A stretch of DNA of 51,916 bases from Deltaproteobacteria bacterium (GTDB taxonomy: Bacteria > Desulfobacterota > Desulfomonilia > Desulfomonilales > Desulfomonilaceae): assembly GCA_016875095.1 (NCBI GenBank), contig VGSG01000019.1, forward strand, positions 1 through 51,916, given 5' to 3'. Below the pieces are notes generated by a model. The model saw only the letters and a program-made list of their open reading frames with translations, did not search any database and had not been told where the DNA came from. Shown piece after piece: positions 1 through 51,916 of the stretch. How positions within the stretch are numbered: position 1 is the first letter of the stretch; every line of letters starts with the position of its first letter. A program made the position numbers and the translations under genes.

Positions 1-57
1 CACGTGATACTTGCAATCCCACTTAGTGTGGTTTAGGGTCTGATAGTCTTTCATTAC

Positions 58-97
58 AACCTCCCAGAATTGAAAGCTTGGTGTGTTCTGGGAGGTT
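58..97. repeat. 12-bp perfect inverted repeat
   Basis: AACCTCCCAGAA (58-69) is the exact reverse complement of TTCTGGGAGGTT (86-97), with a 16-nt spacer. It lies downstream of the minus-strand phosphorylase gene. Neither side carries a T-run, so it is not a textbook rho-independent terminator. It could be a second-tier terminator or an end structure of a lost mobile element. Confidence 0.4.
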
Positions 98-136
98 GCC
101 TCCTACTGCCTCACACGGTCAAACCTTGGGGAGTCG

Positions 137-153
137 CCCCGGCAAAGCCGGGG
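137..153 (-). terminator. GC-rich hairpin downstream of the phosphorylase gene
   Basis: CCCCGGC (137-143), loop AAA, GCCGGGG (147-153) form a very stable 7-bp stem about 60 nt beyond the phosphorylase stop. The minus-strand sequence after the stem has no U-run, so termination efficiency is uncertain. A hairpin of this kind next to the inverted repeat at 58-97 can also occur at the ends of IS200/IS605-type elements, but no transposase is visible. Confidence 0.4.
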
Positions 154-212
154 GCTTACCGTTTCTTGGTTATTGCGTCGGGTTTCACGCTGCCCAAGCC
201 GAGACCGGAACG

Positions 213-2768
213 CTATCCCCAGGTGACAAGGTTCACGGAGAGCGGGTCGAAGAGAAAGGGGTGGAACGGGACCACTCGTATTTTGTACCCGTAAACGCCG
301 GTATCGTCGCAATGGATGGTCCCTTCGAAGCGCGCGACACCGTCGTCCGACTTACCCACACTCACCATTGCCGTGACGCTCTTGTCGATCATCTGGTCGC
401 TGTCAGGACCCATGCGGCCATGACACAGATCCGCGAGCACCTCATGCTCTCCGAGCCCACCGAGCCGGATTGATGCTCTCACGGTGAGATACTCGCCTAA
501 GGATATTCGATCTCCGCGTGATTCGGTGACGTCCAGCACTTGCACATCTTTCCAGAGGCTCCGCACCCTTTTGCGCCATTCGCTGAGCTCTCGGGCCCGC
601 GCGTATCGATTTTCACCGAGCGCCTGATGCGCGGTTCCCGCCGGGATATAGTAGTCATCCATGTACTCTTCAATCATTCGGTGTGAATTGAACCTCACGC
701 AGATGGACGCCATGCTGTTTTTCATCATTTCTATCCATCCGTGGGGCAATCCGTCAGGTCCACGCTCGAAAAAGAGAGGAACCACCTCGTTTTCCAGCAG
801 CTCGTAAATGAGTCGCGCCTCGACCTGATCTTGGTACAACGGGTCGTCGTATTCTTCTCCCGAACCGATGGCCCACCCGTTTGCGCCGTCGTACGCCTCC
901 ACCCACCAGCCATCGAGAATGCTCATATTCAGCGCGCCGTTCGCAGCCGCCTTCATTCCTGAGGTGCCGCACGCTTCGTTGGGCCGGCGGGGTGTGTTGA
1001 GCCACACATCCACGCCCTGCACCAGATTGCGGGCAACATGCAGGTCATAATCCTCCAGAAAGACCAAATTGCGCCGGAAGCCTTCCGATCGGGCTTGATG
1101 AACCACCATTTTGATCAATTCCTTGCCTTGGCCGTCACGAGGGTGCGCTTTTCCGGAAAAGACGAATTGCACCGGCCGATTCTTGTCGGAGATGATCCGA
1201 TAGAGTCGATCCGGGTCCGAAAAGAGGAGCCCTGCTCTCTTGTACGGCGCGAACCTGCGGGCAAATCCGATGGTCAGGGCGTCGGGGTTGAGCACGTCTC
1301 GGATGCGCCTGAGGTCCGCGGGCGATGCGCCCCTAGCTTTACTTTGCGCGGAAAGACGATCCCGGCAGAAGATCACCAGACGCTCCCGTCGGCTCTCATG
1401 GATACGCCACAGTTCGTCCCGCGGGATATTGTGCACACGTGACCAGACCTTTTCGTTGTCCGGCTCTTCGATCCATCCTTCGCCAAGGTACCGTTCGAAC
1501 AGGTCGGCCATCTCTTTGGAGACGTACGACGGAATGTGGACTCCGTTGGTCACGTATCCGATAGGGATATCCTCCTTGTCCACATCAGGCCACAACTTGC
1601 TCCACATGCGTTTCGCGACCCGGCTGTGGAGCTTGCTCACTCCATTAACTCCACGGGAGACTCGCAGCGCCAGCACCGCCATGGAGAGCGGTGAGCCCTG
1701 GTCGAAGGGATTCTCTCGACCCAAGGCCATGAGATCCGCCACGCTCAGCCCCAGGGCGCCCATGTACCCCTTAAAATAGCGTTCCACCAGATCCGGCGGA
1801 AACAAATCGATCCCTGCGGCCACCGGGGTGTGACTGGTGAAAACGGTGGACGCGGCCGCAGCCTCCAGCGCCACCTCGAAGGGCACCCGGTTTGTGGTCA
1901 TGGTCTGCCGGATCCTTTCGAGCGCGGCAAATGCGGCGTGACCCTCATTGAGGTGGTACACAAAAGGCCAGAGGCCCAGGAGGTGAAGCGCCCGAGCGCC
2001 TCCGATGCCGAGGACGAACTCCTGTCGGATGCGCGTTTCTCCATCGCCGCCGTACAATTCAGCGGTAATGGCGCGGTCCGCAGGTGAGTTTGAAGGATGA
2101 TTGGTATCCAGAAGGTAGAGGCGGATTCGGCCTACGTCCACCTTCCACAAGAGAACTTTGACGATCCTCTCTGCCATAGGGAGGTCGAAGCTGAAGTGCG
2201 TTCCTGCGGAATCGAGGACCGGTGTAACGGCCATGTTGTAGAAATCGTTGTCCGGATACGATTCCTGCTGCCAGCCGTCAATATTAAGGTATTGCTTGAA
2301 GTATCCCTTCTGATAGAGCAATCCCACGGCCACGAGGGGAAGTCCTAGGTTCGAAGCGCTTTTCAGGTGGTCGCCGGCGAGGACTCCCAACCCGCCGGAA
2401 TACATGGGCAGGCATTCGTTGAGGCCGAATTCCATGCTGAAATAAGCAATACGGTAGTCGATGGGCCTATCCAGTTTGAACGAATAGACCTTGGTGCTGC
2501 TTATGTAGTCGTCCAGGGCCCGTTCGGCGTCTCTGATCTGCTCCAGGATGACCGCGTCGCTAACAATCTCTTCTTTTCGCTCGGGAGAAAGTTCGGCGAG
2601 CATCAGCGCCGGGTTGCATCCGGTCTGCTCCCAGAGGTCGGGATCCAGGGCCTGAAACATCCTCGTCACATCAGGATGCCAACTGAACCAGAGGTTCATG
2701 GCCAGCTTGCGCAGTCCCTGCAATTCAGGAGGAAGATTCGGCTGAACGATCAGACGACGCATGCGCAT
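213..2768 (-). CDS. glgP: Alpha-glucan (glycogen) phosphorylase
   Basis: An 851-residue enzyme expected to release glucose-1-phosphate from glycogen or maltodextrin by phosphorolysis in the cytoplasm. The N-terminal 100 residues (NLWFSWHPDV, start of the chain) match the extra domain of the bacterial/archaeal short alpha-glucan phosphorylases rather than E. coli GlgP. The pyridoxal-phosphate region EACGTSGMKAAANGAL lies near residue 610 and supplies the Schiff-base lysine; YHLNEGHAAF and RFAPYKRA are further family motifs. ATG codons occur at residues 1 and 3; neither has a clear Shine-Dalgarno sequence. The gene begins 3 bp after the ctpA stop on the same strand, so translational coupling is likely. 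I see no other glycogen genes in the window. Family assignment is secure; the exact polymer preference is not. Confidence 0.93.
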   Translation of the reverse strand: MRMRRLIVQPNLPPELQGLRKLAMNLWFSWHPDVTRMFQALDPDLWEQTGCNPALMLAELSPERKEEIVSDAVILEQIRDAERALDDYISSTKVYSFKLDRPIDYRIAYFSMEFGLNECLPMYSGGLGVLAGDHLKSASNLGLPLVAVGLLYQKGYFKQYLNIDGWQQESYPDNDFYNMAVTPVLDSAGTHFSFDLPMAERIVKVLLWKVDVGRIRLYLLDTNHPSNSPADRAITAELYGGDGETRIRQEFVLGIGGARALHLLGLWPFVYHLNEGHAAFAALERIRQTMTTNRVPFEVALEAAAASTVFTSHTPVAAGIDLFPPDLVERYFKGYMGALGLSVADLMALGRENPFDQGSPLSMAVLALRVSRGVNGVSKLHSRVAKRMWSKLWPDVDKEDIPIGYVTNGVHIPSYVSKEMADLFERYLGEGWIEEPDNEKVWSRVHNIPRDELWRIHESRRERLVIFCRDRLSAQSKARGASPADLRRIRDVLNPDALTIGFARRFAPYKRAGLLFSDPDRLYRIISDKNRPVQFVFSGKAHPRDGQGKELIKMVVHQARSEGFRRNLVFLEDYDLHVARNLVQGVDVWLNTPRRPNEACGTSGMKAAANGALNMSILDGWWVEAYDGANGWAIGSGEEYDDPLYQDQVEARLIYELLENEVVPLFFERGPDGLPHGWIEMMKNSMASICVRFNSHRMIEEYMDDYYIPAGTAHQALGENRYARARELSEWRKRVRSLWKDVQVLDVTESRGDRISLGEYLTVRASIRLGGLGEHEVLADLCHGRMGPDSDQMIDKSVTAMVSVGKSDDGVARFEGTIHCDDTGVYGYKIRVVPFHPFLFDPLSVNLVTWG

Positions 2769-2771
2769 ACG

Positions 2772-4085
2772 TTACTTCATGTTTAACGCTGTCTCCGCGG
2801 CGGGCTTCTGGTGCTCCAATTTGAACTTCTCAACAGAAACGTCCGACTTGAGCCACTCCAGGGCCTTCTTAAGCACAATATCCTTTTCCGCGTCAGGCTT
2901 GGCGCGCGCCAGCAGTCGCTCCATACTCTTGTCTTTCTTGTCCTGCTTGGCCTCTTCTTTAGCCTGAGCGTCGAGCTGGGTCTCAACCTGCTCCTTGAGA
3001 TCCACGTCCGGAAGGATGCCGGTTTTCTGTATATGGCGGCCCAGTGGAGTGTAGTAGTATGCGGTGGTCAGCCTTAGCCCCGATCCGTTGTCCAGGGGAA
3101 TGATGGTCTGCACCGAAGCCTTACCGAAGGACTTGGTCCCTAATACCAGCCCGCGATTATGGTCCTGCATGCAGCCGGCCACGATTTCAGAAGCGCTCGC
3201 GCTGCCTTCGTTAATGAGGACCGCAAGCTTGAAATTGTAGTGCCGCCCGCTCTTGGTGGCCTTGAATTCCATACGCTGATCCTTGACCCGTCCATCGGTG
3301 TACACGATCAGACCTTTGTCTACGAAAAGATTGGCGACCTTGACCGCTTGATCCAGCAGACCCCCAGGGTTGTTCCTCAGGTCAAGGATCAGTCCTTTGA
3401 CCGAGTCCTCGCCACCTAGATCCTTGATGGCTTGTTTTAGATCTTTGGTGGTGCTCTCCTGGAAATTCACGACCCTGATGTAAGGATATCCAGGCTCCAG
3501 AGCTTCCTTTTTCACCGAACGCACATGGATAATGTCTCGGGTGATGGTGAAATCTTTAAATTTCTTGAACCCTTCTCGCATGATGGTGAGGGTGACCTTG
3601 GACCCCTTCTGGCCTCGCATTTTCTTTACCGCCTGGAGCAGCGTGATGTTCTTGGTGCTCTCTCCGTCGATCTTGATGATCTTGTCCCCTGCCTTGAGGC
3701 CGGCCTCGAACGCGGGCGTATCCTCTATGGGCGAGACGATGGTGAGTATGCCGTTGTCCAAGGTTATTTCGATCCCTAGCCCGCCGAACTCGCCCCGAGT
3801 CTCAACCTGAAGTTCTTTGAACAGCTCCTCGGTCAGAAATGAAGAATGTGGGTCCAGAGATTGCAACATCCCGTTGATGGCGCCCTGGATCAAATCTTTG
3901 TCCGTAACGTCTTTCACGTAATTCTTTTGCACGATCTGCATTACTTGCCGGAAGAGGAGCAATTCCTTGTAGTCGGGGGACTTGCCGACCGCGGTCTCTG
4001 TCCCCCCGGAGACGGTGACAATGAATGTCACACTTATCAGCGTGAAAACGCACAGTGATATGGTTACGAGCCTTCTGCTAGACAT
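2772..4085 (-). CDS. ctpA: Carboxy-terminal processing protease (S41 family, CtpA)
   Basis: A 437-residue periplasmic serine protease that trims or degrades envelope proteins from their C-termini. An N-terminal hydrophobic segment (residues 6-26) is a signal peptide or anchor. A PDZ domain spans roughly residues 95-175 (GGLGIEI, AGLKAGDKI). The catalytic Ser is in GSASASEI (Ser297 by alignment with plant D1 protease) and the Lys is Lys322 in SFGKASVQ, giving the family's Ser/Lys dyad. The C-terminal 70 residues are rich in Lys and Glu. Start at 4085 is supported by GGAGGAGGAT upstream. It is the first gene of a two-gene unit with glgP, an unexpected partner functionally. S41A identity is firm; the target proteins are unknown. 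Confidence 0.93.
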   Translation of the reverse strand: MSSRRLVTISLCVFTLISVTFIVTVSGGTETAVGKSPDYKELLLFRQVMQIVQKNYVKDVTDKDLIQGAINGMLQSLDPHSSFLTEELFKELQVETRGEFGGLGIEITLDNGILTIVSPIEDTPAFEAGLKAGDKIIKIDGESTKNITLLQAVKKMRGQKGSKVTLTIMREGFKKFKDFTITRDIIHVRSVKKEALEPGYPYIRVVNFQESTTKDLKQAIKDLGGEDSVKGLILDLRNNPGGLLDQAVKVANLFVDKGLIVYTDGRVKDQRMEFKATKSGRHYNFKLAVLINEGSASASEIVAGCMQDHNRGLVLGTKSFGKASVQTIIPLDNGSGLRLTTAYYYTPLGRHIQKTGILPDVDLKEQVETQLDAQAKEEAKQDKKDKSMERLLARAKPDAEKDIVLKKALEWLKSDVSVEKFKLEHQKPAAETALNMK

Positions 4086-4209
4086 CAGGAGATCCTCCTC
4101 CGAATTAAGGCGCCGGCAGGCGCTGAAAAAGCTCCCGCGGCAAAGGATATCATGATATCATATGCTCCGCTTGCCAACAAGGCAAGAGCTCGCCTCGACA
4201 GGAACGGCT

Positions 4210-4719
4210 ATGGACAGCAGCTCGTACCGAGTTGACACGCGTCTGATTCCACCGGTGGTTCTCGCCATGGGATCCGGAGCATTCCTCGTGTACCTCGAAT
4301 TTATGGCCGAGAATGGACTGATTGTTCTCTTGATTCTCGCTCCGTTCTTCTATCTCGGTCTGGAGATACTCGCCCGCGTCATAACTCTGGACAGCGCAGG
4401 CGTCACGGTCACCAAATTCTTGCGATCCGTGCGGCTGAACTGGAGCGAGATCGAAGCCCTGGATGCGGTGAAGTCACGCACTCGACTCTTCCTCATTCTG
4501 CAAAGCAGCGGGAACCCTCCGGTGCTCATCACCAATACTATCCAGCCGTTCCGGGATTTGGTGGCGCAGCTCATCGAGCGCATCCCGGAGGCGAAGGTGA
4601 GCGCAACGGCACGCGAAGCACTCACCGATCCGCCTTCCACGCGTCGCCCCGTGACGCACGCCTGGCTTATCTGCGCGTTCTTGGCGGGTCTTGTCGCGGT
4701 CCGGCTGATGGGTTACTGA
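4210..4719 (+). CDS. Hypothetical membrane protein with PH-like domain
   Basis: No specific family recognised. The 169-residue product has two adjacent N-terminal hydrophobic segments (about residues 14-34 and 37-56), a soluble stretch with alternating beta-type pattern (ITLDSAGVTVTKF, VRLNWSEIEALDAV) that resembles the bacterial PH-like domains of YdbT/YcxB-type membrane proteins, and a C-terminal membrane segment (WLICAFLAGLVAVRLMGY). I place the start at the ATG at 4210 because AGGAA sits about 6 nt upstream; an in-frame ATG at 4162 would add 16 residues without a good ribosome site. It stands alone between divergently transcribed ctpA and the MBL hydrolase. Role unknown. Confidence 0.6.
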   Translation: MDSSSYRVDTRLIPPVVLAMGSGAFLVYLEFMAENGLIVLLILAPFFYLGLEILARVITLDSAGVTVTKFLRSVRLNWSEIEALDAVKSRTRLFLILQSSGNPPVLITNTIQPFRDLVAQLIERIPEAKVSATAREALTDPPSTRRPVTHAWLICAFLAGLVAVRLMGY

Positions 4720-4794
4720 TTCGAGAAAGGGCTTGACAGCCTCCAGACCCGGCGATATGGTCCAGCCCGACGCATTCCGTCGAGGTGGCGCCTG

Positions 4795-5568
4795 ATGAAG
4801 ATCATCTCTCTGGCCAGTGGCAGCTCCGGCAATTCCTTACTCGTTCAGGCCAATGGGAGCGCCATACTCGTCGATGCCGGTATTTCCGCCAAGCGGATCG
4901 CCGAGAGGCTGGAACAGGCAGGCTCGGACCCCGCCTCAATTCACGCGATTGTCGTATCCCACGGGCATTCGGACCATATAAAGGGCGTCGGGGTTCTCTC
5001 ACGGAAGCACAAGATTCCTGTGTGGATGAACCGCGGCACGTACGACGCCGTGAAACAGTATATCGGGAAGATCCACGAGCTGCGGTTTTTCCAGACCGGG
5101 AAAGTATTCGAAGTCAGCGGCTTCAGGATTCACCCCTTCTCGGTGCCACACGACTGCGTTGACCCGGTGGGTTTCCGCATCTCCCGCGGCTCGTCTCGAC
5201 TCGGGGTGGCAACCGACCTCGGATCGGTCACCGGTCTGGTGACAAACCTCCTCCAGGGCGTGCAAGTTGCGGTCCTGGAGAGTAATCACGATCCCAAGAT
5301 GCTCATCGACGGCCCCTACCCTTGGGAACTGAAACAACGGGTCAAAGGCCGACTGGGTCATCTCTCCAATTCTCAGAGCGCGGGCCTCTTGCAACGGATC
5401 TTCTCCGACGAATTGCAAGCCGTGTTACTGGCCCATGTATCTGAGACCAACAACCTCCCGGAACTGGCCTTGGCCTGCGCTCGCGATGCTTTGGGAGAAT
5501 TCGTGGCGCAGAATGGCCTGCTCTGCTGCGCTTCCCAACACCAGGTGGGCCCAGAGATCGAGTGGTGA
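4795..5568 (+). CDS. MBL-fold metallo-hydrolase (YycJ/WalJ-like)
   Basis: 257 residues with the metallo-beta-lactamase fold. The di-metal motif HGHSDH occupies residues 56-61, preceded by the strand and glycine pattern SSGNSLLV near the N-terminus and ILVDAG at 24-29; further conserved positions are ATDLGSVT, ESNHD and the late HVSETNN (His about 215). This arrangement matches the YycJ/WalJ group, which bears 5'-3' exonuclease or phosphodiesterase-like activity and has been linked to cell-wall and DNA processes. The start ATG at 4795 follows a plausible GAGGTGGCGCCTG sequence. It is monocistronic by spacing: 124 bp separate it from the MNT/HEPN genes. Substrate not determinable from sequence. 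Confidence 0.85.
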   Translation: MKIISLASGSSGNSLLVQANGSAILVDAGISAKRIAERLEQAGSDPASIHAIVVSHGHSDHIKGVGVLSRKHKIPVWMNRGTYDAVKQYIGKIHELRFFQTGKVFEVSGFRIHPFSVPHDCVDPVGFRISRGSSRLGVATDLGSVTGLVTNLLQGVQVAVLESNHDPKMLIDGPYPWELKQRVKGRLGHLSNSQSAGLLQRIFSDELQAVLLAHVSETNNLPELALACARDALGEFVAQNGLLCCASQHQVGPEIEW

Positions 5569-5692
5569 GGCATCTAGCAACGTTGCTTCCCTATGTGGTT
5601 GAACGTTTCTTCTGCTGCGATTTCTGAGAAGCCGAGAAAGGGGCCGGCGTCCCATTGCAATTTGTACAAGCACATTGCTAGGATGAGTCCCG

Positions 5693-6007
5693 ATGGATCA
5701 AGAACAACTTCAAAAGGTTGCAGCCGTAATCGCCAAGAGATTCAACCCCGTAAGGATCATTGTGTTTGGGAGCCACGCGAGAGGCGACGCAACAGACGAT
5801 AGCGACCTGGATCTGTTCGTGGAAATGGAGACAGACCGTCGCCCGCCGGAAAGGGCGATTGAGGTGAGCGCCGTGTTCGGTCTCAGACCTTGGCCGCTGG
5901 ACGTTGTTGTCTATACTCCTAGTGAAGTAGCACGGCTGCGTGGAGTTCGGGGCACGCTCCTCTCGGTCATCGAAGCGGAAGGCAAGGTCCTTTATGAACG
6001 TGCCTGA
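5693..6007 (+). CDS. MNT-type nucleotidyltransferase (MntA-like antitoxin)
   Basis: A 104-residue minimal nucleotidyltransferase. The active-site signature GSx10DxD is intact: Gly26-Ser27 followed by Asp38 and Asp40, with a further conserved Asp near residue 77 (LDVVVY). Proteins of this size encoded beside a HEPN partner commonly form toxin-antitoxin pairs in which the MNT protein AMPylates and silences the HEPN RNase. Here the HEPN gene follows with a 14-nt overlap, which fits a co-translated pair. A 10-bp palindrome GCAACGTTGC lies upstream at 5577-5586 and could be an operator, though this is speculative. Whether the pair is a toxin-antitoxin or an unrelated nucleotide-signalling pair is open. 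Confidence 0.85.
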   Translation: MDQEQLQKVAAVIAKRFNPVRIIVFGSHARGDATDDSDLDLFVEMETDRRPPERAIEVSAVFGLRPWPLDVVVYTPSEVARLRGVRGTLLSVIEAEGKVLYERA

Positions 6008-6410
6008 AACCAACTACGCTGCCTGGCTCGCCAAAGCCGAGAACGATTTTCTTAATATCGAAAACAATCTAAAGGCGGCGCGAATCCCCTGGGATACTGT
6101 CTGCTTCCATTCTCAACAGGCGGCTGAAAAACTGCTCAAAGCTTTTCTCGTGTACCAAAGCCAGCCGCCGACCCGGACCCATGATCTTGTGGCTTTGGTG
6201 GCCCGGTGCGTGGGTATCAAAGCGGACTTTCAGGTCTTGGAGGAAGATTGCCGGAAATTGACTGTGTATGCTGTTGGATCTCGCTACCCCAACGATCTTT
6301 TCACACCGACCAAGGAAGATGCTCTGGAAATGGTGGGCGCCGCACAGCGGGTCCGCAAACTCGTCCTGCATTCCCTGACTGGGTTACCGCCAGGAGAGAC
6401 CCAACGCTGA
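5994..6410 (+). CDS. HEPN-domain protein (partner of MNT)
   Basis: 138 residues, all-helical HEPN domain. Visible signatures are the N-terminal AWLAKAENDF helix, FHSQQAAEKLLKAFL (residues 38-52), the THDL turn (62-65) and RYPND (97-101), typical of the broad HEPN family often paired with MNT proteins. An Rx4H arrangement, the RNase motif of HepT-type toxins, can be read at Arg121-His126, but its position near the C-terminus makes the catalytic assignment tentative. The ATG at 5994 overlaps the MNT gene by 14 nt; an upstream in-frame start would lie deep within MNT and produce an Arg/Ser-rich non-conserved extension, so I reject it. The tRNA-Cys gene lies just downstream on the other strand. 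Confidence 0.82.
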   Translation: MNVPETNYAAWLAKAENDFLNIENNLKAARIPWDTVCFHSQQAAEKLLKAFLVYQSQPPTRTHDLVALVARCVGIKADFQVLEEDCRKLTVYAVGSRYPNDLFTPTKEDALEMVGAAQRVRKLVLHSLTGLPPGETQR

Positions 6411-6518
6411 CAAAAATCCCTCCGCCGCTCATTTCCAAATTCCTTGCATTGGGAAGGACCAGTCCCCGGAAACGGCGTCTTTACGCTAACGAACGCGAAA
6501 CGCGGTGGCGCAAATCAC

Positions 6519-6543
6519 AAAAAAACCGACCTGGGCAAGGTCG
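6519..6543 (-). terminator. Rho-independent terminator of tRNA-Cys
   Basis: On the minus strand the stem CGACCT/AGGTCG (6543-6538 with 6532-6527) closes a 5-nt loop and is followed by a run of seven U after a single G and G/C pair. It lies 14 nt after the tRNA 3' end. This is the clearest intrinsic terminator in the window. Confidence 0.85.
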
Positions 6544-6556
6544 ATTTGCTTCGCTG

Positions 6557-6631
6557 TGGAGGCGGCTGGCGGATTCGAACCGCCGTATAACGGTTTTGCA
6601 GACCGTCGCCTTACCACTTGGCTAAGCCGCC
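6557..6631 (-). tRNA. tRNA-Cys (anticodon GCA)
   Basis: Read on the minus strand from 6631: acceptor GGCGGCT pairs with AGCCGCC, the D-arm is AGCCAAGTGGTAAGGC, the anticodon stem-loop holds GCA, and the T-arm is GGCGG-TTCGAATC-CGCC. The discriminator base is U73, the identity element for cysteine, and CCA is encoded in the genome. It carries its own promoter and terminator. Confidence 0.96.
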
Positions 6632-6646
6632 TTCTCCACGACGCGC

Positions 6647-6676
6647 ATGGTACGGCAAGCGCTGAAGTATTGTCAA
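6647..6676 (-). promoter_or_regulatory. Sigma-70-type promoter of tRNA-Cys
   Basis: On the minus strand a perfect -35 TTGACA (6676-6671) is followed after 18 bp by TACCAT (6652-6647), matching TATAAT at four of six positions, and the mature tRNA begins 16 nt further on. The position relative to the tRNA makes this a convincing promoter. Confidence 0.65.
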
Positions 6677-6784
6677 GGCTGGAACGCTTGAGGGGCGCAA
6701 CCCGGAATCGCGATTCACCTGAAAGCATACAATGCGGACGACCTTTCCTTAGTCAACACTCGTTTCCCGCTCCGGTGATTCCAA

Positions 6785-7720
6785 GTGTGTTTTGCTGAAG
6801 CCCAAAAGGCTCTGGAGAGATCCCAGCGCGAACCGCCCGCGAAGGATGCCGTGGGCCTGGCATTCTCCGCCGGCGGAGCGCGCGGCGCGTACCAGATCGG
6901 TTGTTGGAAAGCGTTTATCGAGCGGGGCTTTCAGTTCCATGCGTGCGCGGGAAGCTCTATAGGGGCCCTGAATGCGGCTCTCGTCGTGCAAGGAGATTGG
7001 GACCGAGCGCATGATCTTTGGACCACCTTGGCTCGTTCTCCGATCCCTCGCACCGAAATTCGACGACTACGGCGATTGGCGCTGAAAACCGCGGTGGAAC
7101 TCGGCCTCCTACTCGCGCCTATACCAAAGTTTCAGGCCGGTCGTCTGGTCAAGGCCGCGCTCTCCTCCGCGGTCCTCTTCCGACGACGAGGCGCGTTGCG
7201 CGCCTTGAGCCGGGAAGGACTGCTCAACCTGGAGAGTTTCCGGCCTCTGGTGAGCAAGCATCTGGACATGGCCAAGGTGCTCGACCGGCCCACCCCGGTG
7301 TTGGTCACCGCCTCCACACTCCCCGGGTGGCAAGAGCCGACCGGCGGCGCACGGTGGTTCAAGCTCCAGGACTTTGATGTTGAAACCGCGTGGAAACTCC
7401 TTGCCGCGTCCATGTCACTCCCCGTGCTTTGCCAGGGCGTAGAACTGGAAGGAGGTCGCTACCGTGACGGAGGATTCACCCAATGGCTTCCTATAGGCCC
7501 TTTGTACGAGAGCGGTTTTCGGAGGATCATCGCGGTGAGCGTGAGACCCGGCCTAAATCACAATCCCCAGCGCTATCCCGATTGCGAGATCACCACGGTC
7601 AGCCCTGAGCGATCCCTGGGCAGGTTCCCTTTTGCCACTTTACGGTTCAGAGAAGAAGCGGTCTTTGCCTGGATGAATCAGGGATATGACGATGCGCTGA
7701 GGACTTTGGCGCGCGGATGA
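6785..7720 (+). CDS. Patatin-like phospholipase
   Basis: 311-residue lipid acyl hydrolase of the patatin/RssA group. The oxyanion-hole glycine motif GGARG is at residues 30-34, the nucleophile elbow GSSIG at 56-60 (Ser58) and the catalytic Asp in YRDGGF near residue 228, so the Ser/Asp dyad is complete. There is no signal peptide, which suggests a cytoplasmic or peripheral membrane enzyme. The start is uncertain: GTG at 6785 gives the ORF start but has no good Shine-Dalgarno; GTG at 6850 lies just before the conserved core. It is monocistronic, followed by a hairpin at 7755-7788. The substrate could be phospholipid or storage lipid. Confidence 0.87.
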   Translation: MCFAEAQKALERSQREPPAKDAVGLAFSAGGARGAYQIGCWKAFIERGFQFHACAGSSIGALNAALVVQGDWDRAHDLWTTLARSPIPRTEIRRLRRLALKTAVELGLLLAPIPKFQAGRLVKAALSSAVLFRRRGALRALSREGLLNLESFRPLVSKHLDMAKVLDRPTPVLVTASTLPGWQEPTGGARWFKLQDFDVETAWKLLAASMSLPVLCQGVELEGGRYRDGGFTQWLPIGPLYESGFRRIIAVSVRPGLNHNPQRYPDCEITTVSPERSLGRFPFATLRFREEAVFAWMNQGYDDALRTLARG

Positions 7721-7754
7721 TTCCCGCAAGGACCATGATTGTGCCCAAACGCGT

Positions 7755-7788
7755 CTGGGGCTCACAAGAGTGTAGATCTTGAGCCCAG
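7755..7788 (+). terminator. Hairpin after the patatin gene
   Basis: CTGGGGCTCACAAGA pairs with TCTTGAGCCCAG with one or two bulges around a 7-nt loop, 35 nt after the lipase stop. The following sequence has only a short T-rich stretch (TAATTTCCC), so termination is likely but not certain. Confidence 0.5.
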
Positions 7789-7919
7789 GACTGTGCTAGA
7801 GTAATTTCCCTTTGCTGCGCGCCGGCTTGGCGGTGGGGACTCCATATCGTGATTATTGCCGGGCAAGAAAACGGTTTGAACTCTCTTTTGAACAGCAGTT
7901 CAACGAACGGAGGTGTAGG

Positions 7920-8951
7920 ATGAAGAAGTTCTTGGTTTCGCTGGTCTGTTTCTCTGTGGTGGCGCTGTGCGCTGCGCTTTCAGCGGCTCAGGACAAGCCG
8001 ATGGAGGTAAAATTCGGCCATGTCGCCCCGCCGTTCCACGGTCAGTCCAAAGGCATTGACGCTTTCGCGAATTACGTGAAAGAAAAGACCAACGGCGCGA
8101 TCGAGATTAAGACCTTCCCCTTTGGACAACTGGGAAGCGAGCAATCTATGGCCGAACAGGTCCAGGGAGGGACTCTGGAGATCGCGTCCATCACCACCGC
8201 GATCCTGCAGAACTATGCGCCCCAGGTGGCATTGACGGACCTACCGTTTGTCTTTCCCGATCGGAAGACAGCTTACGCTGTGCTGGACGATCCTGAAGTG
8301 CAGCAGAAGATTTTCAGCTTTTTGCCGGAAAAGGGCTTTATCGGCATTGGATGGACGGAGAACGAGTTTCGAGACATCACCAATATGGTTCGGGAAGTGC
8401 GCAAACCCGAGGACCTGAAAGGCATGAAGATCCGGGTGATGGTCAGCCCGATCTACCTTGACACTTTCAGAGAGGTCGGCGCTTCTCCTGTGGACCTTGC
8501 GTTCACGCAAATCTACAGCGCCCTTCAAAGCAAGACCATCGACGCGCAAGAGAACCCCCTCCTCACCTCGATCTTGATCAAGGCCACCGAAATCACCAAG
8601 TTCGTCACGAAAACCGGTCATATCCTCACCGAATGTATTATCATCGTGAATCCCGCATACTGGAAAAAGCTGACCCCGGAACAACAGAATATTTTCCGGG
8701 AAGCGGCCAAGGTCTGCATCAAGGTGAATCGGGAAGAAAACGAAGCGCTGATGAAGAAGCTCCCTCAGTCCGGCCTCTCCGTGGAGGAATACTGCAAGCA
8801 GAACAACGTGAAAGTGATTGAGCTGACACCGCAAGAGCGCGAGGCATTCAAGAATGCGATGAAAAAGGTGTGGGAGAAGTACCGCACCAAGATCGGCCCG
8901 GATCTGTTTGATTTCTTCGTGGCCAAGGTGGACAGCCACGCCAAGAAGTAA
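7920..8951 (+). CDS. dctP: TRAP transporter solute-binding protein
   Basis: A 343-residue periplasmic binding protein delivering an organic acid to the TRAP permease encoded just downstream. A signal peptide covers about residues 1-23 (LVSLVCFSVVALCAALSAAQ). The DctP fold is indicated by VKFGHVAPP, the GGTLEIAS and YAPQVALTDLPFVF segments and the conserved Arg in LKGMKIRVM that normally salt-bridges the substrate carboxylate. The ATG at 7920 is preceded by ACGGAGGTGTAGG, a strong ribosome site; an in-frame extension to 7812 has none and would bury the signal peptide. Expression relative to the membrane subunits may be raised by the hairpin at 8989-9028. The substrate could be a C4-dicarboxylate or another carboxylate; sequence alone does not decide. 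Confidence 0.92.
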   Translation: MKKFLVSLVCFSVVALCAALSAAQDKPMEVKFGHVAPPFHGQSKGIDAFANYVKEKTNGAIEIKTFPFGQLGSEQSMAEQVQGGTLEIASITTAILQNYAPQVALTDLPFVFPDRKTAYAVLDDPEVQQKIFSFLPEKGFIGIGWTENEFRDITNMVREVRKPEDLKGMKIRVMVSPIYLDTFREVGASPVDLAFTQIYSALQSKTIDAQENPLLTSILIKATEITKFVTKTGHILTECIIIVNPAYWKKLTPEQQNIFREAAKVCIKVNREENEALMKKLPQSGLSVEEYCKQNNVKVIELTPQEREAFKNAMKKVWEKYRTKIGPDLFDFFVAKVDSHAKK

Positions 8952-8988
8952 TCGCGTCTCCGTTGTTTCATAACGCCTAAGTTTGCGC

Positions 8989-9028
8989 CTGCCCGGGCCG
9001 CGCCTTTCACGGGCGTTGGTCCGGGCAG
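8989..9028 (+). promoter_or_regulatory. Intercistronic hairpin between dctP and dctQ
   Basis: CTGCCCGG (8989-8996) pairs perfectly with CCGGGCAG (9021-9028), and the enclosed CGCC/GGGCG can pair further. There is no U-run. In binding-protein-dependent transporter operons such structures often stabilise the upstream message or attenuate the membrane-subunit genes; that role here is inference. Confidence 0.5.
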
Positions 9029-9044
9029 CCTGTCGCCACACGCG

Positions 9045-9557
9045 ATGAAACGAATCATCGGAATTCTCAACCGAATCGAAGAATGGACGCTGGTGCTGAC
9101 CCTTCTTGCCCTGGCGGGGTTGACCGCGGTGCAGGTCTTTTGTCGGTACGTGCTCAATTTCAGTTTTGACTGGTTCCAGGAGGTCGGCAGGTACGGAGGT
9201 GTCTTCATAGCCTTTCTCGGGGCATCCCTGGGGGTCAAGTACGGCTCGCACTTTGCGATGGACCTGGTCTACGAGCGCGTTTCGAGTGATCGCTTTCGCC
9301 ATGCCTTGAAGGTTTTCATAAATGCCTTGGGCGCAGTCACGTTTCTGGTCGTCGCGTGGTATGGCTTGGAACAGACCATGAAGCTCAGGCAATTCGGCGC
9401 GATCACCTCCGCTCTTGAGTTCCCCAAGTTTTGGACATGCTTACCCATTCCGGTTTTTTCCGTAGTGATGGCCTTCCGCTTTTTCCATTTGGCGGCAAAG
9501 CATCTGCAAGGGCTGCTCCGAAATGAGCCGTTTGCACCGGGAGCCGACCGACCATGA
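9045..9557 (+). CDS. dctQ: TRAP transporter small membrane subunit
   Basis: 170 residues with four predicted membrane helices (about residues 14-34, 48-68, 88-112 and 128-150). The loop RYVLNFSFDWFQEVGRY between helices 1 and 2 matches the conserved DctQ pattern with the W-x-EE/Q-E motif. It partners DctM to form the secondary transporter. The start ATG at 9045 lacks an obvious Shine-Dalgarno; the spacing from dctP is 93 bp and includes a hairpin. Its stop overlaps the dctM start as ATGA, indicating coupled translation. Positively charged termini suggest both ends are cytoplasmic. Confidence 0.9.
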   Translation: MKRIIGILNRIEEWTLVLTLLALAGLTAVQVFCRYVLNFSFDWFQEVGRYGGVFIAFLGASLGVKYGSHFAMDLVYERVSSDRFRHALKVFINALGAVTFLVVAWYGLEQTMKLRQFGAITSALEFPKFWTCLPIPVFSVVMAFRFFHLAAKHLQGLLRNEPFAPGADRP

Positions 9558-10831
9558 TCGTCACCGTTGCGCTCTGTTTCGTCATTCTTCTGGTCCTGGG
9601 CATGCCCATAGCCGTGCTCCTGGTGGTGACCACGGGTATGGCGGTGCTGCTCCATACCACGACTTCACTCCTGGCCCTGCCCCAGCAGCTCTTCAACGCG
9701 CTGGACAACTTCATTTTGCTCTCCATCCCGTTTTTCATCCTTGCCGGCGCCATCATGACCCAGGGGGCCATGGCCAAGAAGCTCGTCGCGGTGATCAATG
9801 CGATGGTCGGGCCTGTGCCCGGAGGCCTTGCCATTGCGACGACGCTTGCCTGCATGTTCTTCGCGGCCCTTTCCGGTTCCAGCCCGGCTACCGTGGTGGC
9901 TATCGGTTCGATCATGATTCCCGCTCTTGTCAAGGCAGGGTACCCTGAGCGTTTCTCCATAGGGCTGGTCACGTCCGCCGGCTCTTTGGGCATTGTTATC
10001 CCGCCCTCCATACCGATGATCCTCTATTGCCTGGTGATGAATGTCTCGGTCGCGGAACTCTTCATGGCGGGCATCGGACCAGGGCTTCTGATCGGTGGCC
10101 TCTTCATGCTCTACACCTACGCGCTTGCCTGGCGGAACAATTGGCAGGCGCAAGAAAGACTCACCTGGAGGGAACTCCTGGTAACGGTTAAGGATGGATT
10201 CTGGGGGATCATGCTCCCGGTGATCGTCCTCGGAGGGATATATTCAGGCGTGTTCACTCCGGAAGAGGCCGCCGCGATCAGCGTGGTCTATGCGCTCTTC
10301 GTAGAGCTGGTGATCTATAGGGAATTCCGGCTCAGAGATATTCCCGAGGTGTGCAAGCAGGCGGCCATTCTCTCCAGTTGTCTCCTGTTCGTTCTTGCCG
10401 CCGCGATGACGCTTATCTGGTTACTCACCGCCTTCAGGCTGCCTCATCAGATTGCGGACCTGATCACCGCGCATGTGCGCAGCCCGAGTATCTTCCTGCT
10501 GTTCGTGGTGGTGCTCTTTCTGCTCATGGGCACGGTCATGGACAATGTCTCGGCAATGCTCATACTCTCGCCGCTCTTCGCGGAGACGCTCAACCGTTTC
10601 GGCATTGACTTGATCCATTATGGCATCATCATGGTCTTGGTGATCGAGTTCGGTTTTCTCACACCGCCGTTCGGCTTGAACATCTTCGTGGCAATGGGAC
10701 TCACCAACAAGAGCCTCGTGGAGGTCTCACGAGGCGTTTGGCCTTTCCTTGCGATCCTGCTCCTTTGCGTCCTTCTGGTTACGTACGTGCCGCCTATTTC
10801 CACGTACCTTCCGTACAAACTGCTCCGCTGA
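9554..10831 (+). CDS. dctM: TRAP transporter large permease subunit
   Basis: 425 residues, about 11-12 membrane helices, member of the DctM/ion-transporter superfamily that carries out the sodium-driven transport step. Conserved segments include ALDNFILLSIPFFILAGAIM near the N-terminus, ALSGSSPATVVAIGSIMIPAL around residue 105-125, GSLGIVIPPSIPMILY near 150, and the C-terminal FGFLTPPFGLNIFV. The TPEEAAAISVVYAL motif at about 235 is also characteristic. GGGAG precedes the ATG and the gene overlaps dctQ by 4 nt. It closes the TRAP operon; about 200 bp separate it from mrcA. Confidence 0.94.
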   Translation: MIVTVALCFVILLVLGMPIAVLLVVTTGMAVLLHTTTSLLALPQQLFNALDNFILLSIPFFILAGAIMTQGAMAKKLVAVINAMVGPVPGGLAIATTLACMFFAALSGSSPATVVAIGSIMIPALVKAGYPERFSIGLVTSAGSLGIVIPPSIPMILYCLVMNVSVAELFMAGIGPGLLIGGLFMLYTYALAWRNNWQAQERLTWRELLVTVKDGFWGIMLPVIVLGGIYSGVFTPEEAAAISVVYALFVELVIYREFRLRDIPEVCKQAAILSSCLLFVLAAAMTLIWLLTAFRLPHQIADLITAHVRSPSIFLLFVVVLFLLMGTVMDNVSAMLILSPLFAETLNRFGIDLIHYGIIMVLVIEFGFLTPPFGLNIFVAMGLTNKSLVEVSRGVWPFLAILLLCVLLVTYVPPISTYLPYKLLR

Positions 10832-10933
10832 GGGAACATTGTTTCATTTCAGGCGCTCTTATGCGTCAATTGCGGCCCGAGCGCGCCCGCGGCGTTTAAT
10901 TCATGCAGTCTATGAAGTTGTCCACAAATTATA

Positions 10934-10962
10934 TTGAAATTTATAACCTATTTTCTTATAGG
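10934..10962 (+). promoter_or_regulatory. Candidate sigma-70 promoter upstream of mrcA
   Basis: TTGAAA (10934-10939), a 17-bp spacer and TATAGG (10957-10962) sit in a locally AT-rich stretch 65 bp ahead of the penicillin-binding protein start. The -35 matches at five of six positions and the -10 at four. Confidence 0.45.
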
Positions 10963-11027
10963 CATGGACGAGCGAACCGGCCTGTGATAAAGTCACGGGC
11001 CCAGATACCCTGTCGAGGAGGCAGGAC

Positions 11028-13682
11028 GTGAATCCCGCCCCACCATTCAAACGCCCGGGCAAGAGCCCCTTCTACGCGGCGCAGGAGCGCGTCCGGAAGA
11101 CGAGGGGACGAGGATCGTTCTTCGGCGGAATCGCCCGGCTCATGACGCTGATGGCGCTGGCGTGCTTCGCGGGCGCGGCAGGGGTGGCGACGCAGGCGTA
11201 CGTGTACTTCACCCACAGCCTGCCGAGCATCGAAAAGCTCAGGAATTACACACCCCCTATCGTCACTCAGGTCTACGCGGATAACGGCGAGCTCATTTCG
11301 GAGTTTGCTTTCGAACGGCGTTTCGTGGTCCCAATCGAGCAGATCCCGCAAATGCTGCAGCAGGCATTTGTCGCGGCCGAGGACAAGAATTTCTGGCAGC
11401 ATCAGGGTGTGGACAAGGAAGCCATCCTGCGCGCTGTCAAAGATACCGTTACAAAATGGAAGATCGGTGGAGGCGCCAGCACCATCACCCAGCAGGTAGC
11501 CAGGACTTTCCTACTCACCTCGGAAAAGAAGTTCAGCCGTAAGATCAGGGAAGCCATACTCTCAACCCGGATCGAGAATTCTTTGAGTAAGAAGCAGATC
11601 CTCTATCTCTACCTGAACCAGATCTTTCTGGGGAGCAGGGCTTATGGGGTGGAGGCTGCGGCGCGGACCTACTTCGGCAAGCACGTGAACGAATTGACCC
11701 TGGCAGAGTGCGCTCTGCTTGCGGGCCTTCCTCAGCGTCCCGCCGATTACTCTCCGAAGGTGAACCTCAACGCCGCCATGAATCGGCGAGCATACGTGCT
11801 GGAGCGGATGCTGAAAGACGGATACATCACCCAGGAACAACATGACACCGCGGCCGGAGAACAACCGCAACTCGTCGCGCAATCCAATCCACACCGTAGA
11901 ATGGCTGCGGACTACGCGGAGCATGTTCGAAGATACGTCGAAAACAAGTACGGCGTGGACACGTTGACCAAAGAAGGGCTCCAAATCCGCACCTCGGTGG
12001 ATCTGAACATGACCAAGCTCGCGAAGGACGGGATGGATCGCGGCCTGAGAGAGCTGGACAAGAGACAAGGTTACCGGGGACCGATCAAGACCCTCAATGT
12101 GAAAGGGGTGATGGAGTTTCTGGAAAAGAAGACCCGCGAACGGGACGCGCCGCTTCTCTTCGGGGAGATCACCGAAGGCGTGATTACGGACATCGACGAG
12201 GGGCATGTTTACGTCCGAATGGGGAGCTACCTGAAAGGCGGAAACAAACGGGAATACGTGGGGAAGATCAAAATCGAGCCCGATTCCAACTGGTGGGCCA
12301 GGAGACCCTTCATTCGTCCGGAGCTGCGGACCAGGAACTTCGCGGAAGGGCATCTGCCTTTCCAGGTAGGGGACGTGATTCAGGTTCTCGTAACAGATCC
12401 GAACGCCAAGCGTCGAGAGCTGTACCTGAAGAAGTTCGGCCCGGCCGATCCTCAGATGAAGAACTATAAGGTTTACACGGAGGATATGGTCGACTACTTC
12501 CCGCTGGAACTGGAGCAGGAGCCCCTGGTGGAATCAGCGCTCATGCTGAGAGAGAACCGAACGGGGTACGTGAAGGTGCTCTTAGGTGGCCGCGGTTTTT
12601 CCGAAGCCAAGTATAACAGAGCCATCCAGGCTCGGCGCCAACCCGGGTCTTCATTCAAGCCGGTGATTTATGCGGCCGCCCTGAATAAGGGTTTCACCTG
12701 TGCGGACATGATTCTGGACTCGCCTCTCGCACTCCCCATTCCCGGGACCGGGGAAGTCTGGCGGCCAAAGAACTACCGCGGCGGTTTCAGCGGCCCGGTG
12801 AGTTTCCGCGAGGCGCTGGTCAAGTCCATCAACATTCCCACGATCAAGATTTTGCAGCACACCGGCATCGAACACGCCAAAGCCTATGCCCGGAAAATAG
12901 GGTACAAGTCTCCCCTGGCGAATAACCTCACCTTGGCGCTTGGCTCCACCGGTGTCTCGTTGGAAGAGCAGATGAATGCCTACTCGGTCTTTCCCAACAG
13001 GGGCTTTCTGGTGGAATCGGTCTACATCAAAAAGATCGTCGATCGAAACGGCAAGATCCTGGAAGAGCATCACCCACCGGTGTTTCTGGATGACCCGCTC
13101 CAGATTGACCAGCCGCAGATTCAGAGAGTCTCCCACGAGCTCAACCCGTCGTCCGTCCCAAGCCAAGAGACCCAAGAATCCGGAACCCCAGTGATAAGAC
13201 GGCGAATCGACGAGGGGACCGCGCACATCGTGACGAGTCTTCTACAAGGCGTGGTCCAGCATGGAACGGCCACGGCGCTAAAAAAGATCGTAGGGCGGCC
13301 CGACATAGCCGGCAAGACGGGAACAACGAACGACAACAACGACGCGTGGTTTATGGGATTCTCCCCTGATTATACCTGCGGCGTCTGGGTGGGCTTCGAC
13401 GACGAGTTCACCATCGGTCACGGCGAAACCGGCGGCAAGGCCGCCGCGCCCATCTGGGGCTACTTTATGAGAGAAGTGCTCAAGGACAAACCGGTGAAGG
13501 AATTCCCACCTTCTGATGCGATTGAGATGCGACGAGTCGACCCCAGAACCGGCCTGGTGACTGCGTCGGCGGAAGGAGTGCAAGAGATATTTAAAATAGG
13601 GAGCGCTCCGGCTGAACTTGAGCCGGGCCTGGTCAAAGGAGCACGCTGGGACCACACAGGCGCGGACCTGGATCAGTACTGA
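11028..13682 (+). CDS. mrcA: Penicillin-binding protein 1A (glycosyltransferase/transpeptidase)
   Basis: 884-residue bifunctional peptidoglycan synthase. A cytoplasmic basic tail and one membrane helix (about residues 38-60) precede the GT51 glycosyltransferase domain, with catalytic Glu in AAEDKNFWQHQG near residue 118 and GASTITQQVART near 150. An insert domain of some 200 residues (about 330-480) follows, as in class A PBP1A proteins. The transpeptidase carries SSFK (catalytic Ser about 541), SIN (about 605) and KTGTTND (about 762). The start is GTG at 11028 with GAGGAGGCAGG upstream. The tail WDHTGADLDQY is short and acidic. It is likely monocistronic, with a candidate promoter at 10934-10962. 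Confidence 0.95.
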   Translation: MNPAPPFKRPGKSPFYAAQERVRKTRGRGSFFGGIARLMTLMALACFAGAAGVATQAYVYFTHSLPSIEKLRNYTPPIVTQVYADNGELISEFAFERRFVVPIEQIPQMLQQAFVAAEDKNFWQHQGVDKEAILRAVKDTVTKWKIGGGASTITQQVARTFLLTSEKKFSRKIREAILSTRIENSLSKKQILYLYLNQIFLGSRAYGVEAAARTYFGKHVNELTLAECALLAGLPQRPADYSPKVNLNAAMNRRAYVLERMLKDGYITQEQHDTAAGEQPQLVAQSNPHRRMAADYAEHVRRYVENKYGVDTLTKEGLQIRTSVDLNMTKLAKDGMDRGLRELDKRQGYRGPIKTLNVKGVMEFLEKKTRERDAPLLFGEITEGVITDIDEGHVYVRMGSYLKGGNKREYVGKIKIEPDSNWWARRPFIRPELRTRNFAEGHLPFQVGDVIQVLVTDPNAKRRELYLKKFGPADPQMKNYKVYTEDMVDYFPLELEQEPLVESALMLRENRTGYVKVLLGGRGFSEAKYNRAIQARRQPGSSFKPVIYAAALNKGFTCADMILDSPLALPIPGTGEVWRPKNYRGGFSGPVSFREALVKSINIPTIKILQHTGIEHAKAYARKIGYKSPLANNLTLALGSTGVSLEEQMNAYSVFPNRGFLVESVYIKKIVDRNGKILEEHHPPVFLDDPLQIDQPQIQRVSHELNPSSVPSQETQESGTPVIRRRIDEGTAHIVTSLLQGVVQHGTATALKKIVGRPDIAGKTGTTNDNNDAWFMGFSPDYTCGVWVGFDDEFTIGHGETGGKAAAPIWGYFMREVLKDKPVKEFPPSDAIEMRRVDPRTGLVTASAEGVQEIFKIGSAPAELEPGLVKGARWDHTGADLDQY

Positions 13683-13787
13683 GGGTTCGGAGCGAACCGG
13701 CGTCACGTTCTCACTTCGCCGGCGCCACCTCTTTCCCTCCGCCGGAAGCCAAGACGAATCATGACAGCCTCTTTGAGTCTCCGACCA

Positions 13788-13813
13788 AGGCTCTTCGGGG
13801 CCGAAAAGAGCCT
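13788..13813 (+). terminator. Candidate hairpin terminator after mrcA
   Basis: AGGCTCTTCGG pairs with CCGAA-AAGAGCCT (two extra A as a bulge) around GG. It lies about 105 nt after the mrcA stop and just before the lon promoter, a sensible site for a terminator, but no U-run follows. Confidence 0.4.
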
Positions 13814-13822
13814 CAAGAGAGC

Positions 13823-13849
13823 TTGACATAGGGGTTTGCGGTATATATT
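13823..13849 (+). promoter_or_regulatory. Candidate promoter of lon
   Basis: A perfect TTGACA (13823-13828) is followed by TATATT (13844-13849), spacer 15 bp; a 17-bp register would use TATTTG. It is 115 bp upstream of the lon start. I see no sigma-32 type CCCCAT box and no CIRCE element. Confidence 0.5.
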
Positions 13850-13964
13850 TGTAGATTGTGGCGCAAGAATACCCGTATCTCAGGACTTGGACCCGTGATA
13901 TGGTGTTTTTTCGTGTATCTTGGGCCCTTGAGAGCTAATCCTACGGCCTGTGAAGGACGGTCAT

Positions 13965-16478
13965 ATGGTGGAAGACATAGGAAAGAAAGACGATTTCTCG
14001 GAAGAGGACGCGGTCGGAGTAGACCAGGTGAACTTCTCCGACATCCCGGATGTGATTCCGCTTCTCCCCGTTCGAGATGTGGTTATCTATTCGTACATGA
14101 TCCTGCCGCTCATGGTTGGTCGCGAGAAATCCATCAAAGCGGTCGAAGAGGCCATGGAGCACGACCGCCTCATATTCCTTGCCACGCAACGATCGTCCAC
14201 CCAAGAAGAACCTAAGCCACAGGACATATTCGACACCGGCACGGTCGCGATGATCGTCAAGATGCTCCGGCTGCCTGACGGCAGGGTGAAGATCCTGGTT
14301 CAGGGTCTTGCCAAGGCGCACATTGTCACCTATCTACCGACCCCGGACCATTTCAAGGTTCGTATCGAAAAGATCGCCGAGCCCTCCGCGACCGCCATTA
14401 ACCTCGAAGTGGAAGCCTTGATGAGGTCGGTGAAGGAGAACTCGGAGAAAATTCTCCAGCTCAGAGGCGTGATCTCTCCTGATGCCGTAGCCATACTCGA
14501 TTCCATAGAAGAGCCGGGCCGTCTGGCCGACCTCGTGGCGTCCAATTTGAAGCTCAAGGTGGAAGAGTCCCAGGCCATCCTGGAGATCATCAATCCGGTA
14601 GAGCGGCTCCGACGCGTGAATGAATTGCTCTCGAAGGAGTTGGAACTCTCGGCCATGCAGGCCAAGATCCAGACCCAGGCAAAAGAAGAGATGGGCAAGA
14701 CTCACCGAGAATATTTCCTCCGGGAGCAACTCAAAGCCATCCAGAGCGAACTGGGCGAGATCGACGAGAAGACCAAGGAGATCGAGGAATTCCGGGCCAA
14801 GATCGCGAAGGCCAAAATGCCCAAGGACGTGGCTAAGGAGGCGGAAAAACAGCTCAGCCGCCTCGGTCAGATGCACCCGGACGCCGCGGAAGCCTCAATC
14901 ATCCGCACATACTTGGACTGGATGGTGGAGCTCCCCTGGGCCAAATCGACCCGCGATCATTTGGACGTAAAGAACGCGCAAAGGATACTGGACGAAGATC
15001 ATTACGACCTGGAGAAAGTCAAAGACCGCATTCTCGAATACTTGGGCGTGCGCAAGCTCAACAAGAACATGAAAGGACCCATTCTCTGTTTCGTGGGTCC
15101 TCCCGGGGTGGGAAAGACCTCGCTCGGCAGGTCCATCGCTCGGGCGCTGGGTCGGAAATTCACCCGCGTATCGCTGGGGGGCCTACGCGACGAGGCTGAA
15201 ATCCGCGGACATCGCCGCACTTACATAGGAGCGCTGCCCGGTAGGATCATCCAAGGCCTAAAGACTGCAGGCTCGAACAATCCCGTCTTCATGCTTGACG
15301 AAATCGACAAGGTGGGCGCAGACTTCCGAGGCGATCCCTCCGCCGCGCTGCTGGAAGTGCTCGACCCGGAACAGAACTGCGCATTCAGCGATCATTACCT
15401 GAATGTCCCCTTTGACTTGTCAAAGGTGATGTTCATCACCACGGCCAATCTGGCGGATCCCATCATCCCCGCGCTCAAAGACCGCATGGAGATCATCGAG
15501 ATCCCAGGGTACGTGGACGAGGAAAAACTCAAGATCGCTCGGCATTTCCTCATTCCACGGCAGATTAAAGAGAACGGGATCAAACCGGAGCATTTCAGAA
15601 TCACCGACGAGGCTATTCTGGGCATTATCAATCAGTATACCCGTGAGGCGGGCCTGAGGAATCTGGAACGAGAAATCGCCAACCTTTGTCGCAAGATAGC
15701 CCGAATGATCGCGGAGGGGGAAAAGAAGCTTCCCGCGATCACTGCAAAGAATCTGCACAAATACCTGGGCGTGGCCAAATTCCTACCCGATGAGGAGCGG
15801 AGGGACAATGAGGTGGGAGTGGCCACAGGGCTGGCGTGGACTCCCTACGGTGGTGATGTTCTCCACATCGAGGCCACGCCTATGGAAGGGAAAGGGAACC
15901 TCCTGCTTACCGGTCAATTGGGAGACGTAATGAAAGAGTCGGGCCACGCGGCCATGTCCTACTTCCGGTCCAGGGCATCGCGATTCGGGCTTAAAGACAG
16001 GTTCTACTACGCGAAGGACATCCATGTGCATGTTCCGGCGGGCGCCATACCTAAGGACGGGCCTTCTGCGGGAGTCACCATGGCTACCGCGGTGATCAGC
16101 GCGCTCACGGGCATCCCCACGAGGTCCGACGTGGCTATGACAGGGGAAATTACTCTGCGCGGACGAGTGCTCCCCGTGGGTGGCTTGCGGGAGAAGTCGT
16201 TGGCAGCGCTCCGGGCCAAGATTCATACCATCATTGTTCCTCAGCAGAACGAAAAGGACCTTAGCGAGATCCCGAAGCATATCCGACGCAAGCTCGATTT
16301 CAAGCTCGTCAAGCACATGGATGATGTGCTGAGGATCGCGCTGATGGAGGACCCGGAGAAGCATGGAAAGGCTTTGAAGGGCTCCGACGGTACGAAGCCC
16401 CAGGAGCGCGCGAACAAGTCTCAGCCCGAGCGGCAGCCGGTCCGCAGGAAAGACTCTCGCCCGACCGCTCGCATCTGA
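13965..16478 (+). CDS. lon: ATP-dependent protease Lon
   Basis: 837-residue cytoplasmic AAA+ protease that removes misfolded and regulatory proteins. The N-terminal LON substrate domain (about 30-225) begins with [12 protein letters not shown]; a coiled-coil linker with [17 protein letters not shown] follows. The AAA+ module has Walker [10 protein letters not shown] near residue 378 and Walker [10 protein letters not shown] near 440. The protease domain carries the catalytic Ser in [10 protein letters not shown] (about 700) and Lys in [11 protein letters not shown] (about 743). The basic tail of some 30 residues (about 808-837) is not part of the fold. I prefer ATG at 13965 with AAGGACGG upstream over the GTG at 13950. 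A small membrane-protein gene follows 16 bp downstream. Confidence 0.96.
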
Positions 16479-16494
16479 GCTTCCGGGAAGCCAC

Positions 16495-16758
16495 ATGAGC
16501 ACTCTAACCATTGTGTATGTGCTACTGTTGATCGCGGGGATCGGGTGGGTCGTTTACCGCATATCTTTGTACATGCGCGCCGAACGAGAACGAGAAGCCC
16601 GCTGGACCAAGATGTTCACAGACGATCAGTTCAAGAAGCTCCTGGCAAGAATGAAGACCGGGACGGCATCCGGAAACCCCACCGAATCCTCAGGCCGCGA
16701 AAAAGAAGGCAAGACAGGACCTACCTCCGGATCACGCCCCAAAGGCAGACCTTCGTAG
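16495..16758 (+). CDS. Small single-span membrane protein, unknown function
   Basis: Not recognised. The 87-residue product has one N-terminal membrane helix (about residues 5-25, IVYVLLLIAGIGWVVYRISLY), a charged segment with many Arg and Glu (RAEREREARWTKMF) that may be helical, and a low-complexity Gly/Ser/Lys tail likely to be disordered. Positive residues following the helix suggest the C-terminus is cytoplasmic. It begins 16 bp after lon and is probably cotranscribed, with ATG preceded by a modest GGGAAG. A role next to Lon is only positional. A strong hairpin at 16925-16958 probably ends the unit. Confidence 0.6.
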   Translation: MSTLTIVYVLLLIAGIGWVVYRISLYMRAEREREARWTKMFTDDQFKKLLARMKTGTASGNPTESSGREKEGKTGPTSGSRPKGRPS

Positions 16759-16924
16759 TATCCCGTTTCCGTCAGCGCCCGCGGACCTCGAACCGGAAGC
16801 CCCGATTGTGGTTTGCGTAGTCACGACAAGCGACGGCGGGGCCGAATCCTGCCGAAGGCAAAGTAAAGGGATCGACGGGCGAATCGCCTGTGCGCCTAGA
16901 TTCCGTGTGAGACGACGAAACGAA

Positions 16925-16958
16925 GTGAGGCTCGAGACATAACCGTCTCGAGCCTCAC
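16925..16958. terminator. Strong 14-bp hairpin between convergent units
   Basis: GTGAGGCTCGAGAC (16925-16938) is perfectly complementary to GTCTCGAGCCTCAC (16945-16958) with a 6-nt loop. It lies in the 398-bp gap (16759-17156) between the lon unit and the oppositely oriented nucleotidase gene, so it can serve both strands. No U-run is present. Apart from this hairpin and the palindrome at 17092 I see no gene in the gap. Confidence 0.6.
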
Positions 16959-17091
16959 GCGTTCAAGTGAGAGCAATAAGCGATCGCCGAACGGTGTAGC
17001 AATAATCCGGCGCCGTGCCGCGGGGTCTATTAGTAATTATGCTCGTGGCCCCCGTTGATAGGCACCCTACCCAAGGTCTGCCCAGCGATCA

Positions 17092-17105
17092 TTGACTTAA
17101 GTCAA
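17092..17105. promoter_or_regulatory. FNR/CRP-type palindrome TTGAC-N4-GTCAA
   Basis: TTGACTTAAGTCAA is a perfect 14-bp palindrome with the TTGAn4-spaced half-site layout of CRP/FNR-family binding sites. A TACAAT hexamer lies about 40 bp downstream on the plus strand. No plus-strand gene follows, and the site is past the 3' end of both flanking genes, so a target, if any, would be a small or antisense RNA. Confidence 0.35.
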
Positions 17106-17156
17106 GAATTCCACAAAACGTCAAAATTTGTCTTGAGACCGATACAATGGACTGAA

Positions 17157-18698
17157 TCACTGCGGCGGATCGGGAATAGCGTCAAGCGTTGCGGTTGTAA
17201 TCACTTTCTTTTCTCTGATGAAGCCAATGAGCAGGTCACTAATCTGTGAATAATTCTGACTGACGTTTCGGCCGGCTTCTTTAAACATGGTATACCCGTC
17301 ACCGCCCGCCATGAGGAAGTCATTTATCGCGATGGAATAGACGTGCTGCGGATCAAAAGCTCGCACGCCCACTTGACGGATGGAAACTCGGCCGTCATGC
17401 GCTTCCCAAGCAATGCCGTAAGTCTGAAGCTTCCCGCCGTTCCCCACCGGAAGGTCGAGGCTCCTCTGCATCACCTTCACCAGGTCCTCGCCTTTCATAT
17501 CCATTTTGACCACCATGGCCCCAAAGGGGAGGATCGTATAAATATCGTTCAGGTTGATGTCGCCGCCGGGCAGACTTGCCCGGATGCCGCCGCCGTTAAT
17601 CACGGCCGCGTCCGCGTTTACGCTTTGGGCCATCGTAAAGGCGATGAGTTTCCCCAGATTGGTCTGCCTGCCTGATCGGACCTCGCTTCGACCGCCCTCG
17701 AGCAGGATCTGGGTGCTTCCGATCACCATTTGGAGCTGGGCATCCATCCGCGATTTGTACTGTTCAATCACCGCGGCTATGTGTGGATCTTCTGCCAGTG
17801 ACGCTTCCAGGGCTATGAGACGCCTCTCGTAGCCCACGACACGGCCCCGCTTCACGTCCAAGTCCAGTTTGCCCACGTAGCGCGCATATGCTCCGGCTTG
17901 CACGATGATCGTATCCCGCACCTTCAGGGGCTCCTTGATCGCCGTATGCGAATGACCACCGACAATCACGTCAATGAGAGGAAAAGCCTCGGCCAGTTGC
18001 TTATCCACGTCAACGCCGACATGGGTGAGAGCGATGACCAGATCCTCCTCCCGACACCGCTTGAGAAAATGGTTCGCCGCGATCTCGGGTTTGAGGAACG
18101 TAAGCCCCTGCACGTTTCGCGGATGCGTCGTGATCGGGGTCTGATCAGTGGTGAGACCAAAAATAATCACTGGAGTTTGAGACGGAGGAAAGGTTTTCCC
18201 CATGCTTTCTTTGAACACCAGGCGTTCTTGCTGTTCCAGGATGTTGGCGCTCAACAGAGGGAAACGCATCATCGGTTCAAGCCGCTCGACCAGATGATCT
18301 TTGCCGAAATCGAACTCATGGTTACCGACCACCATTGCGGTGAAGCCCATCTCATTCATGAGCTTGACACCCATTTCGCCTTTCCAAACAGTGGAAAAAG
18401 GGGTCCCGGTAAGCAAGTCGCCGCCGCAGAGCACGAGGGTCTTGCGTCCCCGGCGTTCATTCTCCGCGATTTCGCGTTTGATGACCGTCGCAGCTTTGGC
18501 AAATCCGCCGATGAGTCCGACCTCGTCTTTCTCCTGGTACGGCGCGTAGTGGGCATGGGGATCGTTCATGTGCAAAATGGAGATCCGCAGAGTGTCCTCG
18601 GCCGCGAACGCGCATGAGAAGAGCAGAAGGCAGAGAAAGAGCGCTCCCGCAACTACTGAGCCTTTTCGAGGTTCCAGAGGAAAATCCATCGAGCGCAT
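17157..18698 (-). CDS. Periplasmic 5'-nucleotidase / UDP-sugar hydrolase family (UshA-like)
   Basis: 513 residues. An N-terminal signal sequence (about 15-33, VVAGALFLCLLLFSCAFA) exports it; cleavage after AFA is likely, while LFSC is a poor lipobox. The metallophosphoesterase domain has its metal-binding motifs in order: HMNDPHAH (about 43-50), GGDLLTG (about 93), GNHEFDFG (about 127) and GGHSHT (about 238). The C-terminal 5'-nucleotidase domain has INGGGIRASLPGG (about 365) and NDFLMAGGDGY (about 465), which holds the nucleotide base. It probably releases nucleosides and phosphate from extracellular nucleotides. AAAAGGAG lies 11 nt before the ATG. It is monocistronic, with tRNA-Pro just upstream on the same strand. 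Confidence 0.92.
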   Translation of the reverse strand: MRSMDFPLEPRKGSVVAGALFLCLLLFSCAFAAEDTLRISILHMNDPHAHYAPYQEKDEVGLIGGFAKAATVIKREIAENERRGRKTLVLCGGDLLTGTPFSTVWKGEMGVKLMNEMGFTAMVVGNHEFDFGKDHLVERLEPMMRFPLLSANILEQQERLVFKESMGKTFPPSQTPVIIFGLTTDQTPITTHPRNVQGLTFLKPEIAANHFLKRCREEDLVIALTHVGVDVDKQLAEAFPLIDVIVGGHSHTAIKEPLKVRDTIIVQAGAYARYVGKLDLDVKRGRVVGYERRLIALEASLAEDPHIAAVIEQYKSRMDAQLQMVIGSTQILLEGGRSEVRSGRQTNLGKLIAFTMAQSVNADAAVINGGGIRASLPGGDINLNDIYTILPFGAMVVKMDMKGEDLVKVMQRSLDLPVGNGGKLQTYGIAWEAHDGRVSIRQVGVRAFDPQHVYSIAINDFLMAGGDGYTMFKEAGRNVSQNYSQISDLLIGFIREKKVITTATLDAIPDPPQ

Positions 18699-18730
18699 CG
18701 CGGGACTATCTCCTTTTCAGCAGAGCGAGA

Positions 18731-18808
18731 TGGTCGGGGTGGCCGGATTTGAACCGGCGGCCTCGTGCTCCCAAGGCACGCGCGCTAACCAGGCTGCGCT
18801 ACACCCCG
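18731..18808 (-). tRNA. tRNA-Pro (anticodon TGG)
   Basis: Read on the minus strand from 18808: acceptor CGGGGTG pairs with CACCCCG, the D-arm is GCGCAGCCTGGTTAGCGC, the anticodon stem CGTGC/GCACG encloses CTTGGGA with TGG as anticodon, and the T-arm holds GGTTCAAATCC. The discriminator is A73 and CCA is encoded. C1 opposite G72 is typical of bacterial tRNA-Pro. Confidence 0.96.
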
Positions 18809-18913
18809 ACGTTTCACTTATAAAATGCGAAACCCAAAATCGCAAGGGCTCCTCCGAGCGGGAAGACGGCTCGGAGAGAAGACAACGAACTTTCGCGACT
18901 GCGCGTCCCCTCA

Positions 18914-19534
18914 TTACTCACCGGATATGAGAGCCGTGAGCCACTCTGCAAATTGGCGCAGGGCCTTGCCACGATGGCTCACACGGTTCTTGGCTTGTCG
19001 TTCCATCTCCGCGAAGGTGCAGCCGGCCTCGGGAAAGTAGAAGATCGGATCGAATCCGAACCCGCCCGAACCACACGGCTCGTGTGTGATACGTCCTTCG
19101 CATGTGCCCACAAATATTTTGCTCTCGTCATCGGGCCACGCGAGGGCCAGCGCACAAATAAAGCGCGCGGAACGCTGCTGTTCCGTCACGTCTCGCATCT
19201 CGTCCAGGATCTTGGCTATTCTATCGGCGTCCGAAGCCCCTTCGCCCGCATACCGAGCGGAACGAACTCCCGGCCGGCCTCCCAATGCATCGACACACAA
19301 CCCTGAATCGTCCGCGAGCGCGGGTATTCCGGTGGCTTGCGCTAGGATGCGCGCCTTTTTGAGCGCATTTCCCTCGAATGTCTCCGCGTCCTCCACCACA
19401 TCGGGCGCGTGAGGCACGTCTTCCAGGGAGAGAAACGTCAGGGGCAGATCTGCGACAAGGTCTCTGATCTCTTGAATTTTTCCCTGGTTCCGGGTGGCGA
19501 TGAGTATATGGGCGGGGAGTCGAATCTCGGTCAA
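18914..19534 (-). CDS. rdgB: XTP/dITP diphosphatase (Ham1/RdgB)
   Basis: 206-residue house-cleaning pyrophosphatase that hydrolyses dITP, XTP and ITP to monophosphates, keeping deaminated purines out of DNA. The nucleotide-binding signature ILIATRNQGKIQEI is at the N-terminus, ALADDSGLCVDALGGRPGVRSARYAGEGASD covers the metal site in shorter stretches (ADDSGL, RPGVRSARYAG), and SGGFGFDPIFY and the C-terminal VSHRGKAL complete the family set. The start is TTG at 19534 with AGGGG 9 nt upstream. It is the last gene of a three-gene purine-linked cluster, 55 bp after purD. Confidence 0.93.
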   Translation of the reverse strand: MTEIRLPAHILIATRNQGKIQEIRDLVADLPLTFLSLEDVPHAPDVVEDAETFEGNALKKARILAQATGIPALADDSGLCVDALGGRPGVRSARYAGEGASDADRIAKILDEMRDVTEQQRSARFICALALAWPDDESKIFVGTCEGRITHEPCGSGGFGFDPIFYFPEAGCTFAEMERQAKNRVSHRGKALRQFAEWLTALISGE

Positions 19535-19589
19535 TGATCTAACCCCTGAGCATCATTGGGGGCCAATATTCTGCGATTTGTTGGGTCGG

Positions 19590-20879
19590 TCAACGACCAT
19601 CACTTCTGTGGAGCGCTTTCTTGCCGATGTCTTTTCGGTAGTGCGCGTTCTCCCAACCTATTCTTGAGACCGCCTGATACGTCTTCTCAATGGCCTGTGC
19701 GATGCCTAGGCCCTTTCCCGTGACTCCGAGGACTCGACCGCCCTTTGTGACGAACCCGTTTGCGCCGCGTGCGGTTCCTGCGTGAAAGACCTTTACGCCG
19801 TCGATCTTTTCCGCTTCTTCGATTCCCCTGATGGGTTTCTCTTTCTCGTACGAGCCGGGATACCCCCCGGAAGCCATGACCACGCAGATTGCGTCTTCAG
19901 GCTCCCATTCGATGGTCATTCCTCCGAGCCTGCCTTCCGCGGCCGCGATCATGAGGGGAACGGGGTCGGTTTTCATGCGGAAAAGCAAGGGCTGAGCCTC
20001 CGGGTCACCCATGCGGGCATTGAACTCCAGGACCAAGGGCCGGCCGTCGGAAATCATCAAGCCCGCGTAGAGAAAGCCCTTATAGGGCCTATCCTCTTGC
20101 TCCATAGCCTTGATCAAGGGCGCCATAACCTGAGTCATGATTCGGTCATGGACCTCCGGGGTAACAACAGGCGCGGGCGAGTATGCTCCCATACCGCCGG
20201 TCATAGAGCCCTGATCACCATCGAAGATTTGCTTGTGATCCTGCGAGGACGCCAGGGGAAGCGCGTTCTTGCCATCGGTAAAGGCAATGAAGGACGCTTC
20301 TTCTCCCACCAAGCATTCCTCGACTATCACTTGATTGCCCGCGTCGCCGAACGCGCGTTCCTTCATAATGGTGGCGAGCGCAGCAAGAGCTTCTTCGCGA
20401 TTGTTGCAGACAAAGACCCCTTTTCCCGCGGCCAGGCCGTCAGCCTTGACCACGGTGGGACCGTCACTTTGCATCAGGTAATCCACGGCGCTGTCGAACG
20501 TGTCGAAGACCTCGAACTCTGCAGAGGGAACTCCATATTTCTTCATGAGACGCTTTGTGAAGACCTTGCTCCCTTCCAGGAGCGCCGCGGCCCGGGAGGG
20601 GCCGAAGACCTTGAGGCCCGCGGCCTCGAACAGATCGGTGACGCCCGCGACTAACGGAGCTTCCGGGCCCACAACGGTAAGGTCAATCCGTTCGGAGAGC
20701 GCGAGGTCCTTGAGTCCTGCAATGTCTTCCGCGGAGACGCTTACGAGGCGACACTTGGGTTCGCGCTCTATGCCTGCGTTTCCCGGGGCCACCACCACTT
20801 CGCTCACGAGGTCGGAATCGGCTATCTTCCATGCCAGGGCATGTTCACGTCCGCCGGAACCCACGATCAAGACCTTCAT
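19590..20879 (-). CDS. purD: Phosphoribosylamine-glycine ligase (GAR synthetase)
   Basis: 429-residue ATP-grasp enzyme for the second step of purine synthesis, joining glycine to 5-phosphoribosylamine. It starts with the typical MKVLIVGSGGREHALAWK; other signatures are TVVGPEAPLVAGV, the ATP-grasp lid KADGLAAGKGV, MTGGMGAYSPAP and EFNARMGDPEAQ (metal and substrate binding). I place the start at the ATG at 20879 because it overlaps the stop of the upstream nuclease-like gene as ATGA and is followed at once by the conserved N-terminus; a longer in-frame start adds nine non-conserved residues. It is translationally coupled and followed by rdgB. Confidence 0.96.
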   Translation of the reverse strand: MKVLIVGSGGREHALAWKIADSDLVSEVVVAPGNAGIEREPKCRLVSVSAEDIAGLKDLALSERIDLTVVGPEAPLVAGVTDLFEAAGLKVFGPSRAAALLEGSKVFTKRLMKKYGVPSAEFEVFDTFDSAVDYLMQSDGPTVVKADGLAAGKGVFVCNNREEALAALATIMKERAFGDAGNQVIVEECLVGEEASFIAFTDGKNALPLASSQDHKQIFDGDQGSMTGGMGAYSPAPVVTPEVHDRIMTQVMAPLIKAMEQEDRPYKGFLYAGLMISDGRPLVLEFNARMGDPEAQPLLFRMKTDPVPLMIAAAEGRLGGMTIEWEPEDAICVVMASGGYPGSYEKEKPIRGIEEAEKIDGVKVFHAGTARGANGFVTKGGRVLGVTGKGLGIAQAIEKTYQAVSRIGWENAHYRKDIGKKALHRSDGR

Positions 20880-21367
20880 TTTGCGCCCTCGCCCCAAGAT
20901 GCCCACATGCCGCGCTTTGCTTGCTTGGCCTCCAGTTCCAGCTCGATGTACGGTCTCACATCCAGATCTTTCGCCTCCCGATCCATCCTCGCCATGCCCT
21001 GTCTTATGACGCGTGCGTGCGTGTCTTCACCTGACAAGTAGACGAACCCCGCGCTCACCCCGCCTGCCTCCTCTCGAACCGCCTTGATGCGCACCCACTT
21101 GTCCTTGAGCGCGTGTGTGAGAAACTCCTTGAACGCCTCGGCTCGGGCAGGCTGAATCTCCAGCGCGACCAGCTTGAACTGAAACGTTTTTCCGCCCCCT
21201 TTGAGATCCAGCTTTCCGTCATCGAGCACCCTGGTGACCCGGAACAGGAGTTCTCCGCCTTCGGTGGGCGGCCTGGACTCCCAATACAGAAAGGCCACTA
21301 CCAGGACTAAGATGCCCGCAATGGTCGCCCACAATCGCCATTCCTTATCGATACGCGCTTTGGCCAA
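20876..21367 (-). CDS. Membrane-anchored staphylococcal-nuclease-like protein, probably inactive
   Basis: 163 residues with an N-terminal membrane helix (about 11-30, LWATIAGILVLVVAFLYW) and a domain resembling the thermonuclease OB-fold: RVTRVLDDGKLDL, QFKLVALEIQPARAEAFKEFL, RVIRQGMARMD and the closing YIELELEAKQAKRGMWAS. The usual catalytic features are not intact: the DGDT calcium loop reads DDGKL, the VRLxGIDxPE segment reads FKLVALEIQPA, and the DRYGR segment is replaced by GGVSAGF. I infer a non-catalytic domain, perhaps ligand-binding in the periplasm. It overlaps purD by 4 nt. Fold assignment is moderate; function is unknown. Confidence 0.68.
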   Translation of the reverse strand: MAKARIDKEWRLWATIAGILVLVVAFLYWESRPPTEGGELLFRVTRVLDDGKLDLKGGGKTFQFKLVALEIQPARAEAFKEFLTHALKDKWVRIKAVREEAGGVSAGFVYLSGEDTHARVIRQGMARMDREAKDLDVRPYIELELEAKQAKRGMWASWGEGAK

Positions 21368-21494
21368 CCCTTATACTCCCATAGATATTTGTTTCATCAG
21401 GACGGTTCCGAAATCATGAAACTACTCGGCTTTCCCGCACACTCCGAGGCTTCGCTAAGGAGAGCCGCGGCGAGAGCGCATCGTTGCGCAACAA

Positions 21495-21524
21495 TTTGGA
21501 GGGGAGACTTATCTCCCCTCCAAA
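21495..21524 (-). terminator. 13-bp hairpin terminator
   Basis: TTTGGAGGGGAGA (21495-21507) and TCTCCCCTCCAAA (21512-21524) pair perfectly across a 4-nt loop. On the minus strand the stem is followed by TTGTTG, a weak U-rich tail. It probably ends transcription of the small gene at 21620-21826 and insulates the purD cluster. Confidence 0.65.
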
Positions 21525-21619
21525 CGTCCTCTTAGGTAGACCCCACCGAGGCGCCTCGCGCCGACAACTGTCATATGAATGCCGCAGAGCCGACGGCGCC
21601 CTCTCGCTCTGTTACGAGG

Positions 21620-21826
21620 CTAATCCGTGGCGCCGGCGCTGCTGATCTTCTCAAGCTCCTGCGCATAGATTTCTTCCGCCTTGAACAAGTCCGGGCCTAT
21701 GTACTTCTGGTGATATCTACCATCATCAGGATAGCGCACGATGACGGCAAAATCCTCCCCCTCAAGCTGGACGACCTTAACGAACGCTCCGCGCCGCCCT
21801 TGGGCTTGTTTGGTTATCTGGAACAT
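21620..21826 (-). CDS. Small hypothetical protein
   Basis: A 68-residue product beginning MFQITKQAQGRRGAF with a beta-rich pattern (AFVKVVQLEGEDFAVIVRY) and an acidic helix near the end (LFKAEEIYAQELEKI). No family recognised. I prefer the ATG at 21826; a TTG at 21883 would add 19 residues of non-coding character. No strong Shine-Dalgarno is visible at either. It is isolated, with a perfect hairpin 95 nt downstream, which supports a real transcription unit. A cytoplasmic soluble protein is likely. Confidence 0.5.
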   Translation of the reverse strand: MFQITKQAQGRRGAFVKVVQLEGEDFAVIVRYPDDGRYHQKYIGPDLFKAEEIYAQELEKISSAGATD

Positions 21827-21961
21827 GATGAGACTATAGCACACCCTTTCTGGCAGAGGAAAAACTAAGATGGGCCCAATCAAGGGATAGGCATCGAGGC
21901 CGGGATAGGGTATACTAGCGTGTCAACTGAAGGAATGGTGAGGGGAGCGGAGCCCTGATTG

Positions 21962-22711
21962 ATGAATAATGAAGTAATCATCGAGACAAGAGACCTCGGC
22001 AAAGACTACTTTGACGGCGAGAACTTGATCCAGGCGCTCAGGTGCGCGTCCATGAAGGTCCATAAGGGAGAAATGGTGGCTATCATGGGGCCGTCCGGCT
22101 CCGGCAAGTCCACGCTACTGTACATCCTGGGCTTGCTCCAACCACCGACGGGGGGGGAATATCTCTTCAGAGGACAGAATATCTTGGAATTCAGCCGCGA
22201 AGAACAGGCTCGCTTCCGTAATCGGCAACTCGGGTTTGTGTTTCAGACCTGCGACTTGCTGCCCAATTCCACGGTGTACGAGAACCTTGAATTACCGCTG
22301 ATCTACGCGGAAGCCGACCATCATAATCGCCGACGCAAGATCCTTGGGGCCCTAGACCGGGTAGGGCTTTCCCATAGGGTGGACCACTGGGCCAATCGAC
22401 TTTCCGGAGGCGAGCGTCAACGAGCGGCAATCGCCCGCGCGCTGGTGAACAACCCGAGCCTGATTCTCGGTGACGAACCCACCGGCCAGCTCGATCAAAG
22501 GAATACGGAAATCGTTGTCGAACAACTACGGGACATCGCCACCCAGGGATACACCGTAGTCCTCGTAACGCACGAGGAAGAGATTGGACAGGCCTGTGAC
22601 CGCGTCGTCCGAATCCGTGATGGAATGATTGTTTCCAACGGCGTCGAAGAGGTGAACGGCGCGGATTCCCGCGCCTTTGCCCAAGGACCCTCCTCGTCTG
22701 TGGCGCGTTAG
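21962..22711 (+). CDS. ABC transporter ATP-binding protein (MacB/LolD class)
   Basis: 249-residue ATPase of the class that drives extracytoplasmic mechanotransport (LolCDE, MacB, FtsE). Walker A GPSGSGKST is near residue 44, the Q-loop VFQTCDLLP near 92, the ABC signature LSGGERQRAAIA near 145, Walker B LILGDEPTGQLD near 165 and the H-loop VTHEEE near 205; all are intact. The ATG at 21962 is preferred over the TTG at 21959. A TATACT hexamer at 21911-21916 is a candidate -10. No permease gene is adjacent; a MacB-like permease without an ATPase lies 8.5 kb downstream (31252) on the same strand and may be its partner. Substrate unknown. Confidence 0.88.
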   Translation: MNNEVIIETRDLGKDYFDGENLIQALRCASMKVHKGEMVAIMGPSGSGKSTLLYILGLLQPPTGGEYLFRGQNILEFSREEQARFRNRQLGFVFQTCDLLPNSTVYENLELPLIYAEADHHNRRRKILGALDRVGLSHRVDHWANRLSGGERQRAAIARALVNNPSLILGDEPTGQLDQRNTEIVVEQLRDIATQGYTVVLVTHEEEIGQACDRVVRIRDGMIVSNGVEEVNGADSRAFAQGPSSSVAR

Positions 22712-22818
22712 TGTGGTGTCTCGAAAATAGCTTGCAGAATCAATACAGCCGTATGCGGTCTAAGTATGCGACGGAGACCGGGGCCCCGAGAACCATTCGA
22801 GCCCGCAGAAATCTTCAT

Positions 22819-22951
22819 CCGTCATTCCCGCAAAACAGGGAATCTGGGCGCTCAGAGACAAGAGCTGGGGGCTTGTTCGGGAGAACCGCCTTACATGTTG
22901 GGATTAGGCGGTTCACTATTGTTCCGGACTCACGCATCCACGGGAACGACG
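22819..22951. repeat. REPIN-like inverted pair of dispersed repeats, copy 1
   Basis: The 29-nt unit CCGTCATTCCCGC...AATCTGG (22819-22847) is followed after 74 bp by a related unit in the opposite orientation (22922-22951, read CGTCGTTCCCGT...GTCCGGAA on the minus strand). A 9-bp hairpin (GAACCGCCT/AGGCGGTTC, 22883-22914) lies between them. The same arrangement recurs at 49260-49363; the minus-strand unit here matches 49260-49289 at about 25 of 30 positions. It occupies most of the 309-bp gap between the ABC ATPase and tatC; I see no gene there. Confidence 0.6.
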
Positions 22952-23020
22952 AACCGCTAGAAAGCCTTGTTTCCGTGGGCAGTTCCGTGATGCTCTTCTT
23001 TGAGCTTAGGACCAACGGAC

Positions 23021-23818
23021 ATGACCTCAGAAAACGACGATCGAATTGAGCCCACTGACGAAGCTCGCATGTCTTTCTTGGACCACCTTTCGGAGCTCCG
23101 TTCCAGACTCATGCGGGCCATGATAGCCATTGCCTTGGGGTTCGCGCTGTGCATGGTATTCAGTGAGAGGCTCTTCAAGCTTCTTGCCGCGCCGATCATA
23201 AGGTATCTTCCCGATGGGGCTTCCCTTGTCTTTACGGCCCTCCAGTCGCCGTTCTTCATCTATATCAAGGTCGGATTTATTGCCGGGCTTTTCCTCGCCC
23301 TTCCCTACGTGCTCTATGAAATCTGGCTCTTCGTGAAACCCGGCCTGTACGAACGAGAAAAGAAACTGGCAGCGCCGTTCATTGTCCTGGCTACGGGCCT
23401 TTTTTACGCCGGAGCGGCCTTCTGCTACTTCATCGTCTTTCCCGCTGCGTTCCAATTCTTCCTGAGCTTCGAATCGCCCGAACTAAAGCCAATGATCGAC
23501 ATCAAGGAGTACGTCTCTCTCTTCACGATGCTCCTACTGGCGTTCGGCGTTATCTTTGAGACACCGATCATTGTGGTCCTTATCGGTCTCCTGGGCCTTG
23601 TAGACAGCAATCAGCTCCGGAAGGGCAGACGATATTCGATTGTGATCGCGTTTATCGTCGGAGCTGTTCTTACGCCCACCCCCGATCCGTTGAATCAGAC
23701 GCTCATGGCGGTGCCCATCATGATCTTGTACGAAGTGGGCCTGCGGATCCTCGGGAGCTTTGAGAAAAAGAGAAAAGCCGAGGCCGAGGACGAAGCGACG
23801 CAACAGACCTCGCCGTAA
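23021..23818 (+). CDS. tatC: Sec-independent (Tat) protein translocase subunit TatC
   Basis: 265-residue inner-membrane receptor of the twin-arginine pathway, which exports folded cofactor-bearing proteins. The N-terminal MSFLDHLSELRSRLMRA is the signal-peptide recognition region (conserved Leu-Arg), PYVLYEIWLFVKPGLYEREKK is the first cytoplasmic loop, and FGVIFETPIIVVLIG and AVLTPTPDPLNQTLMAVP match TatC helices 4-6. Six membrane helices can be counted. I use the ATG at 23021 (AGGA 9 nt upstream) instead of TTG at 23000. No tatA or tatB lies in the window. It converges on the HdrD-like gene. Confidence 0.94.
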   Translation: MTSENDDRIEPTDEARMSFLDHLSELRSRLMRAMIAIALGFALCMVFSERLFKLLAAPIIRYLPDGASLVFTALQSPFFIYIKVGFIAGLFLALPYVLYEIWLFVKPGLYEREKKLAAPFIVLATGLFYAGAAFCYFIVFPAAFQFFLSFESPELKPMIDIKEYVSLFTMLLLAFGVIFETPIIVVLIGLLGLVDSNQLRKGRRYSIVIAFIVGAVLTPTPDPLNQTLMAVPIMILYEVGLRILGSFEKKRKAEAEDEATQQTSP

Positions 23819-23861
23819 GGCAGTTTGTCTTTTCGGGAAAAAGGCGGAAACGAAGCAAGAA

Positions 23862-25118
23862 CTAGGAGAATACCAGGGCTTCGTAAACCAGATCCGACAC
23901 CAATTTCACATCCGTTTCCAATTCAAATTCGTCGTTGAGGTCCTTGAGCTGTGCGAGGCACATCTCGCAGGCTGTGGCCAGGATGTCCGCGCCGGCGGCG
24001 CGTATCTGGTCCGCTTTCACCCGCGAAGTCATCATGCGGAACTCGGGCTCCTGCGCGATAACAAGGCCGCCTCCGCCACCACAGCACCAGTTTTCGGAAC
24101 GGTTGGGGATCATTTCGACGAAACTGTCTGTGAAAGCCCGAATTACGTTGCGTGGGGCCTCATATACGCCGCTATTTCGCGCAATCTGGCACGGGTCGTG
24201 GTACGTAACGGTCCCTTCGATTGAGGACTTGTCCAGCTTGATGCGTCCCTCGGTCAGGTAACGGTTTACAAGCTCCAGGATCGAGATCACTCGGAACGAG
24301 CGCTTGCCGATAATGTGCTTCATAATACGGTACGCGGTTCCGCACTCACAGATCACCAGTTCCTTGACGCGCAGCCGCTCGGCTTCGGCCACGATGCGAC
24401 CGTATATCTGTTCGCTCATGTTCGCGTTGCCCGCGAACGCGCCGAAGTTGACCGCCTCAAAGTAGCTCAACGACCAGCTTTCTCCCGCCGCGTTCAAGAT
24501 CGCTGCGCCGGACGCAATAGAAGGCTTCTCCACCATCGAGACAAAGAGAATATTTGCGCCCTCTTTGTCCAGAGGAACGATCTCCTTCCCTTCGAGGCTC
24601 GGATACTTCTCCAGGAGTTCAGCCTTCACCCCGGTCAGCTCCTTTTCGAGCTTTTGTCTGGTCAATTCGAGATTCTTAGCTTTGTCGATCTCCCCGCGGG
24701 CACGCATGGTGAGCGGTTTGGGGTCCATGTCCATGCCGATGAGCAGCGCTTTGGCAATGGCTTGAATCTGTTGCGTATCAATACCGAAAGGACAATAGAC
24801 CATGCAGCGTCGGCAGCCGGTGCAGGAGAATGCGGTTTCATAGAGTTTGTCCATCCAGGCTTCATCCAACGTCTCCGCATCGTTCAGCCAGGGCGCGATC
24901 TTGCCCGTAACACGGAAATAATTCTCGAACAGCCTGCGAACATTCTGGGCTCGACCCACCGCTGAGAAACGAATATCTCTGGTGGACGCGTAAGCATGGC
25001 AGGCGTCAATGCAAGTCCCACATCGGGAGCAGTTTTCCAGATAGAGCCGCACAGCCCGGTTCATCTTGTCAGCCATTAGTGTGAGTAGGTCTTGTCTCTT
25101 CGACGCTTCCATAATCAT
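23862..25118 (-). CDS. HdrD-like iron-sulfur protein with CCG domain (HmcF/TmcB/DsrK type)
   Basis: 418-residue cytoplasmic electron-transfer subunit. Two 4Fe-4S ferredoxin motifs are intact: CSRCGTCIDAC (Cys30, 33, 36, 40) and CTGCRRCMVYCP (Cys99, 102, 105, 109). The C-terminal cysteine-rich CCG domain is complete (DPCQ..., WCCGGGGG, CEMC), as in heterodisulfide reductase HdrD. A preceding CCG-like half keeps only CECG and seems degenerate. The start at 25118 overlaps the stop of the cytochrome b gene as ATGA and follows GGAGAGG; the longer reading frame upstream is out of register with the neighbour and not coding. It likely exchanges electrons between the quinone pool, via the cytochrome, and a thiol or ferredoxin partner. 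Confidence 0.87.
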   Translation of the reverse strand: MIMEASKRQDLLTLMADKMNRAVRLYLENCSRCGTCIDACHAYASTRDIRFSAVGRAQNVRRLFENYFRVTGKIAPWLNDAETLDEAWMDKLYETAFSCTGCRRCMVYCPFGIDTQQIQAIAKALLIGMDMDPKPLTMRARGEIDKAKNLELTRQKLEKELTGVKAELLEKYPSLEGKEIVPLDKEGANILFVSMVEKPSIASGAAILNAAGESWSLSYFEAVNFGAFAGNANMSEQIYGRIVAEAERLRVKELVICECGTAYRIMKHIIGKRSFRVISILELVNRYLTEGRIKLDKSSIEGTVTYHDPCQIARNSGVYEAPRNVIRAFTDSFVEMIPNRSENWCCGGGGGLVIAQEPEFRMMTSRVKADQIRAAGADILATACEMCLAQLKDLNDEFELETDVKLVSDLVYEALVFS

Positions 25119-25849
25119 CCTCTCCGCAGCGCATTCAGAGGCACCGAAAAGCACGTGTGCATGAGATTGCTGAATGGCAGAAATATCAACAGTAGGTTCA
25201 CGAGCAAGACATGCGTCCCGATTACCACGTAATGGGTTCCGGGCAAGAGCTTCAGAGGGTCCGCGAAACTCAAGGTGAGCAAGCCGGTCATATATTGCCC
25301 AAACTCTTGCTTGGTAATGACAAAGCCCTGCTCTGTCCACGAATTGCCCCAACTGATCACATCTCCGGTGATGGCGATGCTCAGGAGGAGCACGAGCAGC
25401 AGATAATCCGAAGCGACCGAAACCTCGCGCACCGGGCCCTTGAAGCGTCGCAACAGGAAATAGGCGAGCGACACGGTGAAAAAGACCCCCACCGAGCCGT
25501 TGCCGAGCATGTGCTGCGATTCCGCTGACAGTATGTTTATCTGTGGCAGAATGTCCAGGTGTGCGACCACAAGAACCAAGAGAGAAACATGAAAGATCAT
25601 GAGAAAGACCCAAAAGACCGGCTGGTATCGGCGGATAGAGGGCATGGTGAGCGCGTCCAAGAACGCGGCGCCGAGGCCCGCACCAAGAGGGTCTTCGGGC
25701 GTTTCATCGTCCCGAAATATCCGCAAGGTGTGGGGCGGCCTCGGTTCACGAACGACCTGAGCGATCCTGACGACAATCCCCACAAGACACCAGATCACCG
25801 ATATGTAGACCATAGGGACCATAACGAAGTACCAGAATGCGTTCACCAT
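25115..25849 (-). CDS. NarI-like membrane cytochrome b subunit (HmcE/DsrM type)
   Basis: 244 residues with five membrane helices (about 1-22, 72-93, 112-130, 146-164, 205-228) as in the nitrate reductase gamma family. Candidate haem-ligand histidines sit in IFHVSLLVLVVAH (second helix) and in YVVIGTHVLLVN and FSNLMH near the end. It should oxidise or reduce menaquinol and pass electrons to the HdrD-like subunit encoded 4 nt into its stop. The start at 25849 has GGAG 8 nt upstream and begins directly with the first helix. The size pair (244 plus 418) resembles HmcE/HmcF more than DsrM/DsrK; no periplasmic cytochrome c or ferredoxin gene adjoins. Confidence 0.84.
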   Translation of the reverse strand: MVNAFWYFVMVPMVYISVIWCLVGIVVRIAQVVREPRPPHTLRIFRDDETPEDPLGAGLGAAFLDALTMPSIRRYQPVFWVFLMIFHVSLLVLVVAHLDILPQINILSAESQHMLGNGSVGVFFTVSLAYFLLRRFKGPVREVSVASDYLLLVLLLSIAITGDVISWGNSWTEQGFVITKQEFGQYMTGLLTLSFADPLKLLPGTHYVVIGTHVLLVNLLLIFLPFSNLMHTCFSVPLNALRRG

Positions 25850-26079
25850 ATGTTCCGCTCCAGCAAACGTCTTTATACTATCCCGCACGGAACGCCGCAC
25901 CGGCTCCCGGTAACGCGAAATCGGCGGGGAATGTCTTTGCGCTATCCGGCTGCGCTCGGATACCGATTTGTCGGATCTGCTTCGAGAAAAGCTGTGTCCT
26001 CAGTCCGTGCCGCGTCGGACAATCTCGAAGGAGAATAACCATACCATATTTTGTCGGGTATTTGTCTCTGGAAGCAGGT

Positions 26080-26127
26080 CCACGGGAGCGAGTTGCAGCG
26101 AGGACGGGCGGTGCATCGCTCCCGTGG
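26080..26127 (-). terminator. 12-bp inverted repeat after the TauE operon
   Basis: CCACGGGAGCGA (26080-26091) pairs perfectly with TCGCTCCCGTGG (26116-26127) around a 24-nt loop. It is the only structure I see in the 358-bp gap (25850-26207) between the cytochrome b gene and the TauE operon and lies about 80 nt after the last stop of that operon. No U-run follows. Confidence 0.45.
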
Positions 26128-26207
26128 CCGGCCGGGCCCCGGCCTCACAGGGAAGGAGATGACTGTGGGCAGGGCGCGTTGACTTTGATCCCCCTGGACG
26201 TCTGACG

Positions 26208-26540
26208 CTACTTCGTCATCAGGTCCTGTTTGGTCACGTTCATGACTCTGAGGGCCTTGAGTTGGTCGCCCTTCTGGTCATAAGCAATCCTCAGGATATC
26301 TCCAGGCGCGGGCGTAATGCCCACGAGAGCTTCGGATATGTCGAAAGTAAGCTTCTTGCCTGTGGTCTTACCGTACTTGTTTTCCTTGGAAATGCTTGTG
26401 TCATATTCATCTATGCTGACCGACTTTCCTGCTTCAAATGCCAGGCACTTGCCCTGCGCCACTTCGGCGGCCGACGCAGGGGCCGCGAAAGCCAGAATGA
26501 GCATCGCAGTCGCCACTGATGCCAGGATTTTAAATCTCAT
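26208..26540 (-). CDS. Small exported protein of the TauE operon
   Basis: 110 residues with a clear signal peptide (about 1-24, ending APASAA-E). The mature part of about 86 residues is beta-rich and contains one cysteine in AQGKCLAFEAG, then LTFDISEALVGITPAPGDILRIAYDQKG, shown here in pieces as LTFDISEALVG and PGDILRIAYDQKG. No named family recognised; a small periplasmic beta-barrel is plausible. AGGAGATATACG precedes the ATG at 26540, and an in-frame extension to 26579 is rejected because it lies upstream of this site. The gene is 43 bp after the TauE gene and is probably the last of the operon. Role unknown, perhaps binding the exported anion. Confidence 0.7.
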   Translation of the reverse strand: MRFKILASVATAMLILAFAAPASAAEVAQGKCLAFEAGKSVSIDEYDTSISKENKYGKTTGKKLTFDISEALVGITPAPGDILRIAYDQKGDQLKALRVMNVTKQDLMTK

Positions 26541-26583
26541 CGTATATCTCCTCTTGTCATGGTGAGCTTTCAATCTCAAGTCG

Positions 26584-27612
26584 TCACGCGGTGAGCCGTT
26601 CGTTCCCCTTCTTGGCTCTCAATTCTTCCGCAGCGCCCTTGAACATGATCCCGCAGATGTATACGCAGATGGCGCCGACCGCGCCCAGAATGACGACTGT
26701 CGCAGCCGCGTCGATCTTGAACTGCTTGAGGATGACCGAAATCATACATGCGAAGACCGCCAAGCCGAAGGCTATCCGGATCCCGTACCCCTTTGCGTAC
26801 TTGGTGGCCACTGTGCCGATCTGCGCGCCGATGGCCGCGCCGCAGAGCATGACGAACACCGCCCAGATCTCGATACGTCCCTTCACGCCATAGGTGAATG
26901 TTCCGTACAGACCGGAGATCATGACTTCAAACAGGTCGGTGCCGACCGCGATGTGAGTAGGACAGCCCACGAGGTAGACCAGAGCGGGCATGCGAAGCAG
27001 GCCGCCGCCAATCCCCAGGAAGCCGGCCAAGACACCGGTCAAGAAGCTCACGAAGATCGGGAGCCACATGGAACAATAGATCCCGGCAACTTTGAAATGC
27101 ATCATGGGCGGAATCTTGATACTATGAAGCGTTTTGTACCAGGTGAATCCAACGGCGCCGTGCTCGTCCACGACGCCGGCCTTTTTCTTCTTCATTGCTT
27201 TGCGGTAATCGGCAAAAACCATCAGCGCTATCAGGGCCAAAACCACCACATAGACCCATCGAACCACCGGTCCGACGCGTCCGATGCGCTCAAGCCACAT
27301 GACGATCTGCGCGCCGCACTCGATGCCGATCACGGTCCCGATGATCATGATCAAACCGAGTTTGTAGTCCACGTTGCCGAACTTTGAGTGCCTGAATGTG
27401 GACACCATCGACTTTCCCGCGATGTGGGCGATATCGGAGCCGATCGCGAACGCCATGGGAAAGCCAAGGATGTTCAAGCCCGGGGTAACCATCCACGCGC
27501 CGCCCATTCCGAAGAAACCGCCGATCACGCCCACCGAAAACCCGATGAGCACCAAGCCGGGCCAAAAGATGTCAACGCCGGCGATGGGCATATACATGTA
27601 CCAGAATTCCAT
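26584..27612 (-). CDS. TauE/SafE-family sulfite or sulfonate exporter
   Basis: 342-residue integral membrane protein with about eight helices. The internally duplicated family pattern is visible: GFFGMGGAWMVTPGLNILGFP in the first half and GFLGIGGGLLRMPALVYLVGCPTHIAVGTDLF in the second, both ending in a conserved Gly-rich loop and a small-residue helix. The family exports sulfite, sulfoacetate or related anions, or takes up C1/C2 sulfonates. A basic cytoplasmic loop (RKAMKKKKA) separates the halves. AAGGAGGATCGGATC supports the ATG at 27612; an in-frame extension to 27678 runs through that site. It sits between the small membrane and the small periplasmic protein genes. The substrate is not determined by sequence. 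Confidence 0.87.
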   Translation of the reverse strand: MEFWYMYMPIAGVDIFWPGLVLIGFSVGVIGGFFGMGGAWMVTPGLNILGFPMAFAIGSDIAHIAGKSMVSTFRHSKFGNVDYKLGLIMIIGTVIGIECGAQIVMWLERIGRVGPVVRWVYVVVLALIALMVFADYRKAMKKKKAGVVDEHGAVGFTWYKTLHSIKIPPMMHFKVAGIYCSMWLPIFVSFLTGVLAGFLGIGGGLLRMPALVYLVGCPTHIAVGTDLFEVMISGLYGTFTYGVKGRIEIWAVFVMLCGAAIGAQIGTVATKYAKGYGIRIAFGLAVFACMISVILKQFKIDAAATVVILGAVGAICVYICGIMFKGAAEELRAKKGNERLTA

Positions 27613-27643
27613 GATCCGATCCTCCTTGTGCCTTCCTTGGGTA

Positions 27644-27943
27644 TCAGTGTTCGACGATCTTTCTGGACGTGAGATCAAGCCCTGTCATCTTCATAATCTG
27701 GTCGGTGATGAACCCCAGCGTCACACCCAGAAGCCCGGTGAAAATGGTGCACCATAGGCCGAACATGAACGGGTCCCTGTTGTACAGATCAACCCACCAC
27801 CTGCTGACGCTCCACTCAACCATGCGCTTGTCAGCCACGACGATGAGCATTTCTGCTTTGCCCCCGGCCGCGACGGCCAGATCGGGGATAAACACTGCAA
27901 CCGCGGTGATGAAGATCACCAGAAGAGTCATTATTCGCCTCAT
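27644..27943 (-). CDS. Small two-helix membrane protein upstream of the TauE exporter
   Basis: 99 residues. The first hydrophobic segment (about 4-27, ending LAVAAGG) looks like a signal peptide or helix; then a periplasmic stretch rich in Trp and Arg (KRMVEWSVSRWWVDLYNRDPF) and a second helix (about 60-82, GLWCTIFTGLLGVTLGFITDQIM) with a polar tail. AAAGGAGG precedes the ATG at 27943; another in-frame ATG at 27979 also has GGAG and would add 12 residues. The gene is 31 bp before the exporter and so first in the operon. No family recognised; an accessory subunit of the exporter is the natural guess. Confidence 0.68.
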   Translation of the reverse strand: MRRIMTLLVIFITAVAVFIPDLAVAAGGKAEMLIVVADKRMVEWSVSRWWVDLYNRDPFMFGLWCTIFTGLLGVTLGFITDQIMKMTGLDLTSRKIVEH

Positions 27944-28422
27944 TATCGAGAACCTCCTTTCAGGCGCTTCTTGCTGCATAGCTTCTCCTAATAATCGTTG
28001 TCCGCGCACTGCAACCTCCGTACCACACGATTATCTTGGGCAAAGCCATCGCTATGCTGCTTCAAGAGGGACCCCGGTTGACTGTGCTCGCCGCGTTCCA
28101 CCGCGGAATTGTCCGTGGTTCCTGTCCGAATTCTTTACAGAGTGTAAAGAGTCCTAACGACTGCGATCGTGCGAGGGTTTACGCAAGCTCCTGCGGCAAC
28201 ATGTGTGGGCGCGCTTTCGAATGAGAAAGTGAGGCAGGCGCAGCGACTTCCGCATCCGTCTCTCCGATTCCCGACCGTGCTAGGACGTGCTATGGTTCAT
28301 GATAGGGAGTGACCCCGAGTTACGTCTCCCCGGGGGCATGTTTATTGCCGCGCGAACCGGAGATTCGGAATCGGGCGGTGTGTTGCAACGCTTGTTTCAC
28401 GGCTCTCCTGGTCAAAGACACG
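27944..28422. other. Divergent intergenic region
   Basis: No gene is supported here. It should contain the promoters of the TauE operon (minus) and of the PEP-synthase-like gene (plus). The one visible symmetrical site is TCTTTAC-AGAGT-GTAAAGA (28132-28150), a 7-bp inverted repeat that could be an operator. An in-frame extension of the plus-strand gene back to 28309 exists but has no ribosome site. Confidence 0.5.
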
Positions 28423-31071
28423 ATGAAGGAGCTTATCTCAAGCCTCTGGAATAGAATTGGGCCGATGGTGGGTTTCCGTCGGCCCCCATCTCGAAAATCC
28501 GTGTCTCGGGTATTCAAGTTCAAGTACAATTGCTTCAAGGACCTGCTGGCTTCCAACACTGAACTACTTAACATCATCACCGATTTTGAAGTGAAACTTC
28601 GCGGCCAAACGGTGTTCGGCATGTCCTACGTCAGGTCGCAGGCCACGCGCGCGGTCTTCCACGCGCTCCGTATGGTCAAGAGTCTGGACGACCTCTCCAA
28701 TCACGCTTACCCGCTGCTTTTCGACGTTGTGGACAGGATAAACCTAGCCATAGAGGAAGAATTGGGTAAGAAAAAAGAGCTGCCTCTCAGGGAGCTGGTC
28801 CTACCGTACTCCAACATTACCAAAGAGATGGCGGATTGGGTGGGGGGTAAGAGCGCAAATCTGGGCGAATTGCTCAACAAAGCTCGGATTCCTATTCCCG
28901 AAGGCTTTGCCATCACCACCCGCGCATACGAGCTCTTCCTGGAAGAAAACGACCTTGCGGAAGAAATCAACCGTGTCCGCCAGGACCTTGACCCGGAAAA
29001 CCCCAACGCAATCAACACCGCCAGCGAACGGATTCAGCGCCTGATCATCTCCGCGCTGGTTCCCGTCGCCCTTCAAGAAGCCATATACGGTGCGTACGAA
29101 CGGATGGTGGAAGATATCGGGAAGCGCAGAGGCGACAAATCCCGGCGGCCTCCGGTCGCGTTACGCAGCAGCGCCATTGGTGAAGACAGCGACCTCTCCT
29201 TTGCCGGACAATACCTGTCGATCCTGAACGCGCCCTACGAACGGATCGTCGAAACGTACAAGATGATTCTAGCCAGCCTGTATACCCCGAGGGCCGTCTC
29301 CTACCGTCTCAACAAGGGCATCAGAGACGAGGATATCGCCATGAGCGTCGCATGCCTGGAGATGGTCAGGTCCAGCGCCAGTGGCGTGATGTACACCCGT
29401 AACCCTTCCAATCCCTTAGAAGAGGAAATCCTCATCACGGCCGTCTGGGGACTCGGGCCCTATGCGGTGGACGGGATTATCACCCCTGATACTTACTTGG
29501 TTTCGAAGGATGAGCGCTTTCACATCAAGGACATGGTCGTTTCTCACAAGCCTGTGCAGCTCCTAGCAGCGGTTGACGGAGGTTTGCGAGAGGAGGCGGT
29601 TGAAAAGGATTTACAGGATCGCGCATGTCTGACACCGGATCAGATTACCAGGTTGGCCGGATATGGGTTGAGCCTTGAGAATCACTACAATTATCCCCAG
29701 GATATCGAATGGGCCTCGGATGAGCACGGACACGTGTTGATCTTGCAGACAAGGCCTTTGCACCTGGAAGAGATTCAACGAGAGGGGCTCAAAAGCCTAC
29801 CGCTCGTTCAAGGGTACAAAGTGTTGGTGGAGGACGCTGCTATCGCTTCCCCGGGTGTCGGTTGCGGCCCGGCAATCCATGTGCGCTCCGACGAGGATCT
29901 CCAGCGCTTTCCCCGAGGGGGCGTACTGGTTGCCAAGCACTCCAGTCCTCAATTTGTGATCGTCATGCAGAAGGCGGAGGCCATAGTGACCGATGCCGGC
30001 AGCGTCACCGGTCACATGGCCTCCCTGGCCAGGGAATTCGGCATACCGACTCTCCTGGGCGCCCGGGTCGCCACGGACGCAATTGCGCCGAACATGGAAA
30101 TCACGGTGGATGCGTACTCGGGACGGGTCTATCTGGGACGAGTCCCTGAAGTCCTGGGGCTGCGGAGAACCAGGGAATCGCCCATGAAGGAGACGCCGAT
30201 CTATCAAACCCTTCGCCGCATCGCAGACTTGATCGTTCCTCTTGACTTGGTCAATCCGCGCGCCGCGAACTTCGCGCCGGAGTATTGCAAGACACTCCAC
30301 GACGTAATGCGCCTGGCGCACGAATTGTCCTACCAAGAGATGTTCCAGATAAGCGACCTGGTCTCAGACACCACCGGCGCGGGAGCGCTCAAGCTGGCGG
30401 CGCCGATTCCGCTGGACCTGCACATCATTGATCTGGGTGGCGGCCTCCAAGGGATTTTCCTGGGCGCCCGGCGGGTAACAGTTGACGAAATCGCTTCCGT
30501 TCCTTTGAAGGCGCTTCTGAAAGGCATGCTGCGCGAAGACTTGCGTGACCAGGGGCCTCGGCCGGTGGACCTGGGCGGGTTCTTATCCGTGGTGAGAGAA
30601 CAAATGCTCTCCCCCGCGAATCTGGCTGATCGCTTTGGCGATCGCAGTTACGCGATCATTTCCGACAAATACCTGAATTTCAGTTCACGCATCGGATATC
30701 ATTACAGTGTGCTCGATTCCTATTGTTGCGAGACGGTGAACAAGAACTACATCACTTTCTCGTTCAAAGGAGGAGCTGCAGACGTGATCAGGCGAAACAG
30801 ACGAGCACGAGCGCTCGCTCTAATTCTTGAAGGGCTGCAGTTCGAAGTGGAGGTGAGGGAAGACAGGGTTGATGCGCGGTACAACAAGTACGAAGAGTCC
30901 GCGACCGAAAAGCAACTCGATATGGTCGGCCGTATGCTCCAGTACAGCCGCCAAATGGACATGCTCATGCAGTCAGAGGCTAGCGTGGTTATATTTGCGG
31001 AGACGTTTCTCAGTGGGAAGTATAATTTTGACACCGAATTCATGGCTCAACTTGCCAACAGACACAACTGA
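28423..31071 (+). CDS. PEP synthase-like phosphotransferase with unrecognised C-terminal domain
   Basis: 882 residues. After a helical N-terminal region (about 1-125) comes the pyruvate-phosphate-dikinase ATP-binding domain: VGGKSANLGELLN (about 140), IPEGFAITTRAY, RSSAIGEDSDLSFAGQY (about 248), SGVMYTRNPSNP and PQDIEWASDEHGHVLILQTRPL ending near 450, here cited in parts. The swivelling phosphohistidine domain follows with VTDAGSVTGHMASLAREFGIPTLLG; its His is about residue 531. The PEP/pyruvate-binding TIM barrel expected next is absent. Instead about 280 residues (600-882) have motifs such as IDLGGGLQGIFLGAR and SYCCETVNKNYITFSF that I do not recognise. Hence ATP probably phosphorylates a His, then an unknown acceptor. 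The ATG at 28423 is the first that keeps the conserved region; ribosome site weak. Confidence 0.75.
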   Translation: MKELISSLWNRIGPMVGFRRPPSRKSVSRVFKFKYNCFKDLLASNTELLNIITDFEVKLRGQTVFGMSYVRSQATRAVFHALRMVKSLDDLSNHAYPLLFDVVDRINLAIEEELGKKKELPLRELVLPYSNITKEMADWVGGKSANLGELLNKARIPIPEGFAITTRAYELFLEENDLAEEINRVRQDLDPENPNAINTASERIQRLIISALVPVALQEAIYGAYERMVEDIGKRRGDKSRRPPVALRSSAIGEDSDLSFAGQYLSILNAPYERIVETYKMILASLYTPRAVSYRLNKGIRDEDIAMSVACLEMVRSSASGVMYTRNPSNPLEEEILITAVWGLGPYAVDGIITPDTYLVSKDERFHIKDMVVSHKPVQLLAAVDGGLREEAVEKDLQDRACLTPDQITRLAGYGLSLENHYNYPQDIEWASDEHGHVLILQTRPLHLEEIQREGLKSLPLVQGYKVLVEDAAIASPGVGCGPAIHVRSDEDLQRFPRGGVLVAKHSSPQFVIVMQKAEAIVTDAGSVTGHMASLAREFGIPTLLGARVATDAIAPNMEITVDAYSGRVYLGRVPEVLGLRRTRESPMKETPIYQTLRRIADLIVPLDLVNPRAANFAPEYCKTLHDVMRLAHELSYQEMFQISDLVSDTTGAGALKLAAPIPLDLHIIDLGGGLQGIFLGARRVTVDEIASVPLKALLKGMLREDLRDQGPRPVDLGGFLSVVREQMLSPANLADRFGDRSYAIISDKYLNFSSRIGYHYSVLDSYCCETVNKNYITFSFKGGAADVIRRNRRARALALILEGLQFEVEVREDRVDARYNKYEESATEKQLDMVGRMLQYSRQMDMLMQSEASVVIFAETFLSGKYNFDTEFMAQLANRHN

Positions 31072-31251
31072 TTTAATTTGCTCGTAATCCTTCACGCGTC
31101 ACGGACCGGCGGCTTGCCGATCCTAGGGCCGGTGACGACAGGAGCGAGGGACTGCTTATAATTGTTCCGCCTCGGAGACTGGAGAATTCCGGCTGATCTG
31201 CTATAGTGCCAACCGTGCGCGGCGCGCCCCCGGGAGCCCGCGCACAAGCTC

Positions 31252-32463
31252 ATGAGCGGAATAGGCGGCGAGATACCCTTGAAGTTCGAAGACCTCATCA
31301 CTATGTGTTGGCGGTTGGTCCTGCGAAACCGCAGGCGTTACAAAGCGGTCATGGCAGGAATCGCCTTTGGAACCGCGGGGTTCATCGTTATCCAGACCAT
31401 GGGGGACTCGGTGGAACACAAGATCAACGCGAACCTGGAACTCTTGGGTGAAGCCACTATTCTCAAAGCCTATTGGGACGAAGAGGAGCAGTACCACCCG
31501 GGCCAATTCTACATGCGGGACGTGGCCCGCCTGAGAAGGCTTTCGAACCTGTCCGCGGTGGCGCCGGTCGTCTCCCTTCAACTGATCAGCGCGCATCACC
31601 GCGCCATGGAATACAAGTGTCGCCTGTACGGGGTGGATGATGCGTTTTGGAGGACCCAAACCGCCACGATCGCTCGCGGCCGTCTGATCAGTCCCTCCGA
31701 TGTGGTGGCGCGAAAGAAGGTGTGCGTCCTCGGCTCCGACGTGGTCAAGTACCTCTTCGGGGAGGATGATCCGCTCGACAAGGTAGTGCGTGTAGGCAAT
31801 CTGAGTTTTCGGGTCATCGGTATCTTGGGGGGCATGCAGCAAAGTGATATCCGCAGCGCGGTCTTCATGCCCATCAACACGGCGCAGAACCTTTTCGAGG
31901 GTCTCCACTGGATTCGGGAGATTTACATCCGAGTGGACGATTGGAGTCGAGTGGAGTGGGCCCGCCAACAGGTGCTGGAGCTGCTCAAGAACGCTCACGT
32001 GGGTTATGATCATTCCATTCGCATACAGCACTATCCTGAACGCATCAAGAAGGTCCAGGCCACCGTTTACGTGGTGAAGCTCTTCATTTATTCTTCACTC
32101 GTAGTGACCCTCATTCTTGGAGGAATCGGCATCACGAACGTCATGCTCGCGGCCGTGCAAGATCGCACCCAGGAAATCGGCCTCAGAAAGGCGCTGGGAG
32201 CCAAAGAAGAGATCATCCTTCTCCAATTCCTTACCGAATCGGTCTTGATCAGTGTTCTTGCCGGGGTGTTCGGCGGAGGCGCAGGGCTTGTAATCGTCCA
32301 GGTGCTCAAGACCGTCCTTGAAATCTCGGTGTCTTTCGCGGTGATGACCGGCAGCGTAGTCGTTGGACTCGCGTTCACGTTGCTGCTGGGCATCCTGTCC
32401 GGCCTCTATCCCTCCATGCGCGCGAGCCGCCTCGATCCTGTGGAGGCCATGAAATTCGAATAG
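31252..32463 (+). CDS. MacB/LolC-type ABC transporter permease
   Basis: 403 residues: one membrane helix near 33-52, a periplasmic MacB-type core domain of about 200 residues, and three C-terminal helices (about 275-297, 322-345, 358-380) forming the FtsX domain. The hallmark segments GGIGITNVMLAAVQDRTQEIGLRKALGAKEEIILLQFLTES and GLYPSMRASRLDPVEAMKFE, cited here in part (TNVMLAAVQDRTQEIGLRK, RASRLDPVEAMK), are near identical to the MacB family. Such permeases use an ATPase to push lipoproteins, peptides or drugs outward from the periplasmic face. No ATPase gene adjoins; the orphan ATPase at 21962 fits by class. The ATG at 31252 has only a distant GGGAG. A TATAAT at 31157-31162 is a possible -10. 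Confidence 0.87.
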   Translation: MSGIGGEIPLKFEDLITMCWRLVLRNRRRYKAVMAGIAFGTAGFIVIQTMGDSVEHKINANLELLGEATILKAYWDEEEQYHPGQFYMRDVARLRRLSNLSAVAPVVSLQLISAHHRAMEYKCRLYGVDDAFWRTQTATIARGRLISPSDVVARKKVCVLGSDVVKYLFGEDDPLDKVVRVGNLSFRVIGILGGMQQSDIRSAVFMPINTAQNLFEGLHWIREIYIRVDDWSRVEWARQQVLELLKNAHVGYDHSIRIQHYPERIKKVQATVYVVKLFIYSSLVVTLILGGIGITNVMLAAVQDRTQEIGLRKALGAKEEIILLQFLTESVLISVLAGVFGGGAGLVIVQVLKTVLEISVSFAVMTGSVVVGLAFTLLLGILSGLYPSMRASRLDPVEAMKFE

Positions 32464-32489
32464 GGTCTGGAGGCGACCTCCGAGACCCT
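32462..32489. terminator. Bidirectional hairpin between convergent genes
   Basis: AGGGTCTGGAGG pairs with CCTCCGAGACCCT (one bulged G) around CGA, starting at the permease stop codon. It lies between the convergent permease and kbl genes, so it can end both transcripts. No long U-run on either side. Confidence 0.6.
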
Positions 32490-32515
32490 CGATTGCTCGG
32501 TTTCACCCATCAGAC

Positions 32516-33700
32516 TCAGATGACCGCGTGTTTCCTCCCTATGCGAATGAACGCGTCTATTGCGGTGTCCAACTGATCCCGGGCGTGCGCGGCCGAAATC
32601 TGGACCCGAATTCTCGCCTTGCCCCGAGGCACGACCGGAAAGCTAAACCCTATCACATAGATACCCTCAGCCAGCAAGTCTGCGGACATGTCGTGGGCCA
32701 GCTTCGCGTCACCCAGCATGATCGGCACGATTGGGTGATCTCCCTTGGGGATATGGAACCCCCCTGCGCTCATCTTCTCTCGGAAATATGCTGTGTTTCC
32801 CATAAGCTTCTTCCGGAGATCGTCGTTCTCTTGAATTAAATCTATGGCTGTGAGGGACGCGTACACGATCGGCGGGGCCACGGAGTTGGAAAAAAGGTAC
32901 GGCCGAGACCTTTGGCGCAAGTATTCCACCACCTCTCGTCTTCCGGATGTAAATCCGCCGGAAGCCCCGCCCAGAGCCTTACCCATAGTGGACGTGATAA
33001 TGTCCACCTGCTCCTGAACACCGAAGTATTCCGGAGTCCCCCGCCCATGCGCCCCAACGAAGCCGGTGGCATGGGAATCGTCCACCATAACTGCGGCGCG
33101 ATATTGCTCGGCAAGCTCGCAGATCCTGTCAAGAGGCGCATAATCGCCATCCATGCTGAAGACGCCGTCCGTGGCGATCATCCTGACTCGTGAGTTCTGC
33201 GTGGCTATGAGCTGCTTTTCAAGGTCTTTCATGTCCGCGTGCTTGTAAACCTTGCGCTCGGCCCGGCATAGGCGGACCCCGTCGATGATGCTCGCATGAT
33301 TGAGCTCGTCGCTGATGACGCAGTCCTCCTTTTCCAGGAGTGTCTCGAAGAGTCCTGCGTTTGCGTCAAAGCAGGAAGAATAAAGTATGGTCTCCTCAGC
33401 GCCGAGGAATTGGGAGATCTTCCTTTCCAGCTCTTTGTGGATGTCCTGGGTCCCGCATATGAAGCGCACCGATGACATTCCGTAGCCTCGTTCGCTGAGC
33501 CCTTGCTTTGCGGCCTCGATCACCGCCGGGTGAGAAGAGAGCCCCAGGTAATTGTTCGCGCAGAAGTTGATCACTTCGCCGCTCGGGACCTGGATTTGAA
33601 CCGCCTGCGGGCTCAGAATGCGCCTTTCCTCTTTGTACAGGCCGGCTGTTCGTATTTCAGCCAGCTTCGCCTCAAGCGCCTCTTTCAGTGGATCTATCAC
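32516..33700 (-). CDS. kbl: Glycine C-acetyltransferase (2-amino-3-ketobutyrate CoA ligase)
   Basis: 394-residue PLP enzyme of the alpha-oxoamine synthase family. It cleaves 2-amino-3-oxobutyrate with CoA to glycine and acetyl-CoA in threonine breakdown. Highly conserved stretches include [55 protein letters not shown] and the PLP-lysine motif [15 protein letters not shown] choose the GTG at 33700, preceded by GGGAGAG; an ATG at 33751 would add 17 residues ahead of that site and the length without them (394) fits the E. coli enzyme (398). Threonine dehydrogenase is not in the window. A related synthase activity cannot be ruled out but similarity along the whole chain favours Kbl. Confidence 0.92.
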
Positions 33701-33768
33701 GGCACACTCTCCCAAGGTTGCGGAATGAAGAGCGCAAGTCAAGTTACACACGGCCGCGTGATGTTCGC

Positions 33769-34995
33769 TTACCCTGGAAGCGGAAGGTTCCCGTCCCCAG
33801 AAGCGCCGATGGACTCGAACCCGTATTTCTGACGAATAGCGTCCACCGCGCTGTCTCTGCGCTCCTTGATTTCATGTCTTGAATCGAAGAGGTTGAGCTG
33901 CGCTCCGTACGAACAAACGCCGGAGAGCTTCACACCGATCTGGCGTATAGGTCTGCGCGGCTGGACCGTCTTCCAGAACAGTCGATCGATGCAATCAAGG
34001 ATCTCTGCATTCACATTCGTCGGTTCCCACATTGTCATGGATCGGCTGCAATCGACAAAATCGGCATATCGCACCTTGAACGTGACCGTGGCCGCGCGTT
34101 GGCCGTCCTCTCTCACTCTGGCTGCCAGTTTCTCAGCGAGTTTTCTTGCCATGTCGCGCACGAATTCGTAATCCAACGTGTCCTGGGCCAGGGTCCTGTC
34201 CTTTGAGTAGGACTTCTGCGCACCACGTGGCTCGCGCCTGACGGGACGAGAATCATTTCCACGGGCTATCTGGAGCAGTTTTTCTCCCCATACGCCGAAC
34301 AAACTTCGGAGCAGACGCGGAGGCGTATGCGCGAGGTCCGCCACTGTCGTTATGCCGCGTTGTTCAAGGAGTTGACGAGCACGTTTTCCGACCCCGGGAA
34401 CGGCGTGCACAGGGAGGCGCCCCAGAATGATCCAGGCGCGATTCGGTTCAAGATAGAGGAGGCCGTTCGGTTTCGCCAGGCGAGTTGCCATCTTGGCCGC
34501 GGTCTTGCTCCCGGCCAAGGCCCCGGAAACACTGATCTCCAGAGTAGACCTGATGCGATCCAACATCCGGTGCGCAATTTCCCACGGAGGCGCGTTGTGG
34601 AGCCTCAAGGCGCCGGTAAGGTCCACATAGCCTTCATCGACGCTGGTGGCCTCCACCATGGGCGAATACTCTTCCATAATTGCGAACATTCGGCGGGAGT
34701 AATCCTTGTACGCCCGGAAATTGGGTTCCAGAAATATGGCATGAGGGCAAAGGCGTCGCGCTTCAACCGTAGGCATCGCGGATCGCACGCCAAAGGCGCG
34801 CGCTTCGTACGAAGCAGCGGAAACCACTCCGCGATCACCGCCCCCCACGATAACCGCTTTTCCCCTCAGCTCAGGTTGAAGAGTTTGCTCGACTGACGCA
34901 AAGAACGCGTCCGCATCCACATGCAGGATGTATCTAACGGCGCGGCCGCGCGGTTCAACCGGATTCGAAGGAGGCTCTTGCACGGCGTTATTCAC
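33769..34995 (-). CDS. dinB: DNA polymerase IV (Y-family)
   Basis: 408-residue translesion polymerase. Palm-domain catalytic acidic residues are in [14 protein letters not shown] (about residues 23-36) and [13 protein letters not shown] (about 115), with the KAVIVGG and [20 protein letters not shown] finger motifs; helix-hairpin-helix [19 protein letters not shown] (cited in part) and the little-finger domain [14 protein letters not shown] follow. The C-terminal LNLFD is a likely beta-clamp-binding motif (QLxLF type). The start is GTG at 34995 with GAGG upstream. It is 24 bp after lexA on the same strand, so it is under LexA control and part of the SOS response. Confidence 0.95.
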
Positions 34996-35019
34996 TGATC
35001 GAACCTCAGACTCCCAATC

Positions 35020-35634
35020 TCACCGGCGATACTTTCTGAGAATCCCCACAACCACGCCTCTCACGTTCACGTCCTTCTCCTCGTACACCCGGGCTTGATA
35101 CCGCGGGTTGGCCGGCTCCAGACGCACCTTGTCGCCTTCTCGTCGAAACCTCTTCAGGGTAGCTTCGCTGTTGTTGATCAGCGCCACGACCATCTCGCCC
35201 TCTGCGGCGGTCTCTCGTTTTTCCACGATTACGTAGTCGCCGTGCATGATGTGGTCGTCGATCATCGAATCGCCTTTAACCTGAAGCACATAAGCTTCGC
35301 CCTTTCCCAAAAGATATTCGGGGAGCGCGATTGTTTCGAGGTCTTCGATCGCCTCCAGGGGCTCTCCTGCCGCAATGCGACCCAGCAGAGGCGCTTCACG
35401 CGCTTCAGAAGGAGCGCGATGGCCCACATCAAGATCGATGGACCTGTTCGCGTTCCATCTCTTGGTCAAAAAACCTTTCCTCTGGAGATTTTCCACATGC
35501 GCGTGGACCGTGGATTGAGAGGACAATCCCAGACCGTCCGCGATCTCCGCGTAACTGGGCGCATACCCGTATTCGGCCACGAATGACTTGATAAAGTCCA
35601 GCACGAGCTTTTGTTTTTTGGTGAGTGTGGGCAT
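35020..35634 (-). CDS. lexA: SOS repressor LexA
   Basis: 204-residue repressor of DNA-damage genes. The N-terminal winged helix (about 1-68; recognition helix SSQSTVHAHVENLQRKG) binds operators. The self-cleavage site is Ala89-Gly90 in GRIAAGEPL, the catalytic Ser is Ser123 in GDSMID and the Lys is Lys161 in EATLKRF, so RecA-stimulated autocleavage is intact. The start is ATG at 35634; a GTG at 35643 would add three residues, and neither has a good ribosome site. It precedes dinB by 24 bp, forming a damage-inducible unit. Upstream sequence at 35649-35681 holds repeats that could be its own operator. Confidence 0.95.
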   Translation of the reverse strand: MPTLTKKQKLVLDFIKSFVAEYGYAPSYAEIADGLGLSSQSTVHAHVENLQRKGFLTKRWNANRSIDLDVGHRAPSEAREAPLLGRIAAGEPLEAIEDLETIALPEYLLGKGEAYVLQVKGDSMIDDHIMHGDYVIVEKRETAAEGEMVVALINNSEATLKRFRREGDKVRLEPANPRYQARVYEEKDVNVRGVVVGILRKYRR

Positions 35635-35648
35635 GGCAATCACGGTAC

Positions 35649-35681
35649 TACGAATATAATACGAAAGTCAAGCGAACTTGA
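35649..35681 (-). promoter_or_regulatory. Candidate lexA promoter/operator
   Basis: Directly ahead of lexA two copies of TACGAA (35649-35654 and 35660-35665) are spaced exactly 11 bp, and TCAAG-CGAA-CTTGA (35668-35681) is a short palindrome. On the minus strand TATTAT/TATATT resembles a -10. Neither matches the E. coli CTGT-N8-ACAG box; delta-group LexA operators vary by lineage. Confidence 0.4.
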
Positions 35682-35690
35682 AACGGATGT

Positions 35691-35990
35691 GGCGAAGAAT
35701 GAGTCACAAGGGGGAGCAACGCACACCTCACTTGACACTGCATAGAGGAAACGGTGGGGCAAGCGTTCCTGTTAACTAGGTTCAGGCGCAGAGCTCGTTG
35801 TGGTTCTGGAATGAACTAGGGGCGATCTCTCAAATAAAATAGGATTATTTTGCCGTAACGTGTAAGTATCTTGATGTTATTGTTGACAGCTTTCAGAACC
35901 TGAGAGGATCCGCGCGTGTGAAAAAAGAACAACGATATCTTCGAATTATTCCCTGCATACCAGGGCCTGAGGGATAGGATGCTACGCATT
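35691..35990. other. AT-richer gap at the left edge of the restriction island
   Basis: No gene is visible. The stretch is clearly richer in A and T than the flanking core genes (for example around 35830-35890) and contains TTGACA at 35884-35889 without a convincing -10. It marks the junction between lexA and the type I restriction operon and probably came with it. Confidence 0.45.
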
Positions 35991-36110
35991 TTAACGAAAG
36001 TGCCAGCGTCTTAGTAACCGTCCCTCCACCTGCGGATCACGCAGGTAGGGATTTCCTTGAATGTCCGCTCCCACGCTGCTGAAGAACCCCGCAATCTCTT
36101 CGTTTGTCAT
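35991..36110 (-). CDS. 39-residue mini-ORF coupled to hsdR
   Basis: Its ATG (36110-36108) overlaps the hsdR stop as ATGA, the same coupling seen elsewhere in the window between genuine gene pairs. The product starts [19 protein letters not shown], continues with a Leu/Arg/Pro segment and ends in RRWHFR before TAA. It is hydrophilic, without membrane helix or known motif. It could be a small accessory protein of the restriction system or the remnant of a longer gene truncated at the island edge. No Shine-Dalgarno is visible, so it would depend on re-initiation. Confidence 0.4.
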
Positions 36111-39100
36111 AGTTTTTCAGCCCAATCTCGGCAAAGGACTTCCGCCTGCTCTAAGACAAGCTCCGTAGCGCGAGCCTGCTTATCCGGCGGATAGCCATGC
36201 CGACGAAGAATTCGCTTTATCATAACTCGCATCTGGGCTCGGACGTTCTCACGGAGCGTCCAGTCGATGGTGACATTGTTACGGACCGCCCCAAGCAGTT
36301 CTTGGGCAATGGTTCTCAAGACCTCGTCGCCAAGAACCTTCACAGCGCTGTCGTTTACCTCCAGTGCGTCATAGAAGGCTATTTCATCCTCTGAAAGGCC
36401 GAGCTTTTCGCCCCGACGGTCAGCGTCCCGAAGTTCTTTGGCGAGAGCGATCAGTTCTTCTATTACCTGAGCAGTCTCAATGGCCCTATTCTGATATCGG
36501 CGGATTGCGTTTTCGAGCATCTCTGCAAAGGACCTTGCCTGAACAAGGTTCTTCTTCCCGCGTGTCTTGATCTCGCCCTGTAATAGCTTGCGAAGCATTT
36601 CAACTGCCAGGTTTCGTTGCGGCATGCCGCGCACTTCGGCGAGGAACTCGTCAGAAAGAATCGATATATCCGGCCTTTTCAGGCCCGCTGCGGCGAAAAT
36701 ATCCACCACTTCATCCGACGACACAGCCTTCGACACGATCTGGCGAATTGCGTGCTCGATCTCTTCAGGACTGCGCCGATCAGTACCGGCCCTTTTAATG
36801 AGTACGGCCTTCACAGCCTGGAAGAAAGCCACATCGTCTCGAATCTTCAGCGCCTTCTCATGGGGAACCGCCAACGCGAAGGCCTTTGACAGCTCGGCCA
36901 CCTCTTTCGCCAATCGGTTCTTGCCGTCGTTCTGGGCTAACACGTGTTCCTGAGCCATAGGAAGCACCGAAAGCCGTTCCTTTGGGCCGCCGCTAATCCA
37001 CGCCGACCAGTCAAACCCATGGAAGATGTCGCAGCAGACCTCATAGCGCTCTAACATGAAAGCCACAGCCTCTTCCTGGTCGACGGCCGTTTGTCCCTTG
37101 CCCCCGCTTTCGGTGTATGTGGCCAGAGCAGACTTCAGTTCGTGGGCAAAGCCCAGGTAGTCCACAACTAAACCGCCCGGTTTGTCTTTGAAAACCCGGT
37201 TAACGCGTGCGATAGCCTGCATGAGGCCGTGGCCGCGCATGGGCTTATCCACATACATCGTGTGCAAGCAAGGTGCGTCGAAACCTGTCAACCACATGTC
37301 GCGCACAATGACTATTTTGAATGGGTCTCCGGCCTCTTTGAAATGTTTGGCCAATTCTTCCCGGCGTAACTTGTTGCGAATGTGGGTCTGCCAATCTAGC
37401 GGGTCCGATGCTGAACCCGTCATAACGATTTTGATGATTCCCTTGTCATCGTCTTCATGGTGCCAGTCAGGCCGAATCGCCGTGATGGTCTTGTAGAGTT
37501 CGACGCAAATGCGACGGCTCATGCAAACGATCATCGCCTTGCCGTCCATGGCTTCTAGTCGCTGTTCGAAGTGTTCCACTAGATCCTGGGCAATCAGCTT
37601 AAGCCGCTTCTCCGTGCCGACCAGGGCCTCAAGTTGGGCCCACTTGGTCTTGAGCCGCTCTTTGTGATCGACCTCTTCGCCCTCGGTAACCTCCTCGAAC
37701 TCGTCGTCCAGTTTCGGCTTCTCTGACTCGTCGAGAGCAAGCCGCGCAAGGCGACTCTCGTAGTAGATTGGGACGGTAGCTCCATCCTTCACGGCCCGCT
37801 CGATGTCATAGATGCTTACGTAATCGCCGAACACGGAGCGGGTGTTCTTGTCTGTCAATTCTATGGGCGTGCCTGTGAATCCGATGAATGAGGCATTGGG
37901 CAAAGCCTCTCTCATGTGCCGAGCAAAGCCGTCAATGAAGTCATATTGGCTGCGATGGGCCTCGTCAGCGATCACCACGATGTTCCTTCGATCCGACAGC
38001 AGTGGATGTTGGTCTTCGCCCTCTGTCGGGAAAAATTTGTGGACCGTCGTAAAAACAACGCCACCAGAGGCGGTCGTTAGCAACTCCCTCAAATTAAGGC
38101 GGCTCTGCGCTTGTACTGGCGGCTGGCGCAGCAGTTCATGGCACCGCGAGAAGGTTCCGTAAAGCTGGTCATCCAAGTCGTTGCGGTCAGTGATAACCAC
38201 CAGTGTCGGGTTCTCCATCGCTGGGTGTAGGACAATCCGCCCAGCGTAGAACGCCATCGTCAGACTCTTGCCCGACCCCTGGGTGTGCCAGACGACCCCC
38301 ACCCGTTTATCACCCCCAGCTCCAGCCGCTCGGATGGTCGAATCCAGGGCTAGGTTCACTGCATGATACTGATGGTATCCTGCCATTTTCTTGACCAACA
38401 CACCACCGCCGACATCCTCGAACACGATGAAGTGCCGGATCAGATCCAGGAAACGTCGCTTGTCGAAGACGCCCTCCAGCACGACCTGTAGCTGCGGGAG
38501 ATGAGTGTCCGCCAGTTCTTCGCCCTCGATGGTCCGCCACGGCATGAACCATTCGCTATTCGCGGTGAGAGTGCCGATCCTGGCCTGAATACCGTCAGAG
38601 GCCACCATTGCCTCGTTGAACGCGAACAGGGAAGGGATTTGTTGTTTGTACGTTTGGAGTTGATTGAAGGCTTTCCAAATATCAGCGTCTTCGTCGGCAG
38701 CATTTTTGAGTTCAATCACCGCAACCGGCAGACCGTTGATGAACAGCACCACGTCCGGTCGACGCTCATGACGATCCTCAACCACCGTATACTGATTCAC
38801 GGCCAGAAACTCATTATTATCCGGCTCATCGTAGTCGAACACTCGAACCAGGTCGCCTCCAATCGAGCCGTCCCTCCGCTGATACTCGACCGGCACGCCC
38901 TCGACCAGGTATTTGTGGATGACATGGTTGTTCGCCACCAGTGACGGCAAGTCAGGCCGGGTCAGCTTTCGAAGAGCATCCTCTAAAGCATCCGAAGGGA
39001 CCTGCGGGTTGAGGCGCTGAAGTCCCTGTCGCAACCGACGTTTGAGCACGACCTGGCCGTAGTCCTCACGCTCTGCATCCGGCGTATCCGGCGCGATCTC

Positions 39101-39187
39101 GGGGCCGTGGAGGACGACGTACCCTAGGTTCTGCATCCAGCCCAGCGCGGCTTGCTCAACTTGTGACTCCGTAAAGGATTGGGCCAT
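36107..39187 (-). CDS. hsdR: Type I restriction enzyme, R (endonuclease/translocase) subunit
   Basis: 1026-residue motor and nuclease subunit. The PD-(D/E)XK nuclease lies in the N-terminal 230 residues ([20 protein letters not shown]: Asp, then Glu-Leu-Lys). The SF2 translocase follows with Walker [12 protein letters not shown] (about 325), Walker [10 protein letters not shown] (about 425), motif III FTGTP and motif VI IARVNR (about 690). The C-terminal third ([13 protein letters not shown] onward) is the helical domain that docks on the M2S core. The start at 39187 follows AGGAAGG; an in-frame extension to 39259 is rejected since it crosses a hairpin (39226-39263) and lacks a site. It lies 100 bp after fic, the only sizeable gap in the operon. 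Confidence 0.95.
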
Positions 39188-39225
39188 CGTTGTACCTTCC
39201 TGGCTCACCCGTTGAACACCAAGAC

Positions 39226-39263
39226 ATTTGTGTATCAATAAGTCCCGCTTGTGAGACACAAAT
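39226..39263 (-). promoter_or_regulatory. Hairpin in the fic-hsdR gap
   Basis: ATTTGTGT (39226-39233) and ACACAAAT (39256-39263) are perfectly complementary, spanning a 22-nt loop, in the leader of hsdR. Without a U-run it is not a terminator by itself; it may attenuate or process the message so that hsdR is made less than hsdMS. Confidence 0.4.
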
Positions 39264-39287
39264 CTGCTTGTCGCGCACCGGTGAGTT

Positions 39288-40400
39288 TCAAAAGACCTCG
39301 TGCCCCTCCACGATGTTCAGCAATTCAGGAAAGCAGACGATGGCCGCCCGCCGGCCCGAGGCCGCCCGCAGTTCCCGCAGGAGCCCGCCATCCCGCGCCA
39401 GCCGGACAATCCGGTTTGCCGTTGGCTTGGGAATTGTCGCGGTCGTGACGAAATCGGACACCTTAAAGACCGGACGGCTGAAGAACCAGTCCAGTGCCCG
39501 AATCGCGTGCTGCGAATGCGTCATGTCGGTTATCCACTCCTTCTTCTGTCCGTACAGATCAAGGATGGCTCTAGCTTTCGTCTCATTGTCCTTCGCCTGC
39601 TGCGTCACAGCGCCCAGGAAGAACGCGGACCATCCGGTCCAATCCCCATCACGCGATACGGCGAGAAGGCGCTCGTAGTACTCCTCGCGCCTAGCCTCAA
39701 GGTAGGCGCTGACATAGAAATCCGGGCTAGTCAGCAGCCGCTTTCCCACGAGGAACAACGGGACCAGCAGTCGACCGATTCGCCCATTGCCGTCCAGAAA
39801 TGGATGGATCGCCTCGAACTCGGCGTGCAAAATCGCCAGCTGCACCAACTTGTCGGGCGCGTCGTTATGGAGATATTCTTCCCATGCCGACATCAGGTCC
39901 GGCACGCGATGAGCGGCGGGCGGCACGAATCGTGCGGTCTCGACTGTGCATCCCGGGGGACCTATCCAGTTGGGTACTTGACGGTACTCGCCCGGCGTCT
40001 TGTTCTGGCCCCGCACTCCGTCCAACAACACCCGGTGCGTATCGCGCACCACACGCTGTGAAAGCGGTAGTTTCTCCAGCAATGCGACCGCGTGCCGCAT
40101 GGCAAGTCGATAGTTGAGCACTTCCAGGATGTCGTGCCGCTTCTCGCCCGTGGCCGTCTCTTCAGCCGCTTCAAACTTCAACACCTCGCCGAGAGTCGCT
40201 TGCGTTCCCTCAATCTTGCTGGACAATACCGCTTCTTGCGACGTTAAGGGCCCGAGAAGCACCTGAGCGTTGGGAATGCCCTGCAGCACGCCATCGTATC
40301 TTGCGACCGCTGCATTTGCTGGACCTATGAGGGGCAACAGCCGAGACCAATCAAGCGTCTGGGGCGGGAACTGCCCCTCGTGATACACGACAGCAGCCAT
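39288..40400 (-). CDS. fic: Fic-domain protein (AMPylator) within the restriction operon
   Basis: 370 residues. The Fic active-site motif [12 protein letters not shown] is complete (His199 to Arg210), so nucleotidyl transfer, usually AMP to a hydroxyl of a target protein, is expected. An autoinhibitory motif (S/T)xxxE(G/N) is present N-terminal to the core as SSKIEG (residues 60-65), placing it in class II with intramolecular control by Glu64. A winged-helix-like C-terminus (about 300-350, [21 protein letters not shown]) may bind DNA. The gene starts in the hsdS stop as TGATG, so it is part of the operon. Fic genes occur within many type I loci, but their role there is not settled. The target is unknown. 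Confidence 0.92.
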
Positions 40401-41692
40401 CAGAATTGCCTCCCCACGATTCGCTCAGCGTCCGTCACCCGCAGTTCGCCTGAGATTAGCTTTGTTAGGAGGGCGTCTCGTAGAGTAGCAAGAGTGCTGA
40501 TCTGATCCTGGTTTGCCAAACGACGCTCATCCAGCGCGGCGACGATTGTCGCATGCCTCATTTGCAGGTCTGGGGTCGGATAAAGGAAGTCAAAGCCTTC
40601 CAGAATGTTTGTATTGAGCGAAGGTCTTGTGGTCCCCAGCGCGTAGCTCTCTACCATAGCAATGAATGCTGGGTGTTGGAAAACCGAGGCAAGATATCGT
40701 GGTTGCAGAATATTCCAATCAGAGACCCTTACCCTGAGAGTTTGACCCGAAATCATCCACCCAACGTGACGAGAATGTATGTAAGCGGAACGTCCCACGG
40801 CCCCTACTCGCGTGAAAACTATGTCTCCTCGTTTCAAACGATATCTCTCTAATTCTGCCACCTTGTGCCAACCAACGAGCGGCATCCCATCTTCTACAAT
40901 TGCTCCATTCACAATGTTCTTGACCAGCAGCAACGGAGCCCCTTCCTCTCGATAGTCCGATGCGTGGAGATTGCTGCCGAAAGGACCAGTAATCACACAA
41001 TTGGAATCAAGCGGAAAAAGTCGCTTCAGACTGGTTATCGTCCATCCCCTCGGAATGTCACCCAGTTCAGAATCCTCAAACGCGTCAGGGAAAAGAGCCG
41101 CGATTTCCGGTTTCAGGCCGTGAGGCTGCTTACCGGCTGCCTTGGCGTGGACGGGATCGAAATCCACAAACCAGCTTTTGAAGATCGCTCGCGCCATGGC
41201 CTCCAGTGTCTCATTCATGCGACGGTTTAACTCGATCTTGTCGTCCAATGTTCCCAGGATGCACGCGATGGCCTGTTGTTCCCGGAGAGGGGGGGCGACA
41301 ACCGGGATTCGGTTCATACTCCCTTGTGTTAGCTTGGGCATCGTAGAACCGGTCAGATATCCGCTGATGTCAGTGACGGCCAGGGCATACATCAAATAGC
41401 GACTGCTGGCCTGATCATTTCCACGGACTACGTGGGCATGGTTGTTCACCCAAAACTTTCCAGTCGCCATGAATGCGATTGGTGTCTTACGGGTCCGTAA
41501 GTTTTCGCCATCCTCAGCTATAAGCAGATATTCGCCATTAAAGAGGTATTTATCGACATGATCGACGATCCCGGAGGCTCCGTAGTACGGATATGGTCCT
41601 GTTGTGCGGTCCTTTTCCTTGACAGCCACACGGACACTATCGAAGTTCTCGGTGAGCTTACCAAGCGGCCGTTTTTTCCACTCATCCGCCAT
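40400..41692 (-). CDS. hsdS: Type I restriction enzyme, S (specificity) subunit
   Basis: 430-residue DNA-recognition subunit that dictates the target sequence of both methylation and cleavage. Two target-recognition domains are each followed by a conserved helical repeat: TRD1 about 5-150, then [37 protein letters not shown] (cited in part, [18 protein letters not shown]) and TRD2 about 220-370, then [40 protein letters not shown] at the end ([16 protein letters not shown]). The start at 41692 overlaps hsdM by 11 nt and has GGAGG upstream; the longer frame continuing into hsdM is an artefact of the overlap. The recognition sequence cannot be predicted from sequence alone. Confidence 0.94.
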
Positions 41693-43247
41693 AGCCGATG
41701 TCCTCCAAGTTGGCCCAGATAATCTGATCAAGCTTCTCGGATTGCTCGGTTTGTTCACGGAGTTGCGCTGCCAGTCTGGCCATTTTCTTTTCGAATGGCT
41801 CGCCGTCCTCTTCGACTTCAGCCGCTCCGACATAGCGCCCCGGCGTGAGGATGTGGTTGTGATGGCGGATATCGTCCAGTGTGGCATTCCTGCAAAAACC
41901 GGGGATATCTTCATAGTCCCCGGCAGACTCATCGCCCCGCCAGGCGTGGTAAGTGCTGGAAATCTTGTGGATGTCTTCGTCAGTCAACTCGCGGTGAACG
42001 CGGTCCCTCATGGTGCCCAGCTTGCGGGCATCGATGAAAAGTGTTTGACCGCGCCGGTCGCGAAAGCGGCCATTCTTTTTGTCTCGTGCGACGAACCAGA
42101 GGCAGACGGGAATCTGTGTAGAATAAAAGAGTTGACCGGGCAGCGCCACCATACAATCCACAAGGTCGGCTTCGATAATGGCCTTACGGATTTGGCCCTC
42201 GCCGGACTGATTTGATGACATGGAACCATTGGCCAGGACGAATCCTGCCAAGCCTGTCGGGGCAAGATGATGGATGAAGTGCTGGACCCAGGCGAAGTTG
42301 GCATTTGAAGTGGGAGGTGTGCCGTATTTCCATCGCTTGTCGTCCTTGAGCAGCTCCCCGCGCCAGTCGCTGTCATTGAAGGGCGGATTGGCCAAAACGA
42401 AGTCAGCCTTGAGGTCTGGATGCAAATCCCGATGAAAACTGTCCGCGTGTTCCTTGCCAAGATTGCCGTCGATGCCACGAATGGCGAGGTTCATTTTGGC
42501 CAGTCTCCAGGTGGTGTGGTTCGACTCCTGGCCGAAAATACTGACAGCAGCCTTCGCTCTTCCTCCGTTACCGTTACCACTGGCGTGAGCCTTCACAAAT
42601 TGAACCGACTGGACGAACATCCCACCTGAGCCGCAGCAGGGATCAAAGACGCGACCCTTGTACGGAGCGAGCATCTCAACCAGGAGACGAACGACGCATC
42701 GGGGAGTATAGAACTGGCCGCCCTTCTTGCCTTCTGCGCTGGCGAACTGGGAGAGAAAGTACTCGTAGACTCGGCCAAGCACGTCCTTGGTCCGATTCTC
42801 CTTGTCGCCCAAGCCGATGTTGCCGATCAGATCGATGAGCTGGCCGAGGCGCTGCTTGTCGAGCCGAGGGTGCGCGTATTCCTTGGGAAGCACGCCCTTT
42901 AAGGTGGGGTTGTCACGTTCGATGGCCAGCATAGCGTCATCGACGATCTTTCCGATTGTGGGCTGCTTGGCGTTGGCCTGGAGGTGGGACCATCGGGCCT
43001 CTTTTGGCACCCAGAAGATATTGACGGCGCGGTATTCGTCGGGGTCTTCGGGGTCGGCTCCCGAAGCGCGTTCCGCTTCGAGTGTGGCGTGCTGTTCTTC
43101 GAACGCGTCGGAAATGTACTTGAGGAAGATCAGGCCCAGCACGACGTGCTTGTACTCGGCGGCATCCATATTCGAGCGCAGGGCATCCGCAGCTCGCCAC
43201 AGTTCACTTTCAAACCCGAGATTCGCCCCGTTGTTTTCCTTGGCCAC
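41682..43247 (-). CDS. hsdM: Type I restriction enzyme, M (DNA methyltransferase) subunit
   Basis: 521-residue adenine-N6 methyltransferase. The N-terminal helical domain begins [20 protein letters not shown]; the SAM-binding motif I is [16 protein letters not shown] (about residue 200) and the catalytic motif IV is NPPFNDSDW (about 290), so the enzyme is intact. It forms the M2S methylase with HsdS and protects host DNA. The start is GTG at 43247 with AGGAGAG upstream, one base after the stop of the XRE regulator gene. All genes from the regulator to hsdR are contiguous, so regulation at the promoter at 43558-43585 should govern the set. Confidence 0.96.
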
Positions 43248-43248
43248 G

Positions 43249-43533
43249 TCAGCTCTCCTCTCTGAAGAATTCCCTCAACAAATCTTCGCCGCGTTCGCCC
43301 AAGCCCCGGAGCAAATCCTCGATCTGCTTCATTGCCAGCGGAGAAGGCTTAGCGCGCCCATTTTCCCAGCGGTTGATAGTCGGAAAGGTCACTCCCAGCT
43401 TGGCCGCGAATTTCTCTTGGGTGAGCCCGGTTCGCTCCCGCAGCGCACGGACGAGTCTAGAGGTGTCTGGCTGGTCGATCAAAGCTCTTCTCCCTTCGGA
43501 TGTGACCGGGGACCCGGGCGAAACAATGTTCAT
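43249..43533 (-). CDS. XRE-family helix-turn-helix regulator of the hsd operon
   Basis: 94 residues. A single HTH domain of the XRE/lambda-Cro class covers about residues 27-82: [38 protein letters not shown], cited in part ([20 protein letters not shown]). It is encoded first in the operon and immediately ahead of hsdM, as expected for a controller protein. I choose ATG at 43533: the longer GTG start (43566) would lie inside the spacer of a good promoter (43558-43585) and so could not be in the message. Autoregulation is plausible. It is not obviously a toxin-antitoxin component, since no toxin partner is seen apart from fic. Confidence 0.82.
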
Positions 43534-43557
43534 ATCAGGCGACCCATCAGACGCTAT

Positions 43558-43585
43558 GTCATACACTAAAAGGAAAGGGCGTCAA
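43558..43585 (-). promoter_or_regulatory. Candidate promoter of the hsd operon
   Basis: On the minus strand TTGACG (43585-43580) and TATGAC (43563-43558) are spaced by 16 bp, five and four of six consensus positions. Transcription would start near 43551, just upstream of the XRE ATG at 43533. The proximity makes regulator autorepression possible. Confidence 0.5.
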
Positions 43586-43686
43586 GAGGAATCTTCGGCC
43601 ACATTCATCACAAATGCTTCGTTGCGCTGGAAGTGACTCCTTTCCAATAGGTAACTGAGTGTAGGCACGGGCGTGTCGGGCTCTCG

Positions 43687-44946
43687 CTATCCGAGTTGCC
43701 CCGCGAGAGCGTCGATGCGCTCGACGCGCTCGACCAACGGTGGGTGCGAATAATGGAAGCGGACGTAAAGCGGATGAGGCGTGAGATTGGACAAATTGTG
43801 GGAAGCCATCTTCTTAAGCGCCAGGGCTAGAGGGCGTCCCTTGTCAACGGCTTTCACTGCATATGAGTCGGCCTGACGCTCAAAGTGGCGTGAAAGAGCC
43901 ATAGCAAGCGGCCTGAGAAAGAACCCGGCCCTCTGGAGCGTGATCCCAATGATGAAGAGCGCCGGGCACGCCTGGGACGGATCCAAGAAAAAGGCTTGGT
44001 TCACCGCGGGCCAGGCCATGAGCAGCGACGTGACGTAAAACGCCAGGAATGTGCCCACAGCAGCAATAAGGAATGATTTAACAATATGCCTTCCTCGATA
44101 ATGTCCGAGTTCATGGGCGAGGACAGCCAGTATCTCGTCCCGGTCGTGAGATTCCAGCAGCGTGTCGAACAACACAATACGTTTGGTCCTGCCGATTCCG
44201 GAAAAGTAAGCGTTTGAGTGGGCGCTGCGGCGGCCGGCATCCATCCGATAAATGCCCTTGGTGCGCATCCCGGCCTGCTGTGCCAGCTTCTCCACGTCGC
44301 GGACCAGGTTGTCGTCCTGCAATGGTTCGAACCTGTTGAATAGAGGCGCGATCAGCACCGGATAGAGCACCGAGAGCACGAGCTGACCCGCGATCACAAT
44401 AGCGGCGCCCCATATCCACCATGAAGTCGGAAAGGTCTGGATGGCCCAGAGGAGCGGCGCGACCAGCAGCGCCGTGATCGCGACCGACAGCAGAGCCGAT
44501 TTGAGATGGTCTGCGAGCCACAGGCCAAGCGTGGACCGATTGAAACCGTAGCGTTCTTCGATCACGAAGGTGTGGTGGTAATCAAAAGGCAGGCCAAACG
44601 CGTAGAAGATCAGTCCCAGCGAGACGAAGAAGAGCGTCCCGGAGAGTATGAACCGGTCGGTGGGCATAACGCGGTCGAGAGCGGACAATCCCCCGAAAAG
44701 GATGATGCTCAAAAGGAAAGTATCTGAAGCGATTCTCTGTATTAGATGCAGCCCGGTGTTATCCCGCGTGTACGAGGTGATCCGCTTGAGCCGTTCTGCG
44801 TCGATGAAACCGTCAAATGCCGTGTGGACATCTCCTGCCGCGCTCCGAAGCCTCTCCATGTTGAGACCGTCCAGGCATATGGCTGCAAGAAGCTGAAGCA
44901 GGTAGAGGGACAGGAATAGTACGGAAAATATGTTCCACTCAACCAT
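43687..44946 (-). CDS. M48-family membrane zinc metallopeptidase (Ste24/CAAX-like)
   Basis: 419 residues with several membrane helices (N-terminal one at about 3-22, further ones about 66-85, 99-118, 155-175, 185-205, 300-325). The zinc motif HELGH is near residue 280, and the third ligand Glu is in HFERQADSYAV about 70 residues later, so the gluzincin site is complete. The architecture and the ERYGFNRSTLGLW segment match the Ste24p CAAX-prenyl protease type. In bacteria, which lack prenyl substrates, such enzymes are thought to act in membrane protein quality control. The ATG at 44946 starts directly with the first helix; the ATG at 44994 adds 16 polar residues. It is divergent from phoH. 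Confidence 0.88.
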   Translation of the reverse strand: MVEWNIFSVLFLSLYLLQLLAAICLDGLNMERLRSAAGDVHTAFDGFIDAERLKRITSYTRDNTGLHLIQRIASDTFLLSIILFGGLSALDRVMPTDRFILSGTLFFVSLGLIFYAFGLPFDYHHTFVIEERYGFNRSTLGLWLADHLKSALLSVAITALLVAPLLWAIQTFPTSWWIWGAAIVIAGQLVLSVLYPVLIAPLFNRFEPLQDDNLVRDVEKLAQQAGMRTKGIYRMDAGRRSAHSNAYFSGIGRTKRIVLFDTLLESHDRDEILAVLAHELGHYRGRHIVKSFLIAAVGTFLAFYVTSLLMAWPAVNQAFFLDPSQACPALFIIGITLQRAGFFLRPLAMALSRHFERQADSYAVKAVDKGRPLALALKKMASHNLSNLTPHPLYVRFHYSHPPLVERVERIDALAGQLG

Positions 44947-45058
44947 GCCGCACGTCCGAGATTCGGTTTGTGGACCACGTTGAAAAGGCTTCATCAGGAA
45001 GAGGAAGCGCCGCTCTTAGAGTGTAGCCACGCGCAGCCCAACCTTCAAGTGCTTGCGT

Positions 45059-45087
45059 TTGATTCCTGCCGTCAAAAGTTGTATCAT
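45059..45087 (+). promoter_or_regulatory. Candidate promoter of the phoH-pgpH-ybeY operon
   Basis: TTGATT (45059-45064), a 17-bp spacer and TATCAT (45082-45087) match at four and five consensus positions. It lies about 140 bp ahead of phoH in the 278-bp divergent gap with the M48 gene. Confidence 0.5.
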
Positions 45088-45224
45088 CCACGGGTAAACA
45101 CAAAGGCAAACTCGTGGACTCGTGGGCCTGCTCGTGATCCCCGACCCGCTTAGGGCGGGCGGGAGAGCGAGACTCGCGGAGCAAGCGGGGATGCGTGCGG
45201 CGTTGAGGAGCAATCGGAGGCTTC

Positions 45225-46235
45225 TTGAACCCGGAACAAATGAACCAAGCCGAAGGGCCGCCCCGTCGGATCAGCTTTGACAACATAGGCGCCTTTCAAG
45301 CCCTTGTGGGAGAATTAAGCAAAAATATCAAGCACATTGAGAAAAGCCTGGGTGTCGCTATTTCCGTTAAAGGCAATTCTGTAGCCATTTCCGGCGAATC
45401 TCCGAATGACTTTATTGCCGAGACGCTCTTGAAACAGCTCTATCCTCTGGCTCGTGAGGGATTCCCCATCAATCCCGCCGACATTGACCAGGGGCTGAGG
45501 GTCCTCAAGAACGACCCGGACGCGAAGCTCAAGGAGTTTCTCCGGGACACGGTCTTTGTTGCACCCGGTCGGCGGCCTGTCACGCCCAAATCCCCAAACC
45601 AGAAGGCATATGTTCAGGCTATGCGCACGCACGACATTGTGTTCGGCGTGGGACCGGCCGGGACAGGGAAGACATATCTCGCCATGGCCATGGCCGTGGC
45701 TGCCCTTTCCAAGAAGGAGGCAAGGAGGATAATTCTTGCTCGACCCGCGGTTGAAGCAGGGGAGAGGCTTGGATTTCTACCGGGGGATCTCTTGGAAAAA
45801 GTGAACCCCTACTTGAGACCGCTCTATGACGCGCTGCACGATATGATCGATTTTGAAAAAGCGTCTCGTATGGTGGAGCGCGGAGACATAGAAGTGGCGC
45901 CGCTTGCATTCATGCGCGGCAGGACACTCAACGATTCGTTCGTGATCCTTGACGAGGCCCAGAATACGACTTCAGAGCAAATGAAGATGTTCCTGACTCG
46001 GCTCGGTTACCGCTCCAAAGCTGTGATCACGGGAGATATCACTCAGATAGACCTCCCGGAAGGGACGCTCTCAGGGCTCGTGGAAGCCATTGACATAATG
46101 AGCCACATCGAAGGGATCTCGTTCGTGATGTTTGACGAACAGGACGTGGTGCGGCATCCTCTCGTGCAGGAGATCATCAGAGCATACGAGACCAAGGGCA
46201 AGGCGGCGGGCCGAAGGGCAGGGAGGCGGAGCTAA
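45225..46235 (+). CDS. phoH: PhoH-like ATPase (PhoL)
   Basis: 336-residue P-loop ATPase of the PhoH/PhoL family. An N-terminal domain of about 120 residues ([20 protein letters not shown]-like [14 protein letters not shown]) precedes Walker [14 protein letters not shown] near residue 143 and Walker [11 protein letters not shown] near 240; [12 protein letters not shown] follows. PhoH proteins are linked to RNA metabolism and are commonly found beside ybeY, as here. The TTG at 45225 has GGAGG five bases upstream and is my choice; ATG at 45240 is the alternative, costing five residues. The stop TAA is directly followed by the ATG of the next gene, so the two are coupled. Confidence 0.92.
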
Positions 46236-48728
46236 ATGCCTGACACGGCCCCAAGAATGAAAGATTCGGAAAAGGGCGCGGCGCCCGCCAAGCAGAAAGA
46301 CTGGCGGGATTCGGCGCTCTCGGCCTTGGAGCGCGTCTTTCCCGGCGGCGTGTCCTATCTGAAGGAACCCCGCTGGCAGCGCTGGGCTCTGATCGTGGTG
46401 ACCTCACTGGCGGCCGCTTTTGTTATGGCGCCCCACCTGTCGGCCGTCACCGGTCTTACGGTGGGAGAGCCTGCGCGGGAACCTATCATCTCCCCTATCA
46501 CCTTCAGAGTAATCGATGAAGCCGCGACAGCCAAGAATCGCGAGCAGGTTCTCAACTCAGTCTTACCCGTCTACACCTTCGATGACGAATCGGTTCATGA
46601 TGTGCAAGAGCGCATCGTGGCGGCGTTTTCCTACGCGCGTGACTACTTGGACAAGGAAGCCAAGCATCGGGCCCCACACACGGAACCCCCGCCCGCGGAG
46701 CCGTCCAAGACAGCCCCAACAAAAGCCCCCGGGGGAGCCTTCGAGGTTCTGGATGACAATACGCTGCGTTCCCGTTTCGAGGTGCGGCTCGGCGCTCGGG
46801 TGTCGCCCTCGACCTTTGCCATGATAAAAGGAGCGCAGTTCAACCACGGGGTTGAGACGGATCTCAGGTCATTGGTGGTTCCTGTCTTGCTCAAGGGTGT
46901 TGTGGAGAGCCGCGAACTGGTGATGCGTCACGGCAAGGAAGGCATTTTGCTCTTCTCCAAATCCAAGGAGCAGTTGGAGCACAAGAAGGATCTTTCTACC
47001 ATATTCGATCTCAAGGAAGCCCAGAACTTCATTAACCTGGAAGAGCAGAATCCTACCAGAGACACGGGCCTTTCACGCTCCATTCGCCGAATCGCGACCG
47101 ACCTGATTACCGTGAACATCATGTATAACCGGGAAAAGAGCTCAGCGCTGAAAAAGGAGGCGCTGGCAAGCGTCAAGCCGGTGTACTTCCAGGTGGTAAA
47201 GGGTGAGCCGATCATAAAGAGAGGGGAGCCCGTTAACGAAGGTCACCTCAAGATCCTGGAAGGGTTGGAAAAGGCCAATCCGGCCTACAGTGGGTACTTG
47301 ATGCTGTCAGGATTCGCTCTAACCCTTATCATCTTGTTGAGGCTCGTTTCGTATTTCTGGGAGGAGCACTTGGATAGAAAGCGTCATACCACTGCGGACC
47401 TCTTGCTTGCCTGTCTCCTCTTGCTCCTGTCTATCCTCTTGGTCCGCGTCGTAGGAGCCTTTGCGCCTCTCTTGGGGGCGGCGGGGGAAGGTATCGGACC
47501 CCGGGCCGTCTTCTTCGCAGCCCCGGTCGCGACAGCCGCCATGTTGATGGCCATGATGATCAATGCCCGAACAGCCTTTATCTTTGCTCCTGTGGCCGCG
47601 CTCGCCGCCGCGATGGCTGTTGAAGGAGATATTTATCTCTTCTGCTTCTATTTCATTTCCGGAATCGTCGGCATTCACGGGATGAGCCGCACCAGCGATC
47701 GGACGTCAGTGCTTCGGGATGGGCTCGTGGTGGGATTGGTGAACATGATCACCATCCTGTGCATCAAAATGGCTTTGGGTGAGCTGACAAGAATTGAGGA
47801 AGCGTATCAGATGGGGCTCGGTTTTCTGGGCGGGCTGCTTTCCGGGCTGCTTGTGTTGGGATTGGCGCCGCTTCTGGAGCCGTTGGGGTATATAACAAAC
47901 GTAAGGCTCTTGGAAATCGCCAACCTCAATCATCCTCTATTGAGAGAACTAGCCGTAAATGCGCCAGGCACGTACCACCATTCCATTGTCGTAGGGAACT
48001 TGGTGGAGGCGGCCGCGGAACAGATCGGGGCGAATCCGCTGCTGGCAAGGGCTGGAGCGTACTATCACGACATCGGAAAGGTCGGCAAGAAGACCAAACC
48101 TTGGTACTTCATTGAAAACCAGCGCAAGGGCGAGAACCCCCACGACAAGCTTGAACCGAGCATGAGCGCTCTGATCCTGGTTTCCCACGTTAAGGACGGT
48201 GTTGAAAAGGCCAGAAGGCACGGACTCGGTGAGCCCATCGTGGAAATGATCCAGCAACACCACGGCGCCAATCTGATAAAAATCTTCTATAATAAGGCTC
48301 TTGCTAAAGCGGGAAGAAATCATCACACGGTGAGCCAGGATGAGTACCGCTATCACGGTCCTTTGCCCCAAACCAAAGAGGCTGCGCTGGTGATGCTCGC
48401 GGACGCCGTGGAAGCTTCTTCCCGGACGCTGACCGACCCCACGCCGTCGCGCGTTCAAAAGCACGTTCAGTCCGTTATCATGGGACTCTTCAGCGAGGGT
48501 CAACTGGACCAATCCACCCTGACGCTCAAAGACCTCCATGCCATCACTCGCTCGTTTGTCCGTCAACTCCAGGGGATTCTCCACTCCCGCATCGGCTATC
48601 CGGAGGAGCGCAAACCGCAGGAAAAGGGAAATGGAGATATCACTCGACAACAGGCAGAGAAGGATCGAGTTCGACACGGGGGACCTGAAGAAGAAGGCGG
48701 AACAGCTATTAAGAGACTTGGGCTGTAG
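46236..48728 (+). CDS. 7TM-HD membrane phosphohydrolase (PgpH-like)
   Basis: 830 residues. An N-terminal helix (about 48-66), an extracytoplasmic 7TMR-HDED domain (about 70-345), a seven-helix core (about 350-545) and a cytoplasmic HD domain. The latter has THHSIVVGNLVEAAA (His about 580) and YYHDIGKVGK (about 610), the metal-binding HD dyad, with HHGANLIK and HHTVSQDEYRYHG completing the site. The family includes PgpH, a c-di-AMP phosphodiesterase in Firmicutes, so signalling-nucleotide hydrolysis is the inferred role. A Pro/Ala-rich insert (about 148-167) sits in the external domain. GGGAGG precedes the ATG, which abuts the phoH stop. Its last 98 nt overlap ybeY. Confidence 0.9.
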   Translation: MPDTAPRMKDSEKGAAPAKQKDWRDSALSALERVFPGGVSYLKEPRWQRWALIVVTSLAAAFVMAPHLSAVTGLTVGEPAREPIISPITFRVIDEAATAKNREQVLNSVLPVYTFDDESVHDVQERIVAAFSYARDYLDKEAKHRAPHTEPPPAEPSKTAPTKAPGGAFEVLDDNTLRSRFEVRLGARVSPSTFAMIKGAQFNHGVETDLRSLVVPVLLKGVVESRELVMRHGKEGILLFSKSKEQLEHKKDLSTIFDLKEAQNFINLEEQNPTRDTGLSRSIRRIATDLITVNIMYNREKSSALKKEALASVKPVYFQVVKGEPIIKRGEPVNEGHLKILEGLEKANPAYSGYLMLSGFALTLIILLRLVSYFWEEHLDRKRHTTADLLLACLLLLLSILLVRVVGAFAPLLGAAGEGIGPRAVFFAAPVATAAMLMAMMINARTAFIFAPVAALAAAMAVEGDIYLFCFYFISGIVGIHGMSRTSDRTSVLRDGLVVGLVNMITILCIKMALGELTRIEEAYQMGLGFLGGLLSGLLVLGLAPLLEPLGYITNVRLLEIANLNHPLLRELAVNAPGTYHHSIVVGNLVEAAAEQIGANPLLARAGAYYHDIGKVGKKTKPWYFIENQRKGENPHDKLEPSMSALILVSHVKDGVEKARRHGLGEPIVEMIQQHHGANLIKIFYNKALAKAGRNHHTVSQDEYRYHGPLPQTKEAALVMLADAVEASSRTLTDPTPSRVQKHVQSVIMGLFSEGQLDQSTLTLKDLHAITRSFVRQLQGILHSRIGYPEERKPQEKGNGDITRQQAEKDRVRHGGPEEEGGTAIKRLGL

Positions 48729-49083
48729 CGGTTCCACAGCGCTCTCCATTTCGCTGGTGGGAGCCGAGGAGATGGCCGAGCTCAACTTCAGGCACCGCGG
48801 CAAGGAGGGGCCGACCAATGTGCTCGCTTTCCCCCAGCGCGAGGGGGATTTTTCCGGACCCCAGATGGACCTTCTTGGGGACGTGGTAATCTGCGCGGAT
48901 CGAATCGCGCATGACGCGGAAGAACTCGGCTACACTCGGGCCGAAATGGCTCTGTACGTGCTGATCCACGGAGTGCTCCACCTCATGGGCGTTCACCACG
49001 ACCTCCCGGCGCGCCGGACCTCAATGGAAGAGAAGGTGGAACAGCTTTTCCACAGACTGATTTCCAGCTCTCTAATGACTTGA
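48631..49083 (+). CDS. ybeY: Endoribonuclease YbeY (rRNA maturation factor)
   Basis: 150-residue single-strand endoribonuclease for 16S rRNA 3' maturation and ribosome quality control. The zinc motif H-x3-H-x5-H is present in LIHGVLHLMGVHHD (about residues 112-125); other family signatures are LNFRHRGKEGPTNVLAFP and LLGDVVICADRI. The start at 48631 follows GGAAAAGGGAA and gives the normal length. It lies 98 nt inside the 3' end of the pgpH-like gene, in a different frame. This phoH-pgpH-ybeY order is common in bacteria, which supports all three calls. Confidence 0.92.
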   Translation: MEISLDNRQRRIEFDTGDLKKKAEQLLRDLGCSGSTALSISLVGAEEMAELNFRHRGKEGPTNVLAFPQREGDFSGPQMDLLGDVVICADRIAHDAEELGYTRAEMALYVLIHGVLHLMGVHHDLPARRTSMEEKVEQLFHRLISSSLMT

Positions 49084-49259
49084 CAACGACGCGATAATCA
49101 ATGCACAACTGCCGGGCGCGGGAATGCGTGAACTGGGGCTCTAGCCCTGATGACACCGGTCTCGTGTTTAGACGGAATCGACCGTTCGCCGGCTGCCAGG
49201 AAAGGTATCGGTTTGGCCACGAAATGAGGAATCGGAGAGCGCACGCAGAGGGCGCTTTT

Positions 49260-49363
49260 CGTCATTCCCGCGTAAGCGTGAGTCCGGAGACCTAACAAGC
49301 GCATAGTGGAGAACCCTGCGCCACGATTACTAGACCGGATTCCTGCCTTCCCAGGAATGACGG
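49260..49363. repeat. REPIN-like inverted pair of dispersed repeats, copy 2
   Basis: CGTCATTCCCGCG...GTCCGGAG (49260-49289) and, in opposite orientation, 49334-49363 (minus-strand reading CCGTCATTCCTGGG...GAATCCGGT) enclose 44 bp. Both halves match those of the repeat at 22819-22951. It fills the middle of the 350-bp gap (49084-49433) between ybeY and the epimerase gene; no gene is supported there. Confidence 0.6.
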
Positions 49364-49433
49364 ATTGCAGCCGTAGCAAAGCGGACGAGGATTCCGGCAA
49401 TCACAATACATACATGGGCTTTTCTGTTTACAC

Positions 49434-50426
49434 ATGAACAGCAGATTCTATCTTGTCACCGGAGGCGCGGGCTTTATTGGCGCGCCCCTTGTGAAACGAT
49501 TGACACGAGACGGGCACAAGGTCCGAGTGCTGGACAACCAGTCGCGGGGATCTGCCGCGCGTTTGGGTGACCTCGAGAAAGAGATCGAGTTCGTTTCCGC
49601 GGACATCCGCGACCGCGACGCGGTGCAAAAGGCCGCGATGGGCGTAGAATCCGTTATTCACCTTGCCTTCATCAACGGAACCGAGTTTTTCTACTCAAGA
49701 CCGGATCTGGTGCTCGACGTGGGGGTGCGCGGGATGATAAACGTCTTGGACGCATGTATAGCCCAAGGCGTAGGAGAGCTGGCGCTGGCGTCCAGCTCCG
49801 AGGTGTACCAGACGCCTCCGGCAATTCCGACGCCGGAGACGGCGCCGCTCTCTATTCCCGATCCGCACAACCCTCGGTATTCCTATGCGGGCGGCAAGAT
49901 AATCAGCGAACTCATGGCAATCAATTTCGGGCGCAAACGCTTCGATCGGGTGCTTATTTTTCGGCCCCACAACGTGTACGGACCTGATATGGGCTGGGAG
50001 CATGTGATTCCGCAACTGACGGTTCGCATGAAGCGACTGGCTGAGGCGGCAGACGGGCCGATCCGCCTGCCGATTCAGGGAACCGGAGAAGAGACCCGTG
50101 CATTCATCTTCATAGACGATTTCGTGGAAGGGGTCCGCGTTCTGCTTGACAAGGGCGAACACTTGCAGATCTACCACGTGGGGACCATGGATCAGGTGTC
50201 CATCGCGCAGGTTGCGTCGCTCTTGGGAGAATACTTCCGGAGGGAAGTGCGGCTCGAGCCCGGCGAGCCGGCTAAAGGCGGAACCGCGCGCCGATGCCCG
50301 GACACGAGCAAGATCGCGGCCCTGGGTTTCCATCCAAAGGTCGGATTCCGGGAAGGGCTTTTCATCACTGCCCGCTGGTACGAAGAACATGCTCACGAGG
50401 CCCCAAGCGGTCTCAATATCAGTTAG
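49434..50426 (+). CDS. NAD-dependent nucleotide-sugar epimerase/dehydratase
   Basis: 330-residue extended short-chain dehydrogenase. The Rossmann motif GGAGFIGAPL is at residues 10-19; the Ser in ASSSEVY and the YAGGK pair (Tyr about 143, Lys 147) form the active site. FRPHNVYGPDMGWEHVIPQL is the substrate region as in UDP-sugar 4-epimerases and dTDP-glucose dehydratases. Substrate is therefore a nucleotide sugar, exact one unknown. The ATG at 49434 has no Shine-Dalgarno sequence. It is followed 14 bp later by a sugar C-methyltransferase gene, suggesting synthesis of a branched deoxysugar, perhaps for O-antigen. Confidence 0.85.
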   Translation: MNSRFYLVTGGAGFIGAPLVKRLTRDGHKVRVLDNQSRGSAARLGDLEKEIEFVSADIRDRDAVQKAAMGVESVIHLAFINGTEFFYSRPDLVLDVGVRGMINVLDACIAQGVGELALASSSEVYQTPPAIPTPETAPLSIPDPHNPRYSYAGGKIISELMAINFGRKRFDRVLIFRPHNVYGPDMGWEHVIPQLTVRMKRLAEAADGPIRLPIQGTGEETRAFIFIDDFVEGVRVLLDKGEHLQIYHVGTMDQVSIAQVASLLGEYFRREVRLEPGEPAKGGTARRCPDTSKIAALGFHPKVGFREGLFITARWYEEHAHEAPSGLNIS

Positions 50427-50440
50427 AGGGAGAAAGCAGC

Positions 50441-51718
50441 ATGGCTCAGCAGACGAAACTTGCCGCGGGCTCAGGTTCAAGCGTGGTGGTGGACCGCTGC
50501 CAAGTCTGCGATTATCCTGACCTTGAGCCGATCATGTTCCTGGGATACCTGCCGCCGGTCAACCAGATGCGCCCCATAGGCGCTCGTCCGGCGGAACAGC
50601 CGAGCTATCCCGCCCAGGTTCTTCTGTGCCCACACTGCAAGCTGGCGCAATTGGGCCTCATTGTGGATCCGAAGGTGCTCTTCCCGCCCGAATATCCGTA
50701 TACCAGCGGCACAACCAAAATCCTACGCGACAATTTCGCTCAACTTTTCGAGGAAGCGCTCGGTATGTTTTCGTTGGGTCCGGAAAGCCTGATTGTGGAC
50801 ATCGGTTCTAATGACGGCACGCTTCTGAGCAATTTCCAGAAAGGCGGATATCGGGTTCACGGCATAGAACCCACTGACATGGGCCATCTGGCTCATTCGC
50901 GAGGAATTCCAACGTCGGTGGCGTACTTCGGACGCGAGGTTGCGGAAAAGGTTCGCAAGCAAGAAGGCCCCGCGGCGATCGTTACTGCAACGAACGTTTT
51001 CGCGCACATCGAAAATATCCACGATATCGTGCTGAACATTCTCCTAATGCTCGATGAGAAGGGCGTGTTCATCTCCGAGTCCCACTATCTGATGAGCCTG
51101 CTGGAGACCGTGCAGTACGATACGATTTACCACGAGCATCTTCGCTACTATTCGCTGCACAGCCTCACGCGCCTGCTGGAGATGCACGGCTTGGAAGTCT
51201 TCCATGCGCGGCCTATTCCCACTCATGGCGGCTCGATACGGGTTTACGCCGCGCGACAAGGCGCTCACAGCATCCGTCCGTCAGTGGAAGAGATCCTGGG
51301 TAAAGAGGTTGCAACGGGAACGGGCACGGAAGTCTTTGCAGCATTCAAGAGGCGCGTGGTCCAATCAAAACTCGGTTTGTATCGGCTGCTTGCGGAAGTA
51401 AAAGAGAAAGGCGGTCGTGTATATGGCGTCGGAGCGCCTTCTCGCGCCAGCACTTTGGTCAACTACGTGGGGATCGACGATGGAATCCTCGACTGCGTGC
51501 TGGAAATAAAAGGTTCATACAAGATCGGCAAGTACATGCCGGGCACAGTGATTCCGGTGGAGGATGAGGCGCGTCTGTTTGAAGATCCTCCGGATTACGC
51601 GATGCTCCTCTCGTGGCATATCGCGGATGAGCTTATGCCGAAACTTGCCAAGAGAGGCTACCAGGGCGGATTTATCGTCCCACTGCCCGAACCCCGCATC
51701 GTGCGAAAGACATCGTAG
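50441..51718 (+). CDS. Class I SAM-dependent sugar C-methyltransferase
   Basis: 425 residues in three parts as in TylC3-type sugar C-methyltransferases. A zinc-binding N-terminal domain has CQVC (about residues 20-23) and CPHC (about 65-68). The SAM-binding Rossmann domain has VDIGSNDGTLL (about 124), with the conserved YHEHLRYYS segment (about 232) near the active site. The C-terminal domain starts around 290 and includes VYGVGAPSRASTLVNYVG, a second nucleotide-binding-like motif. It probably methylates the C3 of a nucleotide-linked keto sugar. The start at 50441 has AGGGAGA upstream; an overlapping extension into the epimerase gene is rejected. It closes a two-gene unit. Confidence 0.88.
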   Translation: MAQQTKLAAGSGSSVVVDRCQVCDYPDLEPIMFLGYLPPVNQMRPIGARPAEQPSYPAQVLLCPHCKLAQLGLIVDPKVLFPPEYPYTSGTTKILRDNFAQLFEEALGMFSLGPESLIVDIGSNDGTLLSNFQKGGYRVHGIEPTDMGHLAHSRGIPTSVAYFGREVAEKVRKQEGPAAIVTATNVFAHIENIHDIVLNILLMLDEKGVFISESHYLMSLLETVQYDTIYHEHLRYYSLHSLTRLLEMHGLEVFHARPIPTHGGSIRVYAARQGAHSIRPSVEEILGKEVATGTGTEVFAAFKRRVVQSKLGLYRLLAEVKEKGGRVYGVGAPSRASTLVNYVGIDDGILDCVLEIKGSYKIGKYMPGTVIPVEDEARLFEDPPDYAMLLSWHIADELMPKLAKRGYQGGFIVPLPEPRIVRKTS

Positions 51719-51757
51719 GAGTGGTTTCAAGAATCAGGAAGTATTTGAAGATTGGCC

Positions 51758-51788
51758 GGGGAGGCCCTTTTTGCAAAAGGGCCTCCCC
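51758..51788 (+). terminator. Strong 14-bp hairpin terminator
   Basis: GGGGAGGCCCTTTT (51758-51771) and AAAAGGGCCTCCCC (51775-51788) pair perfectly around TGC, 40 nt after the methyltransferase stop. It is symmetrical and can act on either strand. The remaining bases to 51916 contain no gene I can support. Confidence 0.75.
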
Positions 51789-51916
51789 GCTAGAGTTTCG
51801 CGCATTTTGTGTACTCCTGTTGGCGCGTGGAGCGCGCGGGATGGTTTTTGTGTAACTCGTTGTTATGGCCAGCTTCCCTCAAAAAGGTTCGAGAGAAATG
51901 GCTCCTCCGCGCTGCG

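Follow-up and report, generated by a model that had tools for sequence, protein, structure and literature searches.

Several enzymes are known to combine an ATP-grasp domain with a swivelling phosphohistidine domain. In PEP synthase (pyruvate, water dikinase), the two domains occur in this order together with a PEP/pyruvate barrel (PF02896). In rifampin phosphotransferase (RPH), HpeHI and PpsAB, the swivelling histidine serves an acceptor other than pyruvate (PMC4844700, PMC12167813). HpeHI, CreHI and phenylphosphate synthase carry the ATP-grasp and swivelling domains on separate proteins, and their acceptor domain is RPH-like. Finally, VadK (Rv1127c) from mycobacteria is a truncated, PPDK-derived phosphohistidine protein for which a regulatory role has been proposed (PMC12636432), and it appears to set an example of a PPDK derivative with a regulatory function.

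In Desulfovibrio vulgaris and D. alaskensis, insertions in the DVU0251-DVU0245 gene cluster result in nitrate resistance (PMC4001038). This cluster codes for a TauE permease (DVU0251), DVU0250, a PtxB-like protein (DVU0249), a kinase (DVU0248), a receiver (DVU0247), a PPDK-like protein (DVU0246) and a phosphatase (DVU0245), and the authors proposed a leaky thiosulfate transporter, or thiosulfate uptake (PMC4001038). Our literature search for such a dikinase gene found no other publication.

Domain layout of the window protein

The window, by which we mean the whole stretch of 51,916 nucleotides that was analysed, encodes a PEP-synthase-like dikinase of 882 aa at 28423..31071 on the + strand. 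The gene was read from the ATG at 28423, and the open reading frame spans 28309-31071 (+), being open from a GTG at 28309. The first-pass annotation had described an intact PPDK-type ATP-binding domain and a swivelling domain with a TGH motif and a histidine at about residue 531, and both were recovered by Pfam. The PPDK_N ATP-grasp domain covers residues 139-448 (28837..29766, +; E 6.8e-92) and the PEP-utilizers mobile domain covers residues 496-567 (29908..30123, +; E 3.1e-19), with His531 (codon 30013-30015, +) located within the motif VTGHMAS. A further domain of about 125 residues, which had not been flagged, was found at the N-terminus (28423..28797, +); it is predicted to be all-helical and is conserved across the family, but has no known family. 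No Pfam match above the cut-off was obtained in residues 1-125 or 600-882.

Among 111 full-length relatives, the residues of catalytic type in the ATP-grasp domain (K143, R248, E254/D255, D427/E429, Q442 and R444) are each kept in at least 95%, F38 of the N-terminal domain in at least 97%, and His531 in 110 members. The sole exception, L091:12411-15230, has Gln in place of the phosphohistidine and is possibly an inactive or regulatory copy. The full-length predicted model matched PEP synthase, HpeI and RPH in Foldseek searches through its ATP-grasp and swivelling parts. The predicted ATP-dependent autophosphorylation of His531 is well supported by homology to the dikinase domains, and we rate this chemistry as already known and the acceptor domain and genetic context as apparently new.

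The swivelling domain is followed by a C-terminal domain at residues 600-882 (30220..31068, +), in which both IDLGGGLQGIF and SYCCETVNKNY, the motifs picked out by the first-pass annotation, are located. No Pfam family was found for this domain among 36 members, no NCBIfam match for the C-terminal piece alone, and no sequence relative in the PDB with either a single query or a 36-member profile. A cryptic PEP barrel was ruled out by the lack of a Pfam match to PF02896, the absence of a barrel from the predicted model and hhalign comparisons to the PPDK and Enzyme I barrels of the same genome, which gave probabilities below 1%; the earlier statement that no TIM barrel follows the swivelling domain thus holds. 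The AlphaFold2 model is a mixed alpha/beta structure of moderate confidence (pLDDT 71, pTM 0.67). Since the best Foldseek E-value was 0.06 and the best VIA-align Z-score was 5.0, among many unrelated folds, we refer to it as having no recognised fold rather than a new fold. For a glutamine-synthetase or guanido-kinase-like fold, the Foldseek search of this model gave weak rows for arginine kinase, which we do not take as evidence of a match.

Thus, neither structure prediction nor the domain-only profile search, both proposed in the first-pass annotation, placed the roughly 280 C-terminal residues in a recognised fold or family. The accompanying idea, that a PEP-synthase module here acts on another acceptor, is supported, in that neither a cryptic barrel nor a family with a known acceptor was found for the domain. 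His626, Asp627 and His633 are invariant in all 111 full-length members, and the domain resembles an active site in this respect. H760 and D846 are kept in 110 of the 111 members, and R630, N775 and R794 in at least 97%. Taken together, these residues are conserved as would be expected of a catalytic or metal site.

The comparison to the described dikinases can be made at the level of whole proteins. PEP synthase is the nearest match in NCBIfam, at about half the curated score (TIGR01418, 365.5 bits as compared to a cut-off of 739.75; NF005057, 377.1 as compared to 598), and PEP synthases in the PDB align best, over residues 126-579 only. The order of the ATP-grasp and swivelling domains is common to both, whereas the window protein lacks the barrel and has in addition the N-terminal helical domain and the C-terminal domain. 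The score for pyruvate, phosphate dikinase was 69.3 bits against a cut-off of 843.45, again with no barrel, and that for RPH was 213.9 against 999. Like RPH and other small-molecule dikinases, the window protein combines the two modules with an acceptor domain not related to pyruvate, but in RPH the acceptor domain lies between the ATP-grasp and swivelling domains, whereas in the window protein the swivelling domain follows the ATP-grasp domain directly and the acceptor domain comes last; the two acceptor domains have no sequence similarity. As in HpeHI, CreHI and phenylphosphate synthase, the module seems to be redirected to another acceptor, but both domains reside on one 882-aa protein, unlike the two-component layout of HpeHI and PpsAB. 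VadK is truncated, whereas the window family has a dedicated and highly conserved extra C-terminal domain. Judged by the features compared, the window protein is a member of none of RPH, HpeHI, PpsAB and VadK. Adjacent, separate ATP-grasp and swivelling genes in the HpeHI and phenylphosphate synthase layout were observed elsewhere in its own genome (L008 and L006, on contigs C43 and C15), and these gene pairs possibly encode aromatic dikinases.

Distribution and genetic surroundings of the family

We surveyed 297 genomes of one phylum, the Desulfobacterota, and identified the C-terminal domain in 107 of them, with up to nine family copies per genome and eight or more in some. In the family around G076, 101 of 149 genomes carry the domain. 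The own genome of the window encodes paralogues with 66%, 38% and 35% identity, along with two fragments at contig ends. The dikinase module was matched in every one of the 115 proteins that contain the C-terminal domain, and this constant fusion argues that both parts function together. By these homologues, the window dikinase is a member of a large, often multi-copy, phylum-wide and uncharacterised family. A phage origin, based on a weak match to phrog_33695 (E 5e-4, 47 residues), was rejected, as it was supported neither by tblastn against phage records nor by a scan of viral contigs, and a search for plasmid carriage gave no match.

The distribution of the family tracks that of dsrA, partly through shared ancestry. 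The dsrA gene was strongly present in 144 of the 297 genomes, and 102 of the 107 carriers of the C-terminal domain have it (odds ratio 72), a genome-level figure that is inflated by shared ancestry. The five exceptions are assemblies of 62-80% completeness. A fairer figure is obtained at the level of taxonomic families: at least 37 carry the C-terminal domain, and dsrA was present in each of them within the sample.

In the window, the dikinase gene is divergent from a gene for a TauE/SafE-family permease (26584..27678, -; PF01925, E 6e-42), which is a recurrent partner of the family. A small membrane-type protein of about 100 aa, here called C8 (27644..28009, -; HMM score 116 bits), has a signal-like N terminus and a hydrophobic segment; no Pfam family matched it above the cut-off, homologues were identified at L058:14329-14643 and L050:213-509, and its gene sits between the TauE and dikinase genes in many loci. 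Beyond TauE lies a gene for a small exported-type protein (26208..26579, -) whose sequence weakly resembles the C-terminal end of DUF4881 (PF16222, E 0.0013, below the cut-off), a lipoprotein family found at the corresponding place elsewhere. C8, TauE, DUF4881 and a membrane-anchored protein of about 270 aa form a recurrent set in other loci; the latter and C8 may be unrecognised transporter subunits. No receiver or kinase gene was found beside the window dikinase, so that for this copy both would act from elsewhere in the genome.

Other genes in the window include one for an HdrD/GlpC-type Fe-S oxidoreductase with 4Fe-4S and cysteine-rich CCG domains (23862-25613, -), just past the TauE and DUF4881-like genes; this gene did not reappear in the related loci that were compared. 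There is also a Type I restriction-modification operon (36107-43247, -) that encodes HsdR (36107-39259) and HsdM (41682-43247) and encloses a Fic-domain gene (39288-40400).

We built HMMs from recurrent neighbours and compared 90 member loci to 20 random windows from the same genome set. A TauE-type permease was located within 5 kb of 49 of the 90 members, as compared to none of the random windows (Fisher p 1.4e-6), and at this same distance a single-domain receiver was found for 57 members, as compared to one random window (Fisher p 1e-6). For 45 members the receiver gene was no more than 300 bp away, and the acceptor Asp and the Lys are kept in 49 of 49 adjacent receivers. Sensor kinases were found near 59 of the 90 members and in 4 of the 20 random windows (Fisher p 2e-4). 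Because the HMM seeds came partly from the counted loci and the random control was small, Pfam was also used; in the own genome, four of eight TauE stretches lie beside family members, with about 0.02 expected per neighbourhood (p ~3e-6). The TauE linkage recurs across many separate clades, and no recurrent catabolic genes were detected in the family neighbourhoods. One neighbour cluster ("cluster 4") was dropped since its ORFs are antisense to TauE, and another ("cluster 9"), probably likewise antisense, was left out.

Some subfamilies depart from this pattern. Members in L042, L111, L113, L114 and L115 belong to a subfamily with a C-terminal tail of about 190 residues, which in most of them is weakly similar to 3-keto-disaccharide hydrolase or galactocerebrosidase lectin domains. 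The member at L112:6824-10270 has a C-terminal rhodanese fusion and is followed by a gene resembling a ChrA-type chromate/sulfate transporter, an assignment made by reading the sequence and not by a profile search; the neighbour is possibly a further link to oxyanions. Neither TauE nor receiver genes were found near the lectin-like and rhodanese-tailed clades, which argues that transport control is not the whole story. In L065, L069, L077 and L096, two or three paralogues are arranged in tandem, often with only a receiver gene in between.

The nitrate-resistance cluster and a proposed role of the dikinase

Four genomes (L098, L083, L089 and L086) were found to share one gene order, in which TauE is followed by a PF12974 binding protein, a kinase, a receiver of 119-120 aa, the family dikinase and a dual-specificity phosphatase, although not every gene is contained in each stretch analysed. 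The gene kinds and their order are the same as in DVU0251-DVU0245 and Dde_0597-0605, and the dikinases of these clusters carry the C-terminal domain. From this synteny we infer that DVU0246 belongs to the family. Published as 2235 bp long, DVU0246 falls short of its orthologues of about 820 aa, which may reflect a start-site call. At the threshold used, close homologues of the dikinase of this cluster type were found, one each, in 110 of 288 genomes of one family. They represent a different subfamily, with about 33% identity to the window dikinase, which is accompanied only by TauE, C8 and the DUF4881-like gene.

Insertions in DVU0251 (TauE), DVU0247 (receiver) and DVU0246 (dikinase) each abolish nitrate sensitivity, whereas mutants of the downstream phosphatase DVU0245 in D. 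vulgaris are not resistant; the fitness data from pools and single mutants agree incompletely (PMC4001038). Since DVU0246 lies downstream of the TauE gene and DVU0245 mutants are not resistant, polarity does not explain the resistance of the dikinase mutants, and a polar effect on TauE is unlikely. Were phosphorylation of an imported substrate the only task of the dikinase, its loss should leave the entry of nitrate intact, and the resistance of the mutant therefore favours a requirement for the dikinase in transport.

The linkage to TauE and two-component genes, together with the phenotype of the syntenic mutants, is better matched by control over the transport of oxyanions than by a stand-alone role in small-molecule metabolism. 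We tentatively propose, while giving it slightly less than an even chance, that the protein is a phosphohistidine dikinase under two-component control that enables TauE-type anion transport in sulfur-respiring bacteria. The transported oxyanions are probably sulfur oxyanions; the acceptor and the regulatory role of the dikinase are putative. By established domain chemistry, ATP bound in the ATP-grasp domain would phosphorylate His531. The swivelling domain would then carry the phosphoryl group to the C-terminal domain, where the invariant His, Asp and Arg residues may constitute a second active site that phosphorylates either a small molecule or one of the transport system's proteins. A sensor histidine kinase would set the activity of the dikinase through the single-domain CheY-like receiver, which perhaps docks on the N-terminal helical domain. 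The linkage, the co-occurrence with dsrA and the published mutants of the syntenic subfamily suggest that the output would be needed for the activity of the TauE-family oxyanion permease. As the adjacent receivers have no output domain, the simplest order would be from sensor kinase to receiver, dikinase, acceptor and active TauE transport. In a stronger version, which we consider rather doubtful, the receiver-switched dikinase would directly gate or energise TauE uptake of sulfur oxyanions by means of a new catalytic domain and instead of energisation of the ABC or PTS type.

We also considered that an S- or P-containing anion or organic sulfonate imported by TauE is phosphorylated, and thereby trapped, in the cytoplasm, with the two-component proteins regulating only the operon. 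All characterised small-molecule relatives are built on these two modules (PMC4844700, PMC12167813), TauE genes lie close by, one cluster type includes a periplasmic phosphonate-type binding protein, and the invariant residues of the C-terminal domain are enzyme-like. However, loss of the dikinase equals loss of the permease in nitrate resistance (PMC4001038), although nitrate entry should not depend on a kinase acting downstream, many adjoining receivers have no output domain and could not alone regulate transcription, and the neighbourhoods are devoid of recurrent catabolic genes, making trapping a fairly unlikely explanation. It is unlikely, too, that phosphoryl groups are exchanged directly between His531 and the receiver Asp, which would make the dikinase a histidine kinase of non-canonical type with the C-terminal domain as its sensor or output. 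The close spacing of receiver genes with a kept acceptor Asp at half of the members would fit such a relay, and VadK acts as a histidine kinase (PMC12636432), but ordinary sensor kinases that could supply the receiver are usually present (59/90), not every member has a receiver in its vicinity, and the catalytic-type residues of the C-terminal domain are conserved beyond the need of a sensor. It is highly improbable that the C-terminal domain has taken over the binding of pyruvate and that the product is still PEP: the first two modules have the PEP synthase order and find their best matches, in sequence and in fold, among solved PEP synthases, but there is no homology to the barrel, a separate full-length PPDK, barrel included, is encoded in the own genome, and up to nine copies per genome beside signalling and transport genes are not what is expected of a housekeeping PEP enzyme.

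The findings describe a predicted ATP-dependent phosphotransferase family of sulfate reducers, phylum-wide and often multi-copy, with an uncatalogued C-terminal domain. If the control of sulfur-oxyanion transport by the dikinase is true, it would add to dissimilatory sulfur respiration a layer, so far missing, that connects sensing to uptake, and would represent a recruitment of the dikinase module for transport control. It would also offer a mechanism behind nitrate resistance in the Desulfovibrio cluster, which is so far unexplained and is relevant to souring control.
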